Source of the DNA: Frankia casuarinae
Lineage (GTDB): Bacteria > Actinomycetota > Actinomycetes > Frankiales > Frankiaceae
Assembly (NCBI RefSeq): GCF_000013345.1
Contig: NC_007777.1
Coordinates: 2,542,001-2,606,000 of the forward strand
Direction of reading: 5' to 3'
DNA length: 64,000 bases
The notes under the pieces were generated by a model. It had not been told where the DNA came from and did no database searches. It saw only the letters and a list, made by a program, of their open reading frames with translations. The translations under genes and the position numbers were made by a program. This document shows positions 1-64,000 of this stretch, piece after piece (positions within the stretch are counted from its first letter, which is position 1; every line of letters begins with the position of its first letter).

Positions 1-1
1 G

Positions 2-79
2 CCCAAGGACTACGAGCTCACCGCCATCATCCGGGGCATCCTCGACGTCGTACGGGCCGCCAACAAGCTCGATCAGTGA
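2..79 (+). CDS. 3' end of a probable cobalamin-dependent acyl-CoA mutase gene (partial)
   Basis: Only the last 25 codons lie in the window; the frame enters at base 2 and stops at TGA 77-79. The tail contains PKDYELTAIIRGILDVV, which resembles, from memory, the end of the B12-binding domain of methylmalonyl- or ethylmalonyl-CoA mutases. The next gene is meaB, the GTPase that protects such mutases, and this supports the reading. The stop codon lies inside the first unit of a 13-bp tandem repeat. The family call rests on a short tail plus context and is moderate only. Confidence 0.45.
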   Translation, partial: PKDYELTAIIRGILDVVRAANKLDQ

Positions 80-183
80 GCTCGATCAGTGAGCTCGATC
101 ACCGAGCTCGATTGGTGAGCTCGATCACCGAGCTCGATTGGTGAGCTCGATCACCGAGCTCGATTGGTGAGCTCGATTAGTGA
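67..183. repeat. Nine 13-bp tandem repeats across the mutase stop and the meaB start
   Basis: Nine contiguous 13-bp units follow one another without a gap. They begin with gctcgatcagtga twice, then alternate gctcgatcaccga and gctcgattggtga three times, and end with gctcgattagtga, so part of the array also has a 26-bp period. The first unit contains the upstream stop codon, and the last units contain possible starts for meaB. Because 13 is not a multiple of 3, a change in copy number would shift reading frames and move the candidate starts. Confidence 0.95.
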
Positions 184-1240
184 GGTGGCCGTGACGGTTG
201 GGGATGGTACCCGGGTGGGCTCGTCGATCGAGTCGGTGACCGAACTCGTCACCGCCGCCGTCGCGGGCAACCGCCGCGCGGTGGCGAGGCTCATCTCCAT
301 GGTCGAGGACGGTTCACCGTACCTGCAGCGAACCGAGCAGCTGCTGATGCCTCGCACCGGGGGCGCGCAGGTGATCGGCCTCACCGGGGCGCCGGGGGTC
401 GGCAAGTCCACCTCCACCTCCGCGCTGGTGGGCGCCTATCGGGCTGCGGGCCGGCGGGTCGGCGTGCTGGCCGTCGACCCCTCGTCCCCGTTCACCGGCG
501 GCGCGCTGCTCGGCGACCGGATCCGGATGGTCGAGCACGCCACCGATCCGGGCGTCTTCATCCGCTCGCTGGCGACGCGCGGAAGTCTCGGCGGCCTGTC
601 GACCGCCACGCCCCAGGCCCTGCGGGTTCTCGACGCCGTCGGGTTCGACGTCGTCCTGATCGAGACCGTCGGGGTGGGACAGGCCGAGGTGGACATCGCC
701 GCCCTGGCGGACACCACGCTCGTCCTGGTCGCCCCAGGGATGGGGGACGGCGTCCAGGCCGCCAAGGCGGGCGTTCTGGAGATCGCCGACGTGCTGGTGG
801 TCAACAAGGCCGACCGGCCGGGTGCGGACCGGACGGTCAACGAGCTCACCGCCATGCTCCGGATGGGCGGTGCCGGCCGCGGGGAGGACGACCGGCGTCC
901 GCAGGTCGTGCGGACGGTCGCCGCCACCGGGCAGGGGGTGGCCGAGCTCGTCGAATCGATCGAGGCCCATCGGGACTGGCTGCTGCGCACGGGGCAGCTG
1001 CAGCGCCGACGGCGTCGGCGCGCGGTCGACGAGATCTCGCGGATCGCCTTCGCCCGGCTGCGGGAGCGGATCGGGGACCTGCGGCCCGGAGCCGCGATCG
1101 ACCAGCTCGCCGACGAGGTCGTCGCCGGCGGACTCGACCCCCACACCGCGGCCGATCGTCTCCTCGACGAGGCACTCGCCGCTCAGGCCGCCGTTGGCCT
1201 GGCCGCCGGTCACACCGGTGCGGTGAAACCGACCAGGTAA
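164..1240 (+). CDS. meaB: Methylmalonyl-CoA mutase-associated GTPase MeaB (ArgK family)
   Basis: This G3E-type P-loop GTPase binds acyl-CoA mutases, gates entry of adenosylcobalamin and protects the mutase from inactivation. The sequence shows a Walker A motif GAPGVGKS near residues 75-82, a VDPSS segment, ETVGVGQAE in the switch region and the guanine-specificity motif NKAD. The open frame gives 358 residues from TTG 164. GTG 191, preceded by GAGG at 182-185, is an attractive alternative start and gives a length nearer the usual 320-335. The gene directly follows a probable mutase gene, as is typical. The 13-bp repeats occupy the region where translation should begin, so the start is uncertain. 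Confidence 0.93.
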   Translation: MVSSISEVAVTVGDGTRVGSSIESVTELVTAAVAGNRRAVARLISMVEDGSPYLQRTEQLLMPRTGGAQVIGLTGAPGVGKSTSTSALVGAYRAAGRRVGVLAVDPSSPFTGGALLGDRIRMVEHATDPGVFIRSLATRGSLGGLSTATPQALRVLDAVGFDVVLIETVGVGQAEVDIAALADTTLVLVAPGMGDGVQAAKAGVLEIADVLVVNKADRPGADRTVNELTAMLRMGGAGRGEDDRRPQVVRTVAATGQGVAELVESIEAHRDWLLRTGQLQRRRRRRAVDEISRIAFARLRERIGDLRPGAAIDQLADEVVAGGLDPHTAADRLLDEALAAQAAVGLAAGHTGAVKPTR

Positions 1241-1458
1241 CCGCGGTCGTGGCAGCAGCGGCAGGGGTCGATCACCAGCACGGTCCGGACCTGACCGGCC
1301 CGGAAGCCCGCCACATGAGACACCGTGCGGCATCGACCATGGCAGGTCGGGCAAATGGTGTTCGGCTTGGCGTCCACGTGACGGTACCTTCCCGGGATGA
1401 CGGGACATAACCTCGGGGCGGCCTCCGTACCTCGGGGCACCCCCGTACCTCGGGGCAC
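1210..1458 (-). CDS. Small cysteine-rich protein, possible zinc ribbon
   Basis: I do not recognise a named family. The 82-residue frame contains two cysteine clusters, CPTCHGRC and CRCCHDRG, about 30 residues apart, which could bind one zinc ion in the manner of a DnaJ-like or zinc-ribbon module. The first 20 or so residues are encoded by a repeated cctcggggca stretch and look non-native, so translation may start later. The 3' end overlaps the convergent meaB gene by 31 bases. It lies downstream of dnaJ, the position where actinomycete dnaK operons often carry hspR, but it does not resemble HspR. Confidence 0.4.
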   Translation of the reverse strand: MPRGTGVPRGTEAAPRLCPVIPGRYRHVDAKPNTICPTCHGRCRTVSHVAGFRAGQVRTVLVIDPCRCCHDRGYLVGFTAPV

Positions 1459-1474
1459 GCGGTGTCGGGCGAGT

Positions 1475-2482
1475 TCACGTTCTCGGGTCGAAGGCCGAGA
1501 CGGCGGCCAGCTGCTCGAACAGCGCGCGTTCCCGGGCGGTCAGGGCCGGCGGCACCGCCACGCGCACCTCGGCGTGCAGGTCGCCGGGCGGGCCGGTGGG
1601 GTTGGGTAGGCCGGCGCCGCGTAGGCGCAGCCGCCGGCCGCTGGACGATCCTGCCGGGACGCGCACCTTGATCTCGCCGCCGGGGGTGGTGACCGGGACC
1701 CGGGCGCCCAGGGCGGCCTCCCAGGGGGTGACCGGCAGCGGGACGTTGATGTCTCGTCCGGACAGCCGGTAATACGGATGCGGCGCGATCTTCACGTGTA
1801 GGTAGAGGTCGCCGGGCTGGCCGTGCCTGCTGCCGCGGCCGCCTTGGCCGGCCAGCCGGACGCGCTGGCCTTCGACCACCCCCCGCGGGATGGTGACCTG
1901 GTAGCTGCGTGGGCTCCCGCCGGGGCCGGCGAGGGTGATCTGACGCCGCCCGCCCCGGTAGGCCTCCTCGACGGTCAGCTCGAGCTCGGCTTCCTGGTCG
2001 GCGCCGGGGATCGGCCCGGTCGCGCCGTGGGCCCCGAACAGATCACCGAACAGGTCACCGAAGATGCTCCCGCCGAGGCCCGCGCCACCGGGGCCGGCGC
2101 GTCCGAAACCCCTGTCGGCGAAGTCTGCGAAGTCGGTGCCATCGGCGAAGTCGGCGCCGCCGAAGCTCGGTTCGGCCCGGACCCGGCCGGTGCGGCTCCA
2201 GCCCCGGCCGGCCTGGCCGAAGTCCGGCCCGGCGGTCACCCGTCCGTCGTAGTCCTCGGGGATGCGCCGGAAGTCCGCGCCGAACCGGTCGTAGCGCGCC
2301 CGCGTCTTCGGGTCGGACAGCACGCGGTACGCCTCACCGATCTCCTTGAACCGCTCCTCCGCCTCCGGGCCGCGGTTGACGTCGGGGTGGTAACGGCGGG
2401 CGAGGCGGCGGTAGGCCTGCTGGATCTCCTCGGCGCTCGCGCCCCGGCCGACACCGAGAAGCTGGTAGTAGTCCTGGGCCAC
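1475..2482 (-). CDS. dnaJ: DnaJ/CbpA-type Hsp40 co-chaperone without the central zinc finger
   Basis: The protein stimulates the ATPase of DnaK and delivers unfolded substrates to it. Residues 1-70 form a J domain ([10 protein letters not shown] at the start, HPD tripeptide in RRYHPDVN). A Gly/Phe-rich linker with repeated ADFADGTD-like segments follows, then the C-terminal beta-sandwich substrate-binding domains. The four CxxCxGxG zinc motifs of classical DnaJ are absent, so it is a type II (CbpA-like) protein of 335 residues. It lies 6 bases downstream of grpE on the same strand, in the order dnaK-grpE-dnaJ, and is probably co-transcribed with them. Confidence 0.93.
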
Positions 2483-2488
2483 GGCCGG

Positions 2489-3163
2489 TCACTCCGCGGG
2501 CCCGCCGGTGCCGCCCGGGTCCGGGCCGATCTCGCCTGGTTGCCGGGCGCCGCCGGGCGGTTCGCCCGGAGGGCGGCTGACGGCGACTCCGGCGGGGCGT
2601 AGCTGCCGTCCGGTGTCGCCGTAGCCGGGGCGGATCACGGCCACCACCGTGCCGGCTGGGACGTTCGGTTCCTCGACGGCGGCCAGCGCCTCGTGCCGGG
2701 TCGGATCGAACGGCACCCCGACCTCGTCGTGGCGCGGGTAGCCGAGCCGGGCCAGCACGTCCACGGCCTGGTCCCGGACCGTCCGGACACCCGCCACGAG
2801 CGAGGTGGGGTCGGCGTCGGCGTGGGTGAGCGCGAGGTCGAGATGGTCGAGGACCGGCAGCCAGGCGGCCGCCGCGTGGGCCCGTTCGGCCGCCCGATCC
2901 CGCTCCAGCTCCCGGACGGTCCGTTTACGCAGGTTGTCCAGGTCGGCGGCGGCCCGCCGCCACCGGTCGGTCAGCTTGTCCACCTGCATGGCGAGCGCCA
3001 CACTGTCCAGGACCGTCTCGGTCGGGAGATCGTCCGCGCCGACGGGGCCGGCGTGGGCGGTGGCCTCTCCGCTACTCCGGTCCACGGTCTGGTCGGTGGT
3101 CTGGTCGGCGCCGTGGCCGGTCCGGTCTGGGCGCTGTTCGCGCGGCATGTCGTTCGCCATCAT
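2489..3163 (-). CDS. grpE: Nucleotide exchange factor GrpE
   Basis: GrpE releases ADP from DnaK and resets the chaperone cycle. The 224-residue frame has a low-complexity, charged N-terminus of about 70 residues. A long helix follows (DLDNLRKRTVRELERDRA) that forms the dimer stalk, and then the GrpE signature region with FDPTRHEALAAVEE and VVAVIRPGY before a disordered tail. There are two adjacent ATG codons at the start; the second is equally plausible. The gene sits 23 bases after dnaK and 6 bases before dnaJ. Confidence 0.93.
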   Translation of the reverse strand: MMANDMPREQRPDRTGHGADQTTDQTVDRSSGEATAHAGPVGADDLPTETVLDSVALAMQVDKLTDRWRRAAADLDNLRKRTVRELERDRAAERAHAAAAWLPVLDHLDLALTHADADPTSLVAGVRTVRDQAVDVLARLGYPRHDEVGVPFDPTRHEALAAVEEPNVPAGTVVAVIRPGYGDTGRQLRPAGVAVSRPPGEPPGGARQPGEIGPDPGGTGGPAE

Positions 3164-3186
3164 GGGTCGGTCTCGGTTGGCATGGG

Positions 3187-5112
3187 TCAGCCCCGGTCGA
3201 ACTCGGCGTCTACCACGTCGTCGCCGCCAGGGGTGCCGCCGCCAGGTGGTGGCTGTGGGCCGCCCGGGGCGGTGTCGGTCGGGCTGCCGCCGGTTCCCTC
3301 GGTGGGGGCGGCCTGGCCGGTTCGGGCGGCGGCCAGGCCGTGGTAGATCTGTTGGAGATCCGAGGTCAGGGCGCGGACCCGGTCCACCGGAGCCTCCTCT
3401 TTGATGGCCTGGCGGGCGTCGGCGACCAGCAGGTCGGCGCGGGCCTTCTCGTGGGGCGGGGCGGCGTCACCGAGTTCGGCCAGCAGCCGTTCGACGCGGT
3501 AGGCGACCGAGTCCAGCTCGTTGCGGGCGTCGATTGCGGCGCGTAGCGCCTGGTCGGTGGTGCGGTTACGCTCCGCCTCGGTGATCATCCGTTCGACCTC
3601 CTCCTTGGGGAGGTTGGAGGTCTCACTGATCGTGATCGACTGCTGGGCTCCGGTGTCCTTGTCGCGGGCGGTGACGTTGAGGATGCCGTTGGCGTCGATG
3701 TCGAAGGTGACCTCGACCTGCGGTTCGCCGCGGGGCGCCGGGCGGATGTTTTCCAGGCGGAAGCGGCCGAGTACCCGGTTGTCGGCGGCGCGTTCGCGTT
3801 CGCCCTGCAGTACCACGATGTCCACGGCCGGCTGGTTGTCCTCCGCGGTGGAGAACACCTCGGAGCGTCGCACCGGGATCGTGGTGTTGCGTTCGACGAT
3901 TTTCGTCATCAGGCCGCCGCGGGTCTCCACCCCGAGGGAGAGCGGGGTGACGTCGAGCAGGAGCACGTCGGAGACTTCGCCCTTGAGCACCCCGGCCTGG
4001 ATCGCCGCGCCCAGGGCGACGACCTCGTCGGGGTTGACGCTCATGTTCGGTTCCTTGCCGCCGGTCAGCCGCCGGACCAGTGCCTGCACCGCGGGCATCC
4101 GGGTGGCGCCGCCGACGAGGATCACCTCGTCGAGGTCGTCGGCACTGATCTTGGAGTCCTCCATCGCCTGGCGGACCGGTCCCATGGTCCGTTCGACCAG
4201 GTCGGCGGTGATCTGTTCGAAGGTGGAGCGCATGACCGTGGCGGTCAGGTGCCGCGGCCCGGTGGCGTCGGCGGTGATGAACGGCAGGTTCACCTGGGTC
4301 TGGGTGACCGCGCTCAGTTCGACCTTGGCCTTCTCCGCGGCCTCGAACAGCCGTTGCAGTGCCTGGGGGTCCCGGCGCAGGTCGATGCCCTGTTCCCGGT
4401 GGAACCCGTCGGCGAGGTAGTCGACCAGCCGGCGGTCGAAGTCGTCCCCGCCCAGGTGGCTGTCCCCGGCCGTGGCCCGGACCTCGACCACCCCGTCGCC
4501 GACGTCGAGGATGCTCACGTCGAACGTGCCGCCGCCGAGATCGAAGACCAGGACGGTCTCGTGGCCCTTCTTGTCCAGCCCGTACGCCAATGCGGCGGCG
4601 GTCGGCTCGTTGATGATCCGCAGCACGTTCAGGCCGGCGATCCGGCCGGCGTCCTTCGTCGCGGTGCGCTGCGCGTCGTTGAAGTAGGCCGGCACCGTGA
4701 TGACCGCTTCGGTGACCTTCTCGCCCAGGTTCCGCCCAGCGTCGTCGGCCAGCTTGCGCAGCACCAGCGCGCTGATCTCCTCCGGCGCGTAGAGCTTGTC
4801 CCGGATTCTGAACCGGGCGGCGCCCTCCGGGCCCGGGACGACGTCGAAGGCGACCGCTTTGGCCTCCTCGGTCACCTCGTCATAGCGGCGGCCGATGAAC
4901 CGCTTGGCCGAGTAGATCGTGCCCTTCGGGTTCAGGATCGCCTGCCGTCGCGCCAGCTGCCCGACCAGGCGTTCACCGCTCTCGGTGAACGCCACCACCG
5001 ACGGTGTCGTCCGCGCACCCTCCGCGTTCGGGATGACCCTCGGCTCGCCACCCTCCCAGGCGGCGATCACCGAATTGGTCGTCCCCAGATCAATGCCGAC
5101 TGCCTTCGCCAT
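3187..5112 (-). CDS. dnaK: Hsp70 chaperone DnaK
   Basis: This ATP-dependent chaperone of 641 residues has the full family length. The N-terminal nucleotide-binding domain begins [15 protein letters not shown] and contains [13 protein letters not shown], the phosphate-binding loop [12 protein letters not shown] and the adenosine motif VGGATRMP. The substrate-binding domain follows from about residue 390 ([14 protein letters not shown]), and the tail is Gly/Pro-rich and ends DVVDAEF. It is the first gene of a dnaK-grpE-dnaJ operon and faces hsp20 across about 550 bases. I saw neither an HspR-type (HAIR) inverted repeat nor a CIRCE element upstream. Confidence 0.97.
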
Positions 5113-5323
5113 CGAATGCTCCTCCAGAAGCGAACCTCACACATATGACGAATCGGGCGTTCCCACGCCGTGAGCAGGCTTCACGCGGATAAACCGGCCC
5201 CACAGCAGGGAACCTGTCCAGGATTTGCCCAGCAAAACGCATTGCCTACGGAGTATCGCTTGTCGGCAGGCGAAGGAAGAGATCACGAAAAGGCCTTGAT
5301 CGCCAGTAGGTCCTGATTGCCAG

Positions 5324-5400
5324 GGGAGCTGGAGCACCGGGAGAGCTGGAGCACCGGGAGAGCTGGAGCACCGGGAGAGCTGGAGCACCGGGAGAGCTGG
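5324..5400. repeat. 17-bp tandem repeat, about 4.5 copies
   Basis: The unit gagagctggagcaccgg starts at 5341, 5358 and 5375, with a partial copy at 5392 and a one-mismatch copy at 5324. It lies in the dnaK-hsp20 intergenic region. Confidence 0.95.
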
Positions 5401-5504
5401 CAGAGCCACACCGGTCGGGGCCGGGCCGGGGCAGGATCGGGCCGGGTCAGGACAGGGACCGGGGGCCTGAGCCCGGCAGGACGGGCAGCACCGGGCAGCG
5501 CCGC

Positions 5505-5541
5505 TTTCTGGCCCTACAGCCGATTTCTGGCCTACAGCCGG
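5505..5541. repeat. Two near-identical 18/19-bp direct repeats
   Basis: The unit tttctggccctacagccga (5505-5523) is followed directly by a copy lacking one c (5524-5541). It lies about 130 bases before hsp20 and could be a protein-binding pair or a neutral duplication. Confidence 0.85.
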
Positions 5542-5668
5542 CTGCAGCCGGGTGTCTCTCGGCCGCGGCCCGCAGTTTTCGGGCCGGCGAGGCAGGGGTA
5601 GAGGCAAGGCATAGTCAATTGGACGCAAAGGTGATAGCCGGCCGGCCTGGCCGGAAGGAGTGAGGATC

Positions 5669-6178
5669 ATGACACTACCCGTACGACGCGGAGAAGGCCT
5701 GGGAACGCTGGCACGGTGGGATCCGTTCCGGGAGATCGAGGACGCCTGGACCCGCATGGGCAATCTGCTCGGCGACGTCATAGGCGGCGTCGAGGGCCGT
5801 CCGGCGCGGTTGCTGGGCGGCATGGTGCAGCCGGTCGACATTGAGGAGACCGAGGACGCGTTCGTGATCGATCTCGATCTTCCCGGGGTGCGCCGGGAGG
5901 ACATCTCCGTGGACCTGCGTGACAACGAGCTGTTCGTCACCGGTGAAATCAAGGAGCGGGAACGCACGGGAGTACTGCGCCGCCGTAGCCGCCCGGTGGG
6001 CCGGTTCGAGCACCGCATCGCCGTGCCGGGTGACATTGATCCGGAATCGGTGCACGCCACCCTGGCCGACGGAGTACTCACCATCCGGCTGGCGAAGGCC
6101 AAGCGGAGCCAGCCCAAGCACATCGAGATCAGCACCGGCCCCGAGGGCCAAGGCACCGGCCCCGAGGGCCAAAGCTGA
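5669..6178 (+). CDS. Small heat-shock protein, Hsp20/alpha-crystallin family
   Basis: This ATP-independent holdase of 169 residues keeps unfolding proteins soluble for DnaK. The start is ATG 5669, eight bases after AAGGAG. The N-terminus has the usual LARWDPFREIEDAW segment. The alpha-crystallin domain covers about residues 50-150 and ends with the signature GVLTIRLAKA. The C-terminus is a 21-bp DNA duplication that encodes TGPEGQ twice instead of a clear IxI tail motif. It lies upstream of groEL on the same strand and may share stress control with it; its promoter region faces dnaK. Confidence 0.93.
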   Translation: MTLPVRRGEGLGTLARWDPFREIEDAWTRMGNLLGDVIGGVEGRPARLLGGMVQPVDIEETEDAFVIDLDLPGVRREDISVDLRDNELFVTGEIKERERTGVLRRRSRPVGRFEHRIAVPGDIDPESVHATLADGVLTIRLAKAKRSQPKHIEISTGPEGQGTGPEGQS

Positions 6179-6182
6179 CTGA

Positions 6183-8015
<1,833 letters not shown>

Positions 8016-8549
8016 AAAAATCGGAATGCGAGCTGATCGGAGCCGACCGACGGTGACTGGTACAGCCGGATCGGGTTGTCCGGAGGGCATCGGTGAGAGG
8101 ACGCGGGCTGAAACGCCTCCGCTCCGTCCAACCGTCGGAGCCGGGCACGCCCCCGTCCAGAGCATCTGCCGTGGCCACCACGAACTCGGGACCGATGCCG
8201 ACCCATTGCCGCAGTTATCAACTGCCTTCACCGAGTTCGCCCACGCCGTCTGATCATCGTGTTCCACCTGGGTGTCAGCATGCGGTGGCCCTCTGTGACG
8301 GGATGTTGACGATCAGATCTTCCTCGTCCCGTACAGAAGGCCACCTTTATGGGGCGACACGTCGGCTATCTCGAAGGTTGACATCGGAAACATGCGGAAG
8401 CCCACCGGTGCTCGACGCGCGGCGGCGGTCATCACGAATCCCGCGAATACCCAGAAAGCCAGGTGACCACGGCGGTCTCGTGCCCAGGTCACGCATCATT
8501 CAGAGCGAGGCAGCCCCGCTGCAACTACCAAGTTCGAGGGTTTGGACCG
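8016..8549. other. Intergenic stretch after groEL
   Basis: No recognisable gene. The minus strand has a 59-codon open frame (GTG 8492 to TGA 8313) encoding a hydrophobic start and a segment GFRMFPMSTFEIADV that reads like part of a membrane protein. I cannot name it and it may be a remnant. Confidence 0.4.
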
Positions 8550-9317
8550 CTACTTGTCGGAACTCGACGCGTACCGATCGTGAACATGGTGATGGCCTGG
8601 CCGGACGGTGAGATGGTAGGTGATATCTGCGGAGAAGGGGCCGGTGATGTCGGATCGTCCGGTTCCACCGAAGGTGATCGTGTGGCGGCCCGGCGCAAGT
8701 GGCTTGAGGAGTAGGTAGATGCCGTCAGCCACGGCAGGCGTGTAGATGCCCGCCGGGGCATTGAAGATGTTGTCATCGGGGAGCGTGATGCTGAACGGAT
8801 GCGCGCACCGGTGGACGGGTCCGGCGCAAGCCCGGTACCTTCGCAGCTTTCCTACTGGTATGCCATCGACGCTGGCGTGGAGGTTGGCGAACGACAAGCC
8901 TGCCTCCATCTCGCGCCACAGCTCCCGGGCCGTGCGATTTTCCCCGGGGTTGTTGGCGTCGAAGACGTTGACGAGCGGAAAGAAGAGTGCCTTGCCCGCG
9001 GGTACCGTGCAATCGTTTCGAACGACTTTTTCGCCACCGAAGGCGCCGACCAGGAAGAATACCGAGCCAGATTGGCCCACGTTACACAACGCGCCAGTTG
9101 GGTCAATCAGCGGGTTCGTGGTGGTTGGCTGCGCCAGTGCGTACTGCCACCATGCCGCCGACCAGGCACCATAGCTCTTCCCAAATACGCGTGCCCCCGG
9201 GGGCACGACACCCGGGTTGCCCGACGCCGCGTTAGCGGCCGGAGCCGAGACTATCGTCAGCGCCAGGGCCGCGACGAGCGCTGGCAGCAGGCGCCGAATT
9301 CTGGTAATATCGACCAT
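8550..9317 (-). CDS. Secreted protein of unknown function
   Basis: The protein has 255 residues. It begins with a signal peptide: basic MVDITRIRR, a hydrophobic core LLPALVAALALTIV and a cleavage region APAANAAS near residues 26-31. The mature part starts with a Trp/Tyr-rich motif (YGAWSAAWWQYALA). It then has NPLIDPTGALCNVGQSGSVFFL and the segment CTVPAGKALFFPLVN. I recall these motifs from conserved exported proteins without a known function. Four cysteines may form disulfides outside the cell. The C-terminal residues after about 240 are His-rich and low in complexity. It is monocistronic, with no clear partner. Confidence 0.75.
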   Translation of the reverse strand: MVDITRIRRLLPALVAALALTIVSAPAANAASGNPGVVPPGARVFGKSYGAWSAAWWQYALAQPTTTNPLIDPTGALCNVGQSGSVFFLVGAFGGEKVVRNDCTVPAGKALFFPLVNVFDANNPGENRTARELWREMEAGLSFANLHASVDGIPVGKLRRYRACAGPVHRCAHPFSITLPDDNIFNAPAGIYTPAVADGIYLLLKPLAPGRHTITFGGTGRSDITGPFSADITYHLTVRPGHHHVHDRYASSSDK

Positions 9318-9821
9318 GATTCACCTCTACCGAGAGTCTTATGGATCATGATTGCGGTCTTGCCGTAAGGTGCGATGATCGTCGTTCCCCACGGCAGTCA
9401 GCCTGGAGCCTCCGGTAGCCGATACAGAATGTCAATCACCGATCCATCATGGTTTCTCGACGGTGGATGAGGGACGCCAGATAGAGGCGGACGAATGACG
9501 CTGGGCGGGGTCAAATGGCAACTCCACGCTGTTCGTGAGCTGATCGAAGAAACGAAAGAGTGGCGGTCTCGGTAGAATATTTCGGTCTAATTCATGTGTA
9601 AATTTGATACCACGTAATGGCATTTCGACCCGGTTTTCCTCCGGGGATTCCGGACTGCTTGCTGTGTGCTTGCAAGATGTTTGCGCTTGCTATTGTGATC
9701 TTGCCGTGCGCCCGGACCATGATCGGCAACATCCCGTGGTAGGCCCCCATCGACGGCTCGACGGGCGGTGTGGGCGAGAAAAGAGGCTCGCTGACCGGTC
9801 CAACTCGGTCGACCGCGGCGG
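9318..9821. other. Gene-free interval
   Basis: No open frame in these 504 bases resembles a known protein. The base composition is slightly more AT-rich than the surroundings. A promoter for the secreted protein at 8550-9317 should lie at the left end. Confidence 0.5.
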
Positions 9822-10403
9822 TCAGCCTTCCGGGGTGTTCCCGGTGCCGGGCACGGGTCCGCCGAACTGCCGACGGAAGGAACCGAGCAGGTGGTCGAGG
9901 CCCCAGAGGAACTGGTCCCGGGTGCCGGTCGAGCCGAGCAGATCGGCCACGGCCTCGGCTGCCAGCAGGTGTCCCCAGAGGTAGACGAACATCGTGCAGA
10001 TGATCCTGTTCGCGTCCTCCGGTCCGATACCGGCGTCGATGAGCAGATCGTGCAGGAAGCTCGCGTTGCGTACCGCGGAGGGGCTGCCGGCCATCTGCCG
10101 ACCCATGTGTGCCGCGAGCCCCGGGTAGGCGGCGGCAACGTCATGCGCGCTGGTGAAGCAGCGCCCTAGGCGGTCGGCCCAGTCGCCGGTCTCGGGGCCT
10201 GGAAGGTCGATGCGGCCGAGCGCGTCGTCAACGACGCGCTCGACGATGAGATTCTTGGTGGGGAAGCGTCGGTAGATCGCGGGGGCCGTAACGCCGAGCT
10301 CCGCGCACAGGGGTCGGACCGTGAGATGGTCGAGCCCGTCGCGCCGAGCGATCGTGTCGGCCGCCGCGATGATCTGCTCGCGGGTGACCGCCCGGGGACG
10401 CAT
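9822..10403 (-). CDS. TetR-family transcriptional regulator
   Basis: The protein has 193 residues. The N-terminal HTH (residues 8-55) has the TetR pattern ITAAD...GLDHLTVRPLCAELGVTAPAIYRRFPTKN. The C-terminal ligand-binding part is all-helical, with AHDVAAAYPGLAAHMGR in the position seen in the TetR/AcrR C-terminal domain. Its start faces the SHOCT-like gene at 10633, and the DevR-like site lies between them. No metabolic gene is adjacent, so the ligand and targets are unknown. Confidence 0.88.
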   Translation of the reverse strand: MRPRAVTREQIIAAADTIARRDGLDHLTVRPLCAELGVTAPAIYRRFPTKNLIVERVVDDALGRIDLPGPETGDWADRLGRCFTSAHDVAAAYPGLAAHMGRQMAGSPSAVRNASFLHDLLIDAGIGPEDANRIICTMFVYLWGHLLAAEAVADLLGSTGTRDQFLWGLDHLLGSFRRQFGGPVPGTGNTPEG

Positions 10404-10542
10404 AGCGTCCTTTCTACCCGCCGCGAGACGGTGGTTCTACCTGGCGCGAGGTCCTGACAGTGGCCCGCCGCCGCGGACCCCTGGATCGGGTGGAGGCGGT
10501 TCCGAGGGCATGTCCGGCACGGGCCTGGCGTCGTACCGGTCC

Positions 10543-10556
10543 GGGACGAACAGCCC
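10543..10556. promoter_or_regulatory. DevR/DosR-box-like motif before the SHOCT-like gene
   Basis: The 14-mer gggacgaacagccc lies 77 bases upstream of the ATG at 10633. An almost identical 14-mer occurs upstream of the paralogous gene at 58772. The pattern GGGAC-N4-GCCC resembles DevR/DosR response-regulator boxes of actinomycetes; this assignment is inference. Confidence 0.4.
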
Positions 10557-10632
10557 TCGTCCCGTCGGCCGCGCCGGCCGAAGGTAGAGGTACGGCCCGC
10601 CGTAGGAGGCCGGGACGAGGGAGGAGGAGATC

Positions 10633-10938
10633 ATGATGATGGTCTGGGGTGGGTACAACTGGGGTTGGGGTAGTTGGCTGCTGATGACGTTCAGCATGGT
10701 CGTGGTCTGGGGGCTGCTCATCGGGGCGCTGATCGCCCTGCTGCGCGCCGGTCTCGACCGGCGATCGGGGACGTTGGCCGGACGGCCTGTCAACGGGTCG
10801 GCCCAGCGGATCCTGGCTGAGGGCTACGCCCACAGTGACCTCGACAAGGGCCGCGGTGACCTCGGCGAGGAGGGGTACCCTCACCCGGGCGCGCCGCGGG
10901 ACCGGCGCAACCCGACCGGTCTCGCCAAGGTCGGTTGA
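10633..10938 (+). CDS. Small membrane protein, SHOCT-type paralogue with decayed C-terminus
   Basis: The 101-residue protein starts after GAGGAGGAG with MMMVWGGYNWGWGSWLL and one transmembrane helix (about residues 14-38, LLMTFSMVVVWGLLIGALIALL). It is paralogous to the protein at 58772-59116, which has the same Trp-rich start, helix and arginine. In that paralogue the C-terminus is a SHOCT motif (ERILAERYARGEIDEAEYHRRL). Here the corresponding part reads QRILAEGYAHSDLDKGRGD and lacks the second half, so the SHOCT domain is degenerate. It stands alone, without the psp genes of the other copy. Confidence 0.7.
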   Translation: MMMVWGGYNWGWGSWLLMTFSMVVVWGLLIGALIALLRAGLDRRSGTLAGRPVNGSAQRILAEGYAHSDLDKGRGDLGEEGYPHPGAPRDRRNPTGLAKVG

Positions 10939-11150
10939 GCACATTCTGGAGGTCAGAGTCACCGCAGGTTCTGGTGCCCCGCCCGGCCGCCCGCGACATC
11001 TCGGGAACCATTCTGGGAAGGGAACGCGGACCTACTGGGCACCGGCGAGTCTGGGTGCGCCGGCCCGGGGCAGGCACCGCGCTCCACCATCACTATCAGA
11101 CTGGCATGTCCGCCGCCGCTCGGCGAATTCCGGCACTGCGCGTCCGGGGC

Positions 11151-11663
11151 TCAGGAAGGCCCAAAGCGAAGAATGAACCAGTCGGCGGCCTCGCAGGCCA
11201 CTCTGTGGAGCTCTAATGCTTTCCTGACTCCGACGCTTTCGTTGAGGCCGTGGGCGATCCTGTTCCGCCGATCGACTAACGTGGCCAGCTCGCGGCGCAG
11301 CCGACCGTCGTCCGCGTCGAGCAGTGCGCTCAGCTCCTGGCGCAGGCCTTGGTCGAAGCGCCCGGCCAGGGTCTCGAGCGCCGCAGGCGTCGGGTTCTGC
11401 GTCCGCTCCAACCAGCCAAGCGAGAAGTTCCTGACGTGGCCGTAGGACAGCCTGCTGGTGTAGGCGCGGAATGTCCCCGCCACGGTCTGCTCCAGATATC
11501 CGCAGCTTCGGATCACCAGTAGTCGCGCAAGCCAGGAAACGACCTCCTGATTATCCGCAACTCTTGCCTGATCTTGTACCAGTGCAGCTAGCTCGGACAG
11601 GCGGTCTAAAATAATTCTGGTCTCAGTCGGCGGCCAGGTCTCGGCGCGTTCTCGCCTGCTCAT
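11151..11663 (-). CDS. HEPN-domain protein, putative RNase partner of the DUF262 gene
   Basis: The 170-residue, largely helical protein resembles RiboL-PSP-HEPN or MAE_28990-type HEPN families, many of which are RNase toxins. The catalytic signature R-x4-6-H is intact as DRRNRIAHG (Arg133, His138). The start is ATG 11663, one base after the stop codon of the DUF262 gene, so the two are almost certainly translationally coupled. HEPN proteins next to DUF262 proteins are known from defence loci. A role as effector under control of the DUF262 protein is my inference. Alternative: a structural HEPN without nuclease activity, but the conserved motif argues against this. Confidence 0.7.
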   Translation of the reverse strand: MSRRERAETWPPTETRIILDRLSELAALVQDQARVADNQEVVSWLARLLVIRSCGYLEQTVAGTFRAYTSRLSYGHVRNFSLGWLERTQNPTPAALETLAGRFDQGLRQELSALLDADDGRLRRELATLVDRRNRIAHGLNESVGVRKALELHRVACEAADWFILRFGPS

Positions 11664-11664
11664 G

Positions 11665-12789
11665 TCAGATGCGGGAGAAAGCTCTCGTTGCCAGCGCCAG
11701 GCGCATCCGCACACTCTCCTCGTCGGCCGTTGCGCGCGTGGTCACGTAATCCAGGTCGGGTTCGTTGAGGAGCGCGTCGATGGCGCGGCTGACCTCAGCT
11801 GCGGTCGGTTCGCTACCGGCATCAAGCCTACGGGCCAATCCTACCAAAAGCGCCTCGGTGAGAGCCGCATTGAGCTGACGCCCCCGGCCGCGAATGGCGC
11901 TTCTTCCGGCCTCCTCCAACACAAGCTGTGCTGCCCTGTCGAATCGTTTTTCGATCAACTCGGCGTCCAGTTCGTTCAGTCGGCGGTGAGCGCCAACAAA
12001 ATCGTTCAGGTATTTCTTGAGGGGGCGCTTATAGCTACCCGGTGACACGTAGAGGGCGATGAATCTGAGCACGATCTCCTGATCGCGTAGCCGTGGTGAT
12101 GGCGGCCCGTAGAGAGCGCGCCACGCCGGGTTTTCGTTCAGAGCGGTGAGGAACTTGATGAACTCGCCTGCATAGAGCGCCACGCGAATCTCGTGCGGCG
12201 TGAGCTGCGTACCGCCCGAGTTCAGCCGCTCGAAGATCTGATAAACGCCGTCGAGTGACTCGCGGGTGCCGTCGGTTTTGACTATTGTCGCCTGGATGAA
12301 GGTATTGTCGAGCGTGCGACGCTGTTCGGGTGAAAAAGTTTGATAGGTCAGCCCCTGGAATCTGGCGGCCACGTTCTGAAGTGCGAACTCGCGCCCGTTG
12401 ATGCTGCCATTATAGAAGAGGCTCAGGGTCTTTATCCGCTGCTGTCCATCAAGAACGAGATAGCGGCGGTCCTGTTGTTGGACAAGGAATATACCCGGAA
12501 TGGGGTATCCGAGCAGTAGGGACTCGATGAAACGGTCCATCTGCGAACGCTTCCAAACGAACTCGCGCTGGAAGCCGGCTGTCTCGATGCCGGGATCATC
12601 ATTGCCAAAGGACGGCACTATTATGTCGCCCCGATCGTGCCGACGGACCAGACCCTCGACGTCGAAGTCGGTGCCGCTGTAGCTGATCTGCGGAGGGTCG
12701 GGGTCCACCTCCTGAAGCTCGGCCCTGTCGTCGTCGCGCAGGTCCTCGGAGTCGCTGTCGTTGCCAGCTTGCTCAGCCAGCTCGGTCAC
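11665..12789 (-). CDS. DUF262-domain protein (ParB/GmrS-like fold)
   Basis: The N-terminal domain is clearly DUF262. It has FQREFVWKRSQMDRFIESLLLG (about residues 73-94) with IPGIFLV after it, the conserved VLDGQQR (112-118), and FERLNSGGTQLTPHEIR (186-202). DUF262 is found in type IV restriction enzymes (GmrSD) and related systems, where it binds nucleotide and drives a nuclease. The C-terminal half is helical and lacks a DUF1524 HNH domain. The missing nuclease may be supplied by the HEPN protein encoded one base downstream. I start at GTG 12789 (374 residues). The frame is open back to ATG 12939, but that extension looks non-native. Confidence 0.8.
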   Translation of the reverse strand: MTELAEQAGNDSDSEDLRDDDRAELQEVDPDPPQISYSGTDFDVEGLVRRHDRGDIIVPSFGNDDPGIETAGFQREFVWKRSQMDRFIESLLLGYPIPGIFLVQQQDRRYLVLDGQQRIKTLSLFYNGSINGREFALQNVAARFQGLTYQTFSPEQRRTLDNTFIQATIVKTDGTRESLDGVYQIFERLNSGGTQLTPHEIRVALYAGEFIKFLTALNENPAWRALYGPPSPRLRDQEIVLRFIALYVSPGSYKRPLKKYLNDFVGAHRRLNELDAELIEKRFDRAAQLVLEEAGRSAIRGRGRQLNAALTEALLVGLARRLDAGSEPTAAEVSRAIDALLNEPDLDYVTTRATADEESVRMRLALATRAFSRI

Positions 12790-13224
12790 CCCCTCGGAAA
12801 GCCGTGCGACATGGTGCCGAGTCAGTAAGAACTCAGGGCAGGCCGCCAAGTGGGACCGTCCAGCGCGGGTGGCGGGAGCCTTCGCCGAGTCGACCAGCCC
12901 ACGTGGCCAAGCTGTCGCACAGGATACCACCATCGACACACTGGCGAAGTCGTGGCACCTCAGGGTCGATCCGACGGAGCCGCGTAGGCCGGCTCGGTTC
13001 GAACCTGCTGGTCAGATCTGCTCAGGGCGGCTTGGCCCAGAATGGTCATCGGGTGCGACCACAGGAGCGATTCGTGGCGTTCTCCTGAATGTGGCGCAGG
13101 CGGATGGCATGCTGTGGAGATGGGGGTGATTTGCCGTTGTGATCTCACGGGATCGGCGGGGAAGCGGCTTGGTCCAGTTGCGGCCGACCGAACGCCGTCG
13201 CGCATCCAAGGTCCGCGGGGTTTG

Positions 13225-14145
13225 ATGATGCAGGTCGCTACCGTAGTCAACTCCAAGGGCGGTGTCGGGAAGACGACTCTGACGGCCAACGTCGGTGCGG
13301 AGCTTGCGCGTCGAGGACGTCGTGTTCTCCTGCTCGACCTGGACTTTCAGGCCAGCCTGACGCACTCCTTCTATCGGCCGGCGGACGTCGAGCGACAGAT
13401 TGACCGGCGAACCGTCGCGGACTGGTACATGGCAGCTGGTCGTCGAGGGGCTGGGCCAGACCTCATGCGGTACGTCTCCTGGCCGCAGGAAGTTCGGGCG
13501 CATACCAGGAGAAACGGCGGTGAGCTTGCAATTGTGGCTTCCGCCCCGAAGCTTGAGGGCGTTGCTGCCAGGCTCGGTGTAGAACTCGGTGACCCCAGTT
13601 CACGCCGCTATCAGGATCGTCACCGCCGAGTAGTGATGCGACTGGCCGATGGCCTACGGCTGCTCCGCCGTGAGGGATTCGACTACGTGCTTATCGACTG
13701 CCGGCCGGATTTTGAGATACTCACTCGATCTGCGATCGTGGCCAGCGAAGGGGTTCTGGTCCCTGCGCAGCCGGAGAGGCTGGCTACCTTCGGTATCCGT
13801 CATCTGACCGAAAGACTTACCGACTTCAAGAAGAATAACTTCGAGATCCTTGGATGGTCTCCCTCCGGCGAGAACCGAGTGGAAGACCTGGCGCCTGCCT
13901 TTCTAGGTGTTGTGTTCACTCGAGTAAGGCATGGGGGTGGGGGGCCCGGACCCACCCCCTCGAGCCAGCGGGTTATCGACGAGGTTCGCCGCCTCTTCCC
14001 TACATTTACTGCGATGATGCGCGAGAGCCTGGATTTCCAGACGGGTGTCGACAGGCTCCTGCCAGCGGTGTTCGGACTACGTCCCGACATAGCAACAGAA
14101 ATCCGTGCTTTAGTTGACGAATTCGAGAGCAGGATTGGACCGTGA
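13225..14145 (+). CDS. ParA/MinD-type ATPase
   Basis: The 306-residue protein begins MMQVATVVNSKGGVGKTTL with the deviant Walker A motif KGGVGKTT (residues 11-18). The A' motif VLLLDLDFQASLT follows, then Walker B in DYVLIDCRPDFEI. These mark a dimerising ATPase of the ParA superfamily that could bind DNA nonspecifically in the ATP form. No parB or parS is nearby, and the genome segment is not a plasmid backbone. The gene is divergent from DUF262-HEPN and is followed 4 bases later by a small partner gene. It more likely belongs to an accessory (defence or element-encoded) module than to chromosome partition. The ATG 13225/13228 choice follows from the family N-terminus. Confidence 0.82.
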   Translation: MMQVATVVNSKGGVGKTTLTANVGAELARRGRRVLLLDLDFQASLTHSFYRPADVERQIDRRTVADWYMAAGRRGAGPDLMRYVSWPQEVRAHTRRNGGELAIVASAPKLEGVAARLGVELGDPSSRRYQDRHRRVVMRLADGLRLLRREGFDYVLIDCRPDFEILTRSAIVASEGVLVPAQPERLATFGIRHLTERLTDFKKNNFEILGWSPSGENRVEDLAPAFLGVVFTRVRHGGGGPGPTPSSQRVIDEVRRLFPTFTAMMRESLDFQTGVDRLLPAVFGLRPDIATEIRALVDEFESRIGP

Positions 14146-14149
14146 GCTG

Positions 14150-14638
14150 ATGGCTGAAGGCATGACGGCCGTCCTCGCAGTGCTGGAGAGGGTCTCGGCG
14201 CTCATCCGGAGTTTCGATGATCAGACCGTGGTTGAGCTAGCTGCTGGCCGGCTCGTCCTCACGGTGCAGCGAGCGCCTGACCGGCCGGTCCTCGGCGCCG
14301 ACGTAGTCGGGGAACGGACCACCAGTCCGCCGGCGCCCGAAAGCGTGCCGCGGGGGAGGGTCGGCACGATCAAGGACGGATCGACAGTCGTGGCTGGTCA
14401 ACCTGACTCCGCGTCCGTACGCCAACGCCTCGATGAGATGGGTAGCCGCGAGGAGGCGCACATGTTCCTTGAGGGGATCGCCAGGAACAAGCAGATCCTC
14501 CAGCGGATCGGCCGAGATCTCGGAGTTCGGGTGAGTCTGGGGCGCCGACGTGACGAAATGATTGACATGATCGTCAACTCCGCGGTGGGAGTCCGCCTCG
14601 ACCAGGATGGTATCGGCAGGCGGGTCACGTCCTTGTGA
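14150..14638 (+). CDS. Partner protein of the ParA-like ATPase, SAP/Rho-N-like C-terminus
   Basis: The protein has 162 residues and no named family that I can assign. Residues 1-40 form an amphipathic helix rich in Leu/Val (VLAVLERVSALIRSF). The middle (about 45-95) is Pro/Ser-rich and probably disordered. Residues 98-155 form a compact helical domain, with LQRIGRDLGVRVSL then GRRRDEMIDMIVNSAVG. This resembles SAP or Rho N-terminal nucleic-acid-binding modules (inference). It begins 4 bases after the ParA-like stop, so coupled expression is likely. A role as DNA-binding adaptor (ParB-like function) would fit. The frame is open upstream to TTG 14114, overlapping the previous gene. Confidence 0.6.
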   Translation: MAEGMTAVLAVLERVSALIRSFDDQTVVELAAGRLVLTVQRAPDRPVLGADVVGERTTSPPAPESVPRGRVGTIKDGSTVVAGQPDSASVRQRLDEMGSREEAHMFLEGIARNKQILQRIGRDLGVRVSLGRRRDEMIDMIVNSAVGVRLDQDGIGRRVTSL

Positions 14639-14640
14639 TT

Positions 14641-16175
14641 GGCCAACGCCCAATGGCCGTAGGTTAAGTGATCCCTTGGAGGTTTGAGGGAGGGTTGGTC
14701 ACCGGAAGTCGAGGCAGTGAAGTTCGAGACGGCGGGTGACGCGCCGGGTGGGTGGATCGTCGGTTGTGCGGCGGGGGTAGTCGCTGTGCCGGCGGGTCTT
14801 GCGGGGTGCGGTGCGGTCGGGGCGGTCACGGATGGCCAGGCGCGGGTCGCAGATCTCAAGGAGGAACGCGAGGAGTGCCTGTTCAGGGGGGGAAAGCCGC
14901 GGTCCCGATGGAATCGGACGCGGCGGTGAGGGCCCGACGGAAACTGATCCTGTCGGGTGGGGTGCCGGTGGTGTCGGCAGCGACACCGATGAGGCGGGCG
15001 AGTGCCTGGTGGACGGCGAACAGGGCCCACATCTCCTGGGCGACGCCTTCGGGGTCCTTGCTGCGCAGGACGGGTCGGCCTTCACCGAGATCGGTCTTGT
15101 GGTGGCCGATCACGGTCTCGCATCCCCACCTGGTCGGGTAGGCGCGGGCCAGGTCGAGCATGGACCATTCCTCGGGGTCGAGCAGGTCGGTGACCAGACA
15201 GAACAGCTCTGAGCTGCTCTCGTCGCCGCCGGCGGTGGTGGAGTGCACGGTGTACTCGATCACCCGCATCGTCAGTGGTGGTCCCTCGCTTCCGCGGGGA
15301 GGTGTCAGCTCGGCGAGGTAGCTGCCATCGTCGAGGACGTGGACCGGGGCCAGCGTGAAGGTCGCCTTCGCCCGCCACAGCAGGTGCGCCCCGGTCGCCA
15401 GGACCTCGCCGGCGAGCCGGTGGGACAGGAAGTTACGGTCCGCCAACGTGAGCATGCCCGGGCCCAGCTGCCCCAGCAGGTCACGGGCCAGCGCCGGCTC
15501 GCCGGTGCTCCACGGGCCGAACGACGCCCCCAGCAGGGCACCGGTGGCGGCCTCGGCGGCGATGACCCAGCGAACCTTCGGGAACGGCGCCGGCCCACCG
15601 GCGTTCGACGGCCCGGGGAAGAACGCCCGGTTGGCCTGCGTGTCCGGCAGATCGCAGGTCGACCCGTCGATCTGCACCAGCCGCAGGCCGTGCAGGAACA
15701 CCCCGGCCTGGCCCTCGACACCGACCGGCCCCGCGGCGTGCTCGAACAGCATCCGCACCGGATCCGACCCGATCCGTGCCCGCGCCTCGCCCAGCGACGG
15801 GCTTGCCGGCAGCGACCAACCCGCCCCACCCGCCCCACCCGCGGCCAACACAGCCGCCCGGCGCTGGAAGTGCAGCCCGCTGGTCAACCGGGCCAGCACC
15901 TGCACATAGCCACAGTTCCGGCCCCGGAACAGCCACAACGCCAACACGAAGTACACCACCAGCCACGACGGCAACAGCCGGCGGCGAACCTCCGCGGTGT
16001 CGGTCACCGCCAACACCCGGTCCACCAGCTCCGGTGGGTACACCCGCGTCAACACACCCACCGTCACCCGGTCCGGCAACCAGCCCTCCGGCGACAGCCC
16101 CTCACTCCCGTCATGCCCCACCAGCCAAGCCTACCCCACGACGATCACTTAACCTACGGCCATTGGGCCCTGGCC
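14641..16175 (-). mobile_element. IS4-family insertion sequence
   Basis: The element is about 1.5 kb and is bounded by inverted repeats. A perfect 26-bp match exists between 14648-14673 and the reverse complement of 16143-16168. It extends to 33 bp with two mismatches (14641-14673, 16143-16175). The repeat reads cccaatggccgtaggttaag from the outside inward. The transposase gene is on the minus strand. I could not identify a clean target duplication. On the right side the sequence continues directly into the 3' end of a related copy. Confidence 0.88.
14883..16121 (-). CDS. IS4-family DDE transposase, C-terminus shifted out of frame
   Basis: The protein catalyses cut-and-paste transposition. 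The 412-residue frame has the N-terminal IS4 domain (TRVYPPELVDRVL) and the catalytic triad: Asp in LVQIDGSTCD, Asp in LTLADRNFLS and Glu in YPTRWGCETVIGHHK. After SDSIGTAAFPP a stop occurs in a run of seven C (G on the plus strand, 14886-14892). If the run had six, the frame would continue down to about base 14699 with LLEICDPRLAIRDRPDR. That segment is also present in the fragment at 16176, so it is a conserved part of this transposase. The catalytic core is intact; whether the truncated protein works is unclear. Confidence 0.85.
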   Translation of the reverse strand: MGHDGSEGLSPEGWLPDRVTVGVLTRVYPPELVDRVLAVTDTAEVRRRLLPSWLVVYFVLALWLFRGRNCGYVQVLARLTSGLHFQRRAAVLAAGGAGGAGWSLPASPSLGEARARIGSDPVRMLFEHAAGPVGVEGQAGVFLHGLRLVQIDGSTCDLPDTQANRAFFPGPSNAGGPAPFPKVRWVIAAEAATGALLGASFGPWSTGEPALARDLLGQLGPGMLTLADRNFLSHRLAGEVLATGAHLLWRAKATFTLAPVHVLDDGSYLAELTPPRGSEGPPLTMRVIEYTVHSTTAGGDESSSELFCLVTDLLDPEEWSMLDLARAYPTRWGCETVIGHHKTDLGEGRPVLRSKDPEGVAQEMWALFAVHQALARLIGVAADTTGTPPDRISFRRALTAASDSIGTAAFPP

Positions 16176-16372
16176 ACCTTCCTCCCCGAGATCTCGCAAC
16201 CCGCGACGTTCGTCCGGGACCGCCCCGACCGCGCCAGTCCCCGCAAAACCAAGAAAACCGGCGACTTCCCTGCCCGAAAACTCGGCGAACCCGCCGTGGT
16301 CACCGTCACCCGCCGCATCGAACTTCACTGCCTCGAACCACGACGATCACCTTAAAGCAGCGCTATTGGGTC
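16176..16372 (+). mobile_element. 3'-end remnant of a second, related IS4 element
   Basis: The plus strand encodes FLPEISQPATFVRDRPDR and, further on, TVTRRIELHCLEP, which align with the shifted tail of the transposase above (LLEICDPRLAIRDRPDR; RRVTRRLELHCL). It ends in gatcaccttaaagcagcgct before attggg, an imperfect version of the IS4 inverted repeat (16347-16372). The rest of this copy is missing. The two copies lie head to tail around one inverted repeat, which suggests recombination or insertion next to an older copy. Confidence 0.7.
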
Positions 16373-16740
16373 GACTGGTCCTCCAAGTTTCGGTTGATCC
16401 CCCCTTACCCGGGCGACGGAGCGAGCGCCGGAGAAGAGCACCCGGCCGGCGGGTTTAGCCCGGCCGGTCCGCGCCGCGTTCAGCCCATCGAGCAGCCGGG
16501 CGCGGGCGGTGGCGACGTCGGCGGCGGACAGGTCGTGGAGGTCGATCCAGGCGCGGGTGCCGGCCAGGCCGAGGTCGAGACCGCGCGGGTCGATGATCAT
16601 GATGGGGACTACCAGCCGCCGCTGGCCCGATATGTCGGCCGCCCACACTGCCTGCCATTCCACAGGCAGAGGTCAGGTAATCGGCGGACAGCACCCAAGA
16701 TGTGAGAGCAGGGTCCACCGCGCACCGCACAGCCTCGCAT
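16352..16740 (-). pseudogene. TIR-domain gene remnant
   Basis: The minus strand encodes ALTSWVLSADYLTSACG in one frame and EWQAVWAADISGQRRLVVP with RAWIDLHDLSAADVATARA in another. Together they match the second half of a bacterial TIR domain (pattern VLSPDYL..S..EW.AVWAADP.G..RKLVPV). The frame changes near 16660. The start of the domain and any downstream effector or sensor domain are missing, and the 3' side ends at the IS remnant. TIR domains in bacteria are often NADases of defence systems. The assignment is from memory of the family pattern. Confidence 0.5.
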
Positions 16741-16982
16741 CGAGACCAGGTCCGCCGCGTGACGCCCGCCGTAACGACGGCAACGCGCGCCGTCGGCGGG
16801 CTCGCCACCGCCCGAGTGGTGCTCGCCAACAGCCCCGCCGAGATCCAGGTCAGTGTCACGGCTGACGTGCCCAGGCTCTGGCAGGCCAGGTCGCACCTCG
16901 GCCCCTCCGAGGCATTTTTCGGGCATCCCGATGAGGCGTACCGGCCGCGGGGTCGGGCACAATCTTCCCAGAGGAGGTGGGC

Positions 16983-17315
16983 ATGCATCCGCTGATCGAG
17001 ACCAGGCAGGCGGAGATCCAGGGACTCTGCCGTCGGCTCGGCATCCGCCGCCTCGACCTCTTCGGCTCCGCGACCAGCGATGCGTTCGACCTCGACAGCA
17101 GCGACGTCGACGTCCTCGTCGAGTTCGACGCCGGCCGCGACGGATTCGACTACTACGGCACCTACTTCGCCCTCAAAGAGGGACTCGAATGCCTGCTGGG
17201 CCGTGCCCGCTTTCCAGGCAACCGGCTCAAGCGAGCCCTGTGGGCTTGCGGGTGGGCAGAAGCGCTGCCCTGGTGCCCTCGCCGAGGGTGCGGCGGTGGC
17301 AGCGGGCGTGTATGA
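16983..17315 (+). pseudogene. Truncated MntA-type nucleotidyltransferase antitoxin gene
   Basis: The first 74 residues are nearly identical to the intact mntA at 23584 (IRRLDLFGSAT, SSDVDVLVEFDAGRDGFDYY). They include the GSx10DxD nucleotidyltransferase motif. Both copies share the ribosome-binding site and about 50 bases upstream. Similarity stops at about base 17204, after LLGRA, and the frame runs on into unrelated sequence until 17315. No hepT partner follows. The break coincides with the start of an intron-maturase fragment on the opposite strand, so insertion or deletion there destroyed the gene. Confidence 0.85.
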
Positions 17316-17577
17316 GGCGGGTTGCGACACGTTCGTCCGGTGTGCCCGCGCCCCAGGCGATCAGCGCGCGCTTGCGGGTCGCCGTGCGGGTCGCCGCGAG
17401 CCACTGTTCCCACTCTTCGGGGCTCTGCGGCTCACGGTCGGCGTGCAGGAGCAGGCCCCGACAGACGGGGCAGCGACCATGCTGGACTTGGAGGAGCAGC
17501 GCGGACACACGAAGGCGGTCGGCCAGCAGGCGGTTCGAGTGTGGTCGGCGGGTTGCGGGCCGCCGACGTGCAGCCAC
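17227..17577 (-). pseudogene. C-terminal HNH fragment of a group II intron maturase
   Basis: The minus strand encodes CPVCRGLLLHADREPQSPEE, then WEQWLAATRTATRKRALIAW and, later, RLIHARCHRR. This pattern is the C-terminal zinc/HNH endonuclease module of group II intron reverse transcriptases. The reverse-transcriptase part is absent, so this is a fragment of about 110 codons. It is not derived from the intron at 26655, whose protein has no such HNH tail. It abuts the broken mntA copy. Confidence 0.65.
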
Positions 17578-17615
17578 CGGCTCGCGGCTTGCCAGCTACC
17601 GCCCCCGCGACAGCT

Positions 17616-17740
17616 CATGGTAGATCCCTACCTCGCTGAGGAAGCCGTGCAGGAGGCGTTCGTGATGGCCGCCGACCGATGGCCACGTGACGGCGTCCCC
17701 ATTAACCCGCACGCCTGGTTGATCACTACGGCGTTGACCA
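17616..17740 (+). pseudogene. Fragment of an ECF-type sigma factor gene
   Basis: The frame VDPYLAEEAVQEAFVMAADR, followed by WPRDGVPINPHAWLITTA, matches the region 2 core of ECF sigma factors (pattern LAEEAVQEAFVAAL.RWP.DGVP.NPGAWL.TTA). The sequence before and after is unrelated, so both ends are lost. The start codon context is accidental. Confidence 0.55.
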
Positions 17741-17894
17741 CCGGGGTGGTGTCGTCGTCCGGCGCGGCTTCGGCCACGTAGCGGTCGGCGAGCCCCCAGC
17801 ACATAGGCGCCGAGAGCGTTGAGGCGTATCTCCCAGAGGCTGTCGGCAGCGTCACGCCGTGGCCGTCGAGTTGAGCCGGGATGATCGGAACAGA

Positions 17895-18419
17895 TCAGAG
17901 TTCTAGTACGTCCGCCAGAGTCGTCCGGCGGCGCAGATAGCCGGTCAGTCGTTCGTCGCTGCCGGCACCGAGGGCAGCCAGCAGTCGGGTGAGACTGTCG
18001 AACGCCTCGGGGCCGAGAGCCGTGCGTAGATCGTCCTCGATGCGGCGGGCCGCGGCGCGGTGGGTGGTGAGGTAGGCCTGGCCGTGCAGGGTGAGCCGCA
18101 CGGTGTTCTCGCGGCCGCTGGTCTCGGAGGGTGAGACCTCCAGGTAGTCCGACGTGACCAGGCGATTCACGATCTTGGCTGCGCCCTGGCGGGTGATGCC
18201 GAGATGCCGTCCTATCTGTGCGACCGTCGCGCCCGACGATCCGGCGCAGAAGCGGAGTACCCGACCGTCCGGGAATTGGCGCTCGAACCCGGCCGCGGCG
18301 AGTTGCTCGTCGAGGCGGTTCTGGTAGCCGACCCATGCCCGGCGCAGCAAGCCGCCGAGGGCGCTCCGATTCGCCGGACCAGCGGCGGCATCAGGCGTGG
18401 CCGAGGCATCGTCACCCAT
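17895..18419 (-). CDS. MarR-family transcriptional regulator
   Basis: The protein has 174 residues from ATG 18419. A winged HTH is visible: ATVAQIGRHLGITRQGAAKIVNRLVTSDYLEV followed by the wing SETSGRENTVRLTLHGQAYL. MarR proteins dimerise and bind palindromes in their own control region. Two copies of caaccatggttg lie between this gene and the divergent lipoprotein-sulfatase operon, the first only 22 bases from this start. I infer autoregulation and control of the operon. The effector is unknown. Confidence 0.88.
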   Translation of the reverse strand: MGDDASATPDAAAGPANRSALGGLLRRAWVGYQNRLDEQLAAAGFERQFPDGRVLRFCAGSSGATVAQIGRHLGITRQGAAKIVNRLVTSDYLEVSPSETSGRENTVRLTLHGQAYLTTHRAAARRIEDDLRTALGPEAFDSLTRLLAALGAGSDERLTGYLRRRTTLADVLEL

Positions 18420-18440
18420 AGCGACCCCACCCCCAACTGT

Positions 18441-18452
18441 CAACCATGGTTG
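18441..18452. promoter_or_regulatory. Palindrome caaccatggttg, probable MarR operator 1
   Basis: A perfect 12-bp palindrome within tgtcaaccatggttgtga, 22 bases upstream of the MarR start codon. Confidence 0.65.
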
Positions 18453-18497
18453 TGACTATAGGTCAGTACCTGTCCGCGCCTACGCCGGGTCGATTGA

Positions 18498-18509
18498 CAA
18501 CCATGGTTG
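18498..18509. promoter_or_regulatory. Palindrome caaccatggttg, probable MarR operator 2
   Basis: An identical 12-bp palindrome, 57 bases (centre to centre) from operator 1 and 22 bases upstream of the lipoprotein start at 18531. Binding here would block transcription of the lipoprotein-sulfatase operon. Confidence 0.65.
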
Positions 18510-18530
18510 CCGATTTGCGTCGCGTCGTCG

Positions 18531-20075
18531 ATGCTCAGGCCTATGCGTCGGAAAGGTGCTTTCTCAGTCAGGTTCGGCTGGCCCGCGGCGTACGCGGTGC
18601 TCGCCGCCGGTCTACTCGCTGCGTGTTCCGTGAGCGGCTCGCCGCCGGCGGGGAGCGCGACCTCGTCGGCCCGGACCGGCCCCTCGTGGGCGGTGACGGC
18701 TACCCGGGAGCCGTTGACGACTGCCAGTGGCTCGGCGGTGTCGCATGACACCGAGGTCATGGCACTGGCCAGCCAGGGCGGTCGCCTGTTCGCGGCGACC
18801 GACCAGTGGGAGTACCCGGGCGCTCCCGCCGCTGGCCAGATCCTGGTCAAAGACGCGGCGGACGCTCCCTGGCGGGTGTTCGAGCAGACAGGGTCGCTTC
18901 GCGTGCAGGCCCTGGACTCGTTCCCCATCCCGGCCGACCAGGGCCTGGGAGCCGGGCACTCGCTGCTCGTCACGCAGGCGGTCGTGAACGGGCGTTCGGA
19001 GATCCAGTGGCTGCTCGACGGGGCCGGCTCGTTCGCGCCGGACGACGCGTTCGTCCTGCCGTCAACGGCCGCGGCCGTGCGGTCGTTCGGCGCGCACGAG
19101 TCGGCTGGCGTGTGGTCCGTGTACGCCGGCGCCGAACCAACCGGGATCCTGCGCGCGACGTGGTCGCCGATCCGGCACACGCTGGTGTTCGACCCGGTAT
19201 CGGAGCTGACGGCCCCGCCTCCCAACTCACCCGGGCTGAAGACCCAGAAGGTGACCGGGTTCGCCGACTGTGGCGGCGCGCTCTACGTCACGATCAACAC
19301 GACGCTCTATCGCCGCAACGACGGGGCAGTCCAGCCGGGAACCGCCCGCTGGGCCGCCGTCTATCAGGAGCCACCGGTAGGCGCCCGCAACAGTGGGCTG
19401 CGGGGGCTGACCTGTGTCACCCACGACGGCGCGCCAGCACTGCTGACCTCCACCGAGGGCGATGGTGATGCCTTCCGGTTCGACCACCTACCCGCGGGAC
19501 AGGTCGGCGGCCCTGCACCCGGGCCCGGGCAGGCCGCGGCCGGTCTGTCGCCGGCGCTGGAATTCGACCCGGGTCCCGCGTTGCGCCAACTGCTGGCGGA
19601 GCAGGGGACGACGGTGCCGGCGACCGGCAACGGCTCGATCGACTACGTGATCGCCGCCTACAACAACTTCGAGACGATCGACGCCGACGGGGCCTCCCGC
19701 CAGTTCTTCGGCGTCGAGCATGCCTACGCCGGCGGTTGCCCGCCGAGCAGGACGTGCGGCCCGACGGCATCGCGCGCGGCGACTTTCGACGCCCAGGCCG
19801 TCTTCGCCGTCAGAACCGACACGGGCGGCACGCCGTCCTACGTGCTACGCGCCCTGGACGGGCCTGACTTCACCCCTGCCGGCCCGGTCGGCAAGCCGAT
19901 CAGGTCCGGGCAGGCGTTCGTTGCGATCAGAACCATCAAGCGGTCGCCCTTCGACGCCGGCCGTATCTACTTCGCCGGCTATGACGCCAATTTCTATCCC
20001 GCCGACGGGACCGCCTGGGCCGCAAGCGCGCCGCTGACCGCCGTCGACGCCAGCATGAACGGAGAACGATCATGA
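18531..20075 (+). CDS. Lipoprotein of unknown function, operon with sulfatase
   Basis: The protein has 514 residues. The lipobox is clear: basic MRRKGAFSVRF, a hydrophobic core AYAVLAAGLLAAC and lipid-bearing Cys about residue 32, followed by SVSGSPPAGSATSS. The mature domain has repeated blocks such as GGRLFAATDQWEYPG and GALYVTINTTLYRRND, with aromatic and Gly/Asp turns that suggest a beta-propeller (inference). No catalytic motif is visible. The stop codon overlaps the sulfatase start (ATGA), so the two are coupled. It could present or sense the sulfatase substrate on the cell surface. ATG 18543 is an alternative start. Confidence 0.78.
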   Translation: MLRPMRRKGAFSVRFGWPAAYAVLAAGLLAACSVSGSPPAGSATSSARTGPSWAVTATREPLTTASGSAVSHDTEVMALASQGGRLFAATDQWEYPGAPAAGQILVKDAADAPWRVFEQTGSLRVQALDSFPIPADQGLGAGHSLLVTQAVVNGRSEIQWLLDGAGSFAPDDAFVLPSTAAAVRSFGAHESAGVWSVYAGAEPTGILRATWSPIRHTLVFDPVSELTAPPPNSPGLKTQKVTGFADCGGALYVTINTTLYRRNDGAVQPGTARWAAVYQEPPVGARNSGLRGLTCVTHDGAPALLTSTEGDGDAFRFDHLPAGQVGGPAPGPGQAAAGLSPALEFDPGPALRQLLAEQGTTVPATGNGSIDYVIAAYNNFETIDADGASRQFFGVEHAYAGGCPPSRTCGPTASRAATFDAQAVFAVRTDTGGTPSYVLRALDGPDFTPAGPVGKPIRSGQAFVAIRTIKRSPFDAGRIYFAGYDANFYPADGTAWAASAPLTAVDASMNGERS

Positions 20076-21646
20076 AACTGTGGCGACGAGAGCACCACGA
20101 CTCCGCTTCCCGACGCCGTCCCCGCTCTCGACGGCGGCTGGTGGCGGCCACGGCCACGGCCACGGCCTCGCTGGCGCTGGCGGCGGGCGCCTGCGGCGGT
20201 TCGGCCGCGCCGGCCACAACGGCGAGCGCGGCCCGCCCGAACATCGTCTTCATCCTCACGGACGACCTGTCCTGGAACCTGGTCACCGACCAGATCGCGC
20301 CGCACATCACCGCCCTGGAAAGGCAGGGCGAGACGTTCGACCACTACTTCGTGACCGACTCGCTGTGCTGCCCGTCCCGGTCGTCGATCTTCACCGGCCT
20401 CCTCCCTCACGACACCAAGGTCGAGACCAACCTGTCCCCTGACGGCGGCTACGGGAAGTTCCAACAGGAGGGCCTCGCCGGCAGGACCTTCGCCGTCGCG
20501 CTGCAGGCGGCGGGATACCAGACCTCGATGCTCGGCAAGTACCTCAACGGCTACGGCGACCCCACCATCACCCCGACCACCGGACCCGTCCCGCGCGGCT
20601 GGTCCGACTGGCACGTCAGCAACACCACCGGCTACGCGGAGCTCAACTTCGACCAGAACGACAACGGCGTCGTGCGCCACTACGCCGGCCAGGACAACTA
20701 CGGCGTGGACGTGCTCAACGCCGACGCCCAGGCGTTCATCCGACGCTCGGCCGGGAAGCCGTTCGCCCTGGAGGTGGCTACCTACGCCCCCCACCAGCCG
20801 TACACACCGGCGCCGCGCAACGCGGACGACTTCCCCGGCCTGACCGAGCCACGCGACCCGTCCTTCAACACCAACAACACCGACGCACCGGCCTGGCTCG
20901 GCCAACGCGCCCCTCTCGCCCCGTCAGTGCTCACGAACCTGGACCAGGCCTACCGCGAGCGTGCCCAGGCCGTCGAGTCCGTCGACAAACTGGTAGGCGA
21001 CACGGAGGCGACGCTCGCCGCCGAGCACCTGCTCGACAACACCTACTTCGTCTTCAGCTCCGACAACGGCTACCACCTCGGCCAGCACCGCCTCGTCAGA
21101 GGCAAGCAGACCGCCTTCGACACCGACATCCGCGTGCCCCTGATCGTCACCGGGCCCGGCGTCCCCCACGGCCGGGTGATCTCCCAGGTCGCTCAGAACG
21201 TCGACCTTTACCCCACCTTCACCGACCTCGCCGGCGCCACCCCGGCCAGGCCCGTTGACGGGCGCAGTCTCGTCCCGCTGCTGCGCCCCGCGACGGAGCC
21301 GCCATCCTGGCGCACGATCGCGCTCGTCGAACACTTCGGCCAGGCGAGCGACCCCGCCGACCCCGACCACGAACCCGGCGGCAGCAACCCGACGACCTAC
21401 GAGGCGATCCGGATCTCAGCGCCACACCTCGCGCACTTCGACGGGCCAGTCGAAGCGGTCTACGTGGAGTATAACGACTCCAAACACGAGATCGAGTACT
21501 ACGACATCACGAAAGACCCCTACGAGATCAACAACGTCGCGGGCGCGCTCACCGGGGCGCAGCGCGCCGAACTACACACGGTCCTTGCCGGCCTCGGAAA
21601 CTGCCACACCCAGGCCGCCTGCGCCGCCGCCGGTCTGCCGATATGA
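20072..21646 (+). CDS. Secreted or lipid-anchored sulfatase
   Basis: This 524-residue enzyme hydrolyses sulfate esters, probably of a sulfated sugar; the closest pattern I recall is N-acetylglucosamine-6-sulfatase. The N-terminus is basic, followed by ATASLALAAGACGG, a lipobox-like segment. PNIVFILTDDLSWNL gives the metal-binding Asp pair. The active-site motif C-x-P-S-R is present in SLCCPSRSSIFTG, so a cysteine must be converted to formylglycine by a generating enzyme that is not in this window. FVFSSDNGYHLGQHRL is the second metal-binding region. It is translationally coupled to the lipoprotein and probably controlled by the MarR protein. Confidence 0.9.
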   Translation: MKLWRREHHDSASRRRPRSRRRLVAATATATASLALAAGACGGSAAPATTASAARPNIVFILTDDLSWNLVTDQIAPHITALERQGETFDHYFVTDSLCCPSRSSIFTGLLPHDTKVETNLSPDGGYGKFQQEGLAGRTFAVALQAAGYQTSMLGKYLNGYGDPTITPTTGPVPRGWSDWHVSNTTGYAELNFDQNDNGVVRHYAGQDNYGVDVLNADAQAFIRRSAGKPFALEVATYAPHQPYTPAPRNADDFPGLTEPRDPSFNTNNTDAPAWLGQRAPLAPSVLTNLDQAYRERAQAVESVDKLVGDTEATLAAEHLLDNTYFVFSSDNGYHLGQHRLVRGKQTAFDTDIRVPLIVTGPGVPHGRVISQVAQNVDLYPTFTDLAGATPARPVDGRSLVPLLRPATEPPSWRTIALVEHFGQASDPADPDHEPGGSNPTTYEAIRISAPHLAHFDGPVEAVYVEYNDSKHEIEYYDITKDPYEINNVAGALTGAQRAELHTVLAGLGNCHTQAACAAAGLPI

Positions 21647-21943
21647 CAACGGCCACTCCCGACCTGGATCTCGTCCCGGCTGGGCGAAGTCGAGCCTGGC
21701 CAGCAAGCCCGACGGCAGCACCGCACGCAACTGCGACGCCGCGTTCGACGGCGTCCCCAGGATCCGGCGGCACACCGCGTCATGAGGCGGGGACGAACAC
21801 GACATGACAACACCCTACCGATACCCACCGGAGCACCCACTCCACCACGACAGTCAAGCACCGGCCCTGACCACTGCCCCGTCGCTCCTCACGACCACCC
21901 GCGGCTGAAACGGAACGCTCGACCAGGCCGGTCAGCTACGGCA

Positions 21944-22165
21944 TCAGGCTGGCGGCGACCGTGCCCCCAACTCCGAGCAGGCCTCTCGTGCCCCGGCATC
22001 CGCCTCACCGACGATCGACAGGGGCTCGCGCAGGCGCTTCCACTTCAGCCCGGTCGCGATCGCCTCGACGCCACGGACCGCGCCGGTCGTGTCGCTGTTC
22101 CCATGGACGTAAAGGGCGTACGGACGACCCACAGTCGCTTCCAAGACCGGGTAATAGATCTGGTC
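21944..22165 (-). pseudogene. C-terminal fragment of a flavodoxin/NADPH-FMN-reductase-type gene
   Basis: The 73 codons encode DQIYYPVLEATVGRPYALYV, then HGNSDTTGAVRGVEAIATGL and a Ala/Gly-rich end. I recognise this as the end of a flavodoxin-family protein. The N-terminal FMN-binding half is missing. The break is at 22159-22178, a 20-bp sequence repeated at 24355, so the loss is linked to that rearrangement. Confidence 0.55.
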
Positions 22166-22178
22166 GCAGCACCCTCGC
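22159..22178. repeat. 20-bp direct repeat, copy 1
   Basis: tctggtcgcagcaccctcgc, identical to 24355-24374 in the same orientation. The two copies enclose the pip and MntA/HepT segment. Confidence 0.9.
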
Positions 22179-22220
22179 CAAGGTAGGGGTCGGTGAACCG
22201 TCACGGGCCACCTCCTCGGG

Positions 22221-23186
22221 TCAGTGTCCGTTCGTGCTGAACCGTTCGGTCGCCTCGATGATGGCGTTCTGGGTCGCGGGGCTGCCCGTGTGGCCTGCAT
22301 TGTCGATGATCTTCAGTTCCGCGTCGGGCCATGCCTTGGCGAGATCCCAGGCGGTCTTGAGCGGGCTGGCAAGGTCAAGTCGGCCGTGGATCAACACCGA
22401 GGGAATCCCGGCCAGCCGGTGAGCGTCGCGTAGCAACTGCCCGTCCTCCAGCCAGGCGTTGTTTGCAAAGTAGTGCGTGCAGATGCGGACGAAGGCCACG
22501 AGCGCATCGTCGGGTTTGCTGCTGTACTGGCCTGGCGCCCCAAGCGCTTCGTGCGCGATGACGGCGTCTTCCCAGGCGCACCAGGCCCGCGCCGCGGTGA
22601 TTCTTATCGCCTCGTCGGGGCTGCCCAACAGCCGGTTGTAGGCAGCAACGAGACTGCCGTCCCAGTCGTCCTTCGGCACGGCGTCGCGGAACGCTTCCCA
22701 GGCGGCTGGCAGCAGGCGCCCGACGCCGCGGTAGAGCCAGTCGATTTCTTCGGGCCGGGTCATGGTGACTCCGACGATGATGATCTCGGAGACCCGTTCA
22801 GGGTAGCGCTCGGCGTAGGCGAGTATCAGCGTCGAGCCCCATGAGCTGCCGTAAAAGAGCCACCGGTCGATGCCGAGATGTTCGCGGAGCCTCTCCATGT
22901 CGGCGATCAGGTGCCGGGTGGTGTTGTGTTCCAGGCTGACGGTCGCGTCGCTGGCGTGCGGTCGGCTCTGGCCGCAGCCACGCTGGTCGAACAGGATGAT
23001 CCGGTAGACGTCCGGATCAAACATCCTGCGGCTGCCGCGGCGCCCGCCGCTGCCGGGACCTCCGTGCACCCACAACGCCGGCTTGCCGTCTGGGTTGCCG
23101 CTGGTTTCCCAATAGATCTGGTTGTCCTCGCCTACATCGAGGAAGCCGTGCGCGTATGGCTCGATAGGCCGGTACGGCTGCCCCAT
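22221..23186 (-). CDS. pip: Proline iminopeptidase (peptidase family S33)
   Basis: This alpha/beta-hydrolase removes N-terminal proline from peptides in the cytoplasm. The product has 321 residues. WVHGGPGSGG forms the oxyanion region, FDQRGCGQSRPH follows, and the nucleophile serine is in FYGSSWGSTL. The acid and histidine fit VLIHGRLDLASP and NAGHTG. I chose ATG 23186 because GGAGGGAG lies 6-9 bases upstream. The start region abuts a fragment of an IS256-type transposase. The gene lies inside an accessory segment and may have been acquired. Confidence 0.92.
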   Translation of the reverse strand: MGQPYRPIEPYAHGFLDVGEDNQIYWETSGNPDGKPALWVHGGPGSGGRRGSRRMFDPDVYRIILFDQRGCGQSRPHASDATVSLEHNTTRHLIADMERLREHLGIDRWLFYGSSWGSTLILAYAERYPERVSEIIIVGVTMTRPEEIDWLYRGVGRLLPAAWEAFRDAVPKDDWDGSLVAAYNRLLGSPDEAIRITAARAWCAWEDAVIAHEALGAPGQYSSKPDDALVAFVRICTHYFANNAWLEDGQLLRDAHRLAGIPSVLIHGRLDLASPLKTAWDLAKAWPDAELKIIDNAGHTGSPATQNAIIEATERFSTNGH

Positions 23187-23204
23187 CTGATGCTCCCTCC
23201 GATG

Positions 23205-23308
23205 CATCGCGCTCGCCGGCCAACTCCGCCAGGTACGCGTCGGCCTCGGCCTCCAGCGCGTCGGCCAGCATCCGTCGCGCGCTCTCGCACACGATCTTCG
23301 ATCGGCGA
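23205..23308 (-). pseudogene. N-terminal fragment of an IS256-family transposase
   Basis: The minus strand encodes ARRMLADALEAEADAYLAEL followed by AGERDAS. This is the start pattern of mutator-type (IS256) transposases (LAEALEAEVDAYI...). Only about 35 codons remain, just upstream of pip. Confidence 0.5.
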
Positions 23309-23583
23309 GGGTGCCGCCGAGTCACCGTCTTCCGCAACCGGCTGCGACTACCGTCAGCACGGGCATACCCTTCCCGACTGACGCGGCAACGTCGGCCTGT
23401 TTGAGGACCTGAACCGCGATCACCGGAAGGGTACACGCTCCCGGCTGACCCACAGACCTCAACCATCGCTCTCGTCGCCTGGCGCGATACCGTACGAATC
23501 GGGCAGACCCCGCTTCCGGTCGAGGCCGTGGGTCCACTCGGTGCGGCGTAGGGTCGGGCACAATGTCCCCGGAGGAGGTGGGC

Positions 23584-23895
23584 ATGCATCCGTTGATCGA
23601 GGCTAGGCGGGCGGAGATCCAGGGACTCTGCCGTCGGCTCGGCATCCGCCGCCTCGACCTCTTCGGCTCCGCGACCAGCGATGCGTTTGACCTCGACAGC
23701 AGCGACGTCGACGTCCTCGTCGAGTTCGACGCCGGCCGCGACGGATTCGACTACTACGGCACCTACTTCGCCCTCAAGGAGGGGCTCGAGCGCCTGCTGG
23801 GCCGCGCCGTCGACGTAGTCAGCGTCACCGCCATCCGCAACCCCTACTTCCGCGACCAGGTCATGCGCACCAGGCAGCCCCTGTATGCCGCCTGA
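23584..23895 (+). CDS. mntA: MntA-type nucleotidyltransferase antitoxin
   Basis: The protein has 103 residues from ATG 23584, after GGAGGAGG. The minimal nucleotidyltransferase motif is intact: LDLFGSATSDAFDLDSSDVD with VLVEF after it. In known MntA/HepT systems this enzyme AMPylates a tyrosine next to the HEPN active site and neutralises the toxin. The gene overlaps hepT by 11 bases, the classic arrangement. A 3'-truncated duplicate lies at 16983. Confidence 0.9.
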   Translation: MHPLIEARRAEIQGLCRRLGIRRLDLFGSATSDAFDLDSSDVDVLVEFDAGRDGFDYYGTYFALKEGLERLLGRAVDVVSVTAIRNPYFRDQVMRTRQPLYAA

Positions 23896-24226
23896 CCCAC
23901 GCAAGTACCTCTGGGATGCCGCGAACGCGGCCGAACTCGTCCGGGATTTTGCCCACGGCCAGACCTTCGCCGACTATCAGGCGAACGCGATGCTCCGCGC
24001 CGCCGTCGAACGCGAGTTCGAGATCATCGGAGAGGCCCTCAACCAACTCTCCAAGGTCGCCCCCGACCTCGCCGCCGCGATCCCCGAGCTCCCTCGAATA
24101 GTCGCTTTCCGGAACATCCTCATCCACGGCTACGCCACCGTCGACGACGCCCTCGTCTGGCAGGTACTCCAGGAGAAACTCCCCGAGCTCGAACAAGTGG
24201 TCCGCAGAATGCTGGCGGAAGACTGA
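23885..24226 (+). CDS. hepT: HepT-type HEPN toxin (DUF86)
   Basis: The protein has 113 residues and is helical. The HEPN RNase motif is intact with the tyrosine that MntA modifies: RNILIHGYA, that is Arg-x4-His-x-Tyr. EREFEIIGEALNQLSK is the DUF86 helix. It probably cleaves RNA (tRNA in the studied homologues) when not modified. It forms a type VII toxin-antitoxin pair with the overlapping mntA gene. Confidence 0.92.
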   Translation: MPPDPRKYLWDAANAAELVRDFAHGQTFADYQANAMLRAAVEREFEIIGEALNQLSKVAPDLAAAIPELPRIVAFRNILIHGYATVDDALVWQVLQEKLPELEQVVRRMLAED

Positions 24227-24354
24227 CCCGGCTGCACCGAGGTCGGCCCACCGCCAGGTGAAGCGGCCGCTGCTGCGGAGGCCGGTCTTGGGGTCAGCTG
24301 CGACCCAGATACTCACTTTGTGTGTCCGTACAAGCACCCCGGCTTACGCCAGCC

Positions 24355-24374
24355 TCTGGTCGCAGCACCCTCGC
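24355..24374. repeat. 20-bp direct repeat, copy 2
   Basis: Identical to 22159-22178. It lies between hepT and the IS630 remnant. Confidence 0.9.
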
Positions 24375-24824
24375 TAAGTGGTTGAGCCTGGAAGTCCTTT
24401 GGGGGTGCAGTGATTCAGCTGGGTTCGGCGGGGAGGTGGATGGTGCAGGCGGTGTCGAGGGCGTCCTGGGGGCTCCCGTCGGTGAAACCCCGGTGATCAG
24501 CCGAACGGGAGACCGGAAATCGGTTCTCATGCTCTCCGCGGTCAGCGCCCAGGGAAAGCTTCATTTCATGCTCCAGCAGGGCGGGTCCGTCGACTCCAAG
24601 GTCTTCATAGAATTCTGCCGGAAGCTGCTCCAAGACGACGCTGGAAAGGTCTTCCTCATCGTCGACAACGTCAGTTACCACGATTCGAAGGCTGTCCGTC
24701 GGTTCGTCGCAGGAACAGACGGTAGGCTCCGGATTTTCTTTCTCTCGCCTTATGCCTCCGACACCAACCCGGACGAGTGGGTCTGGAACAACGTGAAGAC
24801 CGCACAGATCGGCCGAAAAATGAT

Positions 24825-26500
24825 GGGTGTAGATCCTTCAGAGTGAGATCGTTGGCTGGATGATCTCGGTTCCCTGGGTTTGGGTTGATCGTGAAAGGGC
24901 TCCTTGCCACTACGTTCGCGGGTGTCGAAGCCAGAACGTGACGTGAGCAAGGAGCCTGGGTGTCAGGGTATGAGGTTGGCTCGGAGAGGGTGTCGGCGGG
25001 TGCGTTCGCCGGGTCGGACGAGCTGTACGGGGCGTTGCGGGCGGGGCTTGCGGGGGCGGAGACCGCGGGCCTGACCCATGAGGGTCTTGAGGTGTGGTTG
25101 GAGGGCCGGGGCCGGGAGCTGCTGCGGTCGCTGTTCCAGGACCATCTTGATCTGCGGTCGGCGCGGGAGGTGCGGCTGGCCGAACCGCCGGCGGGGGTGG
25201 ACGGGGTGGTCCGTACCCGGGTGGAGAAGGCGCATCGGCGGGCGCTGTCGACGGTGTTCGGCCGGGTGGCGGTGAGCAGGCTGGCCTATCGGGCGCCGGG
25301 GCGGCCAACCTGCACCCGGCGGACGGGGTGTTGAACCTGCCGGTGGGGCTGCACTCGCACGGGCTGCGCCGGCTGGTGGCGCTGGAGGCCGCGCGGGGGT
25401 CGTTCGACGCCGCGGTCGCCGCGGTCGCCGCGGTCGCCCGGGCGACCGGGGTGAGGGTCGGTAAGCGCCAGCTTGTCGAGCTGGCCCGGTCGGTGGCGGT
25501 CGACGTGGCCGGTTTCTACACGGCCCCGGTGTGCGGGCCGGTGCCCGACGGGCTGCTGTTGGTGTTGCAGTTCGACGGGAAAGGTGTGGTGATGCGGCCG
25601 GAGGGGCTGCGCCCGGCCACCGCGAAGGCGGCCGCCGCGGGGCGGAAGCTGGCGACACGGCTGTCGCCCGGGGAGAAGAACGGGCGGAAACGGATGGCGG
25701 AGTTGGCCGCGGTCCACGACGTCGTCCCGGTCGTGCGTACCCCGGCTGACGTGCTGCCCCCGCCCGGGGTGACCGGGCCCGACGGGCCGAAGGCCACCGG
25801 AAAGTGGGTGACGGCCTCGGTCGTCGACGACATCGCCACGGTGGTGGCGGCCGGGTTCGACGAGGCCGAACGGCGCGACCCGACCCACGCCCGGACCTGG
25901 ATCGTGCTCGTCGACGGCAACAACACCCAGCTCGACGCCGTCACCGCCGAGGCGGCCCACCGCGGCGTCGTCGTCCACATCGTCGTCGATCTCATCCACG
26001 TCCTGGAATACCTGTGGAAGGCCGCCTGGTCGTTTTTCACCACCGGGGACCCCGACGCCGAGGCCTGGGTCACCGACAAGGCCCGCAAGGTACTGGAAGG
26101 CCGGGCGGGCCAGGTCGCCACCGGCATCCGCCGCCGCGCCACCTACAACGGCTACAACCAGGCCGAACGCAAGGGCGCCGACACCTGCGCCGACTACCTC
26201 GACGCCAAGGCACCCTGGCTTGACTACGCCACCGCCCTGGTGGGCGGCTGGCCGATCGCGACCGGTGTCATCGAGGGAGCCTGCCGCCACCTCGTCAAGG
26301 ACCGGATGGACATCACCGGTGCCCGATGGGGACTCGACGGCGCCGAATCCGTGCTCCTGCTCCGCGCCCTGGTCACCAACGGCGACTTCGACGACTACTG
26401 GAAGTACCACATCGCACAGGAACAGCACCGCAACCACCGCAACCAGTACGCCGACAACCGCATACCGCCCTGATCAACTCACTTCACAAGAACTGCACCC
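24825..26500 (+). mobile_element. ISKra4-family insertion sequence with 9-bp target duplication
   Basis: The element is 1676 bp long. Both sides carry the duplicated target aaaaatgat (24816-24824 and 26501-26509). The ends are imperfect inverted repeats: gggtgtagatccttcagagt on the left and gggtgcagttcttgtgaagt reading in from the right, each then followed by gag. It carries one transposase gene on the plus strand with a frameshift. A second inverted pair (ggctccttgc 24898-24907, gcaaggagcc 24948-24957) lies just before the transposase start. Confidence 0.9.
24960..26473 (+). pseudogene. ISKra4-family transposase, one frameshift
   Basis: The first frame (24960-25334) encodes SDELYGALRAGLAGAETAGL and EKAHRRALSTVFGRVAVSRL. 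The second (25328-26473) continues LPVGLHSHGLRRLVALEAAR. It then has WIVLVDGNNTQLD, IVVDLIHVLEYLWKAAW, the Glu-bearing ATGVIEGACRHLVKDRMDIT and NGDFDDYWKYH. These are hallmarks of ISKra4 transposases. The shift lies in a run of four G at 25298-25301. A fifth G would restore one frame of about 505 codons. It may be real decay or a homopolymer error. Confidence 0.85.
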
Positions 26501-27241
26501 AAAAATGATTACATCGGTCTCGGATCTTTACTCCAACGCCCTCACCGCACTTCGCAGGCTCCAGGAGAACTCTGCGCTTGTCATCGGCTTCTTCGGTGAC
26601 CCCCACCTCGCCTACATCCGCTGGTAGCCGGTCCAGCTACTTTCGTTCTCCTTAGTGTGCGCCCAGCGGGACGGGAGGTGAAGCCGTGAGGTAGCGGTGG
26701 ATCCTGCTGTTCGTAAGCTCACCGTCGCTTGCCGGTGAAAGTCCGGTCCGGGTAGCTGCCAGGAGGCCCGGTAGCAGGCTGGCGGCTTCGTCTGGAAACG
26801 GGCGGGGTCGAAGCCCAGCGTCAAAGGCCCTGTGAGAGGGGGAGCGAGAGCGCGGTCCGTAGCATAAAGCGAAGCCTGCGGCGTCGTGAGGATCCTGCCC
26901 TCCGGGGTGGGAAAGGGAGTGCCGAGCCTCTCACTATCGGGGCGAAGGCCACGGAAGCGGCGAAGATCCTGGAATTGCAGCCGTGAGGAACTCCCCGGCG
27001 TATGGGGCGCGGAACGTGCTGACAGTGGCGGTGGGAACTGGGGAGGCCCTCCCCGGCCCGGCAGTCTACGGAAAGCTGCCGGAGAACCGTGCCCTATAAC
27101 CGGAGATCCCGGGAAGTGGGTGGCGGGCCGGGTGGGCGTCGGAGGCGGCCATATTACCGTTCGAGCCGGCCGGACAACATAACCGGCGGTGAGGGAAGGG
27201 CCGCTGCTTCGTCGACGCGTGGAGTTGGAAGGAGGGGCTCG

Positions 27242-28618
27242 GTGAGTGCCATTGCTGCTATTCCCGCCGCTTCGGGATCCCGAGTGGATCCGGTCCGTGT
27301 CTTGCAGCACACGCTGTACCGGGCGGCCAAGGCCGATCCCGGGCGGAGGTTCCATGCGCTCTCGGACAAGGTCCACCGTGGGGACGTCCTGGAGCGTGCG
27401 TGGGCACTGGTGCGCGCCAACAGGGGCGCGCCGGGCATTGACCGGACCACCATTGCCCAGGTCGAGGAGTACGGGGTGTCCCGTCTTCTCGACGAGCTGG
27501 GCGGCGAATTGCGGGAAGGGGGGTACCGTCCTTTGCCTGTGCGCCGGGTAGAAATTCCCAAGCCGGGGGACAAGGGTGCGTCCCGGCCGCTGTCGATCCC
27601 TGCCGTCCGCGACCGTGTGGTGCAGACCGCCGTGAAGATCGTGCTCGAGCCGGTCTTCGAGGCGGACATGGCCGGGTGCTCGTTCGGGTTCCGCCCGCGG
27701 CGCTCGGCTCATGACGCACTGCAAGTGCTGGTGGATGCGTGCGGGAAGGGCCGTCGGTGGGTGGTGGAGACGGATATCGCTGATTGCTTTACGGCGATCC
27801 CGTTCGAAGGGTTGATGCAGACGATCAAGGAACGGGTCTGCGACCAGGCGATGCTCAGGTTGGTGCGTGCTGTCCTGCGTGCCGGCGTGATGCGCGACGG
27901 CGAGGTCCGGAGGCCGGTCAGCGGAATGTCCCAGGGCGGGCCGCTGTCCCCATTACTCTGTAACGTCTACCTGAACCGGCTTGACCGGGAATGGGACGAC
28001 GGGGACGGGATGATGGTCCGGTTCGCGGACGATATCGTCGTGATGTGCTGGTCGGAGGATCAGGCGGTGCGGGCGATGGATTGTCTGGTCCGGTTGCTCG
28101 CTGATCTGGGGCTGGAGACCAAGGCAGCCAAGACCCGTATCGTTCACCTACAGGTGGGAGGGGATGGTCTTGAGTTCCTGGGCTTCCATCACCGCCTGGT
28201 GCTGTCGCGGGGTGACCGGGGCAGACGGAGGGTGGCGTTTCTTGCGCGCTGGCCCTCGGACAGGGCCATGCAGCATGCTCGGGATCGGATTCGGGAGATT
28301 ACGGGACGGTCCAGGCTGCTGCTTAATCCAGAGGCGGTCGTGCGGGAACTGAACCTGTTCCTGCGTGGCTGGGCCGGATATTTCCGCTACGGATATTCGG
28401 CACGGCGCCTTGCTATGATCAGGCGGTTCGCGCAGGTACGGCTGGCTCGGTTTGTTCGGGCCAGACACCGGCGCAGCATGGGCTTCGGCTGGCGGGTGCT
28501 GATACGCTCCCGGCCGGTGGACCTCGGCCTGGTCAGCCTGTCTGGGATTGTCGTCACTCCCAGGGCCGGAAAGCTCTGGCGGGAGAGACCGAATGCCGGC
28601 GGTGAACGGCGTCGGTAA
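27242..28618 (+). CDS. ltrA: Group II intron reverse transcriptase/maturase
   Basis: The protein has 458 residues from GTG 27242, after AAGGAGGGG. It splices and mobilises the intron. Reverse-transcriptase blocks are ANRGAPGIDRTT, RPLSIPAVRDRVVQTAVKIV, GCSFGFRPRRSAHDAL, ETDIADCFTAIP and SGMSQGGPLSPLLCNVYLNR. The active site reads VRFADDIVV, with Phe in place of the usual Tyr of YADD. The maturase domain X region follows (FLRGWAGYFRYGY). There is no C-terminal HNH endonuclease, so mobility would be endonuclease-independent. Confidence 0.93.
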   Translation: MSAIAAIPAASGSRVDPVRVLQHTLYRAAKADPGRRFHALSDKVHRGDVLERAWALVRANRGAPGIDRTTIAQVEEYGVSRLLDELGGELREGGYRPLPVRRVEIPKPGDKGASRPLSIPAVRDRVVQTAVKIVLEPVFEADMAGCSFGFRPRRSAHDALQVLVDACGKGRRWVVETDIADCFTAIPFEGLMQTIKERVCDQAMLRLVRAVLRAGVMRDGEVRRPVSGMSQGGPLSPLLCNVYLNRLDREWDDGDGMMVRFADDIVVMCWSEDQAVRAMDCLVRLLADLGLETKAAKTRIVHLQVGGDGLEFLGFHHRLVLSRGDRGRRRVAFLARWPSDRAMQHARDRIREITGRSRLLLNPEAVVRELNLFLRGWAGYFRYGYSARRLAMIRRFAQVRLARFVRARHRRSMGFGWRVLIRSRPVDLGLVSLSGIVVTPRAGKLWRERPNAGGERRR

Positions 28619-28650
28619 GCCGTGTGTGGGAGAACCACATGCACGGATTG
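28617..28650 (+). ncRNA. Group II intron domain V
   Basis: The catalytic hairpin reads aagccgtgtgtggg and returns as accacatgcacgg, with a GAGA tetraloop. It begins with the AGC triad of domain V. It overlaps the stop codon of the maturase gene. Confidence 0.7.
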
Positions 28651-28860
28651 ACGGGGGGCGGCTGGAGACGGAGCATGCTATGGACGGCCGGGATGAGAAA
28701 CGGGCGGGAAACCGCGCGGACAAAGGTACCGGACCACGCGCCTAAAGCGAGATGCCACCGCGCCAGTCGCCTACCCTACACCGGCCGTGCAAAACCGATC
28801 GCATCACCCGACTTCCCTGGACACCGACGGTACGCACCAACCAGCGAACCGACCTTTCCT

Positions 28861-28999
28861 TATCCTGGGCGGCCCGGCCTACGACGCCCTGATCGCCTTC
28901 ACCGCGGCCGAACATCAGGCGACTCTGATGAGTCTCGACCAGCGAGCCGCCGCCACCTACGAAGCCATCGGAATCACCGTGGGCCAGCTCGCCTCGTGA
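28861..28999 (+). pseudogene. 3' fragment of a VapC-type PIN-domain toxin gene
   Basis: The frame encodes LGGPAYDALIAFTAAEHQAT, then LMSLDQRAAATYEAIGITVG and a stop. This is the C-terminal part of PIN-domain RNases (pattern GGAVYDALIAATA...LLSLDRRAAATYEAIGI). The first two thirds with the N-terminal acidic residues are missing. No vapB remains. Confidence 0.65.
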
Positions 29000-29186
29000 T
29001 GACCGGCCGGCCCGGGTATCCGGCCGTGGTCGGGCAGAGCGGTGCGGATGAGGACCGGAAGATGTCTGGCGTGGGGCCCTACAGGTTCGCCGGCCGGCGC
29101 CGAAGGGTCGGTGGCCACGATCCCGGCATCGGCCGCGACCATCATGACCCACAACACCATGATCCAGCGACATCACGAATTAAAGA

Positions 29187-30446
29187 TCAGTAGCGGCGGC
29201 CGCGGAAGGTACGCCGCAGGTCGTCGACCCATTGAGCGGGGATTTCCCAGGGAATGAAGTGGCCGCCGTGGTCGTGGGCGTTGAGGTTGACGTGGTTGTA
29301 CCAGGCGGCGCGGTCGGAGTCGAGGAAGTTCTGAACCCGCTGGTCGGTACTGACGCCGGGTGGGTTTTCATAGCCGACGAAGGTGATGCCGGTGGGCGCC
29401 TCGATGGCTGGCTGCCGGTCGTGGGACGGGGTCCACGGGTAGCGGTTGTTGTTGGCGTAGGTGCGGATCGAGGTACCGATCGCGTTGGTCACCCAGAAGA
29501 TCATGGCATGGGTGAGCAGGTCGTCTTTGGTGAAGACGGTCTCGATGTCGCCGCCGTTGTCGCTCCACTTCACCCAGCGTTCGAGTATCCAGGCGAGCAT
29601 CCCGGCCGGGGAGTCGGACAGCCCGTAGGCGAGCGTGCTCGGGGCGAGCACGTGCGCGGCGAGGTGGACGGCGAAGCGCCTCTCCACGGCGACGATCTGG
29701 GCGTGGATGTCGTCAGGAAGGCCGTCGGGGATGGGCCGGCCGCCGCTGAGGTCCCAGGCCCGGTCGCCGTTGAACAGGGTGAGCTTCAGGCCGGAGCCAA
29801 TGTGGATGGCGTACAGCTCGTCGGCGTACTTGTGCCCAAGCTGGCCGGTAACCAGGGCTCCGACGTCGCAGCCGGCGGCGGCGTACCTGTCGTAGCCGAG
29901 GGTCTGAGTCATGAGGGTGTGCCAGAGGTCGGCGACCTTCCAGAAGTTCAGGTCCGGGTTGTTCGGCAGCGGTACGGAGAACCCGAAGCCGGGAAACGAG
30001 GGGATGATCACATCGAATGCTTCGGTGGGATCGCCGCCGTACGCGCCGGGGTCGGCCAGCGGATCGATGACCCTGGACCAGTGCCAGAACGTCCAGGGCC
30101 AGCCATGGGTGAGGATCAGGGGGGTCGGATCGGGGCCGACTCCGGCCTTGCGCATGAAGTGCACCGGCACGCCTTCGACCTCGACCTGGTAGTGCTCGTA
30201 GGCGTTGATGGCGGCTTCGGACTTGCGCCAGTCGTAGCCGGTGCGCCAGTAGTCGACAAGTTCTTGCAGGTAGGCGCGGTTCACGCCGTAATACCAGTCC
30301 TCGTTGCCCGCATCGAGCGGCCAGCGAGTCAACTCCAGGCGCCGCTGGAGGTCGGCGAGCACGTCGTCGGGCACGTGAATCGGCGTCGGCTTCAGTGGGA
30401 ACGGCCGGGTCTCGACGGCGTGCGACGGCGTGGTTTCGTGGCTCAT
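29187..30446 (-). CDS. Epoxide hydrolase, alpha/beta-hydrolase fold
   Basis: The 419-residue enzyme opens epoxides to diols. The N-terminal epoxide-hydrolase domain starts at about residue 15 (PFPLKPTPIHVPDDVLADLQ RR region), with YWRTGYDWRKSEAAINAYEH typical of the family. The oxyanion motif is LTHGWPWTFWHW. The nucleophile Asp is in AAGCDVGALV, and the catalytic His is in HDHGGHFIPWE near the end. The gene is monocistronic, about 160 bases from the divergent small gene at 30608. Its physiological substrate cannot be told. Confidence 0.92.
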   Translation of the reverse strand: MSHETTPSHAVETRPFPLKPTPIHVPDDVLADLQRRLELTRWPLDAGNEDWYYGVNRAYLQELVDYWRTGYDWRKSEAAINAYEHYQVEVEGVPVHFMRKAGVGPDPTPLILTHGWPWTFWHWSRVIDPLADPGAYGGDPTEAFDVIIPSFPGFGFSVPLPNNPDLNFWKVADLWHTLMTQTLGYDRYAAAGCDVGALVTGQLGHKYADELYAIHIGSGLKLTLFNGDRAWDLSGGRPIPDGLPDDIHAQIVAVERRFAVHLAAHVLAPSTLAYGLSDSPAGMLAWILERWVKWSDNGGDIETVFTKDDLLTHAMIFWVTNAIGTSIRTYANNNRYPWTPSHDRQPAIEAPTGITFVGYENPPGVSTDQRVQNFLDSDRAAWYNHVNLNAHDHGGHFIPWEIPAQWVDDLRRTFRGRRY

Positions 30447-30607
30447 CGTCGTCTCCTTGTTGTCGTCTCGTCATCATCGTCTTCGCATCATCGTCTTCCT
30501 ACCGCCGGTCGACGTAACCGGTGAGCCGGTCGACGTATCGGGTGAGTCCGGCTCGGCCGGAACGACATCGCCGCGTGGGGATCGGGCGGGCGTGACCCGG
30601 GTAGGAG

Positions 30608-30880
30608 ATGGCTATGTGGACATGGCTACGAGGGATGGCGGCGCGCCGCCGGGCCCATTCCCGTTCCGGGTCCGGGTCCGTGGACAGTTCGGCCTGGAAC
30701 CCGTCCGGCTGGTGGTGGTGTCTCGACCACGGACGCGCGGAGAACCCGCCGGATGCGCCCGGTCATCGGCGCCTGGGTCCCTACGGCAGTGCCTCGGACG
30801 CCGAGAACTGGCGGCAGGGGTTGGACAGGCGCAACGAGGAATGGGACGAAGCGGACCGCCGATGGGCCGGGGACCGCTGA
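30608..30880 (+). CDS. Small conserved hypothetical protein
   Basis: The 90-residue protein has a basic start (MAMWTWLRGMAARRRAHSRS). A central part, SGWWWCLDHGRAE, is followed by RLGPYGSASDAENWRQGLDR and NEEWDEADRRW. The second half follows a pattern I recall from small actinomycete proteins (RLGPY.t..eAe.Wl....RN..W...D..W). No function is known to me. It does not look membrane-bound despite the Trp cluster. Confidence 0.65.
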   Translation: MAMWTWLRGMAARRRAHSRSGSGSVDSSAWNPSGWWWCLDHGRAENPPDAPGHRRLGPYGSASDAENWRQGLDRRNEEWDEADRRWAGDR

Positions 30881-30958
30881 CGGTGGTGCTGCCGGCACGG
30901 TCCGGTGGTCCTGTCGCCGGACCCGTACGGCCGTGAAGAGCGGCCGCCTCTGCCCGCG

Positions 30959-31807
30959 CTACCGCACCTCCGAGGACATCATCTGATTGGCCTGCGCATA
31001 GGGTGTCGCCTCGGCGGCGCATGAGAACGTACCTTCTTCGTGGATCTCCCGGGCCGCGCGCAGCACGGCCGCGAGAGCGATACGCGGCAGGAGGGAGCCG
31101 AAACTGATGCGGCGGACACCGAGCAGGCCCAGTTCGGTCACCGACGGGAACGGGGGCGGGCCCACCAGGACGTTCACCGGGCCCTGGACCCGCTTACAGA
31201 CCTCGCGGATGGAGTCCGGGCCCAGCAGGCCCGGGGCGTAAAGCACATCGGCGCCGGCCGCCGCGTACGCCTGAAGGCGACGTATCGTATCTTCGAGATC
31301 GGGGTGGCCGTAGAGAAAGTTTTCGGCGCGTGCCGTGATGACGAAGGGGAAGGGCAGGCTTCGCGCGGCGGCGACCGCGTGGCCGACTCGTGCGACGGCG
31401 TCATCCAAGGCCAGGATCGGCGCCTGCGGTATTCCGGTGGCGTCCTCGATGGACCCCCCGACGGCTCCAGCCTCGGCGGCCAGCAGAACGGTCTTCTCGA
31501 CGTCCCTGGGTGTCTGCGCGAAGCAGCTCTCGAGGTCGGCGGAGACCGGTAGCGGGGTTGCGGCGGCGATCGCACGGACGTTGGCAAAAGTCAGCGTGCG
31601 GTCGATCAGGTTCGCGCCGTCGGCCACACCGTGGCTGAAGGCCAGCCCGGCACTTGTGGTTCCGATGGCGACAAAGCCGGCCTGCGTCAGCAGGCGCGCG
31701 GTTCCGGCGTCCCAGGCATTTGCCATGACAAACGGACTGGCCTGCTCGTGTAGCTCACGGAATATCACCGCTTTGCGATGTTGCGCGGTCGTGTTGTCGT
31801 CCATCAC
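30959..31807 (-). CDS. Isocitrate lyase/PEP-mutase family protein
   Basis: The 282-residue protein has the TIM-barrel pattern of the phosphoenolpyruvate mutase superfamily: FVMANAWDAGTARLLTQAGF at the start, GTTSAGLAFSHG, the metal region PVSADLESCF, VGGSIEDATG and FVITARAENFLYG. The signature KKCGH of isocitrate lyase is absent. It is therefore more like the 2-methylisocitrate-lyase/carboxyvinyl-phosphonate group of uncertain substrate. It stands alone, so the reaction cannot be assigned from context. Confidence 0.88.
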   Translation of the reverse strand: MMDDNTTAQHRKAVIFRELHEQASPFVMANAWDAGTARLLTQAGFVAIGTTSAGLAFSHGVADGANLIDRTLTFANVRAIAAATPLPVSADLESCFAQTPRDVEKTVLLAAEAGAVGGSIEDATGIPQAPILALDDAVARVGHAVAAARSLPFPFVITARAENFLYGHPDLEDTIRRLQAYAAAGADVLYAPGLLGPDSIREVCKRVQGPVNVLVGPPPFPSVTELGLLGVRRISFGSLLPRIALAAVLRAAREIHEEGTFSCAAEATPYAQANQMMSSEVR

Positions 31808-32140
31808 ATCAACTTTCCTGGGGGCAGTTGGGGCACCGGCGTGGATAGATGAGTTCTACGCGCTGGTCGACGGCCGGTGATGCGTCGCGGGTAGCGTCAT
31901 CTTCGCAGGTGTCGCCTGCGGGTTTCGGCGCAACGCCGACATCAACGCGCCGCCCAGAATATTGCCGCAGGACGTGCGGTGAACGCGCGGGGAGGCATGG
32001 CATCGGCTGTGCCGACGAACCGCGAACCTCACCACCACGCCCCCTTTGGTGGGTGCGTAGGAGTCGGGATGCCCACCTTTCAGAGCGGGGAGGACGTCAG
32101 TCGCCAGCCCGGGACGCCCGCGGTGAGGGACGGTGGTTCT
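31808..32140. other. Intergenic region before the small gene at 32141
   Basis: No recognisable gene. A promoter for each of the two divergent neighbours must lie here. I see no clear repeats or operators. Confidence 0.5.
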
Positions 32141-32557
32141 ATGACCGACGACGACGATGACTGGGCCCCGCCGCCCGTGCCCCACGGCGACGGAGACCCG
32201 ATAGCAGCCGCGGGCGAGGCGCTCAACGAAGCGGAGACCGCCCTGCGGACCTACGCCTGGATACCGGACGCGGACGAGGTCGATGCTGCCGCCGCCATCC
32301 TCCACCAGCTGGATTCCGGGCAGCATCGACCTGACGCCCCGGCCCGGTACCTCGTCCACCGGGCGCTGGACGAGACGTACCCGCAGCTGATCGCCTGGCG
32401 GCCCCGACCGCTGTACCTGTATGCGGCGGTGAAAACCGTGCAGCTTCTCGCCGCGGCACCGCCCACCCAGGAGCGTGACGATGCCACCCTCGTCGCCTGG
32501 GACCGCCTGACCGTCCTGCTCCGCGTCGTGTCCGCCACCGCGGGTGGCAGTAGCTGA
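32141..32557 (+). CDS. Conserved hypothetical acidic protein
   Basis: The product has 138 residues from ATG 32141 and begins MTDDDDDWAPPPVPHGDGDP. An alpha-helical remainder follows, with AGEALNEAETALRTY and ARYLVHRALDETYPQLIAWR. No catalytic motif, signal or membrane segment is present. I do not recognise a family. The frame is open upstream to 31979, but that extension lacks coding character. Confidence 0.5.
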   Translation: MTDDDDDWAPPPVPHGDGDPIAAAGEALNEAETALRTYAWIPDADEVDAAAAILHQLDSGQHRPDAPARYLVHRALDETYPQLIAWRPRPLYLYAAVKTVQLLAAAPPTQERDDATLVAWDRLTVLLRVVSATAGGSS

Positions 32558-35236
<2,679 letters not shown>

Positions 35237-35296
35237 CGAGACCCGAGCGAGGGTCCCACGCCAAGGAGGGGGATCCCACGCGATAACGCGATGAGA

Positions 35297-35341
35297 GGAG
35301 GGCCCCGGCCTCCGGGTCCGGACCCGGACCCGGGGCCCTCC
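35297..35341 (+). terminator. Strong GC-rich hairpin after icd
   Basis: The arms ggagggccccgg (35297-35308) and ccggggccctcc (35330-35341) are perfect complements. Between them lies the 18-bp palindrome tccgggtccggacccgga (35311-35328). There is no T-run, as is common for actinomycete terminators. Confidence 0.75.
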
Positions 35342-35549
35342 CGTCGTCGGCAGCGGCCATGCCGTGACTCCGTGTAGCGCAATGGCCTCCATCTGCCGCG
35401 GCGGAACTTCGCTCCAACGATGAATCGGCATATGGATTGTTATTCCGTCATCAACATGTCTGTTGAGGTTCATGGGCGGCGCCTAGCGTCAGCCGGGTAG
35501 TTGAGCGATTTTCCGGGCCAGTCAGTGATATTGAGCAGGGTTTCGGGCT

Positions 35550-35669
35550 GGTCGGTGATGACGACGCGCTGGAGTTGATCAGGTCCCGGTTGCCGGGCCT
35601 GTCGCCGGCGGAGCGGCGGGTCGCCGATGCGGTCCTGCCGGCGCCGCTGAAGGTCCTGGACATCTCGTG
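35550..35669 (+). pseudogene. N-terminal remnant of a MurR/RpiR-type regulator
   Basis: The plus strand encodes DDDALELIRSRLPGLSPAER followed by RVADAVLPAPLKVLDIS and a stop. This is the HTH start pattern of RpiR regulators (I..RLP.LSPAERRVADAVL..P..V). The rest is absent. It overlaps the 3' end of the DUF2142 gene on the other strand. Confidence 0.45.
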
Positions 35670-37480
35670 ACCCGGACCGGCCGGGCCCTGATCTGACGCG
35701 TCCCCGCCGCCGGGCGATGCGGGCGAACGCCGCGGCCCGGCCGCCACAGCCCGGCCGCCGCGGCGGCGAGCAGGCAGCAGGCACCGGCTCCCGCCAGGGC
35801 CATCCAGGGGACCCAGCCACCCGGAGGATTCCACTGCGACGAGCCCAGGAACCAGGCCGGTCCATAGCTGCCCACGGCGCTGCGCTGCCAGTCCGTCCAC
35901 AGGCCGACGGCATGCACCGCGACCACCGCCATGACGGCGACGGCGGGCCCCGCCCGGCGCAGGGTCGCGGGGATACGCGCGGCCCGCCGGGTCAGGATCT
36001 CCCCGGCCGCCAGGGGTACCAGCACCGCGATCGGCAGCAGGTACCGCCCGTAAACCGGGAAGCGCGTCTGCCGCAGGACCAGCACGTCGAGCACCACCGC
36101 CACCGCCACCACGCCGATCAGCACCGCGCCGAGGCGGATCCGCTGCCGCCAGGTTCCCACGACGAACGCCGCACCGAGCAGGACCAGCAGGCACGCGCCC
36201 CACGTCCAGTAGGCGAACGAGGGCATCCGCAGGCTCGCCCAGCCGAACACCCCGACCCACTGCCGTGCCCAGGCGGGCGCGTCGGACGACAGCTGCCGCA
36301 GCCCCTGCTCCGCGAGCTCACGGCGTATCCCCGGGTGTGGCTGCACGCGCCTCTCCCAGACCGCGGTCGCGACGACCCCGGCCACGGCGAGGGCGATCCA
36401 CGGAACCGAGAGCCACCCGACCAGCCGGTGCCGCCGGGGCCCCTCCGTTGGCTGGGTCCCTTCTGTTGACCGGGGCCGCTCGACCGGCCGGGGCTGCTCG
36501 ACGGCGGGTACCGCATCGACGGCCCGCGCCCGCGCGCGGGGGGCCGCGAGACCGGCGGCGATCATCGGGGTGAGCAGCACCCACAGGGGACCGGACGGCC
36601 GGGACAACGCCACCAGCGCGGCGACGAGGCCGAGGGCGGGCCAGATCCACCTCGGCGGCGCGCCCGGTCGACCGAGTCGCAGCGCCAGGGTGAACAACGC
36701 GGTCGCGCCCGCGATCTCCATCCCGTTCGTGCCGAGGACGGAACCCAGGAACAACGCCATCGGCGAGACCGCCAGCAGCACGCCGCCGACCGAGAGCAGT
36801 CCGGCGCGGGAATCCCAGGAGGCGAAGATAATGATCGTCAACAGCGTCACCACGATGGCAGCCGAGGTCGCCCGCCCGGCGTAGAGCGCGCCGTCCGCCG
36901 TGTGCGTGTGGATCATCACGGCACCCTCGACCGCGTAGAGATAGGGCTCATAGGTGCCCACGTAACTGAGGGCCCGCGTCGCCGGCGGCCGGGGGCGCGG
37001 ACGGTCGAGGCACGCGACGGACACCCAGTCGCGGAAGAGGTCGCAGGGCAACCCCGCCGCGCCAGGGTTGAGCCCGGCGGGCAGGGCGAAGACGCGGCTG
37101 TTGCGATTGATCCAGTCGATCCGTTCGGCGCGGCCCGGTCCGTTGCCGAACGACGGATGTGCCAGCCTGCCGGGTGTTCCCGTCCATTGTCCGGTGCCCG
37201 CGCCGACCGCCTTCACGAAGTGGGCGGGCTCGTCGGGGCCGAACCCCGGCGGGTTGGTGGCGACCCAGGCCGCGACGAGCAGGAGGAACCCCGCGACGAG
37301 AAGCCGGGGAGGCAGCCGGGACGCACCCGGGGACCGGTCGGCCGTGCCACGCAGCCGGCCCCGCCGGCCCGGCCAGCCCGGCCGGCCCCGCCAGCCCGGC
37401 CAGCTACTTCGGCCACTCCGGTGATGCGCGGCACTGCCGGGACGGTCCGTCGCCGAACGGCACTCCGGTCCACCGGCCAT
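35579..37480 (-). CDS. DUF2142-type multispanning membrane protein
   Basis: The protein has 633 residues from ATG 37480. A basic N-terminus precedes a first helix (RLLVAGFLLLVAAWV) and the typical extracytoplasmic motif PPGFGPDEPAHFVKAVG. Several hydrophobic segments follow, such as AIVVTLLTIIIFASW, VGGVLLAVSPMALFLGSVLG and LGAVLIGVVAVAVVLDVLVL. The motif YGRYLLPIAVLVPL sits near the end. The family resembles GT-C glycosyltransferases and is often found in envelope polysaccharide loci; the acceptor is unknown. The last 60 residues are Pro/Arg-rich and may be read-through into RpiR-remnant DNA. Confidence 0.85.
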   Translation of the reverse strand: MAGGPECRSATDRPGSAAHHRSGRSSWPGWRGRPGWPGRRGRLRGTADRSPGASRLPPRLLVAGFLLLVAAWVATNPPGFGPDEPAHFVKAVGAGTGQWTGTPGRLAHPSFGNGPGRAERIDWINRNSRVFALPAGLNPGAAGLPCDLFRDWVSVACLDRPRPRPPATRALSYVGTYEPYLYAVEGAVMIHTHTADGALYAGRATSAAIVVTLLTIIIFASWDSRAGLLSVGGVLLAVSPMALFLGSVLGTNGMEIAGATALFTLALRLGRPGAPPRWIWPALGLVAALVALSRPSGPLWVLLTPMIAAGLAAPRARARAVDAVPAVEQPRPVERPRSTEGTQPTEGPRRHRLVGWLSVPWIALAVAGVVATAVWERRVQPHPGIRRELAEQGLRQLSSDAPAWARQWVGVFGWASLRMPSFAYWTWGACLLVLLGAAFVVGTWRQRIRLGAVLIGVVAVAVVLDVLVLRQTRFPVYGRYLLPIAVLVPLAAGEILTRRAARIPATLRRAGPAVAVMAVVAVHAVGLWTDWQRSAVGSYGPAWFLGSSQWNPPGGWVPWMALAGAGACCLLAAAAAGLWRPGRGVRPHRPAAGTRQIRARPVRVTRCPGPSAAPAGPHRRPAAPPATGPATGT

Positions 37481-37667
37481 GACTCCCCCGTCGCGCCCCG
37501 ACGTCCGATGGTTCCCTCGCCCCATCGCACCCTGTCACGCTTATCTAACTCCACTGCATGATTGGCGGATTGGCGGGACCGGGCCGATCGTCCGCGGGTC
37601 GCCACCAGGGCCCGCCGGGCGGAACGGCGAGGCGGCGGGGCGGCGGGGCGGCGGGGCGGAGCGGAAC

Positions 37668-38267
37668 TCAGCCGGCGCCGGGCACCGTGACGTTCTTCTC
37701 CGTGAAGCCGAAACCGGCCTGTCCGGCGGTCTGCTGGAAAGCGGTGAAGAGGTTCTCCTCGGAGTTGATGTCGGCATCCGTCGCGGTGCCGTTCTTCAAC
37801 TTCCCGGTGAGGGTGTTGAACTTGTCGCTGATTGACTGCACCGCGTTGCACAGTGACGGGTTGGCCAGGGCGAACTTCTTGGCGACCTTGAGTTCGTGGA
37901 CGGTGAACACGCCGGCGACCGCGGCCTTGGCGTAGGTACGTTTCCGTTTCGGGGCTCCGGATCGGAAGCCGCCGTTCTTCGCCGGCTTGTAGATGTACCG
38001 GTGGAAGGCCCCGAGCGCGAGGCCCGCGTGCACCGCGAACCGCGTCTTGGCGAAGGCCCTGCTGTTGCCGCCCGTCGGGCAGGCACCGCTGTACTCGGAG
38101 TCGTCGTCGGTGCCCGTCGAGCTGGATGCCGTGGCGCCCTGCACGGTCTTGGAGCCGCCGTTCGAGGAGTTGCACGCCCCGAGCAGCACGGCCGGGAGCA
38201 GCGCCACCAGCAGGACGATTCCCCATCGTGATGCGCGGCCCGCCGGTCTGGCGATCATCGAAGACAT
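37668..38267 (-). CDS. Lipoprotein of unknown function
   Basis: The protein has 199 residues. The signal ends in a lipobox: WGIVLLVALLPAVLLGAC with lipidated Cys at about residue 32, then a Ser/Thr/Gly-rich linker. The mature part has two cysteines, a YAKAAVAGVFTVHELKVAKK helix and the segment NPSLCNAVQSISDKFNTLTG. It looks helical and has no known catalytic motif. It is on the same strand as the DUF2142 gene (downstream) and the amidase-like lipoprotein (upstream), all three probably acting at the envelope. Confidence 0.7.
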   Translation of the reverse strand: MSSMIARPAGRASRWGIVLLVALLPAVLLGACNSSNGGSKTVQGATASSSTGTDDDSEYSGACPTGGNSRAFAKTRFAVHAGLALGAFHRYIYKPAKNGGFRSGAPKRKRTYAKAAVAGVFTVHELKVAKKFALANPSLCNAVQSISDKFNTLTGKLKNGTATDADINSEENLFTAFQQTAGQAGFGFTEKNVTVPGAG

Positions 38268-38390
38268 CCACTACCTACTTTCGACAGCGTTCGCCGGCAT
38301 CGCGGATGTCCGGCGAACGATCTACGGCGTTACGCGTGCGATGGGTGACTCTAGACGAGTAGGCCCTGGATCGGAGCGGATGGGGCAAAC

Positions 38391-38456
38391 GGGCAGGTGG
38401 GCAGGCAGGCAGACGGGCAGGCAGGCAGACGGGCAGGTGGGCAGGCAGGCAGACGG
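38391..38456. repeat. Nested gcag-type tandem repeats
   Basis: Units gggcaggcaggcagac (16 bp) and gggcaggtgggcaggc-type copies alternate over 66 bases in the gap between two genes for exported proteins. Confidence 0.85.
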
Positions 38457-38476
38457 CGGCACAACGGGGTTTCGGG

Positions 38477-40174
38477 TCAGCGTTCGCTGCCGGTGACCGG
38501 CGTGCTGCGGGCCTCGGCCGGGACGGACCGGGCCGCGGGGTGGACCCGCCCGGCCGGCCCCGCGGCGAAGGCCTGCAGCAGGGTGGTGGTGACCTGGGTG
38601 ACGAACCGCTGCACCGGCTCCCCATGGGCGCCCGGCCCGCAGACATCGAGCAGGGCGCACACCCACGCGCTGGTGCCGGCGTCGAAGACACCGGCCCCGG
38701 ACGGCGCCGTGTAGTAGCTGACGTCGGAGTAGTCGGCCTGACCGTGGCAGGCCACCGGCGAGTGGGCCAGCACTTCGATCATCTGTGGCGTCGGCCGGTT
38801 GGGATCGACGCGATCATATTCGGACCCGATCATGCCCGGGATCCGGCTGCCCGCCGCCAGCCCCGTGCCGGCCAGCAGCCAGTGACCGGGGTTGGTCACC
38901 ACCAGATCGGCGTGCACCGGGTTGCACTGGTACATGCCGCCGGTGAGCGAGCTCTCCGGGTCGGCGTTCGGCGGCGACGGCCAGTTCGCGGTGATCTGGC
39001 TGTTGTCCCGCCCGTACAGGGGGTCCTCGTTGGCGACCTTGTAGCCCGTTTCCAGCCGGTCGGGCCCATGGGGCGTGGGCGCGAGCCGGATCCGGCGGTA
39101 TACGGCGTTGGCGCCGAGGAAGGCGATGTTCGCCCCGGCGTCCCGGGCGGCGGTCAGCGTCGCCCGCATCCGCGGCGAGTAGTACTCGTCGTGCCCCAGC
39201 GAGATCACCGCGCGGGCACCGTCGAACAGCCGCGGCTCGGCATGCAGGTCGATGTCGGTGGCATAGGCGAGCGGCAGGCCGAGCCGCTCTGCCAGCGTCA
39301 CCAGGGGCGCCTCGTTCCCGGTGAAGTCCGCGGCACCGTCGCCGTAGCCGTAGGGCCGGTCGAACGAGACGACGCGGGCGCGGTCGGCGAAACCCCGCAG
39401 CCCGTGGTAAAGGCTGTAGCCTCCCCAGGCGTTGTACGCCTGCCAGGTGGTGACCGAGTTGAGGATCACGATCCTGCCCTGCGCGGACGGGCTGCGCACC
39501 GTCAACGGCACGTACGACTGGAATCCGTTGCTGCTGTCGAGGCGGAACAGGTAGTCGCCCGGCGGCCACGTCGCCGTGTCGAAGGTCACGGTCGGGGCCC
39601 ACGACGCGGCCGACACGGTGTTCGTCGTCGCGTTCATCGCCGCCGACGGCTGGACCCGGCCGGGCAGCTCCTCCCGCCGGGTGATGAGCCGGCAGGTGTG
39701 GCCGCCGTACCAGCCGATCCGGAACACCGAGACGGCGAGCCGGCTCGCCGTGGTGGAGGCGAACAACCGTACGGGCTGACCGGGGTCGACGCCGACCCGG
39801 TCCAGCCAGCCCTCGACCGCGTGGCCCTCGCCGAGCCGGGCCAGCCCGCAGTCGGCGCCGGGCCGGGCGTTTTCGGCCTTGACGTCGAACCCGGCGGGCG
39901 TGTCCGGCTCCGTGGGTCTCCCGGACCCGCCCGACGCGTCGGTACCGGCCGACGGCCGGTTACCCGCCGCGGGCGATGAGCCGTCACAACCGGTGCCGAC
40001 CAGCCCGATCAGGCCGACCAGCGCGACGGCCGTCAACGCGACACGGGGTGACACGGGACGGGATCGCACGGCGCCCGACCGGACGATGCCCGACCGGACG
40101 ATGCCGGAGGGGACGATGCGGCCGCCGGTCGGGCGCCTGTCCTGCCGCAGTCCCGACGCAATCTGCGATCGCAA
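38477..40174 (-). CDS. Lipoprotein with N,N-dimethylformamidase large-subunit-like domain
   Basis: The protein has 565 residues. After a basic region with a repeated RSGIV segment, the signal VALTAVALVGLIGLVGTGC ends in a lipobox. The large domain has VSVFRIGWYGGHTCRLITRR, PPGDYLFRLDSSNGFQSYVP and WQAYNAWGGYSLY. FDRPYGYGDG, ISLGHDEYYSPRMR and ANIAFLGANAVYRRIRL follow. These match the N,N-dimethylformamidase beta-subunit-like family of secreted actinomycete proteins. Whether it hydrolyses amides is unknown. The start region carries 15-bp repeats. Confidence 0.8.
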   Translation of the reverse strand: MRSQIASGLRQDRRPTGGRIVPSGIVRSGIVRSGAVRSRPVSPRVALTAVALVGLIGLVGTGCDGSSPAAGNRPSAGTDASGGSGRPTEPDTPAGFDVKAENARPGADCGLARLGEGHAVEGWLDRVGVDPGQPVRLFASTTASRLAVSVFRIGWYGGHTCRLITRREELPGRVQPSAAMNATTNTVSAASWAPTVTFDTATWPPGDYLFRLDSSNGFQSYVPLTVRSPSAQGRIVILNSVTTWQAYNAWGGYSLYHGLRGFADRARVVSFDRPYGYGDGAADFTGNEAPLVTLAERLGLPLAYATDIDLHAEPRLFDGARAVISLGHDEYYSPRMRATLTAARDAGANIAFLGANAVYRRIRLAPTPHGPDRLETGYKVANEDPLYGRDNSQITANWPSPPNADPESSLTGGMYQCNPVHADLVVTNPGHWLLAGTGLAAGSRIPGMIGSEYDRVDPNRPTPQMIEVLAHSPVACHGQADYSDVSYYTAPSGAGVFDAGTSAWVCALLDVCGPGAHGEPVQRFVTQVTTTLLQAFAAGPAGRVHPAARSVPAEARSTPVTGSER

Positions 40175-40306
40175 GCCGCCCCCGTCCCTACCCGATCTTC
40201 ACCTCGCTCCCGTGCCGGATCGCTATCCGATCGACCTGATGGCTCAGTGCGAGGATGTGGCGGGTCAACCGTAGCCGCAGGCCCGGGGGACCCGCCCAGC
40301 GCGCTG

Positions 40307-40393
40307 TGACCCTGTCCTGCGTCGTGACCCTGTCCTGCGTCGTGACCTGCGCTGCGTCGTGACCTGCGCTGCGTCGTGACCTGCGCTGCGCCG
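40307..40393. repeat. 18-bp (x2) and 17-bp (x3) tandem repeats upstream of the HxlR gene
   Basis: Two units tgaccctgtcctgcgtcg (40307, 40325) are followed by three units of tgacctgcgctgcgtcg or a one-base variant (40343, 40360, 40377). They end 37 bases before the start of the HxlR gene, in its promoter region. Confidence 0.93.
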
Positions 40394-40430
40394 AGGCACC
40401 CGTGATGCGTCGGGCACCTACTATGACCGG

Positions 40431-40787
40431 ATGGTTGCGAGGCCGGAGGACGGCGTGAGCTGTCAGGCGCTGACTCCGGTCTTCGCGCTGCTGGGGAAGC
40501 GGTGGAGCGGTCTGATCATCAGTACGCTGATGGCTGGCCCGGCGAGGTTCTCCGAGATAGCGAAGCTGGTGCCGGGGGTGAGCGAGCGGATGCTGTCGGG
40601 CCGCCTCACCGAACTCGTCCAGGCCGGCCTCGTGGAGCGTGAGGTTCTCGAGGGGCCGCCGGTGGCGACGCGTTATCGGCTCACCCGGCGGGGCGAGGGG
40701 CTGCGCACGGCGCTGCACGAGCTGGAGGTGTGGGCGCAGGAGCATCTCGTCGCGCGCGGGGAGCCGCCGTGTCCCAGGACCCCCTGA
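40431..40787 (+). CDS. HxlR-family transcriptional regulator
   Basis: The protein has 118 residues and one winged HTH, with the HxlR pattern CQALTPVFALLGKRWSGLII, GPARFSEIAKLVPGVSERML and LTELVQAGLVERE. Cys11 sits in the N-terminal position used for thiol sensing in YodB/HypR-type members, so electrophile or redox control is possible (inference). It converges on the yceI gene. Tandem repeats fill the promoter region. Confidence 0.92.
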   Translation: MVARPEDGVSCQALTPVFALLGKRWSGLIISTLMAGPARFSEIAKLVPGVSERMLSGRLTELVQAGLVEREVLEGPPVATRYRLTRRGEGLRTALHELEVWAQEHLVARGEPPCPRTP

Positions 40788-40909
40788 CCGGGGCTTGCTG
40801 ACCGGGGCTTGCCGGGCCGGTGGAGGTGCCCGCGGCCTCCGTCGCGAGCCCGGATGATCTCGGGGCGCGGGCTCGCGACGGCGCGGGACCGGTTGGGGAG
40901 CCGGGTTGA

Positions 40910-41476
40910 TCAGGGGGCGATGAACTGCAGGTCGAGCTCGATCTTGACCTTGTCGGAGAGGGCGAGCCTGCCGGCACCGAGCGGCAGGTTGAAGGTGATG
41001 CCATAGTCGCCGCGGCGGATCTCGGTCGTCGCGGCGAAGCCGGACCGGACGCGGCCATCTACGGGGTGAGTGTCGACCCCGTAGAACTCGACCGCCAGGG
41101 TGACGGGTCTGGTCACGCCGTTGATCGAGAGATCGCCGGCGAGTTCGTACTCCTCGTCGCTGCCCGTGACGGACGTCGAGGTGAACGTGATGGACGGATG
41201 GGACGCGAGGTCGAAGAAGTCGGCGGAACGCAGGTGCGCGTCCCGGTCGGGCTGGTTGGTGTTGATCGAGGCCAGGTCGATCTCGGCGCCGACGGACACC
41301 GACTCCAGGGTGTCGCCGACCGACAGCGTCGCGGAGAACGTGTCGAAGCGCCCGCGGACGTTGGTGACGCCGAGATGGCGAATCTGGAAGTTCACGCCCG
41401 AGTGCGCGGGGTCGAGCGTCCAGGTGCCGGCGGCCAGAGGCAGCGGAGCGACGTCGGACGGGGATGGCGCGGTCAC
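40910..41476 (-). CDS. YceI-family lipid-binding protein
   Basis: The 188-residue protein starts at GTG 41476 after CTGGAGGT. YceI proteins form a lipocalin-like beta barrel that binds polyprenoids. The typical segments are GTWTLDPAHSGVNFQIRHLG, VRGRFDTFSATL, DAHLRSADFFDLASHPSITF and INGVTRPVTLAVEF. There is no signal peptide, as in other cytoplasmic actinomycete members. It is convergent with the HxlR gene. Confidence 0.92.
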   Translation of the reverse strand: MTAPSPSDVAPLPLAAGTWTLDPAHSGVNFQIRHLGVTNVRGRFDTFSATLSVGDTLESVSVGAEIDLASINTNQPDRDAHLRSADFFDLASHPSITFTSTSVTGSDEEYELAGDLSINGVTRPVTLAVEFYGVDTHPVDGRVRSGFAATTEIRRGDYGITFNLPLGAGRLALSDKVKIELDLQFIAP

Positions 41477-41657
41477 GGGACCTCCAGGTCGATGATCGAC
41501 TAATGGGGCGGTGGCCGTTGCGGCTGCAACGGTACCCCTACAAAACATTAGCGGCTAACGAAAGACAAGGGGTAGCGGGGCCCTGGCCCGCTGTCGGTTC
41601 AATGTTGGTACCGGTTCAATGCCGGTGCCGGTGCCTGTCCTCATGGGGGTGTCAGTC

Positions 41658-42937
41658 ATGTCGCGTAGGCGGAGTGAGGCTTTCGAAGCGGCGGCCGGGG
41701 TGCGTGCCGGGGCCGGGGTGCGTGCCGGGGCCGGCGGTGACGAGGACGCCGACCTGCGGGTGGAGGAGCCGGCGTCGGCGGCGGCGGGGCTGGCGGGGAT
41801 GGGGCATGCGGTGGCGCGGTCGTGGGAGCGGATGGGGCCGGCCCGGGGGTGCGGACGTTGCGGCTGGTGAACCAGGATCACGGGTTTGACTGTCCGGGGT
41901 GCGCGTGGCCGGATCCGCCGGTGGGGGAGCGGTCGGTGGCCGAGTTCGCCTTCACCCCGCCGCGCCGCCACGGGTTCGATGCGGTGGGGACGATCCGGGC
42001 GATGCGCGACGGCCGGGTGAGGGTGTTCCTCGGCATGGGCGGGAACTTCGTGGCCGCGAGCCCGGACACCGCGGTGACGGAGGCGGCGATGCGGTCGTGC
42101 CGGCTGACGGTCCAGGTGTCGACGACGCTGAACCGGTCGCATGTGGTGACGGGCCGGGCGGCGTTGATCCTGCCGGCGCTGGGCCGTACGGAGATCGACG
42201 TGCAGGCCGCCGGACCGCAGCAGGTCAGCGTCGAGGACTCGATGGGGATGGTGCACGCCTCCCGCGGCGGTCTGGCGCCGGCCGGCCCGGGGCTGCGCTC
42301 GGAGGTGGCGATCGTCTGCGGCGTCGCGGCGGCCACCCTGGCCGGCCAGCCGGAGGTGGCCGAATCGGGGACAGCGGACCGGGTGGGGCTCGCCGGGGAC
42401 TACCGGCGGATCCGCGCCCACATCGCCCGGGTCGTCCCCGGGTTCACCGATTACGAGGCGGGCCTGGCCGAGCTGGGGGGATTCCCGCTCCCGCACCCGC
42501 CGCGGGACAGCCGGACGTTCCCGACGCCGAGCGGGCGGGCCGCGCTGACGGTCAACACCTGTGAGGTGCTGCGGGTCCCGCCGGGACACCTGCTGTTGCA
42601 GACCGTCCGCTCCCACGACCAGTACAACACGACGATCTACGGCATGGACGACCGGTACCGCGGGGTGCGCCGCGGCCGGCGCGTCGTGTTCGTCCACCCG
42701 GACGACCTCGACGACCTCGGTATCGCCGACGGCACCCACGTCGACCTCGTTGGGGTCTGGACGGACGGGATGGACCGGCGCGCGGAGAACTTTCGCGTCG
42801 TGGCCTACCCGACCGCCCGCGGCTGCGCCGCCGCCTACTTCCCGGAGACCAACGTCCTGGTCCCCCTCGACAGCACCGCCGCCCGCAGCAACACCCCCAC
42901 CTCGAAATCCCTGATCATCCGCCTGGAGGCAGGCTGA
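41658..42937 (+). pseudogene. YdeP/FdhF-like molybdopterin oxidoreductase, internal deletion and frameshift
   Basis: The start (41658-41870) encodes the family N-terminus ending AAGLAGMGHAVARSWERMGP. The next frame (from 41822) gives VRTLRLVNQDHGFDCPGCAW, the metal-site region, and then jumps directly to FTPPRRHGFDAVGTIRAMRD. The sequence from there to the end is normal, with VQVSTTLNRSHVVTGRAALI and VEDSMGMVHASRG. About 350 residues between the two blocks are missing compared with the usual 750 or so. The frameshift is at a run of five G (41845-41849). With the large deletion the enzyme cannot be functional. Confidence 0.8.
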
Positions 42938-43152
42938 GACCGGGCCGGCACGGGCGAGTCGGAGGTATCCAACGGCCGGTCAGCCACGGTGGGGGCGGGT
43001 CCATATGATCATCTGGTCGCTCCTGTGCCCGGTCCGGCCTGTGGGCGGGTCCAATGGGTCGCCCGGCTGGGCGTATCGGTCGATCCAGGACGCGAGGGTG
43101 TCAGATGCGCCCACTCGAAGCCCCGGCGCAGGGGTGTGTTCCGGCGGCTGGA

Positions 43153-44568
43153 TCAGGCCGTCGCCGGCGTCGATCTGCCGGCGGAAGCCCCCCGCCGGGG
43201 CAGAGCGTCCGCGGCGCCTGCGGGGGTGGCTGGTCTGCGTCGTGCGAGATCGGGTTCTTGACGGCGGTTGCCGGGGAGGATGCGGCGCTCCCAGCCGAAC
43301 AGGTAGAGCAGGACGGGGACGAAGGCGAACTTGAACAGTTCGAAACCCTGCGCGGAGTTGATGAGGGAAGCGACCAGGAAGGGTATGAAGAGGGCGGCCG
43401 ATGCCGGCCGTTTGACCAGCCGCAGCAGGACCAGGAAGATCGCTGCCAACAAAGCGTACGCGCCGATCCGACCGAAGTCGAACAGCCAGGTCACGTAGAG
43501 GGAGTTGGCCGCGTAGTTCCGGTCGTCACCGTATTTCTGGGCGAGATAGACGGAGTTCGAGTTCGGGCCGTAGCCGATGTTCGGATGACCGTTCTGCCGA
43601 GCCTCGGCCATGACGATCCGCGCGCTCGTGTAACGGCCGTTGGCGGTGGCGGGTGCCGTGTCATCGCCCAGCGCATCGAGTCCGGCGACGAGCCGGCCGA
43701 ACGCGACCGTCAGGCCGTTGTTGCTGGCCAGGTAGCCGGTCGGGTCGATCCGGCCGATCCCGACGACGGTCAGTGGCAGGACGGCGGCGAGGACGATCGT
43801 CCGGCGGCCCCGGGCAGCCACCGCTCGAATCCCGTTGAGATAACAGAAGATCAGGCTGATAGCGGCGGTGAGCAGGACCGTGGGTGATTTGGTCAGCAGA
43901 CCGGCGAGGACGACGAGTGCCAGGTTTCGCCACGACCTGCGCCGGACCGCCAGCAGGATCAGCACGGAGATGACCGGGGCCCAGGACGAGGGCTCGGCCA
44001 GCAGCCCGCGCAGCCGGGGCGTGCCGCCGGAGCCGGCGTCTACCCACACCGGCGCCGGTAGGACGGCGGCGACGGCATAGCCGGCCAAGGCGATCCACAC
44101 GCAGCCCAATGACATCCGCCAGAAGACGTGTTCGAGGTGGCGGCGATCGAAGAAGAATGCCGCAAAGACGGCGATCGAGGCGTAGAAGACGCCGAACCGC
44201 AGGCTTGCCGCGAGGTATTCGGCCGCGCCGTCCGGGCCCATCGGGCCCATCGGGCCCATCGGGCCCATCGGGGCAAGGGAGTAAAAGCACATGACCGCCG
44301 CGATGAAAAGTACGGCCGACAGGCTGCGCAGCGCGCTGTGGACGAAGGTGGCACCGTTGCGGCGCGAGACCAGGGAGAGCACCGCGAGAAAGGAATAGAG
44401 AAAAACCTGGATCTTTGTGGTCGGGATGCCCACCCTGGCCGTTGGGGAGACCGGAACGGTGCAGACCAGATAACAGCCGACGAACACCCAGGTCGCCAGC
44501 CGGGCGGCCGGCCCGATCAGCTCGTTCTGCTGCGTCTGCTCCGCGGTTTCCGGGGCGGTTTCCCGCAT
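43153..44568 (-). CDS. O-antigen polymerase/ligase-like membrane protein
   Basis: The protein has 471 residues from ATG 44568 and about ten hydrophobic segments, among them WVFVGCYLVCTVPV, TFVHSALRSLSAVLFIAAVM, FGVFYASIAVFAAFFF and GAYALLAAIFLVLLRLV. A long outer loop with VDAGSGGTPRLRGLLAEPS and GYGPNSNSVYLAQKYG fits Wzy/WaaL-type proteins. They assemble surface polysaccharide. Its loop contains a (GPM)n repeat encoded by four 9-bp units (44234-44269). The upstream frame to 44706 is open but has no family similarity. The gene stands without other polysaccharide genes. Confidence 0.75.
   Translation of the reverse strand: MRETAPETAEQTQQNELIGPAARLATWVFVGCYLVCTVPVSPTARVGIPTTKIQVFLYSFLAVLSLVSRRNGATFVHSALRSLSAVLFIAAVMCFYSLAPMGPMGPMGPMGPDGAAEYLAASLRFGVFYASIAVFAAFFFDRRHLEHVFWRMSLGCVWIALAGYAVAAVLPAPVWVDAGSGGTPRLRGLLAEPSSWAPVISVLILLAVRRRSWRNLALVVLAGLLTKSPTVLLTAAISLIFCYLNGIRAVAARGRRTIVLAAVLPLTVVGIGRIDPTGYLASNNGLTVAFGRLVAGLDALGDDTAPATANGRYTSARIVMAEARQNGHPNIGYGPNSNSVYLAQKYGDDRNYAANSLYVTWLFDFGRIGAYALLAAIFLVLLRLVKRPASAALFIPFLVASLINSAQGFELFKFAFVPVLLYLFGWERRILPGNRRQEPDLARRRPATPAGAADALPRRGASAGRSTPATA
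44234..44269. repeat. 9-bp tandem repeat (gggcccatc x4) inside the polymerase gene
   Basis: Four perfect units add GPM tripeptides to a loop of the membrane protein without a frame change. Confidence 0.95.
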
Positions 44569-44817
44569 CCCGGGGGAGCTGGCGGAGGTCGGATCGGGGC
44601 AATCGTGACCGATTTCATCACTAGCATTATAGATTTCCCTCCAAGGGGATAAACGCCGTGATTTTCCCGAAGCCCATGGGGAGCATGGTAACAACCACCG
44701 GAGCACTTTCCCGCGGCCTCCCTCGGCGGTGGGGCGCGGGTGTCGCCGCGGCGACCCTTTCCGGGGATCGACTGCCGATAGAGGCCGGACTGCTCGCCGG
44801 GCTTCCCACGAACCGGG

Positions 44818-45048
44818 TCACGACCCGGAGACCCCTTGCGCGGCACCGCGCAGCCGGGCGGCGGCGAACAGGTCCGCCATCGCCGCCGGGAAATCCTCGC
44901 TGATCTGTGGACCCAGCTCCGGGCCCACCTCGTCGACTCCCGGGCCGGCGATCTCCAACCGGTGGACGACCGCGGTCCGGCCGTCGCCGAGTGGCGTTAG
45001 CGTGTGCCGGATGATAACCCCTCGCGTAGATGGTCTGTCCGAAGACAT
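44818..45048 (-). pseudogene. C-terminal half of an SRPBCC-family protein
   Basis: The 76 codons encode GVIIRHTLTPLGDGRTAVVH, RLEIAGPGVDEVGPELGPQI and SEDFPAAMADLFAAA. This is the last strand and long C-terminal helix of START/SRPBCC proteins. The first half of the roughly 150-residue domain is missing upstream. Confidence 0.55.
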
Positions 45049-45149
45049 TATAGGGAGGGTGATCCGGCGAGAGCCGGTGAGCCGTCCGAATCCCGTGCGC
45101 GGTGGTTTTCCCCGCCCGGCTCGACCCGCTGACCGCATTCATCCTGGAC

Positions 45150-45207
45150 AGGCCCACTTTTAGGATCACCGGCGTGGCGACAGGCCCACTTCTAGCGTCA
45201 CCGGCAT
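45150..45207. repeat. 29-bp direct repeat, two copies
   Basis: The stretch gacaggcccacttttaggat with the following caccggcgt (from about 45150) recurs with three changes from 45179. It lies just before the hexapeptide-type repeats. Confidence 0.8.
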
Positions 45208-45211
45208 CGCA

Positions 45212-45420
45212 ATGCACACGCGGGAAGGAAGCCACATGCAGGAAAGAGGCCACGTGCAGAAAAGAAGTCATGTGCCACTGGGGCGTCACATGCGAGAAAT
45301 CGGCCACGCGCGGGAAATGGGCCGCGTGCGGGAAGGAGGTCACATGCGGGAAACGGGTCACGCGCGGGAAACGGGTCATGTCCAGGAAGAAGGCCAGGAA
45401 GGAGGCCACGCGCCGCGGAG
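45212..45420. repeat. Degenerate 18-bp repeat array upstream of the lipase
   Basis: About eleven units of the type cgggaaacgggtcacgcg follow each other. They stay in one frame with the lipase gene and would encode H-x-R-E-x-G hexapeptides (HMRETG, HARETG, HVQEEG). This could be an untranslated leader or an odd N-terminal extension. Confidence 0.85.
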
Positions 45421-45460
45421 ACGTCACGCGCGGCTGGTAGGTCACGGGCAGCAGGACATC

Positions 45461-46741
45461 GTGAGGAGGGGACGGCGCTCCCGGCGGCGCCGGACCGTCA
45501 TCGGGCTCGTCCTCGCCGCGACGACCGCGGCGACGGCCGCCGCGACGACCAGCGCCCTCATCGACCCCGCCGCGGCCACCGGGCCGACCGCGGCTTGGCA
45601 CCACACATCCTCCTACCGCGGGGATGTGGTCTCCGTCAAACGGCTACGGGTCCTGTCGGCGGAGTATGTGCGGGCGGTCCTGGCCAGTACCGGGTTCGAC
45701 GCCGATCCGGAGGTGATCCGGTCGGGGGTGCGGACCTACCGGGTCGTGTACTACACGATCGACCCCCGTGGACGTCGGACGACCGCCAGCGGCCTGGTGG
45801 CGCTGCCGCGCACCGAGGACCGCTGGCTGCAGGTCGTCTCCTACGCCCACGGCACCGAGATCAACCGCGCGGACGCCCCGTCGACCGCGACCGATCTGGA
45901 GGCCAACTCCTGGGGGCAGGCCCCGGCCCTCACCTACGCCGCCGCCGGGTTCGCTGCGGTCGCCCCCGACTACCTGGGCTACGGCGTCGGGCCGGGTGAC
46001 CATCCGTGGTTGGATGTCCCCTCGGAAACCAGCGCGTCGCTGGACCTGCTCCGTGCGGCGCGCACCGTCGCCGCGCGTGAAGGCCGGAAGTTCAAACGGG
46101 ATGTGCTGGTCACCGGGTTCTCCCAGGGCGCTTCGGCGGCCACGGGACTGGGGAAGGCACTGTGGGCCGGCGCCGACCCGTCGTTCCGGCTCGGTGCCCT
46201 GGCGCCCGTCAGCGGAGCCTATGACCTGCGTTCCGTGGAGCTGCCGGCATGGCTGAACGGGCAGGTCGCATGGCCCTTCGGTGTCGGCTACACCGCCTTC
46301 TTCCTCGTCTCCTGGAACCGCCTGTACCACCTGTACCGCTCGCCCGCGGAGGTGTTCCAGGATCCGAAGGTCGCGACGCTCTTCGACGGCAAGCACACCG
46401 GGGAGCAGATCCTCGCCGGCCTGCCGGCGACCACCGGCAAGCTGCTCACCCCGCACGGCTTCGACCTGCTCCGCAACCCCTGGGACGGGCTGGCCGTGGG
46501 GCTGTGGGCGGCGGACCATACCTGTTCGAACTGGAACCCGAGGGCGCCGGTCCGGCTCTTCGTCGGCGGCGCCGACCATCAGGTTCCGCGGGCCAACAGC
46601 GAGCATTGCCAGGCCGCGTTCCTGGCACGTGGCGCCGACGCCCCGATCATCAACCTGGGACCCAACGTCGGTCATCTCGACTCCAACAAGGCCGGTACGG
46701 CCGCGGTCGTCCGCTGGTTCCGGCAACAGGTGCAGCAGTAG
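45461..46741 (+). CDS. Secreted triacylglycerol lipase/esterase (LIP family)
   Basis: The protein has 426 residues from GTG 45461. A twin-arginine-rich basic start (VRRGRRSRRRRT) precedes a hydrophobic core VIGLVLAATTAATAAATTSA and an Ala-rich cleavage region. The alpha/beta-hydrolase shows SYAHGTEINRADAP, FAAVAPDYLGYG, the nucleophile elbow LVTGFSQGASA, RLFVGGADHQVP for the acid and PNVGHLDS for the His. These are typical of secretory lipases of fungi and actinomycetes. The frame stays open 83 codons further upstream through an 18-bp repeat array; whether that part is translated is unclear. Confidence 0.88.
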   Translation: MRRGRRSRRRRTVIGLVLAATTAATAAATTSALIDPAAATGPTAAWHHTSSYRGDVVSVKRLRVLSAEYVRAVLASTGFDADPEVIRSGVRTYRVVYYTIDPRGRRTTASGLVALPRTEDRWLQVVSYAHGTEINRADAPSTATDLEANSWGQAPALTYAAAGFAAVAPDYLGYGVGPGDHPWLDVPSETSASLDLLRAARTVAAREGRKFKRDVLVTGFSQGASAATGLGKALWAGADPSFRLGALAPVSGAYDLRSVELPAWLNGQVAWPFGVGYTAFFLVSWNRLYHLYRSPAEVFQDPKVATLFDGKHTGEQILAGLPATTGKLLTPHGFDLLRNPWDGLAVGLWAADHTCSNWNPRAPVRLFVGGADHQVPRANSEHCQAAFLARGADAPIINLGPNVGHLDSNKAGTAAVVRWFRQQVQQ

Positions 46742-46998
46742 CGGCGAGTTGACGGACCAGGACGATCCATGCTCTCCGGCCTGATCCCGGCGCGGGCCTG
46801 ATCCCGGCGCGGGCTGGGCCGGACGGTCGGGGCGCGGGTGGTTGTGGCATTCCACCCGCGTCCCGACTACCGCCGGTCCCATCGCCGGCGATGGTCGGTT
46901 CATCGCCAGCGGCGGTCAGGTATCTCGGCGCCTCTTGGGAGTGCAGACAAGATAATCAACGGTGTTGACGACGTTCCGACCGCCATTTTTGATCATGG

Positions 46999-47283
46999 CT
47001 AGATTCGGAAAGGCCACACCGGGGGCCCGATGGTTTCGGTGCGGACGGGGAAATTGGGGCTGGGCATATTGACCTCGAGTCCGAGCCTCTTGTTGATTTT
47101 GAGAGCGCGATTCGCATAAAAAGCGAGGATTCGCGGGGCCACTGACGCCACCGTGGCGGTGGCCGGCTCGGGTATGACGGCCGAAACTATCGCAGCTATG
47201 TCGACGCCGTTAGCGACCATCTCGGTCTCCTCTCTGGTGAAGAAGATCTTCCAACCCTTGTGGACGCTGGTGGCGGATGCCAT
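46999..47283 (-). CDS. Small protein of unknown function
   Basis: The 94-residue protein starts at ATG 47283 after GGAG. It has MASATSVHKGWKIFFTREET, a hydrophobic-helical segment VDIAAIVSAVIPEPATATVA and ILAFYANRALKINKRLGLEV. The order suggests a short amphipathic helix and a potential membrane-active segment, but I do not recognise a family. The local sequence is less GC-rich than its neighbours. Confidence 0.5.
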   Translation of the reverse strand: MASATSVHKGWKIFFTREETEMVANGVDIAAIVSAVIPEPATATVASVAPRILAFYANRALKINKRLGLEVNMPSPNFPVRTETIGPPVWPFRI

Positions 47284-47765
47284 TGATGCTCCGTTTATGT
47301 CTGACCTCAGGTCCCGACAGGCGACAGGCTTGCACCAGAGCGACGGAGACTCGATGGTAGTTCGCTGATGGCGCAATAAGCACTTACTTGCGGTAATGGC
47401 ACCACTGGGCGTTTCCGCGGGCAGGATGCGGCCGACCGGGCGGGTGACCAGCCGTCGGACGACGACGATGCGCTGGGTGCTCGACACATCCCTGAAGCCC
47501 ATAGGTGGCCCATGGCCGGCGTTGACCGCCTGAACGATCTTCCTGCCCGGCGGGATACCAGCTCCGCTCAAGAGAGGAAAGGAGGAAAGGAGGAACGAAG
47601 GGGGGAGGGGCCGGGCGAAGGAAGAAATGATCGGGCAACGGGAAGCGGAAACCCGACGCGCGCAGTCCGCCGTCCAGGGGGCGGGCTCAGGAGTGGCTCA
47701 GGAGTGGCTCAAGGGCGGTTCAGGAGACGGGCCGGGGGCTGCTCATGGGCGGGCCAGACGGTGGA
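47284..47765. other. Gene-free interval with a polypurine tract
   Basis: No supported gene. Between about 47571 and 47629 the plus strand is almost entirely purine (repeated ggaaaggagg). It could form triplex DNA or be a neutral drift product. Confidence 0.55.
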
Positions 47766-48545
47766 TCAGGCGCCGTGGCGTCGCTCCCTGGCGGCGAAGC
47801 TGCGCAGGGCGCGCAGGAAGTCGATCTCACGGAACGCCGGCCAGTACGCCTCGCAGAAATACAGCTCCGAGTAGGCGCTCTGCCAGAGCAGGAAGTTGGA
47901 CAGCCGCTGTTCCCCGCTGGTGCGGATCACCAGATCGGGGTCGGGCTGGCCGGCGGTGTAGAGGTGCTGGGCGATGTCGTCCACGGTCAGCGTCGACGCG
48001 ACGTCGGTCAGCGAGTCCCCGGCCTCGGCCCGCTCGTGCAGCAGCTCGCGCAGGGCCTCGATGACCTCCTGGCGACCCCCGTACCCGACGGCGAGGGTGA
48101 CGTGGGCGCCGGTCGTGACGCTGCGGGTTGTCTCCACGGCCTCTTTGAGGACACGGGCCGTGCTGTCCGGCAGCGTGTCCAGCATGCCCGCGAGATGGAC
48201 CTGCCAGCGGGCGTCCGGCCGCCCGAGCCGGTCGGCCACCACCTGCTCGATCACCTGCATGAGGAAGGCGACCTCGGCGTCCCCGCGCTGCTGCAGGTTC
48301 TCCGTCGAGCAGACGAACACGGTGACGTGTTTGATGCCGACAAGCTCGCACCAGGACAGGACGTCCTCGGCGTGCTCGGCGCCGTACTTGTGGCCGAGGC
48401 TCGGATTCGCCATGCCCATCTCGCGGGCCCAGCGGCGGTTGCCGTCCATGACCAGCCCGACGTGCGCAGGCAGTGGACCCGCCATGACCTGCCGACGCAG
48501 GCGACGGGTGTAGAGCGCGTAGAGGGGGCCGGCCGTCATCTGCAC
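47766..48545 (-). CDS. Short-chain cis-prenyltransferase, Z-farnesyl diphosphate synthase-like
   Basis: The enzyme condenses isopentenyl diphosphate in cis. The protein has 259 residues and the UPP-synthase signature: GLVMDGNRRWAREMG, STENLQQRGD, VTLAVGYGGRQEVIEAL and DPDLVIRTSGEQRLSNFLLW, then YFCEAYWPAFREIDFLRALR. The start (GPLYALYTRRLRRQVM) is like that of the mycobacterial Z-FPP synthase (Rv1086 type), which makes the precursor of decaprenyl phosphate. The undecaprenyl enzyme usually starts differently. It is monocistronic here. Confidence 0.9.
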   Translation of the reverse strand: MQMTAGPLYALYTRRLRRQVMAGPLPAHVGLVMDGNRRWAREMGMANPSLGHKYGAEHAEDVLSWCELVGIKHVTVFVCSTENLQQRGDAEVAFLMQVIEQVVADRLGRPDARWQVHLAGMLDTLPDSTARVLKEAVETTRSVTTGAHVTLAVGYGGRQEVIEALRELLHERAEAGDSLTDVASTLTVDDIAQHLYTAGQPDPDLVIRTSGEQRLSNFLLWQSAYSELYFCEAYWPAFREIDFLRALRSFAARERRHGA

Positions 48546-48853
48546 CTTCGATTACACCTTCGATTGTGGGACGCCCGGCGATCGCGGGGCACCCGGGGGA
48601 GGAGGAGTCCGGGGAGAGCCCATGGTCGGAGAGGGGTTCATGGCCGCTTCCGGCCTGTGGTCGATGGGCCTGTGGTCGATCTGTCGTCGGTGCCGTGGGT
48701 GTCGCATCGCCGCATGCGGGGGTAGCGGGGTAGCGGGGGTAGCGGAGGAGTGGAGGAGTGGAGGAGCGGTACGTCGGAATACCAGTGTGCCCTCTCCCGA
48801 AGAAGGGCTTCCGCGGGGGCTCGGGCCGACGCCGCGATCGGGCGGTCCACCGG
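48546..48853. other. Intergenic region with short G-rich repeats
   Basis: No gene seen. Repeats of gggtagcg and ggagtggag fill 48718-48770. Confidence 0.5.
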
Positions 48854-49108
48854 TCACAGGACCGCTACCGGCCCACCCGCCCCGTGCAGGTCCAGCGCCG
48901 GAATCACCAGCCAGCTCTCGTAGCCCCCCGCCCGGGCGTGCCGGTTCGCCTCGGCCGGTGTCACGAAGAATCCGACGACACCTTCCACCGCCCGATCCGG
49001 TCCGATGAGGACCGCCAACGCCCATAGCGGGCCGGATTGCTGCGGATTCGCGGCCGGAATATGCGACCACACGTCCGACCAGCTCGACTGGTCAGCCGAG
49101 GACTCCAT
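48854..49108 (-). CDS. Conserved hypothetical protein
   Basis: The 84-residue protein from ATG 49108 reads MESSADQSSWSDVWSHIPAA, then PLWALAVLIGPDRAVEGVVG and TPAEANRHARAGGYESWLVI. The end resembles small actinomycete proteins in which a helix with AEANRHAR is followed by a hydrophobic strand, possibly a SPOR-like fold. No function is known to me. Confidence 0.5.
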   Translation of the reverse strand: MESSADQSSWSDVWSHIPAANPQQSGPLWALAVLIGPDRAVEGVVGFFVTPAEANRHARAGGYESWLVIPALDLHGAGGPVAVL

Positions 49109-49650
49109 CACGCACCCCTCTTCACGCAGCTTGTCCGGAGCCACCCACGGCGGCCATGGCGGACGAAGGTCGACCGGCGAGAACCATCGGTATCACTATC
49201 GGTGCCGCCTCTGCGTCTTACGGTGACATTCGGTAAGTTTCTGTCCATACTCTCGCCACGGCGCTCCAGATGAACAGCTTGGCGCCTCGGGCCCCTCTTC
49301 CGTGCCTATTTCAACACGAGCGCCGGCTGAGACGTGACACACGGACCGCCGTTCGGCGATGCTTTGATGATTTGAGTTCTTCGGACCCGTTCCAGGCCTT
49401 CGCGGTCGGCGGTCCAGCGAGGGAGTTCGCGCAGGTTGTCCGCCATGGCCCTTGGTCTCTCGCCGGGCACCGCGGGGTTCAAACGTCTGCACGTGCAGCC
49501 GGCTCTCACGATGGGACCGGACCCAATTCTTCTGGAGTATGCACGCGCAGATGTACGGGCGTGCGCATGCGCGTACGCACGTCACACATCATCACTGCGC
49601 CGCCAGTTCCCGTGATCTGGGTGCAACACCCACCACCCGGGCGGGAATGG
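49109..49650. other. Gene-free interval with an alternating purine-pyrimidine tract
   Basis: No open frame resembles a known protein. The stretch 49559-49582 is a perfect 24-bp alternation of purines and pyrimidines (gcgtgcgcatgcgcgtacgc and on), which favours Z-DNA. It may carry the promoter of the gene at 48854-49108. Confidence 0.5.
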
Positions 49651-50196
49651 TCAGCCCCTGGTGGCCCGTTGTTGCGCGTTCGCGTAGACGAGTTGAAGTA
49701 GGTCGGAGCCGGTGACCACCGTGAAGACGGATGCGGCGAGCCGCGTCGGCCGAGGCGCGACGACCAGGCCGAAGACGAAGCCGGTGGCCATCCACTGCGC
49801 GGTGCAGAACGGGCAAGTGAGTAGCTCACCCACGCTGTGCCGGGCCGGGGGATGCTCGCGGACCTCCTCGGCGAGTTCCGCCGGTCCCGCGGTGCCGCGG
49901 AAGCGGGTGAAGGGGGCGCGCAGCGGGCTCGTCACCGGGTCCTTGGTGAGAATGCGGCTCAGCTTGTGCGTGGCGATCGTGACGAGAACCAGGTCGGAGA
50001 CCGCGAACCGCTCGGGCAGGACCGCACCGGACACCCGGCCGATCAGCCCGAGAGCCGCGCACAACCCGCCATACGCCGACAGGGTGGCAAGATAGCTGCG
50101 CAGCGGGCGGGGCTCGTTGCCCGCGTACTCGCTCTGTTCCTGGCGCGCCGTGTTGGTCAGGCGGGCCAGGACACCGGTTTTCGGGGCACGCATCAT
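49651..50196 (-). CDS. DUF1360-family membrane protein
   Basis: The 181-residue protein from ATG 50196 has hydrophobic helices (SYLATLSAYGGLCAALGLIG, WMATGFVFGLVVAP, LAASVFTVVTGSDLLQLVYA). It also has the family segments FAVSDLVLVTIATHKLSRIL, DPVTSPLRAPFTRF and GELLTCPFCTAQWMATG. These match DUF1360 proteins of Gram-positive bacteria; no function is known. It ends in a short basic tail. Confidence 0.8.
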   Translation of the reverse strand: MMRAPKTGVLARLTNTARQEQSEYAGNEPRPLRSYLATLSAYGGLCAALGLIGRVSGAVLPERFAVSDLVLVTIATHKLSRILTKDPVTSPLRAPFTRFRGTAGPAELAEEVREHPPARHSVGELLTCPFCTAQWMATGFVFGLVVAPRPTRLAASVFTVVTGSDLLQLVYANAQQRATRG

Positions 50197-50400
50197 GTCG
50201 GATGCCTGCCCACCGTCTCCGACGGTAACCAGGTGGAACATGCCCCGCGACACGCCCCGCCGGCCGCCGCCAGTGGCGGACCCGGTGGAGGCCACCGGGT
50301 CCGCCGCCCGGGTCCGTGCGGCGGGAGGATGGGGTCATGCTCTCGTCGGCCGGCCTGGACGAGTTTGTCGCAGCTTTCGGGGTTGTCGGCCGGGTCTCGT

Positions 50401-50772
50401 TCAGGACTCCGGTGCCGCGTCCCCGTGGCCGTTCGCGTTGGCACGCCGGGTGGTCGTGTTGAACATGCGGGTGAGGTACTCGGTGCGCAGGACACCGCGG
50501 CCGTCGGCTCCGACATAGCCGACGTCGCGGGTGAGGTAGCCCTCGGGATAGGTGTAGCCGGCGGCGGTGACCTCGCCGTTGCGGGTCCACCAGGCTTTGC
50601 GCTGGGTGCGGCAGCGGTCGCAGGCGTGGATGACGTGGTAGGCGCGGGCCTCACGGTCCCAGGTGGCGCTGTGGGGCTGCCAGCGGTGTCCCATGGTGCG
50701 GCATTCCACGAAGCTCACGGGCAGGTCGTGCGCCCAGGACTCGATGCTGCGACGGGGGGACTGCTCGGCCAT
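50401..50772 (-). CDS. Hypothetical protein with a putative zinc-binding cluster
   Basis: The 123-residue protein from ATG 50772 (after AAAGGGG) has a helical start (MAEQSPRRSIESWAHDLPVS). A Cys/His cluster follows (VECRTMGHRW, then VIHACDRCRTQRKAWW), followed by YTYPEGYLTRDVGYVG. Similar proteins with a degenerate zinc ribbon are common in actinomycetes and their phages. A nucleic-acid-binding role is possible, but no family is assigned. Confidence 0.6.
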   Translation of the reverse strand: MAEQSPRRSIESWAHDLPVSFVECRTMGHRWQPHSATWDREARAYHVIHACDRCRTQRKAWWTRNGEVTAAGYTYPEGYLTRDVGYVGADGRGVLRTEYLTRMFNTTTRRANANGHGDAAPES

Positions 50773-51072
50773 CAGGGTGTTGGCCCCTTTCCGGGGAGAC
50801 GGTGCGCGGGACGGGAACGACGAATGTAACGGTGGGAGAACGCCGACGGTCTCCTGGAGTGATCCTGCCATCCGGACCCGGTGTGGGTCTCTTCGGTGGG
50901 CATGCTGGCGCGCCCCCTGTGACCAGGGTGTATTGGCAATGGACGGCCTACTGTAGTGGGTACGGAGGCAGCGTTGTCGTGCACGCGATTCACGCTGCCG
51001 CCTGCTTCACCGCAACCATCGACACTTTCGGTGAACGGCCTGCGGTTGTGGGGCGCGCGGGACGGGGACCTC

Positions 51073-51120
51073 GAGGCCGAGGTGGAGGCCGAGGTGGAGG
51101 CCGAGGTGGAGGCCGAGGTG
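51073..51120. repeat. 12-bp tandem repeat gaggccgaggtg x4
   Basis: Four perfect units lie upstream of the methyltransferase. They are in one frame with it and would encode EAEV repeats if translation began at 50956. Confidence 0.95.
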
Positions 51121-51258
51121 GATGTGCACGGCTTCCAGCACGCTCACCCGGGCATGGCCGCCGATGGCGAGCGCGACGGGCCGATGATCACCTTCTTGCC
51201 TGTGGGTGCCCCTGCGGTAGTGGCATGCAATCGTGGAAGAGTGCGGGGACATCGGCCC

Positions 51259-52209
51259 ATGGGCGGTCACGGGGGTGCGAGCCGGACCGCGGTGCTGGTG
51301 TGCCAGGGGCGGGCCGTCGCGCACGGGCGCATCGCTGTCGACCGGTTCGACGATCCGACAGCGATGATGTTTCTGCGCGCCGACGAACGGGGCGTTGTCG
51401 AGTGGGTGCGCGGTGGTGTCCCGCCGCGGGGGTGGGGGGCGCGGCTTGAGTTTGAGATGGTGCGGGCCTGCGGTGAGGTGATGGTGCCGCGTACCGTCGC
51501 CATCGACGAGGCCCTCCGGGAGGCCGTCGGTGGGGCCGACGGCGATCGGGAGGTGCGGCGGGCGGAGCAACTGGTGGTTCTCGGCGCGGGCCTGGACGGA
51601 CGGCCCTGGCGGATGCCGGAGCTCGCCGGCGTCGCCGTATTCGAGGTCGATCATCCGGCGTCCCAGCGGGACAAGCTCGACCGGCTCGGGGACGCGGATC
51701 GGCTCGGGGACGCGGGGCCGCCGGGAACGGCACCGCGCTTTGCGCCGGTGGACTTCAGCCGTGACGACCTCGACGCGGCCCTGACGTCGGTGGGGCATCG
51801 GCCGACGGTGCCGACGGTCTGGATCTGGGAGGGTGTCGTACCCTACCTCACCCGTGGCCAAGTCGCCGCCACGACCCGGGTCGTGGCGGGGCGCTCGACC
51901 CCGGGAAGCCGCCTGATCGTTCATTACCACGCGCCGGCGCTCTCGGCGCTTCTCGGCCGGCTGGCGGGACGGGTGCTGACTATTGTGTCACGGCGCCCCG
52001 ATCCCATGGCCCGCGAACCCAACCGCTCGGCATGGACCCCCGCCGCGATGCGTCGGATGCTCGCCGCCCACGGCTTCACCGTCCGCCGCGACGACGACCT
52101 GCTCACGCTCGCCCGGCGATTGGCGGTGCCGGTTCGGCACCGCCAATCGCTGCGCAACGGCCACGTCGTCGTAGCCGACCTCCTCGTGGCCGACTTCGAC
52201 ACGGTCTGA
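51259..52209 (+). CDS. SAM-dependent methyltransferase (leucine carboxyl methyltransferase-like, TIGR00027)
   Basis: The protein has 316 residues from ATG 51259. Typical features are DRFDDPTAMMFLRA, RTVAIDEALREAV, the SAM-binding loop LVVLGAGLDGRPWRM, FEVDHPASQRDKL, FAPVDFSRDDLDAAL and VWIWEGVVPYLTRGQVAAT. The group methylates unknown small molecules in actinomycetes (mycobacterial ML2640-like). The frame stays open upstream to 50956, through the EAEV repeats, but family alignment begins near 51259. Confidence 0.9.
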   Translation: MGGHGGASRTAVLVCQGRAVAHGRIAVDRFDDPTAMMFLRADERGVVEWVRGGVPPRGWGARLEFEMVRACGEVMVPRTVAIDEALREAVGGADGDREVRRAEQLVVLGAGLDGRPWRMPELAGVAVFEVDHPASQRDKLDRLGDADRLGDAGPPGTAPRFAPVDFSRDDLDAALTSVGHRPTVPTVWIWEGVVPYLTRGQVAATTRVVAGRSTPGSRLIVHYHAPALSALLGRLAGRVLTIVSRRPDPMAREPNRSAWTPAAMRRMLAAHGFTVRRDDDLLTLARRLAVPVRHRQSLRNGHVVVADLLVADFDTV

Positions 52210-52500
52210 CCCGCCCTGGTCTGGCGCCACCTCGCGCGCTCCGCTCACGCGAACCGATCCGCCAGTCACCCTGATCCGCCCGTCACCTGACCTACTTACA
52301 GTATGTAGCGCCATCGTGGGTTTCGGTTGGGGTTGACCGGGGATGATGTCCAGGGCACCCGTGTGGGGAAACCTGCGAGACCGCACTCGGCGATCGTGGC
52401 GACCGACCGGCAAGACACTGCGGACCGTACGCCGGTCGGTCGTCTCCGCGGCCGGGCACCGGGGGAACCGGAGCCACCGGAGGAGGTGAGAGGGGCCGGG

Positions 52501-52728
52501 TCAGAGCCGGTTGCGCAGCAATTGCTTGCCCTCCTCGGCGCCCTTGCGGCTTTCGTTCTGCGCCCGGCGGAACAAGCTAGCCAGCTCCTGGTCGTCGTCG
52601 CGCTCGGCGTCGCCGATGTAGGTCTCCAGCCGCAGCGCGTTGCTCAGACACCGCTCCGTGAACCACAGCAGGTCGTACTGGGCGTCCTTCGTGCCGGTGA
52701 CGTTCCCGGTCTCGGCTGTCGTGGTCAT
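52501..52728 (-). CDS. Small conserved actinobacterial protein
   Basis: The 75-residue protein from ATG 52728 (after GGGAG) reads AQYDLLWFTERCLSNALRLE, then DDDQELASLFRRAQNESRKG and KQLLRNRL. This pattern is one I recall from small proteins conserved in actinomycetes. It forms a helical hairpin without a known function. Confidence 0.7.
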   Translation of the reverse strand: MTTTAETGNVTGTKDAQYDLLWFTERCLSNALRLETYIGDAERDDDQELASLFRRAQNESRKGAEEGKQLLRNRL

Positions 52729-52956
52729 CTGATCGGCTCCCTTCATCGGGGTCTGCGGATACACATCCTTCGGAGTACCAGTTCCCGCACGGGCCGCTCT
52801 TACCCGTCTGTCCGTCCGTGGCCCGAGCACGAGCGACCAACCGCAGAAGATCGACAGCCCGCTCGACACGATCCACGATCACGCCCGCGCCGCCCATGGC
52901 ACCGCCTCCCCCGGGTGATCCGTCGTGATCCGTCGTGATCCGTCGTGATCCGTCGT

Positions 52957-53611
52957 CTATGATCCCGTACCGGGGTGGTGCTCCGTTTTATAAGATCCCG
53001 GGGTGTCATCGGTCGTCGGCCGGGACTGAACCCGCAGGCCATCGGTCATGATCGAGAGCAGGGGTCGAGCGTGGTCCGCCCGCTCCGGCGCCTGTTCCCG
53101 GATCCAGCCGATGGCGGTCACGAGAGAGATCACCTCCTCGACCCGCACGTCCGACCGGACGTCGCCGGCCCGCTGGGCCCGGACGAGGAATGCCAGCGTC
53201 GCCTGCTCGAGGGAGTAGCAGGACGCGTGCAGCCCCGTCTCCTCGTCGCGCACCATGGTGAGCAGCCTGGCGGCCACCCCCCCGGTAGGTCGCGATGTGC
53301 GCAATCAGTTTGTCGAGCCAACCGAACAGCGCCGCGCCCGCGTCCGGGGCGTCCAGCAGCCGGTCCACCTCGTCGAGTAGCGCGGCGGTCCGGTCGTGCG
53401 GCAGCGCCTCGAGCAGCGCGTCCCGGTTGGGAAAGTGCCGGAAGAGCGTGCCGATCCCGACCTCCGCCTGCCTGGCGACCTCGTTGAGGGAGATGTCCCT
53501 GTCGCTGCCGGCGAAGGCGCCCCGGGCCACCTCGAGGATCCGCTCGCGGTTGCGGCGCGCGTGCGAGCGCATCGGCCGGTCCGCCGTCGCCACGCTGCTG
53601 GCCGTGTGCAC
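52957..53611 (-). pseudogene. TetR-family regulator, frameshifted at a G run
   Basis: The N-terminal frame (53611 down to about 53285) encodes NRERILEVARGAFAGSDRDI and AEVGIGTLFRHFPNRDALLE, a TetR HTH. In the other frame (53304 to 52957) the C-terminal ligand-binding part continues: GVAARLLTMVRDEETGLHAS and EQATLAFLVRAQRAGDVRSD, then VTAIGWIREQAPERADHARP. The change occurs at seven C on the plus strand (53277-53283); six would give a single frame. It follows the thioesterase gene on the same strand. Possibly intact in reality if the run is an assembly error. Confidence 0.8.
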
Positions 53612-53697
53612 CTCCGGGGGGCTCGGCCGTACGCCCCTTCGAGCCTACGAAGCTTGGTCGTACGGAAGCTTGGTCGTCACGAGGGGTGTGCTGGTGG

Positions 53698-54108
53698 TCA
53701 GCGGCGCGCGACGGTGCCGAGCGCGACGGCGCAGAGCCGTTCCCCGTCCCTGTCTCCGCCGCGGTCGAAGACCTCGCAGCGCACGGTAACCAGAGTGGAG
53801 CCGGCGTGGACGACCTCGGCACGGGCGATGAGCTCGTCGCCCCGCGCCCCCCGGAGATAGTTGATCTTCATCTCGGAGGTCAGGACGGCGTCCCCCGCGA
53901 CGCTGCCGGCGGCGAAGGTGAGGGCAGTGTCGGCGGCATAGCTCAGCGCCCCGCCGTGCGCGGCGCCGTGCTGCTGGCGTAGATGATCTCCGAGCGGGAT
54001 GGTCAGCTCGGCCACCCCCGCCTCGAAGCGACTGAGCCGGGCGCCGAGCAGTCGACTGAAGGGCTGGGCTGCGAGTAGCCCGCGGGCCACGGCGATGTCG
54101 GGCGTCAT
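53698..54108 (-). CDS. PaaI-type hotdog-fold thioesterase
   Basis: The 136-residue protein hydrolyses acyl-CoA thioesters. The hotdog pattern is visible: LGARLSRFEAGVAELTIPLG and then the catalytic region QQHGAAHGGALSYAADTALT, with VLTSEMKINYLRGARGDELI and VVHAGSTLVTVRCEVF following. The start ATG 54108 follows CTGGAGAG. The TetR gene lies downstream on the same strand, probably in one operon. Confidence 0.9.
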   Translation of the reverse strand: MTPDIAVARGLLAAQPFSRLLGARLSRFEAGVAELTIPLGDHLRQQHGAAHGGALSYAADTALTFAAGSVAGDAVLTSEMKINYLRGARGDELIARAEVVHAGSTLVTVRCEVFDRGGDRDGERLCAVALGTVARR

Positions 54109-54338
54109 CGGCTCTCCAGGAAGGTGTGCCTGCCGGCGGGGTGCCTACCAAGCAGTGTGGGCCTTGGGAGGTTCGTGGGTCGTCAGGGACTGGGCGCGGG
54201 TGGCGGAGGGGTGACGACACGATTGGCAGTGGTCTCGATGGCGGACTGCGGACTGATGATCTGGGCCGTGGCCGGCTGCGGTCGGCTGAGCCACTGCTTT
54301 CGTCTCGCTGCTCGCCTGAATCCAGGGCGAAGCGATGG

Positions 54339-55796
54339 TTATCCGCCTGGCGCGGTGTGTAGGAGGTCGGCGGTATGTCGTGAATAGGGGTTGCGGCGGG
54401 GTTTTCGTGCCAGGTCGATCCAGGGTGGAGGAAGGAACTCGGGCCGGCGGTCGGGGCCGAGCCGGACGGTCCAACCCTGGTGGTGCACGAACCGGTGATG
54501 ATATCCGCACAGCAAGACCAGATTGTCGAGCGAGGTTTCTCCGCCGTCTATCCAATGACGAACATGGTGAATTTCACACCACGACGACGGGCGGTCACAT
54601 CCCGGATATGCGCAGCAGACATCGCGGGCGATGACGGCGCGACGCAGATCCGCCGGTGCGCTCCGGTAGGCACGACCGACATCCAACGGAACGCTGGCCG
54701 CATCGAACAGCACCCGGCCGACCGAGGCGTCACAGGCCAGGCGGCGCAGCACACCGGCCGGCAGCGGCTGACCCCAGCCGGTCGAGGCCGGAGGCCCGCC
54801 GTGGCCGAGCAGCGCCGCCCACGGCACGGTCACCGTCAGATGCGGGCGCACCCCACCGGTCACGGGCAGAACGCCGGCACCGAGCACGCGGTGGAACAGC
54901 TCGACGAAGGCGTCGGCACGCCGCCGCGCCGGGGAACGCGGATCGGCGGTGCCGTCATCGCCGGGGCGGGGTCCGGCCAGCGGATCCAACGCCGAACGCA
55001 GCAGGGCGGCGGCTTCGGCATCAAGGGTGCCGCTGATCCGCGTGGTCCCGCCCGGCAGGTCGGTCAACCACAGACCCCGCCGGTCGGCAGGATCACTACC
55101 GGGACCCGGCCTACCGTCCCGGTCGCCCGCATCGCTCTGGTCGCCCGCATCGCTCTGGCTGTCCGGGTCGTTGTGGTGACCGGTGTCGGTGGGCCCGTCG
55201 CCGCCGGGGCTGGTATCGATCTGGGTGAGCTGTTCGCGCAGGTGCCGGCCGAGACGGGCCAGCTCCGCGGGGTCGAACATCCAGGCCAGCTCCAGCAGCG
55301 AAGCCTCCGCGGCGGTATACACCTCGGCGCCGAGGCCACGCGGCAGAGAACGCAGCGCCAGGTGGATCTCCCATGCTTGCTCTACAGTGATCACACCGGC
55401 GGTCAGGGCAGCGCCGGTCGCGGCCAGCGGGCCATCCACGGCAATCGCGAGATCAAGCAGACGCCGGGCGTCAACGGGACGCATCCGCAGCCGTTCCCGC
55501 AGCAACGCTGCCGTACCGGCCGCGCCCTCCCGCGCGGCCAGGTTCCGCCCATGAGCCTCCCGCGCCAGCGCGAGCCGCACCGCGGCAAGGCGGGCCAGCT
55601 CCACCGAACAGTCGTCCAGGGCGCCGTACAACTCGGCGTCCGACAACGACCACACCGGCGCCTCTACCAGGCCACCCACCTGCCCGGCCACCCCCACCAA
55701 CCCGGACAGCACCCGATGCTGCCCGGTGGCGGGATCGGTGGCGGGATCGGTGGCGGGATCGGTGGCGGGATCGGTGGCGGGATCGGTGGCGGTCAT
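54339..55796 (-). CDS. DUF222/HNH endonuclease-domain protein
   Basis: The protein has 485 residues. The start has (DPAT)5, encoded by five 12-bp repeats. The DUF222 region covers about residues 40-330 (LYGALDDCSVELARLAAVRL, PVDARRLLDLAIAVDGPLAA). The C-terminal HNH motif is intact: CCAYPGCDRPSSWCEIHHVR then HWIDGGETSLDNLVLLCGYH and HRFVH. This family is repeated many times in actinomycete genomes, often as the protein of selfish DNA. It may be a homing or host-defence nuclease. A linker of 60 Asp/Gly-rich residues interrupts the DUF222 part. Confidence 0.88.
   Translation of the reverse strand: MTATDPATDPATDPATDPATDPATGQHRVLSGLVGVAGQVGGLVEAPVWSLSDAELYGALDDCSVELARLAAVRLALAREAHGRNLAAREGAAGTAALLRERLRMRPVDARRLLDLAIAVDGPLAATGAALTAGVITVEQAWEIHLALRSLPRGLGAEVYTAAEASLLELAWMFDPAELARLGRHLREQLTQIDTSPGGDGPTDTGHHNDPDSQSDAGDQSDAGDRDGRPGPGSDPADRRGLWLTDLPGGTTRISGTLDAEAAALLRSALDPLAGPRPGDDGTADPRSPARRRADAFVELFHRVLGAGVLPVTGGVRPHLTVTVPWAALLGHGGPPASTGWGQPLPAGVLRRLACDASVGRVLFDAASVPLDVGRAYRSAPADLRRAVIARDVCCAYPGCDRPSSWCEIHHVRHWIDGGETSLDNLVLLCGYHHRFVHHQGWTVRLGPDRRPEFLPPPWIDLARKPRRNPYSRHTADLLHTAPGG
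55725..55784. repeat. 12-bp tandem repeat ggtggcgggatc x5 at the HNH gene start
   Basis: Five perfect units encode DPAT repeats at the N-terminus. A partial unit with the ATG follows. Confidence 0.95.
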
Positions 55797-55849
55797 GGAT
55801 CAAGCGTAGATCACCCCACCTCGGATGTCGAACCTATGTTCGATTACCG

Positions 55850-56321
55850 TTACTCGGTGCTGTGGTTGCCGAGCGGGCAGGAAGGCCGTTTCGTTGTGGC
55901 CGGCAGCGCCGGCAGGGCGACCGCGAGCGTCGCGACCCCGATCGGCACGTTGATGAAGATCCAGCGCCAGCTTGCGGTGTCGGTGAGGACGCCGCCGAGC
56001 ACCTGGCCGATCGAGGCACCGGCGGCACCGGTGAAGCTGAAGACGGCGATCGCCCTGGCCCGCTGCCCGGGCTCGGCGAACAGTGTCCCCAGGATGCCCA
56101 GGCTGACGGCGGCGGCCATCGCGCCGCCGATCCCCTGCAGGAAACGCGCGAGGATCAGCATCGCGGGGCTGCCGGCCGCTCCCGCGAGAGCCGAGGCCGC
56201 GGTGAACACCGCGGTGCCGGACAAGAACATGCGCCGCCGGCTGATGAGGTCGCTAAGCCGTCCGGCCAGCAGCAGACTTCTGAAGGCGATCAGGTACGCA
56301 AGTAGTACGTCGTAGCAACGC
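55850..56321 (-). pseudogene. Fragment of an MFS (DHA2-type) transporter gene
   Basis: The frame encodes AYLIAFRSLLLAGRLSDLIS, RRRMFLSGTAVFTAASALAG, ARFLQGIGGAMAAAVSLGIL and SWRWIFINVPIGVATLAVAL. This is helices 2 to 6 of a drug-efflux permease, with the R-rich loop 2-3. The first helix and everything after helix 6 are lost, so it is nonfunctional. Confidence 0.8.
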
Positions 56322-56519
56322 CTGATCTACAGGGTAGAGAAAAGTTGCGATGACCCCAGATGTGGCAGGGGACCCCAGCGAGGCCCGCATGCTCGGGGCT
56401 TCGCCGGGGTCCCAAGGGCCAGCCGACGGAGGGTTTGGAGTCAACCCCGCCGGCTGGGGCTCAGATGCACTGACCTCGAACCCGAGATCACGGGATCATC
56501 ATGGCCATACAGGTCGTGG

Positions 56520-56920
56520 TCAGGTCAGGCGCCACGTGGCATAGCTACGCGCCAGGGCGGCTCGGTTCTGAGCGGCAAGGCTGTCCGACTGCGCCGCTCG
56601 CATGCTCCACAGTCCCGCCACGTGGCAGGCGAAGGCGGTCCGGTCCTCGTCGGTGCCGCCAGCCCAGCAGTCCAGCCCCGCCGCCCACTGCTCGGCCTGC
56701 TGGGGGGTATGTCCGGCGCCAATGAGACGGATCACCATGAACGCGGCGTCTACCCAGCCGGCACCCTGCGCCGGCCAGCCCCAGTCGACCACCCAGACAC
56801 GGTCCTCTCTGATCATGAACTAGTGGGCATGAAGGTCGGTGTGAATCAGCCGGTTCCCGGCCACGGCGTCGACTACAGCGCCCGCGTGGACGGCCGCGGT
56901 GGCTACGTCCCAATCGGGGA
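56520..56920 (-). pseudogene. Aminoglycoside phosphotransferase-like gene, 5' truncated, in-frame stop
   Basis: The fragment encodes AGNRLIHTDLHAH, a stop codon (TAG), then FMIREDRVWVVDWGWPAQGA and GWVDAAFMVIRLIGAGHTPQ. HTDLH and VVDWGW are the catalytic loop and metal loop of APH-type kinases. The stop falls between them where family members have a HxDxxxxN motif. The N-terminal lobe is absent. Restarting at ATG 56816 would give a 98-residue fragment without the catalytic Asp. Confidence 0.7.
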
Positions 56921-57118
56921 AAACTCTAGCTGGAAGCGTTTACTTGGGGACCCGGCTGCCCTTGTTCTCGTCGCCGTCCTTGCCGCTTGCCGAGCAGTTG
57001 CCCTCGTGAGAAACCCAGGTCGCTCTGAATGGCCGGCGTCGCCACGGTCACGACGCTGCCGTCCTGAACGATCATCAGCTGGAAGATGCGGCGGCGGTGG
57101 AAGGCGTGGCTCTCGTGG

Positions 57119-57607
57119 CTACTGAGCCCGCTGGCGGGCCCGCCGGACCGGCTGAGGGCTCTTCGCTGGTCCGGCCAGATGCCCCTCGATCAAGCGGTTC
57201 ATCGCCCGCAGGAAGACCTCCCGCTCCTTGGTGGGAAGCGCCGCCAACGCCTCCTCATGGACCCGATCGACGATCTCCTGGCTCCGCGCGGCGATCCGCG
57301 CGCCCGCCTCGGTGACCGCGATGATCCGAGCCCGCCGGTCCCTGGCGGAGGGCCGACGTTCGGCGAGGCCGGCCTTCTCCAAGGCGTCCACGGTGACCAC
57401 CATCGTTGTCTTGTCCATGTCGCCGATCTCGGCGAGCTGGATCTGGGTGCGCTCCTCCTCCAGGGCATGCACCAGCACGCAGTGCATGCGTGCGGTGAGA
57501 CCGATCTCGGCGAGCGCGGCCGCCATCCGGGTCCGCAGGGCATGACTGGCGTGGTCCAGCAGGAACGACAAGTCTGGTCCGGCGCGGGAGGGTGCCATGG
57601 CGGTCAT
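57119..57607 (-). CDS. MarR-family transcriptional regulator
   Basis: The protein has 162 residues. LSFLLDHASHALRTRMAAAL is the dimer helix. MHCVLVHALEEERTQIQLAE, MDKTTMVVTVDALEKAGLAE and RRPSARDRRARIIAVTEAGA form the winged HTH with the DRR wing. It is close to the acetyltransferase gene on the same strand, 32 bases upstream, which may be in its operon. No operator-like palindrome stands out. Confidence 0.92.
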   Translation of the reverse strand: MTAMAPSRAGPDLSFLLDHASHALRTRMAAALAEIGLTARMHCVLVHALEEERTQIQLAEIGDMDKTTMVVTVDALEKAGLAERRPSARDRRARIIAVTEAGARIAARSQEIVDRVHEEALAALPTKEREVFLRAMNRLIEGHLAGPAKSPQPVRRARQRAQ

Positions 57608-57639
57608 GCCCGCAGCCTAACGACTAGGTCCGTCGCGGA

Positions 57640-58197
57640 TTATCCGTAAGCTTGCTGTCGAGTGGTTGGGGTGACCCAGCCGGCCCGGCTGACCGCGTAG
57701 ACGGCATGGGCCTCGTCGTGGAGGAACTCGCTGCGGACGTATGCCATGCCGAGGCGTTCGGCGACCCGGACAGACGCGGCGTTGGCCGGGACGATGACCG
57801 AGACGACCTCGGTGAGGTCGGGGCGCTGGGCGAACACCCAGGTCAGTGCCGCGGTGGCGGCCTCGGTGGCATAGCCGCGCCCCCAGCGGTCCCGGCGCAG
57901 GAACCAGACGGCCTCGATGCCCGGCCAGCCGGGTTCGGTCCACAGCCCCGCCTGGCCGACGAGCTGCCCGCTCGCCTTCTCGACAACCGACCACGGACCT
58001 ACGCCGGTCAGCACCCAGCAGCCCATGCAGCCGGCCAGGGCATGCCAGACGCCGTCCGGGTCGGTCGGCCGGTGGAAGTAGCGGGTGAACTCGGGATCGG
58101 ACCAGATCTCGGTGTAGCCGGCGACGTCGTCGTTGTGGATGGGCCGCAGGACGAGCCGGTCCGTCGTGAGAAGGGGAATGATCGTGGTCAGACTCAT
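57640..58197 (-). CDS. GNAT-family N-acetyltransferase (RimJ/RimL type)
   Basis: The 185-residue enzyme from ATG 58197 uses acetyl-CoA. The pattern is that of the RimL group: LLTTDRLVLRPIHNDDVAGY, SVVEKASGQLVGQAGLW, EAVWFLRRDRWGRGYATEAA and VSVIVPANAASVRVAERLGM. The RWGRGYA segment is the pyrophosphate loop. The acceptor is unknown. Confidence 0.92.
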   Translation of the reverse strand: MSLTTIIPLLTTDRLVLRPIHNDDVAGYTEIWSDPEFTRYFHRPTDPDGVWHALAGCMGCWVLTGVGPWSVVEKASGQLVGQAGLWTEPGWPGIEAVWFLRRDRWGRGYATEAATAALTWVFAQRPDLTEVVSVIVPANAASVRVAERLGMAYVRSEFLHDEAHAVYAVSRAGWVTPTTRQQAYG

Positions 58198-58331
58198 CGT
58201 GTCCGGTAGTTTGCCGGAAGCGTGCGGCACGCCGCGAGAAAGGCGGCGACCGTGGGTTGTGAGGCGGACCGTGGGTTGTGAGGCGGACCGTGGGACCCGC
58301 GCGCGAGCCACCGGCTGGATAGCCACGGGTC

Positions 58332-58560
58332 GTGGCTCTGTTCTGTCTGCTGCACGGAGCCTGGCACGACGCCACGTGCTGGGAGCCCCTCGGAGCGCAA
58401 CTGCGGGCGCGGGGACATCGGGTGGTGGCACCGGATCTGCCGTTGCACAACCCGGCCACGACGTACGAGGAACGCATCCGCCCGGCGCTCGCCGCCCTCG
58501 ATGTGGCCATCGTGGCCGCCGGACCCGGGGCGCTCGCGGTACGCCTCTGCCCGCGGCCTG
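58332..58560 (+). pseudogene. N-terminal fragment of an alpha/beta hydrolase gene
   Basis: The frame encodes VALFCLLHGAWHDATCWEPL, RGHRVVAPDLPLHNPATTYE and ERIRPALAAL, the oxyanion strand and first loop of an EstA/MenH-like hydrolase. The nucleophile elbow (GHSMGS) is missing, and the frame runs into unrelated sequence. The interval before the SHOCT gene thus holds a degraded gene. Confidence 0.65.
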
Positions 58561-58665
58561 TGCCCCGCGGCCCAGTTCGCCCGGGACGGGTCAGACCATC
58601 GCCGGTCGTGTGGACGGCGGCGCCAGGGGCATTCCCCCAGCACAGGCCGGTCGTCGGCCAGGTCC

Positions 58666-58679
58666 GGGACGAACGGCCC
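58666..58679. promoter_or_regulatory. DevR/DosR-box-like motif before the SHOCT-PspA operon
   Basis: The 14-mer gggacgaacggccc lies 93 bases upstream of the SHOCT start (58772). It has one difference from the motif at 10543-10556, and the surrounding gtccgggacgaac and ccctcgt bases match too. Confidence 0.45.
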
Positions 58680-58771
58680 TCGTTCCATCGCCCCTCGGAA
58701 CGAAGGTCGAGGAGCGGCAGGCCGCCAATGATATCGAACCGCCGAGGGTATCGAGATCGAAGGAGATCACG

Positions 58772-59116
58772 ATGATGATCTGGGATGGGCACACCTGGGG
58801 CTGGGGCGGCTGGCTGCTGATGTCGTTCAGCATGGTCGTCTTCTGGGGGCTGGTGATCGGGGTACTGGTTGCTCTCCTGCGCGCGGGCCGCGGCGGCGGG
58901 CCGGGTACGTCGGCCGAACCGCCCGGAGTGGAACGGCCCGGTACCGAACGGCCCGGTACCGAACGGCCCGGTACCGAACGGCCCGGCGAGCGGTCGGCCG
59001 AGCGGATCCTCGCCGAGCGTTACGCCCGCGGTGAGATCGATGAGGCGGAGTACCACCGCCGCCTGGACGTGTTGCGTGAACGGCCCGGCCCGACGGATCT
59101 CACCAGGGCTGGCTGA
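58772..59116 (+). CDS. SHOCT-domain small membrane protein, first gene of the psp operon
   Basis: The protein has 114 residues, starting after AAGGAG. It has a Trp-rich start (MMIWDGHTWGWGGWLL), one transmembrane helix (SFSMVVFWGLVIGVLVALL), a linker of RPGTE repeats (15-bp DNA repeats at 58931-58975) and a C-terminal SHOCT motif (ERILAERYARGEIDEAEYHR). SHOCT motifs are short oligomerisation segments often joined to membrane anchors. It lies 60 bases upstream of pspA and may recruit Psp proteins to the membrane (inference). Confidence 0.85.
   Translation: MMIWDGHTWGWGGWLLMSFSMVVFWGLVIGVLVALLRAGRGGGPGTSAEPPGVERPGTERPGTERPGTERPGERSAERILAERYARGEIDEAEYHRRLDVLRERPGPTDLTRAG
58931..58975. repeat. 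15-bp tandem repeat gaacggcccggtacc x3
   Basis: Three perfect units encode ERPGT repeats in the linker of the SHOCT protein; a partial fourth follows. Confidence 0.95.
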
Positions 59117-59176
59117 CCGTCGGCTGACCGGCGAGATCGGAGAGGGACCGACGGGATCGGGGGAGGGAAGGCGTCG

Positions 59177-59932
59177 ATGAGCCTGAGCAGGCGGCTGGCG
59201 TTGGTGTTCCGGGCCAAGGCCAGCAGGATGTTGGACCGCGCCGAGGATCCGCGTGAGGTTCTCGACTATTCCTACGCTCGGCAGCTCGAGCTGCTGGCGC
59301 AGGTCCGCCGCGGGGTCGCGGACGTCGCTACCAGCCGGAAGCGGCTGGAGCTCCAGGTCGAACAGCTACGGGCGGCCGCCGAGCGGCTGTCCGGACAGGC
59401 CCGCCAAGCGGTCGCCGCGGGCCGCGACGACCTGGCCAGGGAGGCCCTCGGTCGCCGGGCCGGGGTGGCCGCGCAGTTGGAGGATCTGCGGGAGCAGCAT
59501 GCGTCGCTGCGAGCGGAGGAGGACCGGTTGACGCTGGCGGCGCGGCGGCTGGCGGCCCAGCTCGAGGCGTTCCGGACCAGGAAGGAGACCGTGAAGGCGA
59601 CGTACACCGCGGCGGAGGCGCAGACGAAGATCGGCGAGGCGCTGGCGGGGGTCTCCGAGGAGATGGGCGACGTCGGCCTGGCAATCCAGCGGGCCGAGGA
59701 CAGGACCGAGCAGATGCAGGCCAGGGCCGGCGCGATCGACGAACTACTCGCCTCCGGCGCCTTGGAGACGGCGGCCGGTGGCCCGCGCGGCGACATCCAG
59801 GCCGAGCTGGACCGGCTGTCCGCGACCGCCGACATCGATCAGGATCTGGCCGAGATCAAAAGCGCCATGCCCGCGCGGGCGATTGGCGGCCGCCCGCCGG
59901 CCGACGCCGCTCGACCGGAGGAGCGGCCGTGA
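59177..59932 (+). CDS. pspA: PspA/IM30 (ESCRT-III-like) membrane stress protein
   Basis: The 251-residue coiled-coil protein assembles on damaged membranes and stabilises them. LSRRLALVFRAKASRMLDRA is the amphipathic N-terminal helix with following ED, and DPREVLDYSYARQLELL the second segment. Long coiled coils cover about residues 30-200 (ERLSGQARQAVAAGRDDLAR, EALAGVSEEMGDVGLAIQRA). The start is ATG 59177, after the motif gggaggga. The gene overlaps pspAA by 4 bases (GTGA), so they are coupled. Confidence 0.93.
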   Translation: MSLSRRLALVFRAKASRMLDRAEDPREVLDYSYARQLELLAQVRRGVADVATSRKRLELQVEQLRAAAERLSGQARQAVAAGRDDLAREALGRRAGVAAQLEDLREQHASLRAEEDRLTLAARRLAAQLEAFRTRKETVKATYTAAEAQTKIGEALAGVSEEMGDVGLAIQRAEDRTEQMQARAGAIDELLASGALETAAGGPRGDIQAELDRLSATADIDQDLAEIKSAMPARAIGGRPPADAARPEERP

Positions 59933-60210
59933 TCGTGCGCATTCTGGGTGAGGGCCAGTTCGACCTGCCCGCAACCGACCTGGAGGCCCTCAACGAGCTG
60001 GATGACGTGCTGCTGACGGCCGTCGAGGCCGGTGACGAGCCGGCATTCCAGGAAGCCTTGACGAGGCTGCTCGAACGGGTCCGGACCCGCGGCCGCGCGG
60101 TGCCGGCGGACCAGCTGGAGCCATCGGAGCTGGTGCTGCCGCGCGCCGACACCGGGCTGGCGGAGGTCCGCGGACTGCTCGGCGACGAAGGCCTGATTCC
60201 CGGCTCCTGA
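59929..60210 (+). CDS. pspAA: PspA-associated protein PspAA
   Basis: The 93-residue protein begins MIVRILGEGQFDLPATDLEA and continues with LNELDDVLLTAVEAGDEPAF. LERVRTRGRAVPADQL and SELVLPRADTGLAEVRGLL follow. This matches PspAA-domain proteins, which occur next to pspA in actinobacteria and other groups. It is likely to modulate PspA assembly. GTG 59929 overlaps the pspA stop. Confidence 0.9.
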   Translation: MIVRILGEGQFDLPATDLEALNELDDVLLTAVEAGDEPAFQEALTRLLERVRTRGRAVPADQLEPSELVLPRADTGLAEVRGLLGDEGLIPGS

Positions 60211-60259
60211 TTTCTGGCGGCCGAGCCCCGACCGACGAGGTGACGATGGTGAGGTGACG

Positions 60260-61234
60260 ATGGTGATGACGCGTGTGCCGCGGCGGTTCGCCCTGGACCG
60301 GGGACTGTCGGCCCGGATGGTGCTGACCGTCTTCCTGCTCGGGTTGGTCTACGTCGCCTTCATCGCCGTCCTGATCGCCGTCGGAGTGTCACCGGTCCTG
60401 GTCGTCGCGATCGCCGGCGGGCTGCTCGCCGCCCAGTACTGGTTCTCGGACCGCATCGCGCTGTACGCGACCGGTGGGCGCATCGTCAGCCCGGCGCAGG
60501 AGCCGCGGCTGCACGGCGTCGTGGATCGGCTCTGCGCGCTGTCCGACCTACCGAAGCCCGTGGTGGCGGTCGCGGACACCGACCTGCCGAACGCGTTCGC
60601 CACCGGCCGGACCCCGAAACGCGCCGTCGTCTGCGTGACGACCGGGCTGCTGCGCAGGCTGGAGGTCGACGAGCTGGAGGGGGTGCTGTCCCACGAGCTG
60701 TCCCACGTCGCGCACCGGGACGTGGCCGTCATGACCGTCGCGTCGTTTCTCGGGGTGCTCGCCGGTCTGGTCACCCGATTCGGTCTCTACTCCGGGATGG
60801 CCGGCGGCTTCGGCCGGTCCGACGGCGGTGACGGCGGTGACGGCGGTGACGATGACGAGGACAGCGGCGCCCTCGTCGTGCTCGTCGTTGTGGTCGTCTC
60901 CGCCGCCGTCTACGCGCTGTCGTTCCTGCTGACCAGGGCGCTGTCGCGGTACCGGGAGCTCGCCGCCGACCGGTCCGGGGCGATCCTCACCGGCCAGCCG
61001 GCCGCGCTCGCCGCCGCGCTCACCAAGGTCACCGGCGAGATCTCCCGGATCCCGACCCGCGACCTGCGGGCCGCCGAACCGTTCAACGCCTTCTTCTTCG
61101 CTCCCGCGCTGGCGAACGGCGTCAGCCTGTCCTCGTTGTTCTCGACCCATCCGCCGCTGGATGCCCGCCTGGCCCAGCTTGCCCGGCTGGCCGCCCAGTT
61201 CGGTGAGCCCGCCCAGTTCGGTGAGCCCGGGTAG
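60260..61234 (+). CDS. htpX: HtpX-type zinc metalloprotease (family M48)
   Basis: The protein has 324 residues from ATG 60260 (upstream GTG 60254 is also possible). It has N-terminal hydrophobic helices (MVLTVFLLGLVYVAFIAVLI, VSPVLVVAIAGGLLAAQYWF) and the zinc motif LSHELSHVAHRD. After the motif come further helices (VVLVVVVVSAAVYALSFLL) and the third ligand in YRELAADRSGAIL. It removes damaged membrane proteins. An acidic Gly/Asp loop is encoded by ggtgacggc repeats. The C-terminal QFGEP repeats are encoded by 18-bp repeats that also hold the stop. Confidence 0.93.
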   Translation: MVMTRVPRRFALDRGLSARMVLTVFLLGLVYVAFIAVLIAVGVSPVLVVAIAGGLLAAQYWFSDRIALYATGGRIVSPAQEPRLHGVVDRLCALSDLPKPVVAVADTDLPNAFATGRTPKRAVVCVTTGLLRRLEVDELEGVLSHELSHVAHRDVAVMTVASFLGVLAGLVTRFGLYSGMAGGFGRSDGGDGGDGGDDDEDSGALVVLVVVVVSAAVYALSFLLTRALSRYRELAADRSGAILTGQPAALAAALTKVTGEISRIPTRDLRAAEPFNAFFFAPALANGVSLSSLFSTHPPLDARLAQLARLAAQFGEPAQFGEPG

Positions 61235-61268
61235 TTCGGTGACCCGGGTAGTTCGGTGACCCGGGTAG
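61196..61268. repeat. 18/17-bp tandem repeats over the htpX stop codon
   Basis: Units cagttcggtgagcccgcc and variants, then tagttcggtgacccggg twice, run from the last htpX codons (QFGEP twice) through the stop into the gap before pspAB. Confidence 0.9.
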
Positions 61269-61283
61269 AAAGCAGGCCGGATC

Positions 61284-61880
61284 ATGCGGATCCTCGACGT
61301 GCTTCTCGGCCGGACCCGGCCCGTCCCGCCGGACCTCGACCGGCTGTTCACGCTCCCAGCCGCCGCCGTCATCCTGCAGGCCGCCAGCTCATGGCGACCG
61401 ACCGGGGTCGGAGCGGTCTGTGTCAAACCCGCGTCAGGCGGCGCGTTCACCGGGGTAGCGCAGGAGATCGACCGGCTGCTGAGCATGGACGGCGGCCGGT
61501 ACGAGCGGCGCACGGACAGCTTCGGGTACAGCTGGCTGCTGCGACGGACCGGCGAGCAGGACCTCGCTGGCCTGGTCACCGACCTGCACGCGGCGAATGC
61601 CACGGTGCGCGACGCCGGCTTCGGCCCGGCACTGCTGTGCACCGTCGTCGGGTTCACCGACGGCAGCAGGCCGATGGGGCTGATCTACCTCTACAAACGC
61701 GGCACCTGGTACCCGTTCGTGCCGGCCGGTGACCAGCGTCGGGACAATCCGGCCGAGCTGGAGGTACGGGAGATGCTGGCGGGTGAGCTCCCGATCGAAC
61801 CGGACCTGTCCCGTTGGTTTCCCCTGTGGGGAGCGCCCGGCATCGACGCGCCGGGTCGCGACCCCGACACGCACGGGTGA
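61284..61880 (+). CDS. pspAB: PspA-associated protein PspAB
   Basis: The 198-residue protein has MRILDVLLGRTRPVPPDLDR, LFTLPAAAVILQAAS and YERRTDSFGYSWLLRR. It continues with LVTDLHAANATVRDAGFGPA and LLCTVVGFTDGSRPMGLIYL, and ends in IEPDLSRWFPLWGAP. This corresponds to PspAB, found with PspA, PspAA and HtpX in actinomycetes. The biochemical role is not known. The operon seems to end here, as the next gene is convergent. Confidence 0.88.
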   Translation: MRILDVLLGRTRPVPPDLDRLFTLPAAAVILQAASSWRPTGVGAVCVKPASGGAFTGVAQEIDRLLSMDGGRYERRTDSFGYSWLLRRTGEQDLAGLVTDLHAANATVRDAGFGPALLCTVVGFTDGSRPMGLIYLYKRGTWYPFVPAGDQRRDNPAELEVREMLAGELPIEPDLSRWFPLWGAPGIDAPGRDPDTHG

Positions 61881-61901
61881 CCTCGTCGGCTTTTCGTCCG
61901 G

Positions 61902-62828
61902 TCAGGATCGGTGCGCATAGGCTGCCTGCGCGTGTTCAAAGCGGTGCTCGGTGGTGTGGGCGGTGTCGGCGGCGGCGGCGGCCGTGGCCAGGACGAGCGC
62001 GGCGAGGGCAACGGCCAGGGCGGGGCGTGGTTTGGGAGGCGGGTCCAGCAGCGCCCGCGCCCGGTGGGTGAGGTCGGTGTGCACGGCGCCGAGTGCCGAG
62101 GTCGGAGTGGTCGGCATGCCGGTGCGGGCGAGGCCGGCGCGGGCCAAGGCCCGGGCGACCACAGCGCGATCTTCGGTGACAGCGGCGGCGTCTTCGTCGG
62201 CCCAGCGTTCGACGGCGAGGCGCACGGCGGCGGCGGGTGTCCGCAGCAGCGGGTTGGCGGCGGCGGCGAGGTCGGCGAGCTGGGTGTAGGCGTGGTGGCG
62301 GTGATGCAGGTGGGAGCGTTCATGGGCGAGTAGCACGCGGCGTTCGTCGGCGGGCAGCGCGCGCAGCATGGCGGTGGACACCACGATCCGGCCGGTCAGT
62401 CCGGGCAGCGTGTAGGCGTCGGGGTGGTCGTCCTCGACGATGACGAGGCCGGTAGGCGACGGTCCGAGCCGCCGGCAGGTGAGTTCCGCGGCGGCGAGGT
62501 CCTGGCCGAGGGCGGCGGCGCGCCGGGCGGCGGCGGCGAGCAGCCCGACGACGACGGCGGCCGGCACCAGCCCGGCCGCGGCGGGTAGCGGGTCGTGGCC
62601 GCGGATCATGGTGGCCGACCAGTGCCCGACCGCGGTGAGCAGGGGCAGCTGGGCGAGCAGGGTGAAGGCGGCGACGGCCAGGACGAATCCGGTGGCCAAC
62701 GCGGTGACCAGACAGGCCAGGGTCAGCAGCCGGGTGGCGGCGGCGGGCGGCAACCGCCGGCCGAGCCAGCCGCCGCTGACGGCCAGCAGCAGGTTCGTGG
62801 CCAACGGGATCAGCGCGACGGCCGTCAT
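61902..62828 (-). CDS. M56-family (BlaR1-like) membrane metalloprotease
   Basis: The protein has 308 residues. Hydrophobic helices at both ends (VALIPLATNLLLAVSGGWL, LALAVALAALVLATAAAAA) enclose the cytoplasmic protease with the zinc motif LLAHERSHLHHRH. The acidic third ligand is in ERWADEDAAAV. In the BlaR1/MecR1 family the protease inactivates the BlaI repressor when a ligand is sensed. There is no C-terminal penicillin-binding domain, so the signal is unknown. It overlaps blaI by 4 bases (ATGA). Confidence 0.9.
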   Translation of the reverse strand: MTAVALIPLATNLLLAVSGGWLGRRLPPAAATRLLTLACLVTALATGFVLAVAAFTLLAQLPLLTAVGHWSATMIRGHDPLPAAAGLVPAAVVVGLLAAAARRAAALGQDLAAAELTCRRLGPSPTGLVIVEDDHPDAYTLPGLTGRIVVSTAMLRALPADERRVLLAHERSHLHHRHHAYTQLADLAAAANPLLRTPAAAVRLAVERWADEDAAAVTEDRAVVARALARAGLARTGMPTTPTSALGAVHTDLTHRARALLDPPPKPRPALAVALAALVLATAAAAADTAHTTEHRFEHAQAAYAHRS

Positions 62829-63226
62829 AGCCCCTGCCCGCCGTCCGTCTCTGACCGCGGGTGGTGGCTGGCGAGGATGTCGGCGAGGAGTTGTTCGTCT
62901 TCGGGACGCAGATCCGCGACGAAGCGGGCCAGGGCTTCAGCCCGGTTGGCGCCAGCGCCGAGCAGGCGGGTCATCTGGCGGGCGGTGAGTGCGGCGTCGA
63001 GGGTTTCCGGTTCGGCGGCCAGCGTGTAGGCGTAGGAGCGGCCGGCGGGCTGCCGGGTGAGTGCGCCCTTGTCGTGCAGCCGGGCCAGCGTGGTCATCAC
63101 GGTGGTGTAGGCCAGCGGCTCGCCGAGTTCGGCGAGCGTCTCGGTCGGGGTGAGCGGCCGGCCGGCCGCCGCGATCGCGGCGAGCACCTCTCGTTCGAGC
63201 GCTCCCGGCTCCCGCCGCTTCGCCAT
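62825..63226 (-). CDS. blaI: BlaI/MecI-family repressor
   Basis: The 133-residue protein from ATG 63226 reads MAKRREPGALEREVLAAIAA, then LTPTETLAELGEPLAYTTVM and TTLARLHDKGALTRQPAGRS. This is the winged HTH of BlaI with the recognition helix at AYTTVMTTL. The C-terminal helical part serves dimerisation. It is cleaved by the coupled M56 protease in known systems. Two TACTA-type inverted repeats lie in the divergent region between this gene and the ABC transporter. Confidence 0.93.
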   Translation of the reverse strand: MAKRREPGALEREVLAAIAAAGRPLTPTETLAELGEPLAYTTVMTTLARLHDKGALTRQPAGRSYAYTLAAEPETLDAALTARQMTRLLGAGANRAEALARFVADLRPEDEQLLADILASHHPRSETDGGQGL

Positions 63227-63240
63227 CCGTTGCCCTCCTC

Positions 63241-63292
63241 GCGGCTGTCGCTCGCGGCTGTCGCTCGCGGCTGTCGCTCGCGGCTGTCGCTT
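63241..63292. repeat. 13-bp tandem repeat gcggctgtcgctc x4
   Basis: Four units (last with one change) lie directly upstream of blaI, within its leader. Confidence 0.95.
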
Positions 63293-63304
63293 GCGACCAC
63301 TCAC

Positions 63305-63323
63305 TACTATCGCGTTGATAGTA
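63305..63323. promoter_or_regulatory. BlaI-type operator upstream of blaI
   Basis: The inverted repeat TACTATCgcgttGATAGTA has seven-base arms and a 5-bp spacer. It matches the TACTA...TAGTA type bound by BlaI/CopY repressors. It lies 79 bases from the blaI start. Confidence 0.65.
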
Positions 63324-63447
63324 CGAACGGTCGAGTGGTACAGGCCTGCCCTGGCCCGCTGCCGACCATCCGCGTAGCGGGCCTCTCGGTGGCACTGGAT
63401 CGGTCTCCACCCGGCCCGGCCCTTGCCGCCTGCCGCGCACCCGCGCG

Positions 63448-63470
63448 TCTACTATTCATCGAGTAGTAGA
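63448..63470. promoter_or_regulatory. BlaI-type operator upstream of the ABC transporter
   Basis: Arms TCTACTA (63448-63454) and TAGTAGA (63464-63470) form an inverted repeat, 20 bases before the ATG at 63490. The TACTA core links it to the operator at 63305. Confidence 0.6.
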
Positions 63471-63489
63471 TATCTTGAGGGAGGGACGT

Positions 63490-64000
63490 ATGGCGGCTGG
63501 CGTACCGGCGGTGGAGGCCACCGGCCTGGTGAAACGCTTCGGCGGTCTCACTGCGGTGGATCATGTTGATCTGCGGGTGGACGTCGGGGAGGTCTACGGC
63601 ATCCTCGGCCCGAACGGTGCCGGGAAGACGACGTTCCTGCGGATGCTGTTCGGGTTGATCCGCCCGGACGCCGGGGTGTTGCGGCTGTTCGGTCGCAGTT
63701 GGGCCCAGGCCGGCCCGGCGACATTGGACGGGGTCGCGGGGTTCATCGAGAGCCCCCGTTTCTATCCATATCTGTCCGGCCGGAGGAACCTGGAGCTGCT
63801 GGCCGGACTCGACGGCGGTGACGCCGACAGCCGGATCGACAGGGTCCTCGACCTGGTGGATCTTGCCGACCGGGCCGGGGACAAGGTCGGCGGCTACTCG
63901 TTCGGGATGCGTCAACGGCTCGGGGTGGCCGCCTCGCTGCTACGCGACCCGCGGCTGCTGGTGCTGGACGAGCCGGCCAACGGCCTGGACCCGGCCGGTA
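63490..64000 (+). CDS. ABC transporter ATP-binding protein (3' end outside window)
   Basis: The first 170 residues are visible. The Walker A motif is LGPNGAGKTTFLRML, preceded by VEATGLVKRFGGLTAVDHVD. A GFIESPRFYPYLSGRRNLEL segment is typical of the DrrA/BcrA-type exporters. The signature reads GGYSFGMRQRLGVAASLL, and Walker B LLVLDEPANGLDPAG. The usual partner is a separate permease, which should lie beyond the window. The start follows GAGGGAGGG. The operator upstream suggests control by BlaI, so an antibiotic- or envelope-stress-induced efflux role is likely (inference). Confidence 0.93.
   Translation, partial: MAAGVPAVEATGLVKRFGGLTAVDHVDLRVDVGEVYGILGPNGAGKTTFLRMLFGLIRPDAGVLRLFGRSWAQAGPATLDGVAGFIESPRFYPYLSGRRNLELLAGLDGGDADSRIDRVLDLVDLADRAGDKVGGYSFGMRQRLGVAASLLRDPRLLVLDEPANGLDPAG

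Follow-up and report, generated by a model that had tools for sequence, protein, structure and literature searches.

A DevR/OsdR-type box upstream of a SHOCT-PspA-PspAA-HtpX-PspAB gene cluster in Frankia casuarinae

Behind a 16-nt box of the DevR/OsdR type, five genes follow one another on the plus strand of the Frankia casuarinae genome, and the list of open reading frames together with Pfam matches assigns them to a TM-SHOCT protein, PspA, PspAA, an HtpX-type protease and PspAB. The best explanation of this arrangement, and a likely one judging from sequence comparison, is that a DevR-type regulator controls the SHOCT gene and that this control reaches the Psp operon by read-through. Positions refer to the window, the whole 64,000-nucleotide stretch analysed (NC_007777.1, 2,542,001 to 2,606,000).

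The gene cluster and its upstream box

58665-58680, plus strand: DevR/OsdR-type box CGGGACGAACGGCCCT, at -107 to -92 of the SHOCT start, 17.4 bits
58760-58765, plus strand: ribosome-binding-like AAGGAG 5' of the SHOCT start, read in the sequence
58772-59116, plus strand: TM-SHOCT protein, 114 aa (Pfam SHOCT PF09851, 1.7e-8)
59177-59932, plus strand: PspA/IM30 family protein, 251 aa (PspA_IM30 PF04012, 7.8e-26)
59929-60210, plus strand: PspAA, 93 aa (PF22743, 1.7e-35)
60254-61234, plus strand: HtpX-type M48 metalloprotease, 326 aa (Peptidase_M48 PF01435, 4.7e-32)
61284-61880, plus strand: PspAB, 198 aa (PF22742, 3.7e-67)

The first-pass annotation had described a unidirectional five-gene cluster with overlaps or short gaps, and the reading frames and Pfam matches bear this out. 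Successive intergenic distances are 60, -4, 43 and 49 nt, the PspA and PspAA frames overlapping by 4 nt. A consensus scan of 58200-62000 found no terminator between the five genes; its sole terminator-like site (58321-58337) lies 5' of the box. The module order PspA-PspAA-HtpX-PspAB is present here on one strand, and among 99 other loci picked for PspAB, PspA was found in 80, PspAA in 71 and HtpX in 97. The HtpX assignment is backed by a score of 456.5 bits against NF002669 (cut-off 341) and by a HELSH motif visible in the translation. PspAB matches were absent from the 12 other Frankia genomes searched, which makes a footprint of the SHOCT-Psp arrangement within Frankia impossible. The predicted PspAB structure (mean pLDDT 77; four sequences) gave no Foldseek match at E 0.001 or better, so its fold gives no function.

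The SHOCT domain scores 34.4 bits against PF09851, above the cut-off of 27. The TM-SHOCT model (mean pLDDT 75) contains a long helix at residues 11-40, taken as the TM helix, and C-terminal helices at 73-86 and 91-103, and the linker contains a TERPG repeat. Recurrent gene association and these predicted helices suggest that the protein may anchor PspA or its partners at the membrane. Weak partial SHOCT matches occur in five other Frankia genomes (E 1.6e-4 to 9.1e-4), and an additional DNA match lies at genome position 3921179.

The box was scored with a matrix of 26 published Streptomyces coelicolor OsdR sites, which themselves score 11.4-18.8 bits. At 17.4 bits it resembles these sites, lies 5' of the first gene and is the highest-scoring match in the window; of 60 simulated windows of the same length, one scored at least as high. 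The site announced by the first-pass annotation is thus present, but its sequence was misread: the box reads GGGAC-N4-GGCCC, and GGGAC-N4-GCCC, taken letter for letter, is not found in this DNA.

Recurrence of the box before SHOCT relatives and Psp operons

Upstream footprinting, proposed as a check in the first-pass annotation, shows that the box recurs before SHOCT relatives. A match of at least 9 bits within 250 nt upstream was found at 33 of 80 TM-SHOCT loci, the best 80 of 507, compared with 146 of 4215 control windows from the same loci. Because the ranking of the 507 used similarity to a Streptomyces sequence, the 80 named loci lean to this genus, as does the matrix. Within these best 80, boxes were more frequent in Streptomyces (20 of 29) than in others (13 of 51), 47 loci had no box of at least 9 bits, and upstream regions of other genes carried one in 29 of 306 cases. 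Position is restricted: 30 of the 33 boxes in this best-80 set lie at -83 to -154, and the distribution peaks with 31 boxes at -200 to -101, no other 100-nt bin out to 1.5 kb holding more than four. The reversed matrix placed two matches in the peak bin, and 200 column-permuted palindromic matrices gave a mean of 2.6 loci and a maximum of 30, none reaching 33. An independent set from a class search, readable at 24 of 29 loci, had a box of at least 9 bits within 400 nt at eight of the 24 (L146, L147, L150, L153, L154, L155, L166 and L170). USP genes lie near 28 and a strong DevR homologue (E < 1e-50) near five of the best 80 of 507 SHOCT loci. From the share of boxed loci in this set and their narrow range of positions, the SHOCT gene is probably a recurrent DevR/OsdR target.

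Conservation of the box therefore goes with the SHOCT gene family; it does not extend to Psp operons in general, which mostly lack a box except in Nocardia. A box was found upstream of PspA in six of 80 Psp operons, with PspA starts estimated by length, and in none of the 17 HtpX-PspAB loci in which PspA was not found. At the 33 recognised PspA starts (among 100 sequences, window included) the count was 3, equal to that of a scrambled motif (3 of 33). On these counts, DevR control of Psp operons in general is rejected outside Nocardia. Lowering the cut-off to 8 bits gave 14 of 80 Psp operons against 78 of 1257, a result discounted because at least five of the matches derive from just two sequences that recur in related loci. 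In Nocardia, 16 matches were obtained, 15 were read (L330 was left out) and 11 had a recognised PspA start (not L326-L329). In ten of these 11 operons a related site precedes pspA at -74 to -83, as judged by a ten-position core defined after the sites had been seen, compared with 1 of 11 for a scrambled core; the OsdR-site matrix gives 9 bits or more in only 4 of 11.

These results bear on how far the regulation would extend. The box could serve SHOCT alone, with the psp genes using their own envelope-stress promoter within SHOCT or the 60-nt gap. In keeping with this, a majority of the Psp operons surveyed in other actinobacteria have neither SHOCT nor box and must use other promoters, and L043 and L044, the closest relatives in the family, have no box of at least 9 bits before PspA. 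We nevertheless consider such a split unlikely: no terminator was found in the 60-nt gap, SHOCT recurs beside the same genes, adjoining the Psp module in two Nocardia loci and following it in four Rhodococcus plasmids (PspA-PspAA-HtpX-PspAB-SHOCT), and Nocardia psp operons bear a related site of their own. The four Rhodococcus plasmid loci had no box.

Candidate regulators and a proposed route from low oxygen to Psp

The first-pass annotation had made its case conditional on the genome encoding a DevR-type regulator, and there are three such response regulators, each with a KTVKNYV helix (the reversed-pattern control gave 0), as well as a DosT/DevS-like kinase. Against solved structures, one of the regulators matches DevR (3c3w) at 2.3e-68, the next match being VraR at 4.3e-43. 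The kinase (L214:4815-6599, minus strand) has a GAF domain matching that of DosT (2vzw) at 4.9e-50, and the alignment includes the histidine of an HPPM motif, a putative haem ligand. One devR gene, at 3.85 Mb, has upstream boxes of 14.1 bits at -75 and 10.9 bits at -176, and a 15.9-bit box lies just beyond the kinase gene. The other two devR genes have no box in the flanking DNA scanned, and the USP matches of this genome (L203-L210) have no upstream box of at least 9 bits; three of these loci have matrix matches within the USP frame. The local regulon consequently looks small. USP boxes are typical of the DevR/OsdR regulon rather than strictly defining, so their absence weakens the regulon claim and does not remove it.

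Under DevR-type control with read-through, a DosS/DosT-type GAF kinase would sense low oxygen (or NO/CO), and phosphorylated DevR would bind the box at 58665-58680, turning on the SHOCT gene. Given the 60-nt gap after SHOCT and the lack of a terminator in the scan, PspA-PspAA-HtpX-PspAB would be co-transcribed with it. The SHOCT protein, presumably inserted through a single helix, may retain PspA or its partners at the membrane, and in oxygen-limited, low-energy growth PspA would stabilise the membrane and HtpX would clear it. DevR binding, the signal, co-transcription and anchoring are all inferred. The earlier suggestion that the box ties a membrane-repair module to hypoxia or redox signals gains support, at the level of sequence, from the recurrence of the box and the presence of regulators and kinase.

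Another regulator recognising a similar palindrome, for example a different NarL-type protein, might bind instead, and the signal would then be something other than oxygen or NO. Some SHOCT and Psp genes are found on plasmids near heavy-metal transport genes, so the stress signal may differ, and the three DevR-type regulators need not share one signal. This seems rather improbable, however, as the matrix was built from OsdR sites, such boxes also precede a devR in this genome, and the USP genes that neighbour 28 of the best 80 of 507 SHOCT loci are known DevR-type targets in the passages of PMC5069765.

The window also contains a second, related site:

10542-10557, plus strand: second DevR/OsdR-type box CGGGACGAACAGCCCT, 13.45 bits, the window's second best
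10633-10938, plus strand: SHOCT paralogue with a similar TM part and a degraded SHOCT part

No psp gene was found downstream of the paralogue among the listed reading frames. The two boxes are identical at 15 of 16 positions and the remaining aligned non-coding DNA at 85 of 127. The paralogue's score is not rare alone, 0.65 being expected per simulated 64-kb window, nor does its conservation count as an independent line of evidence. An inverted repeat beside the first box (about 58678-58706) was dropped as a candidate, being absent from the paralogue. The analysis of column conservation in the box left aside L316 and L323, which nearly duplicate other sequences, and used an alignment fixed on the final seven bases, so that only the other nine columns are informative. 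The loose pattern GGGACN4GNCCC occurs at chance level, four times in the window against 3.83 expected and 161 times genome-wide against 173 for the reversed pattern, and two other generic patterns show no enrichment genome-wide over reversed controls (47 vs 100; 146 vs 319); these counts at or below control say nothing on the specific 16-mer. That the box is a chance GC-rich palindrome, with a paralogue copy owed merely to DNA duplication, would suit the loose-motif counts and the unremarkable second score, but is hardly credible for a site whose score was reached in just one simulated window and whose distance and score range match boxes before relatives in other genera.

Relation to known systems and significance

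The same four core genes form a system described in the passages of PMC11237479 (mSystems 2024), in which PspA-PspAA, a metallopeptidase and PspAB are occasionally joined by a SHOCT-like gene, and membrane anchoring of proteins by SHOCT-like domains is proposed. The Frankia locus differs from that system as there described in having SHOCT first, behind a DevR/OsdR-type box; the main text of that paper nowhere uses the terms DevR, hypoxia, dormancy or universal stress. It differs as well, in gene set and regulator, from the mycobacterial psp operon clgR-pspA-pspM-pspN given in those passages. The box has three differences from the 16-nt OsdR consensus AGGGCCGATCGGCCCT of S. coelicolor (mSystems 2016, PMC5069765) and likewise three differing positions from the predicted SCO5979 site of the OsdR regulon, as these appear in that source. 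PspA does not occur in its main text, and a search of its accessible parts for SHOCT found none, though some genes in its tables are hypothetical and SHOCT may be there unnamed. The likeness to the Mycobacterium tuberculosis DevR/DosR system consists in the DevR-type regulators and DosT/DevS-type kinase of the Frankia genome.

PspA has already been connected physiologically with low oxygen in the literature, since a passage of a review (PMC10699116) reports that the mycobacterial PspA orthologue Rv2744c affects survival in hypoxia-induced dormancy; DosR control of Rv2744c is not stated in the passages of that source. Among the passages considered from papers naming both PspA and DosR, none puts PspA under DosR, and in one "PspA" denotes another protein. 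No link of SHOCT to DosR/DevR, of PspA to OsdR, or of the SHOCT domain to Streptomyces hypoxia was found in the literature searched, with most subscription papers outside the search.

A broader proposal is tentative, possible rather than probable: TM-SHOCT would be a core, unnamed member of the DevR/OsdR dormancy regulon and a membrane anchor that switches on PspA-type repair at low oxygen, the psp operons having been captured more than once, in Nocardia through their own site and in Frankia through their place behind SHOCT. For a small membrane protein that is widespread but of unknown role, the analysis provides a candidate regulator together with a likely stress condition, and a membrane-repair system would be tied to the actinobacterial dormancy switch. 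Membrane upkeep as oxygen runs out becomes testable, for example in nitrogen-fixing Frankia, and the dormancy regulon of some lineages is suggested to include envelope repair.

The SHOCT-psp operon and its upstream site

The five membrane-stress genes that the first-pass annotation placed on one strand with overlaps or short gaps are all plus-strand open reading frames recognised by Pfam (window G000:C1:2542001-2606000 of a one-contig genome of 5,433,628 bases).

Genes of the operon (basis: open reading frame and Pfam)
58772-59116, + strand, SHOCT
59177-59932, + strand, PspA
59929-60210, + strand, PspAA
60254-61234, + strand, HtpX
61284-61880, + strand, PspAB

Successive intergenic distances from SHOCT to PspAB are 60, -4, 43 and 49 nt, and the single terminator-like site in a scan of 58200-62000 lies ahead of the candidate box. 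The closest counterparts of PspA, HtpX and PspAB among the loci compared belong to two members of the family, so that the operon appears native and not a recent acquisition. PspAA is matched in 4 of 35 family genomes including this one (three exceed the cut-off). The other 12 genomes of the Frankia genus yield no PspAB match and, in five, weak and partial SHOCT matches.

The SHOCT protein has one long helix predicted near the N-terminus and two short ones near the C-terminus, a modelled layout that fits the membrane anchoring proposed for SHOCT-like domains in PMC11237479. Its linker carries a TERPG repeat, encoded by about three head-to-tail 15-bp repeats at 58925-58990, each of which is weakly box-like (8.84 bits), probably by chance. 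An open reading frame spanning the box (58332-58775, +) partially matches alpha/beta-hydrolases (residues 6-85; 25.3 bits, under the 26.3 cut-off) and appears to be the remains of a truncated gene ahead of SHOCT. Convergent with the operon, 61902-63304 (-) encodes a BlaI/BlaR1-type pair, made up of a BlaI-like repressor (Penicillinase_R) and a protein resembling M48/M56 peptidases.

The site at 58666 reads GGGACGAACGGCCC. The pattern GGGAC-N4-GCCC given for it in the first-pass annotation is one base short. Loose forms of the motif are not enriched in the window (4 vs 3.83 expected) or genome-wide against reversed patterns (161 vs 173; 47 vs 100; 146 vs 319). PMC5069765 gives the Streptomyces coelicolor OsdR consensus as AGGGCCGATCGGCCCT and tabulates predicted sites including CGGGACCTTCGGCCCT; the window site has three mismatches to each. 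On a symmetric matrix made from 26 S. coelicolor OsdR sites of that table, which themselves score 11.4-18.8 bits, the window box reaches 17.4 bits, the top score of the 64 kb and one attained in 1 of 60 windows simulated with a second-order Markov model. The runner-up (13.45 bits at 10542, expected 0.65 times per window in such simulations) precedes a SHOCT paralogue at 10633-10938 whose SHOCT part is degraded. When the two loci are aligned, the boxes agree at 15 of 16 bases and the other non-coding DNA at 85 of 127; the two boxes arose by duplication and are therefore not independent. Elsewhere, 44233-44266 holds three overlapping copies of CGGGCCCATCGGGCCC in 9-base steps, and a box-like palindrome scoring 15.2 bits, GGGGCCGGCCGGCCCC (L211:2875), precedes by about 180 nt a long open reading frame immediately beyond the end of the window.

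The box ahead of TM-SHOCT genes elsewhere

A profile search of named actinobacterial TM-SHOCT loci, ranked by likeness to a Streptomyces sequence, supplied the best 80 of at least 507 loci, to which all counts in this section refer. A box of at least 9 bits lies within 250 nt upstream of the SHOCT gene in 33 of the 80, compared with 146 of 4215 control windows from the same loci; upstream regions of other genes there have one in 29 of 306 cases. Streptomyces contributes 20 of 29 and the remaining genera 13 of 51. The first-pass annotation proposed footprinting upstream of SHOCT genes, and the box does recur before SHOCT relatives; 47 of the 80 show no box of at least 9 bits. The matrix was built on Streptomyces, and divergent sites may escape it.

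Thirty of the 33 boxes sit at -83 to -154. When all boxes are counted, the -200 to -101 bin contains 31 and no other bin of 100 nt out to 1.5 kb contains more than four; the window box, at -107, lies inside this peak. The reversed matrix places two in the same bin, and 200 column-permuted palindromic matrices gave a mean of 2.6 loci (maximum 30). A cruder count with a ten-position core finds 43 of the 80, and its scrambled version 15. Universal stress protein genes occur within 8 kb in 28 of the 80, and five of the loci have a strong DevR homologue (E < 1e-50) in that range.

Psp operons and their SHOCT partners

Of the 393 genomes in the class, 169 contain PspAB (PF22742). At 99 PspAB loci, PspA accompanies it in 80, PspAA in 71 and HtpX in 97, mostly in the order PspA-PspAA-HtpX-PspAB; HtpX-PspAB stands without PspA in 17, of which 16 belong to a genus we take to be Streptomyces. 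The SHOCT profile found no SHOCT gene at any of the 99, some being cut by contig ends. A box before PspA is not clearly commoner than in controls (6/80 vs 48/1257; 3/33 vs 3/33 for recognised PspA starts only), and none precedes HtpX in the 17 PspA-less loci.

In the genus of G360, presumed to be Nocardia since its member G446 agrees with locus L268 of Nocardia nova in both sequence and position, PspAA occurs in 13 of 148 genomes. At L268 the SHOCT gene has an 11.8-bit box, and a psp operon some 5.6 kb distant has one of 13.3 bits ahead of PspA. Among 11 Nocardia loci with a recognised PspA start, some of them near-copies of one another, ten carry, at -74 to -83, a match to 9 or 10 positions of the ten-position core, which was defined with these sites already known; the exception, L320, matches at 8. 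The scrambled core reaches 9 in one of the 11, and the OsdR matrix scores only four PspA sites at 9 bits or more. Across nine of the loci, the nine non-anchored box columns have a mean identity of 0.69 vs 0.50 and 0.60 in the flanks, a modest excess. SHOCT is divergent from pspA in L319, where the 172-bp gap holds one site of 8.4 bits, and in L320, where the gap is 464 bp and SHOCT has a separate box of 11.1 bits at a distance of about 89 nt.

PspAB is also matched in 18 plasmid records, seven of which were inspected. Four Rhodococcus plasmids (L331-L333, L337), three linear and the fourth circular and typed conjugative, encode PspA-PspAA-HtpX-PspAB followed by SHOCT on the same strand, SHOCT being last; boxes are absent within 300 nt of PspA. 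Box-like sites further upstream of PspA on two Streptomyces plasmids (L335, L336; e.g. -156, -182) are not counted as evidence because the scrambled core also reaches 9 there; the psp operon of these two adjoins a general stress protein gene, with heavy-metal ATPases near, which suggests a metal-stress link. On the seventh plasmid HtpX-PspAB stands by itself. SHOCT and the Psp module thus meet in three arrangements, not always with a box, which speaks for a functional connection between the proteins and shows that they can be controlled by means other than the box.

Regulators and a proposed route of control

The genome also holds the DevR-type regulator that the first-pass annotation called for: the recognition-helix pattern has three exact matches genome-wide (reversed control, 0), all within response-regulator-like open reading frames. 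The regulator encoded at 2.637 Mb, roughly 31 kb beyond the window, matches DevR (3c3w) at E 2.3e-68, VraR being next at 4.3e-43; the remaining two were assessed by eye. Two boxes precede the devR gene at 3.853 Mb, one of 14.1 bits at -75 and one of 10.9 bits at -176, and some 3 kb from this gene L214:4815-6599(-) encodes a 594-aa GAF kinase with a 15.9-bit box directly beyond the 3' end of its gene. The kinase's GAF domain has a DosT match at 4.9e-50 in which the HPPM histidine, the haem ligand in DosS/DosT, is aligned. No 9-bit box was found in the upstream flank examined of the other two devR genes, nor upstream of the universal stress protein genes of this genome. Two of the three devR genes (L172, L173) adjoin a gene whose product looks, by eye, phosphotransferase/ATP-binding-like and so resembles Rv2004c, a dormancy gene of mycobacteria.

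In the probable scheme, a DevS/DosT-type kinase would signal to a DevR-type regulator, which would act at the candidate box at 58665 and promote SHOCT transcription, and read-through from SHOCT would extend to the psp operon; we infer every step beyond the box itself.

The Psp module with an occasional SHOCT-like partner (PMC11237479), DevR/OsdR boxes (PMC5069765) and an influence of mycobacterial PspA on survival in hypoxia-induced dormancy (PMC10699116) are already known. A search of the available literature found no paper joining SHOCT with DosR, SHOCT with DevR, or PspA with OsdR, and the accessible parts of literature mentioning both DosR and PspA contained no control of PspA by DosR. What appears to be new is the recurrent box ahead of TM-SHOCT genes, together with the location of psp operons downstream of sites of this kind in Frankia and, with less certainty, in Nocardia.
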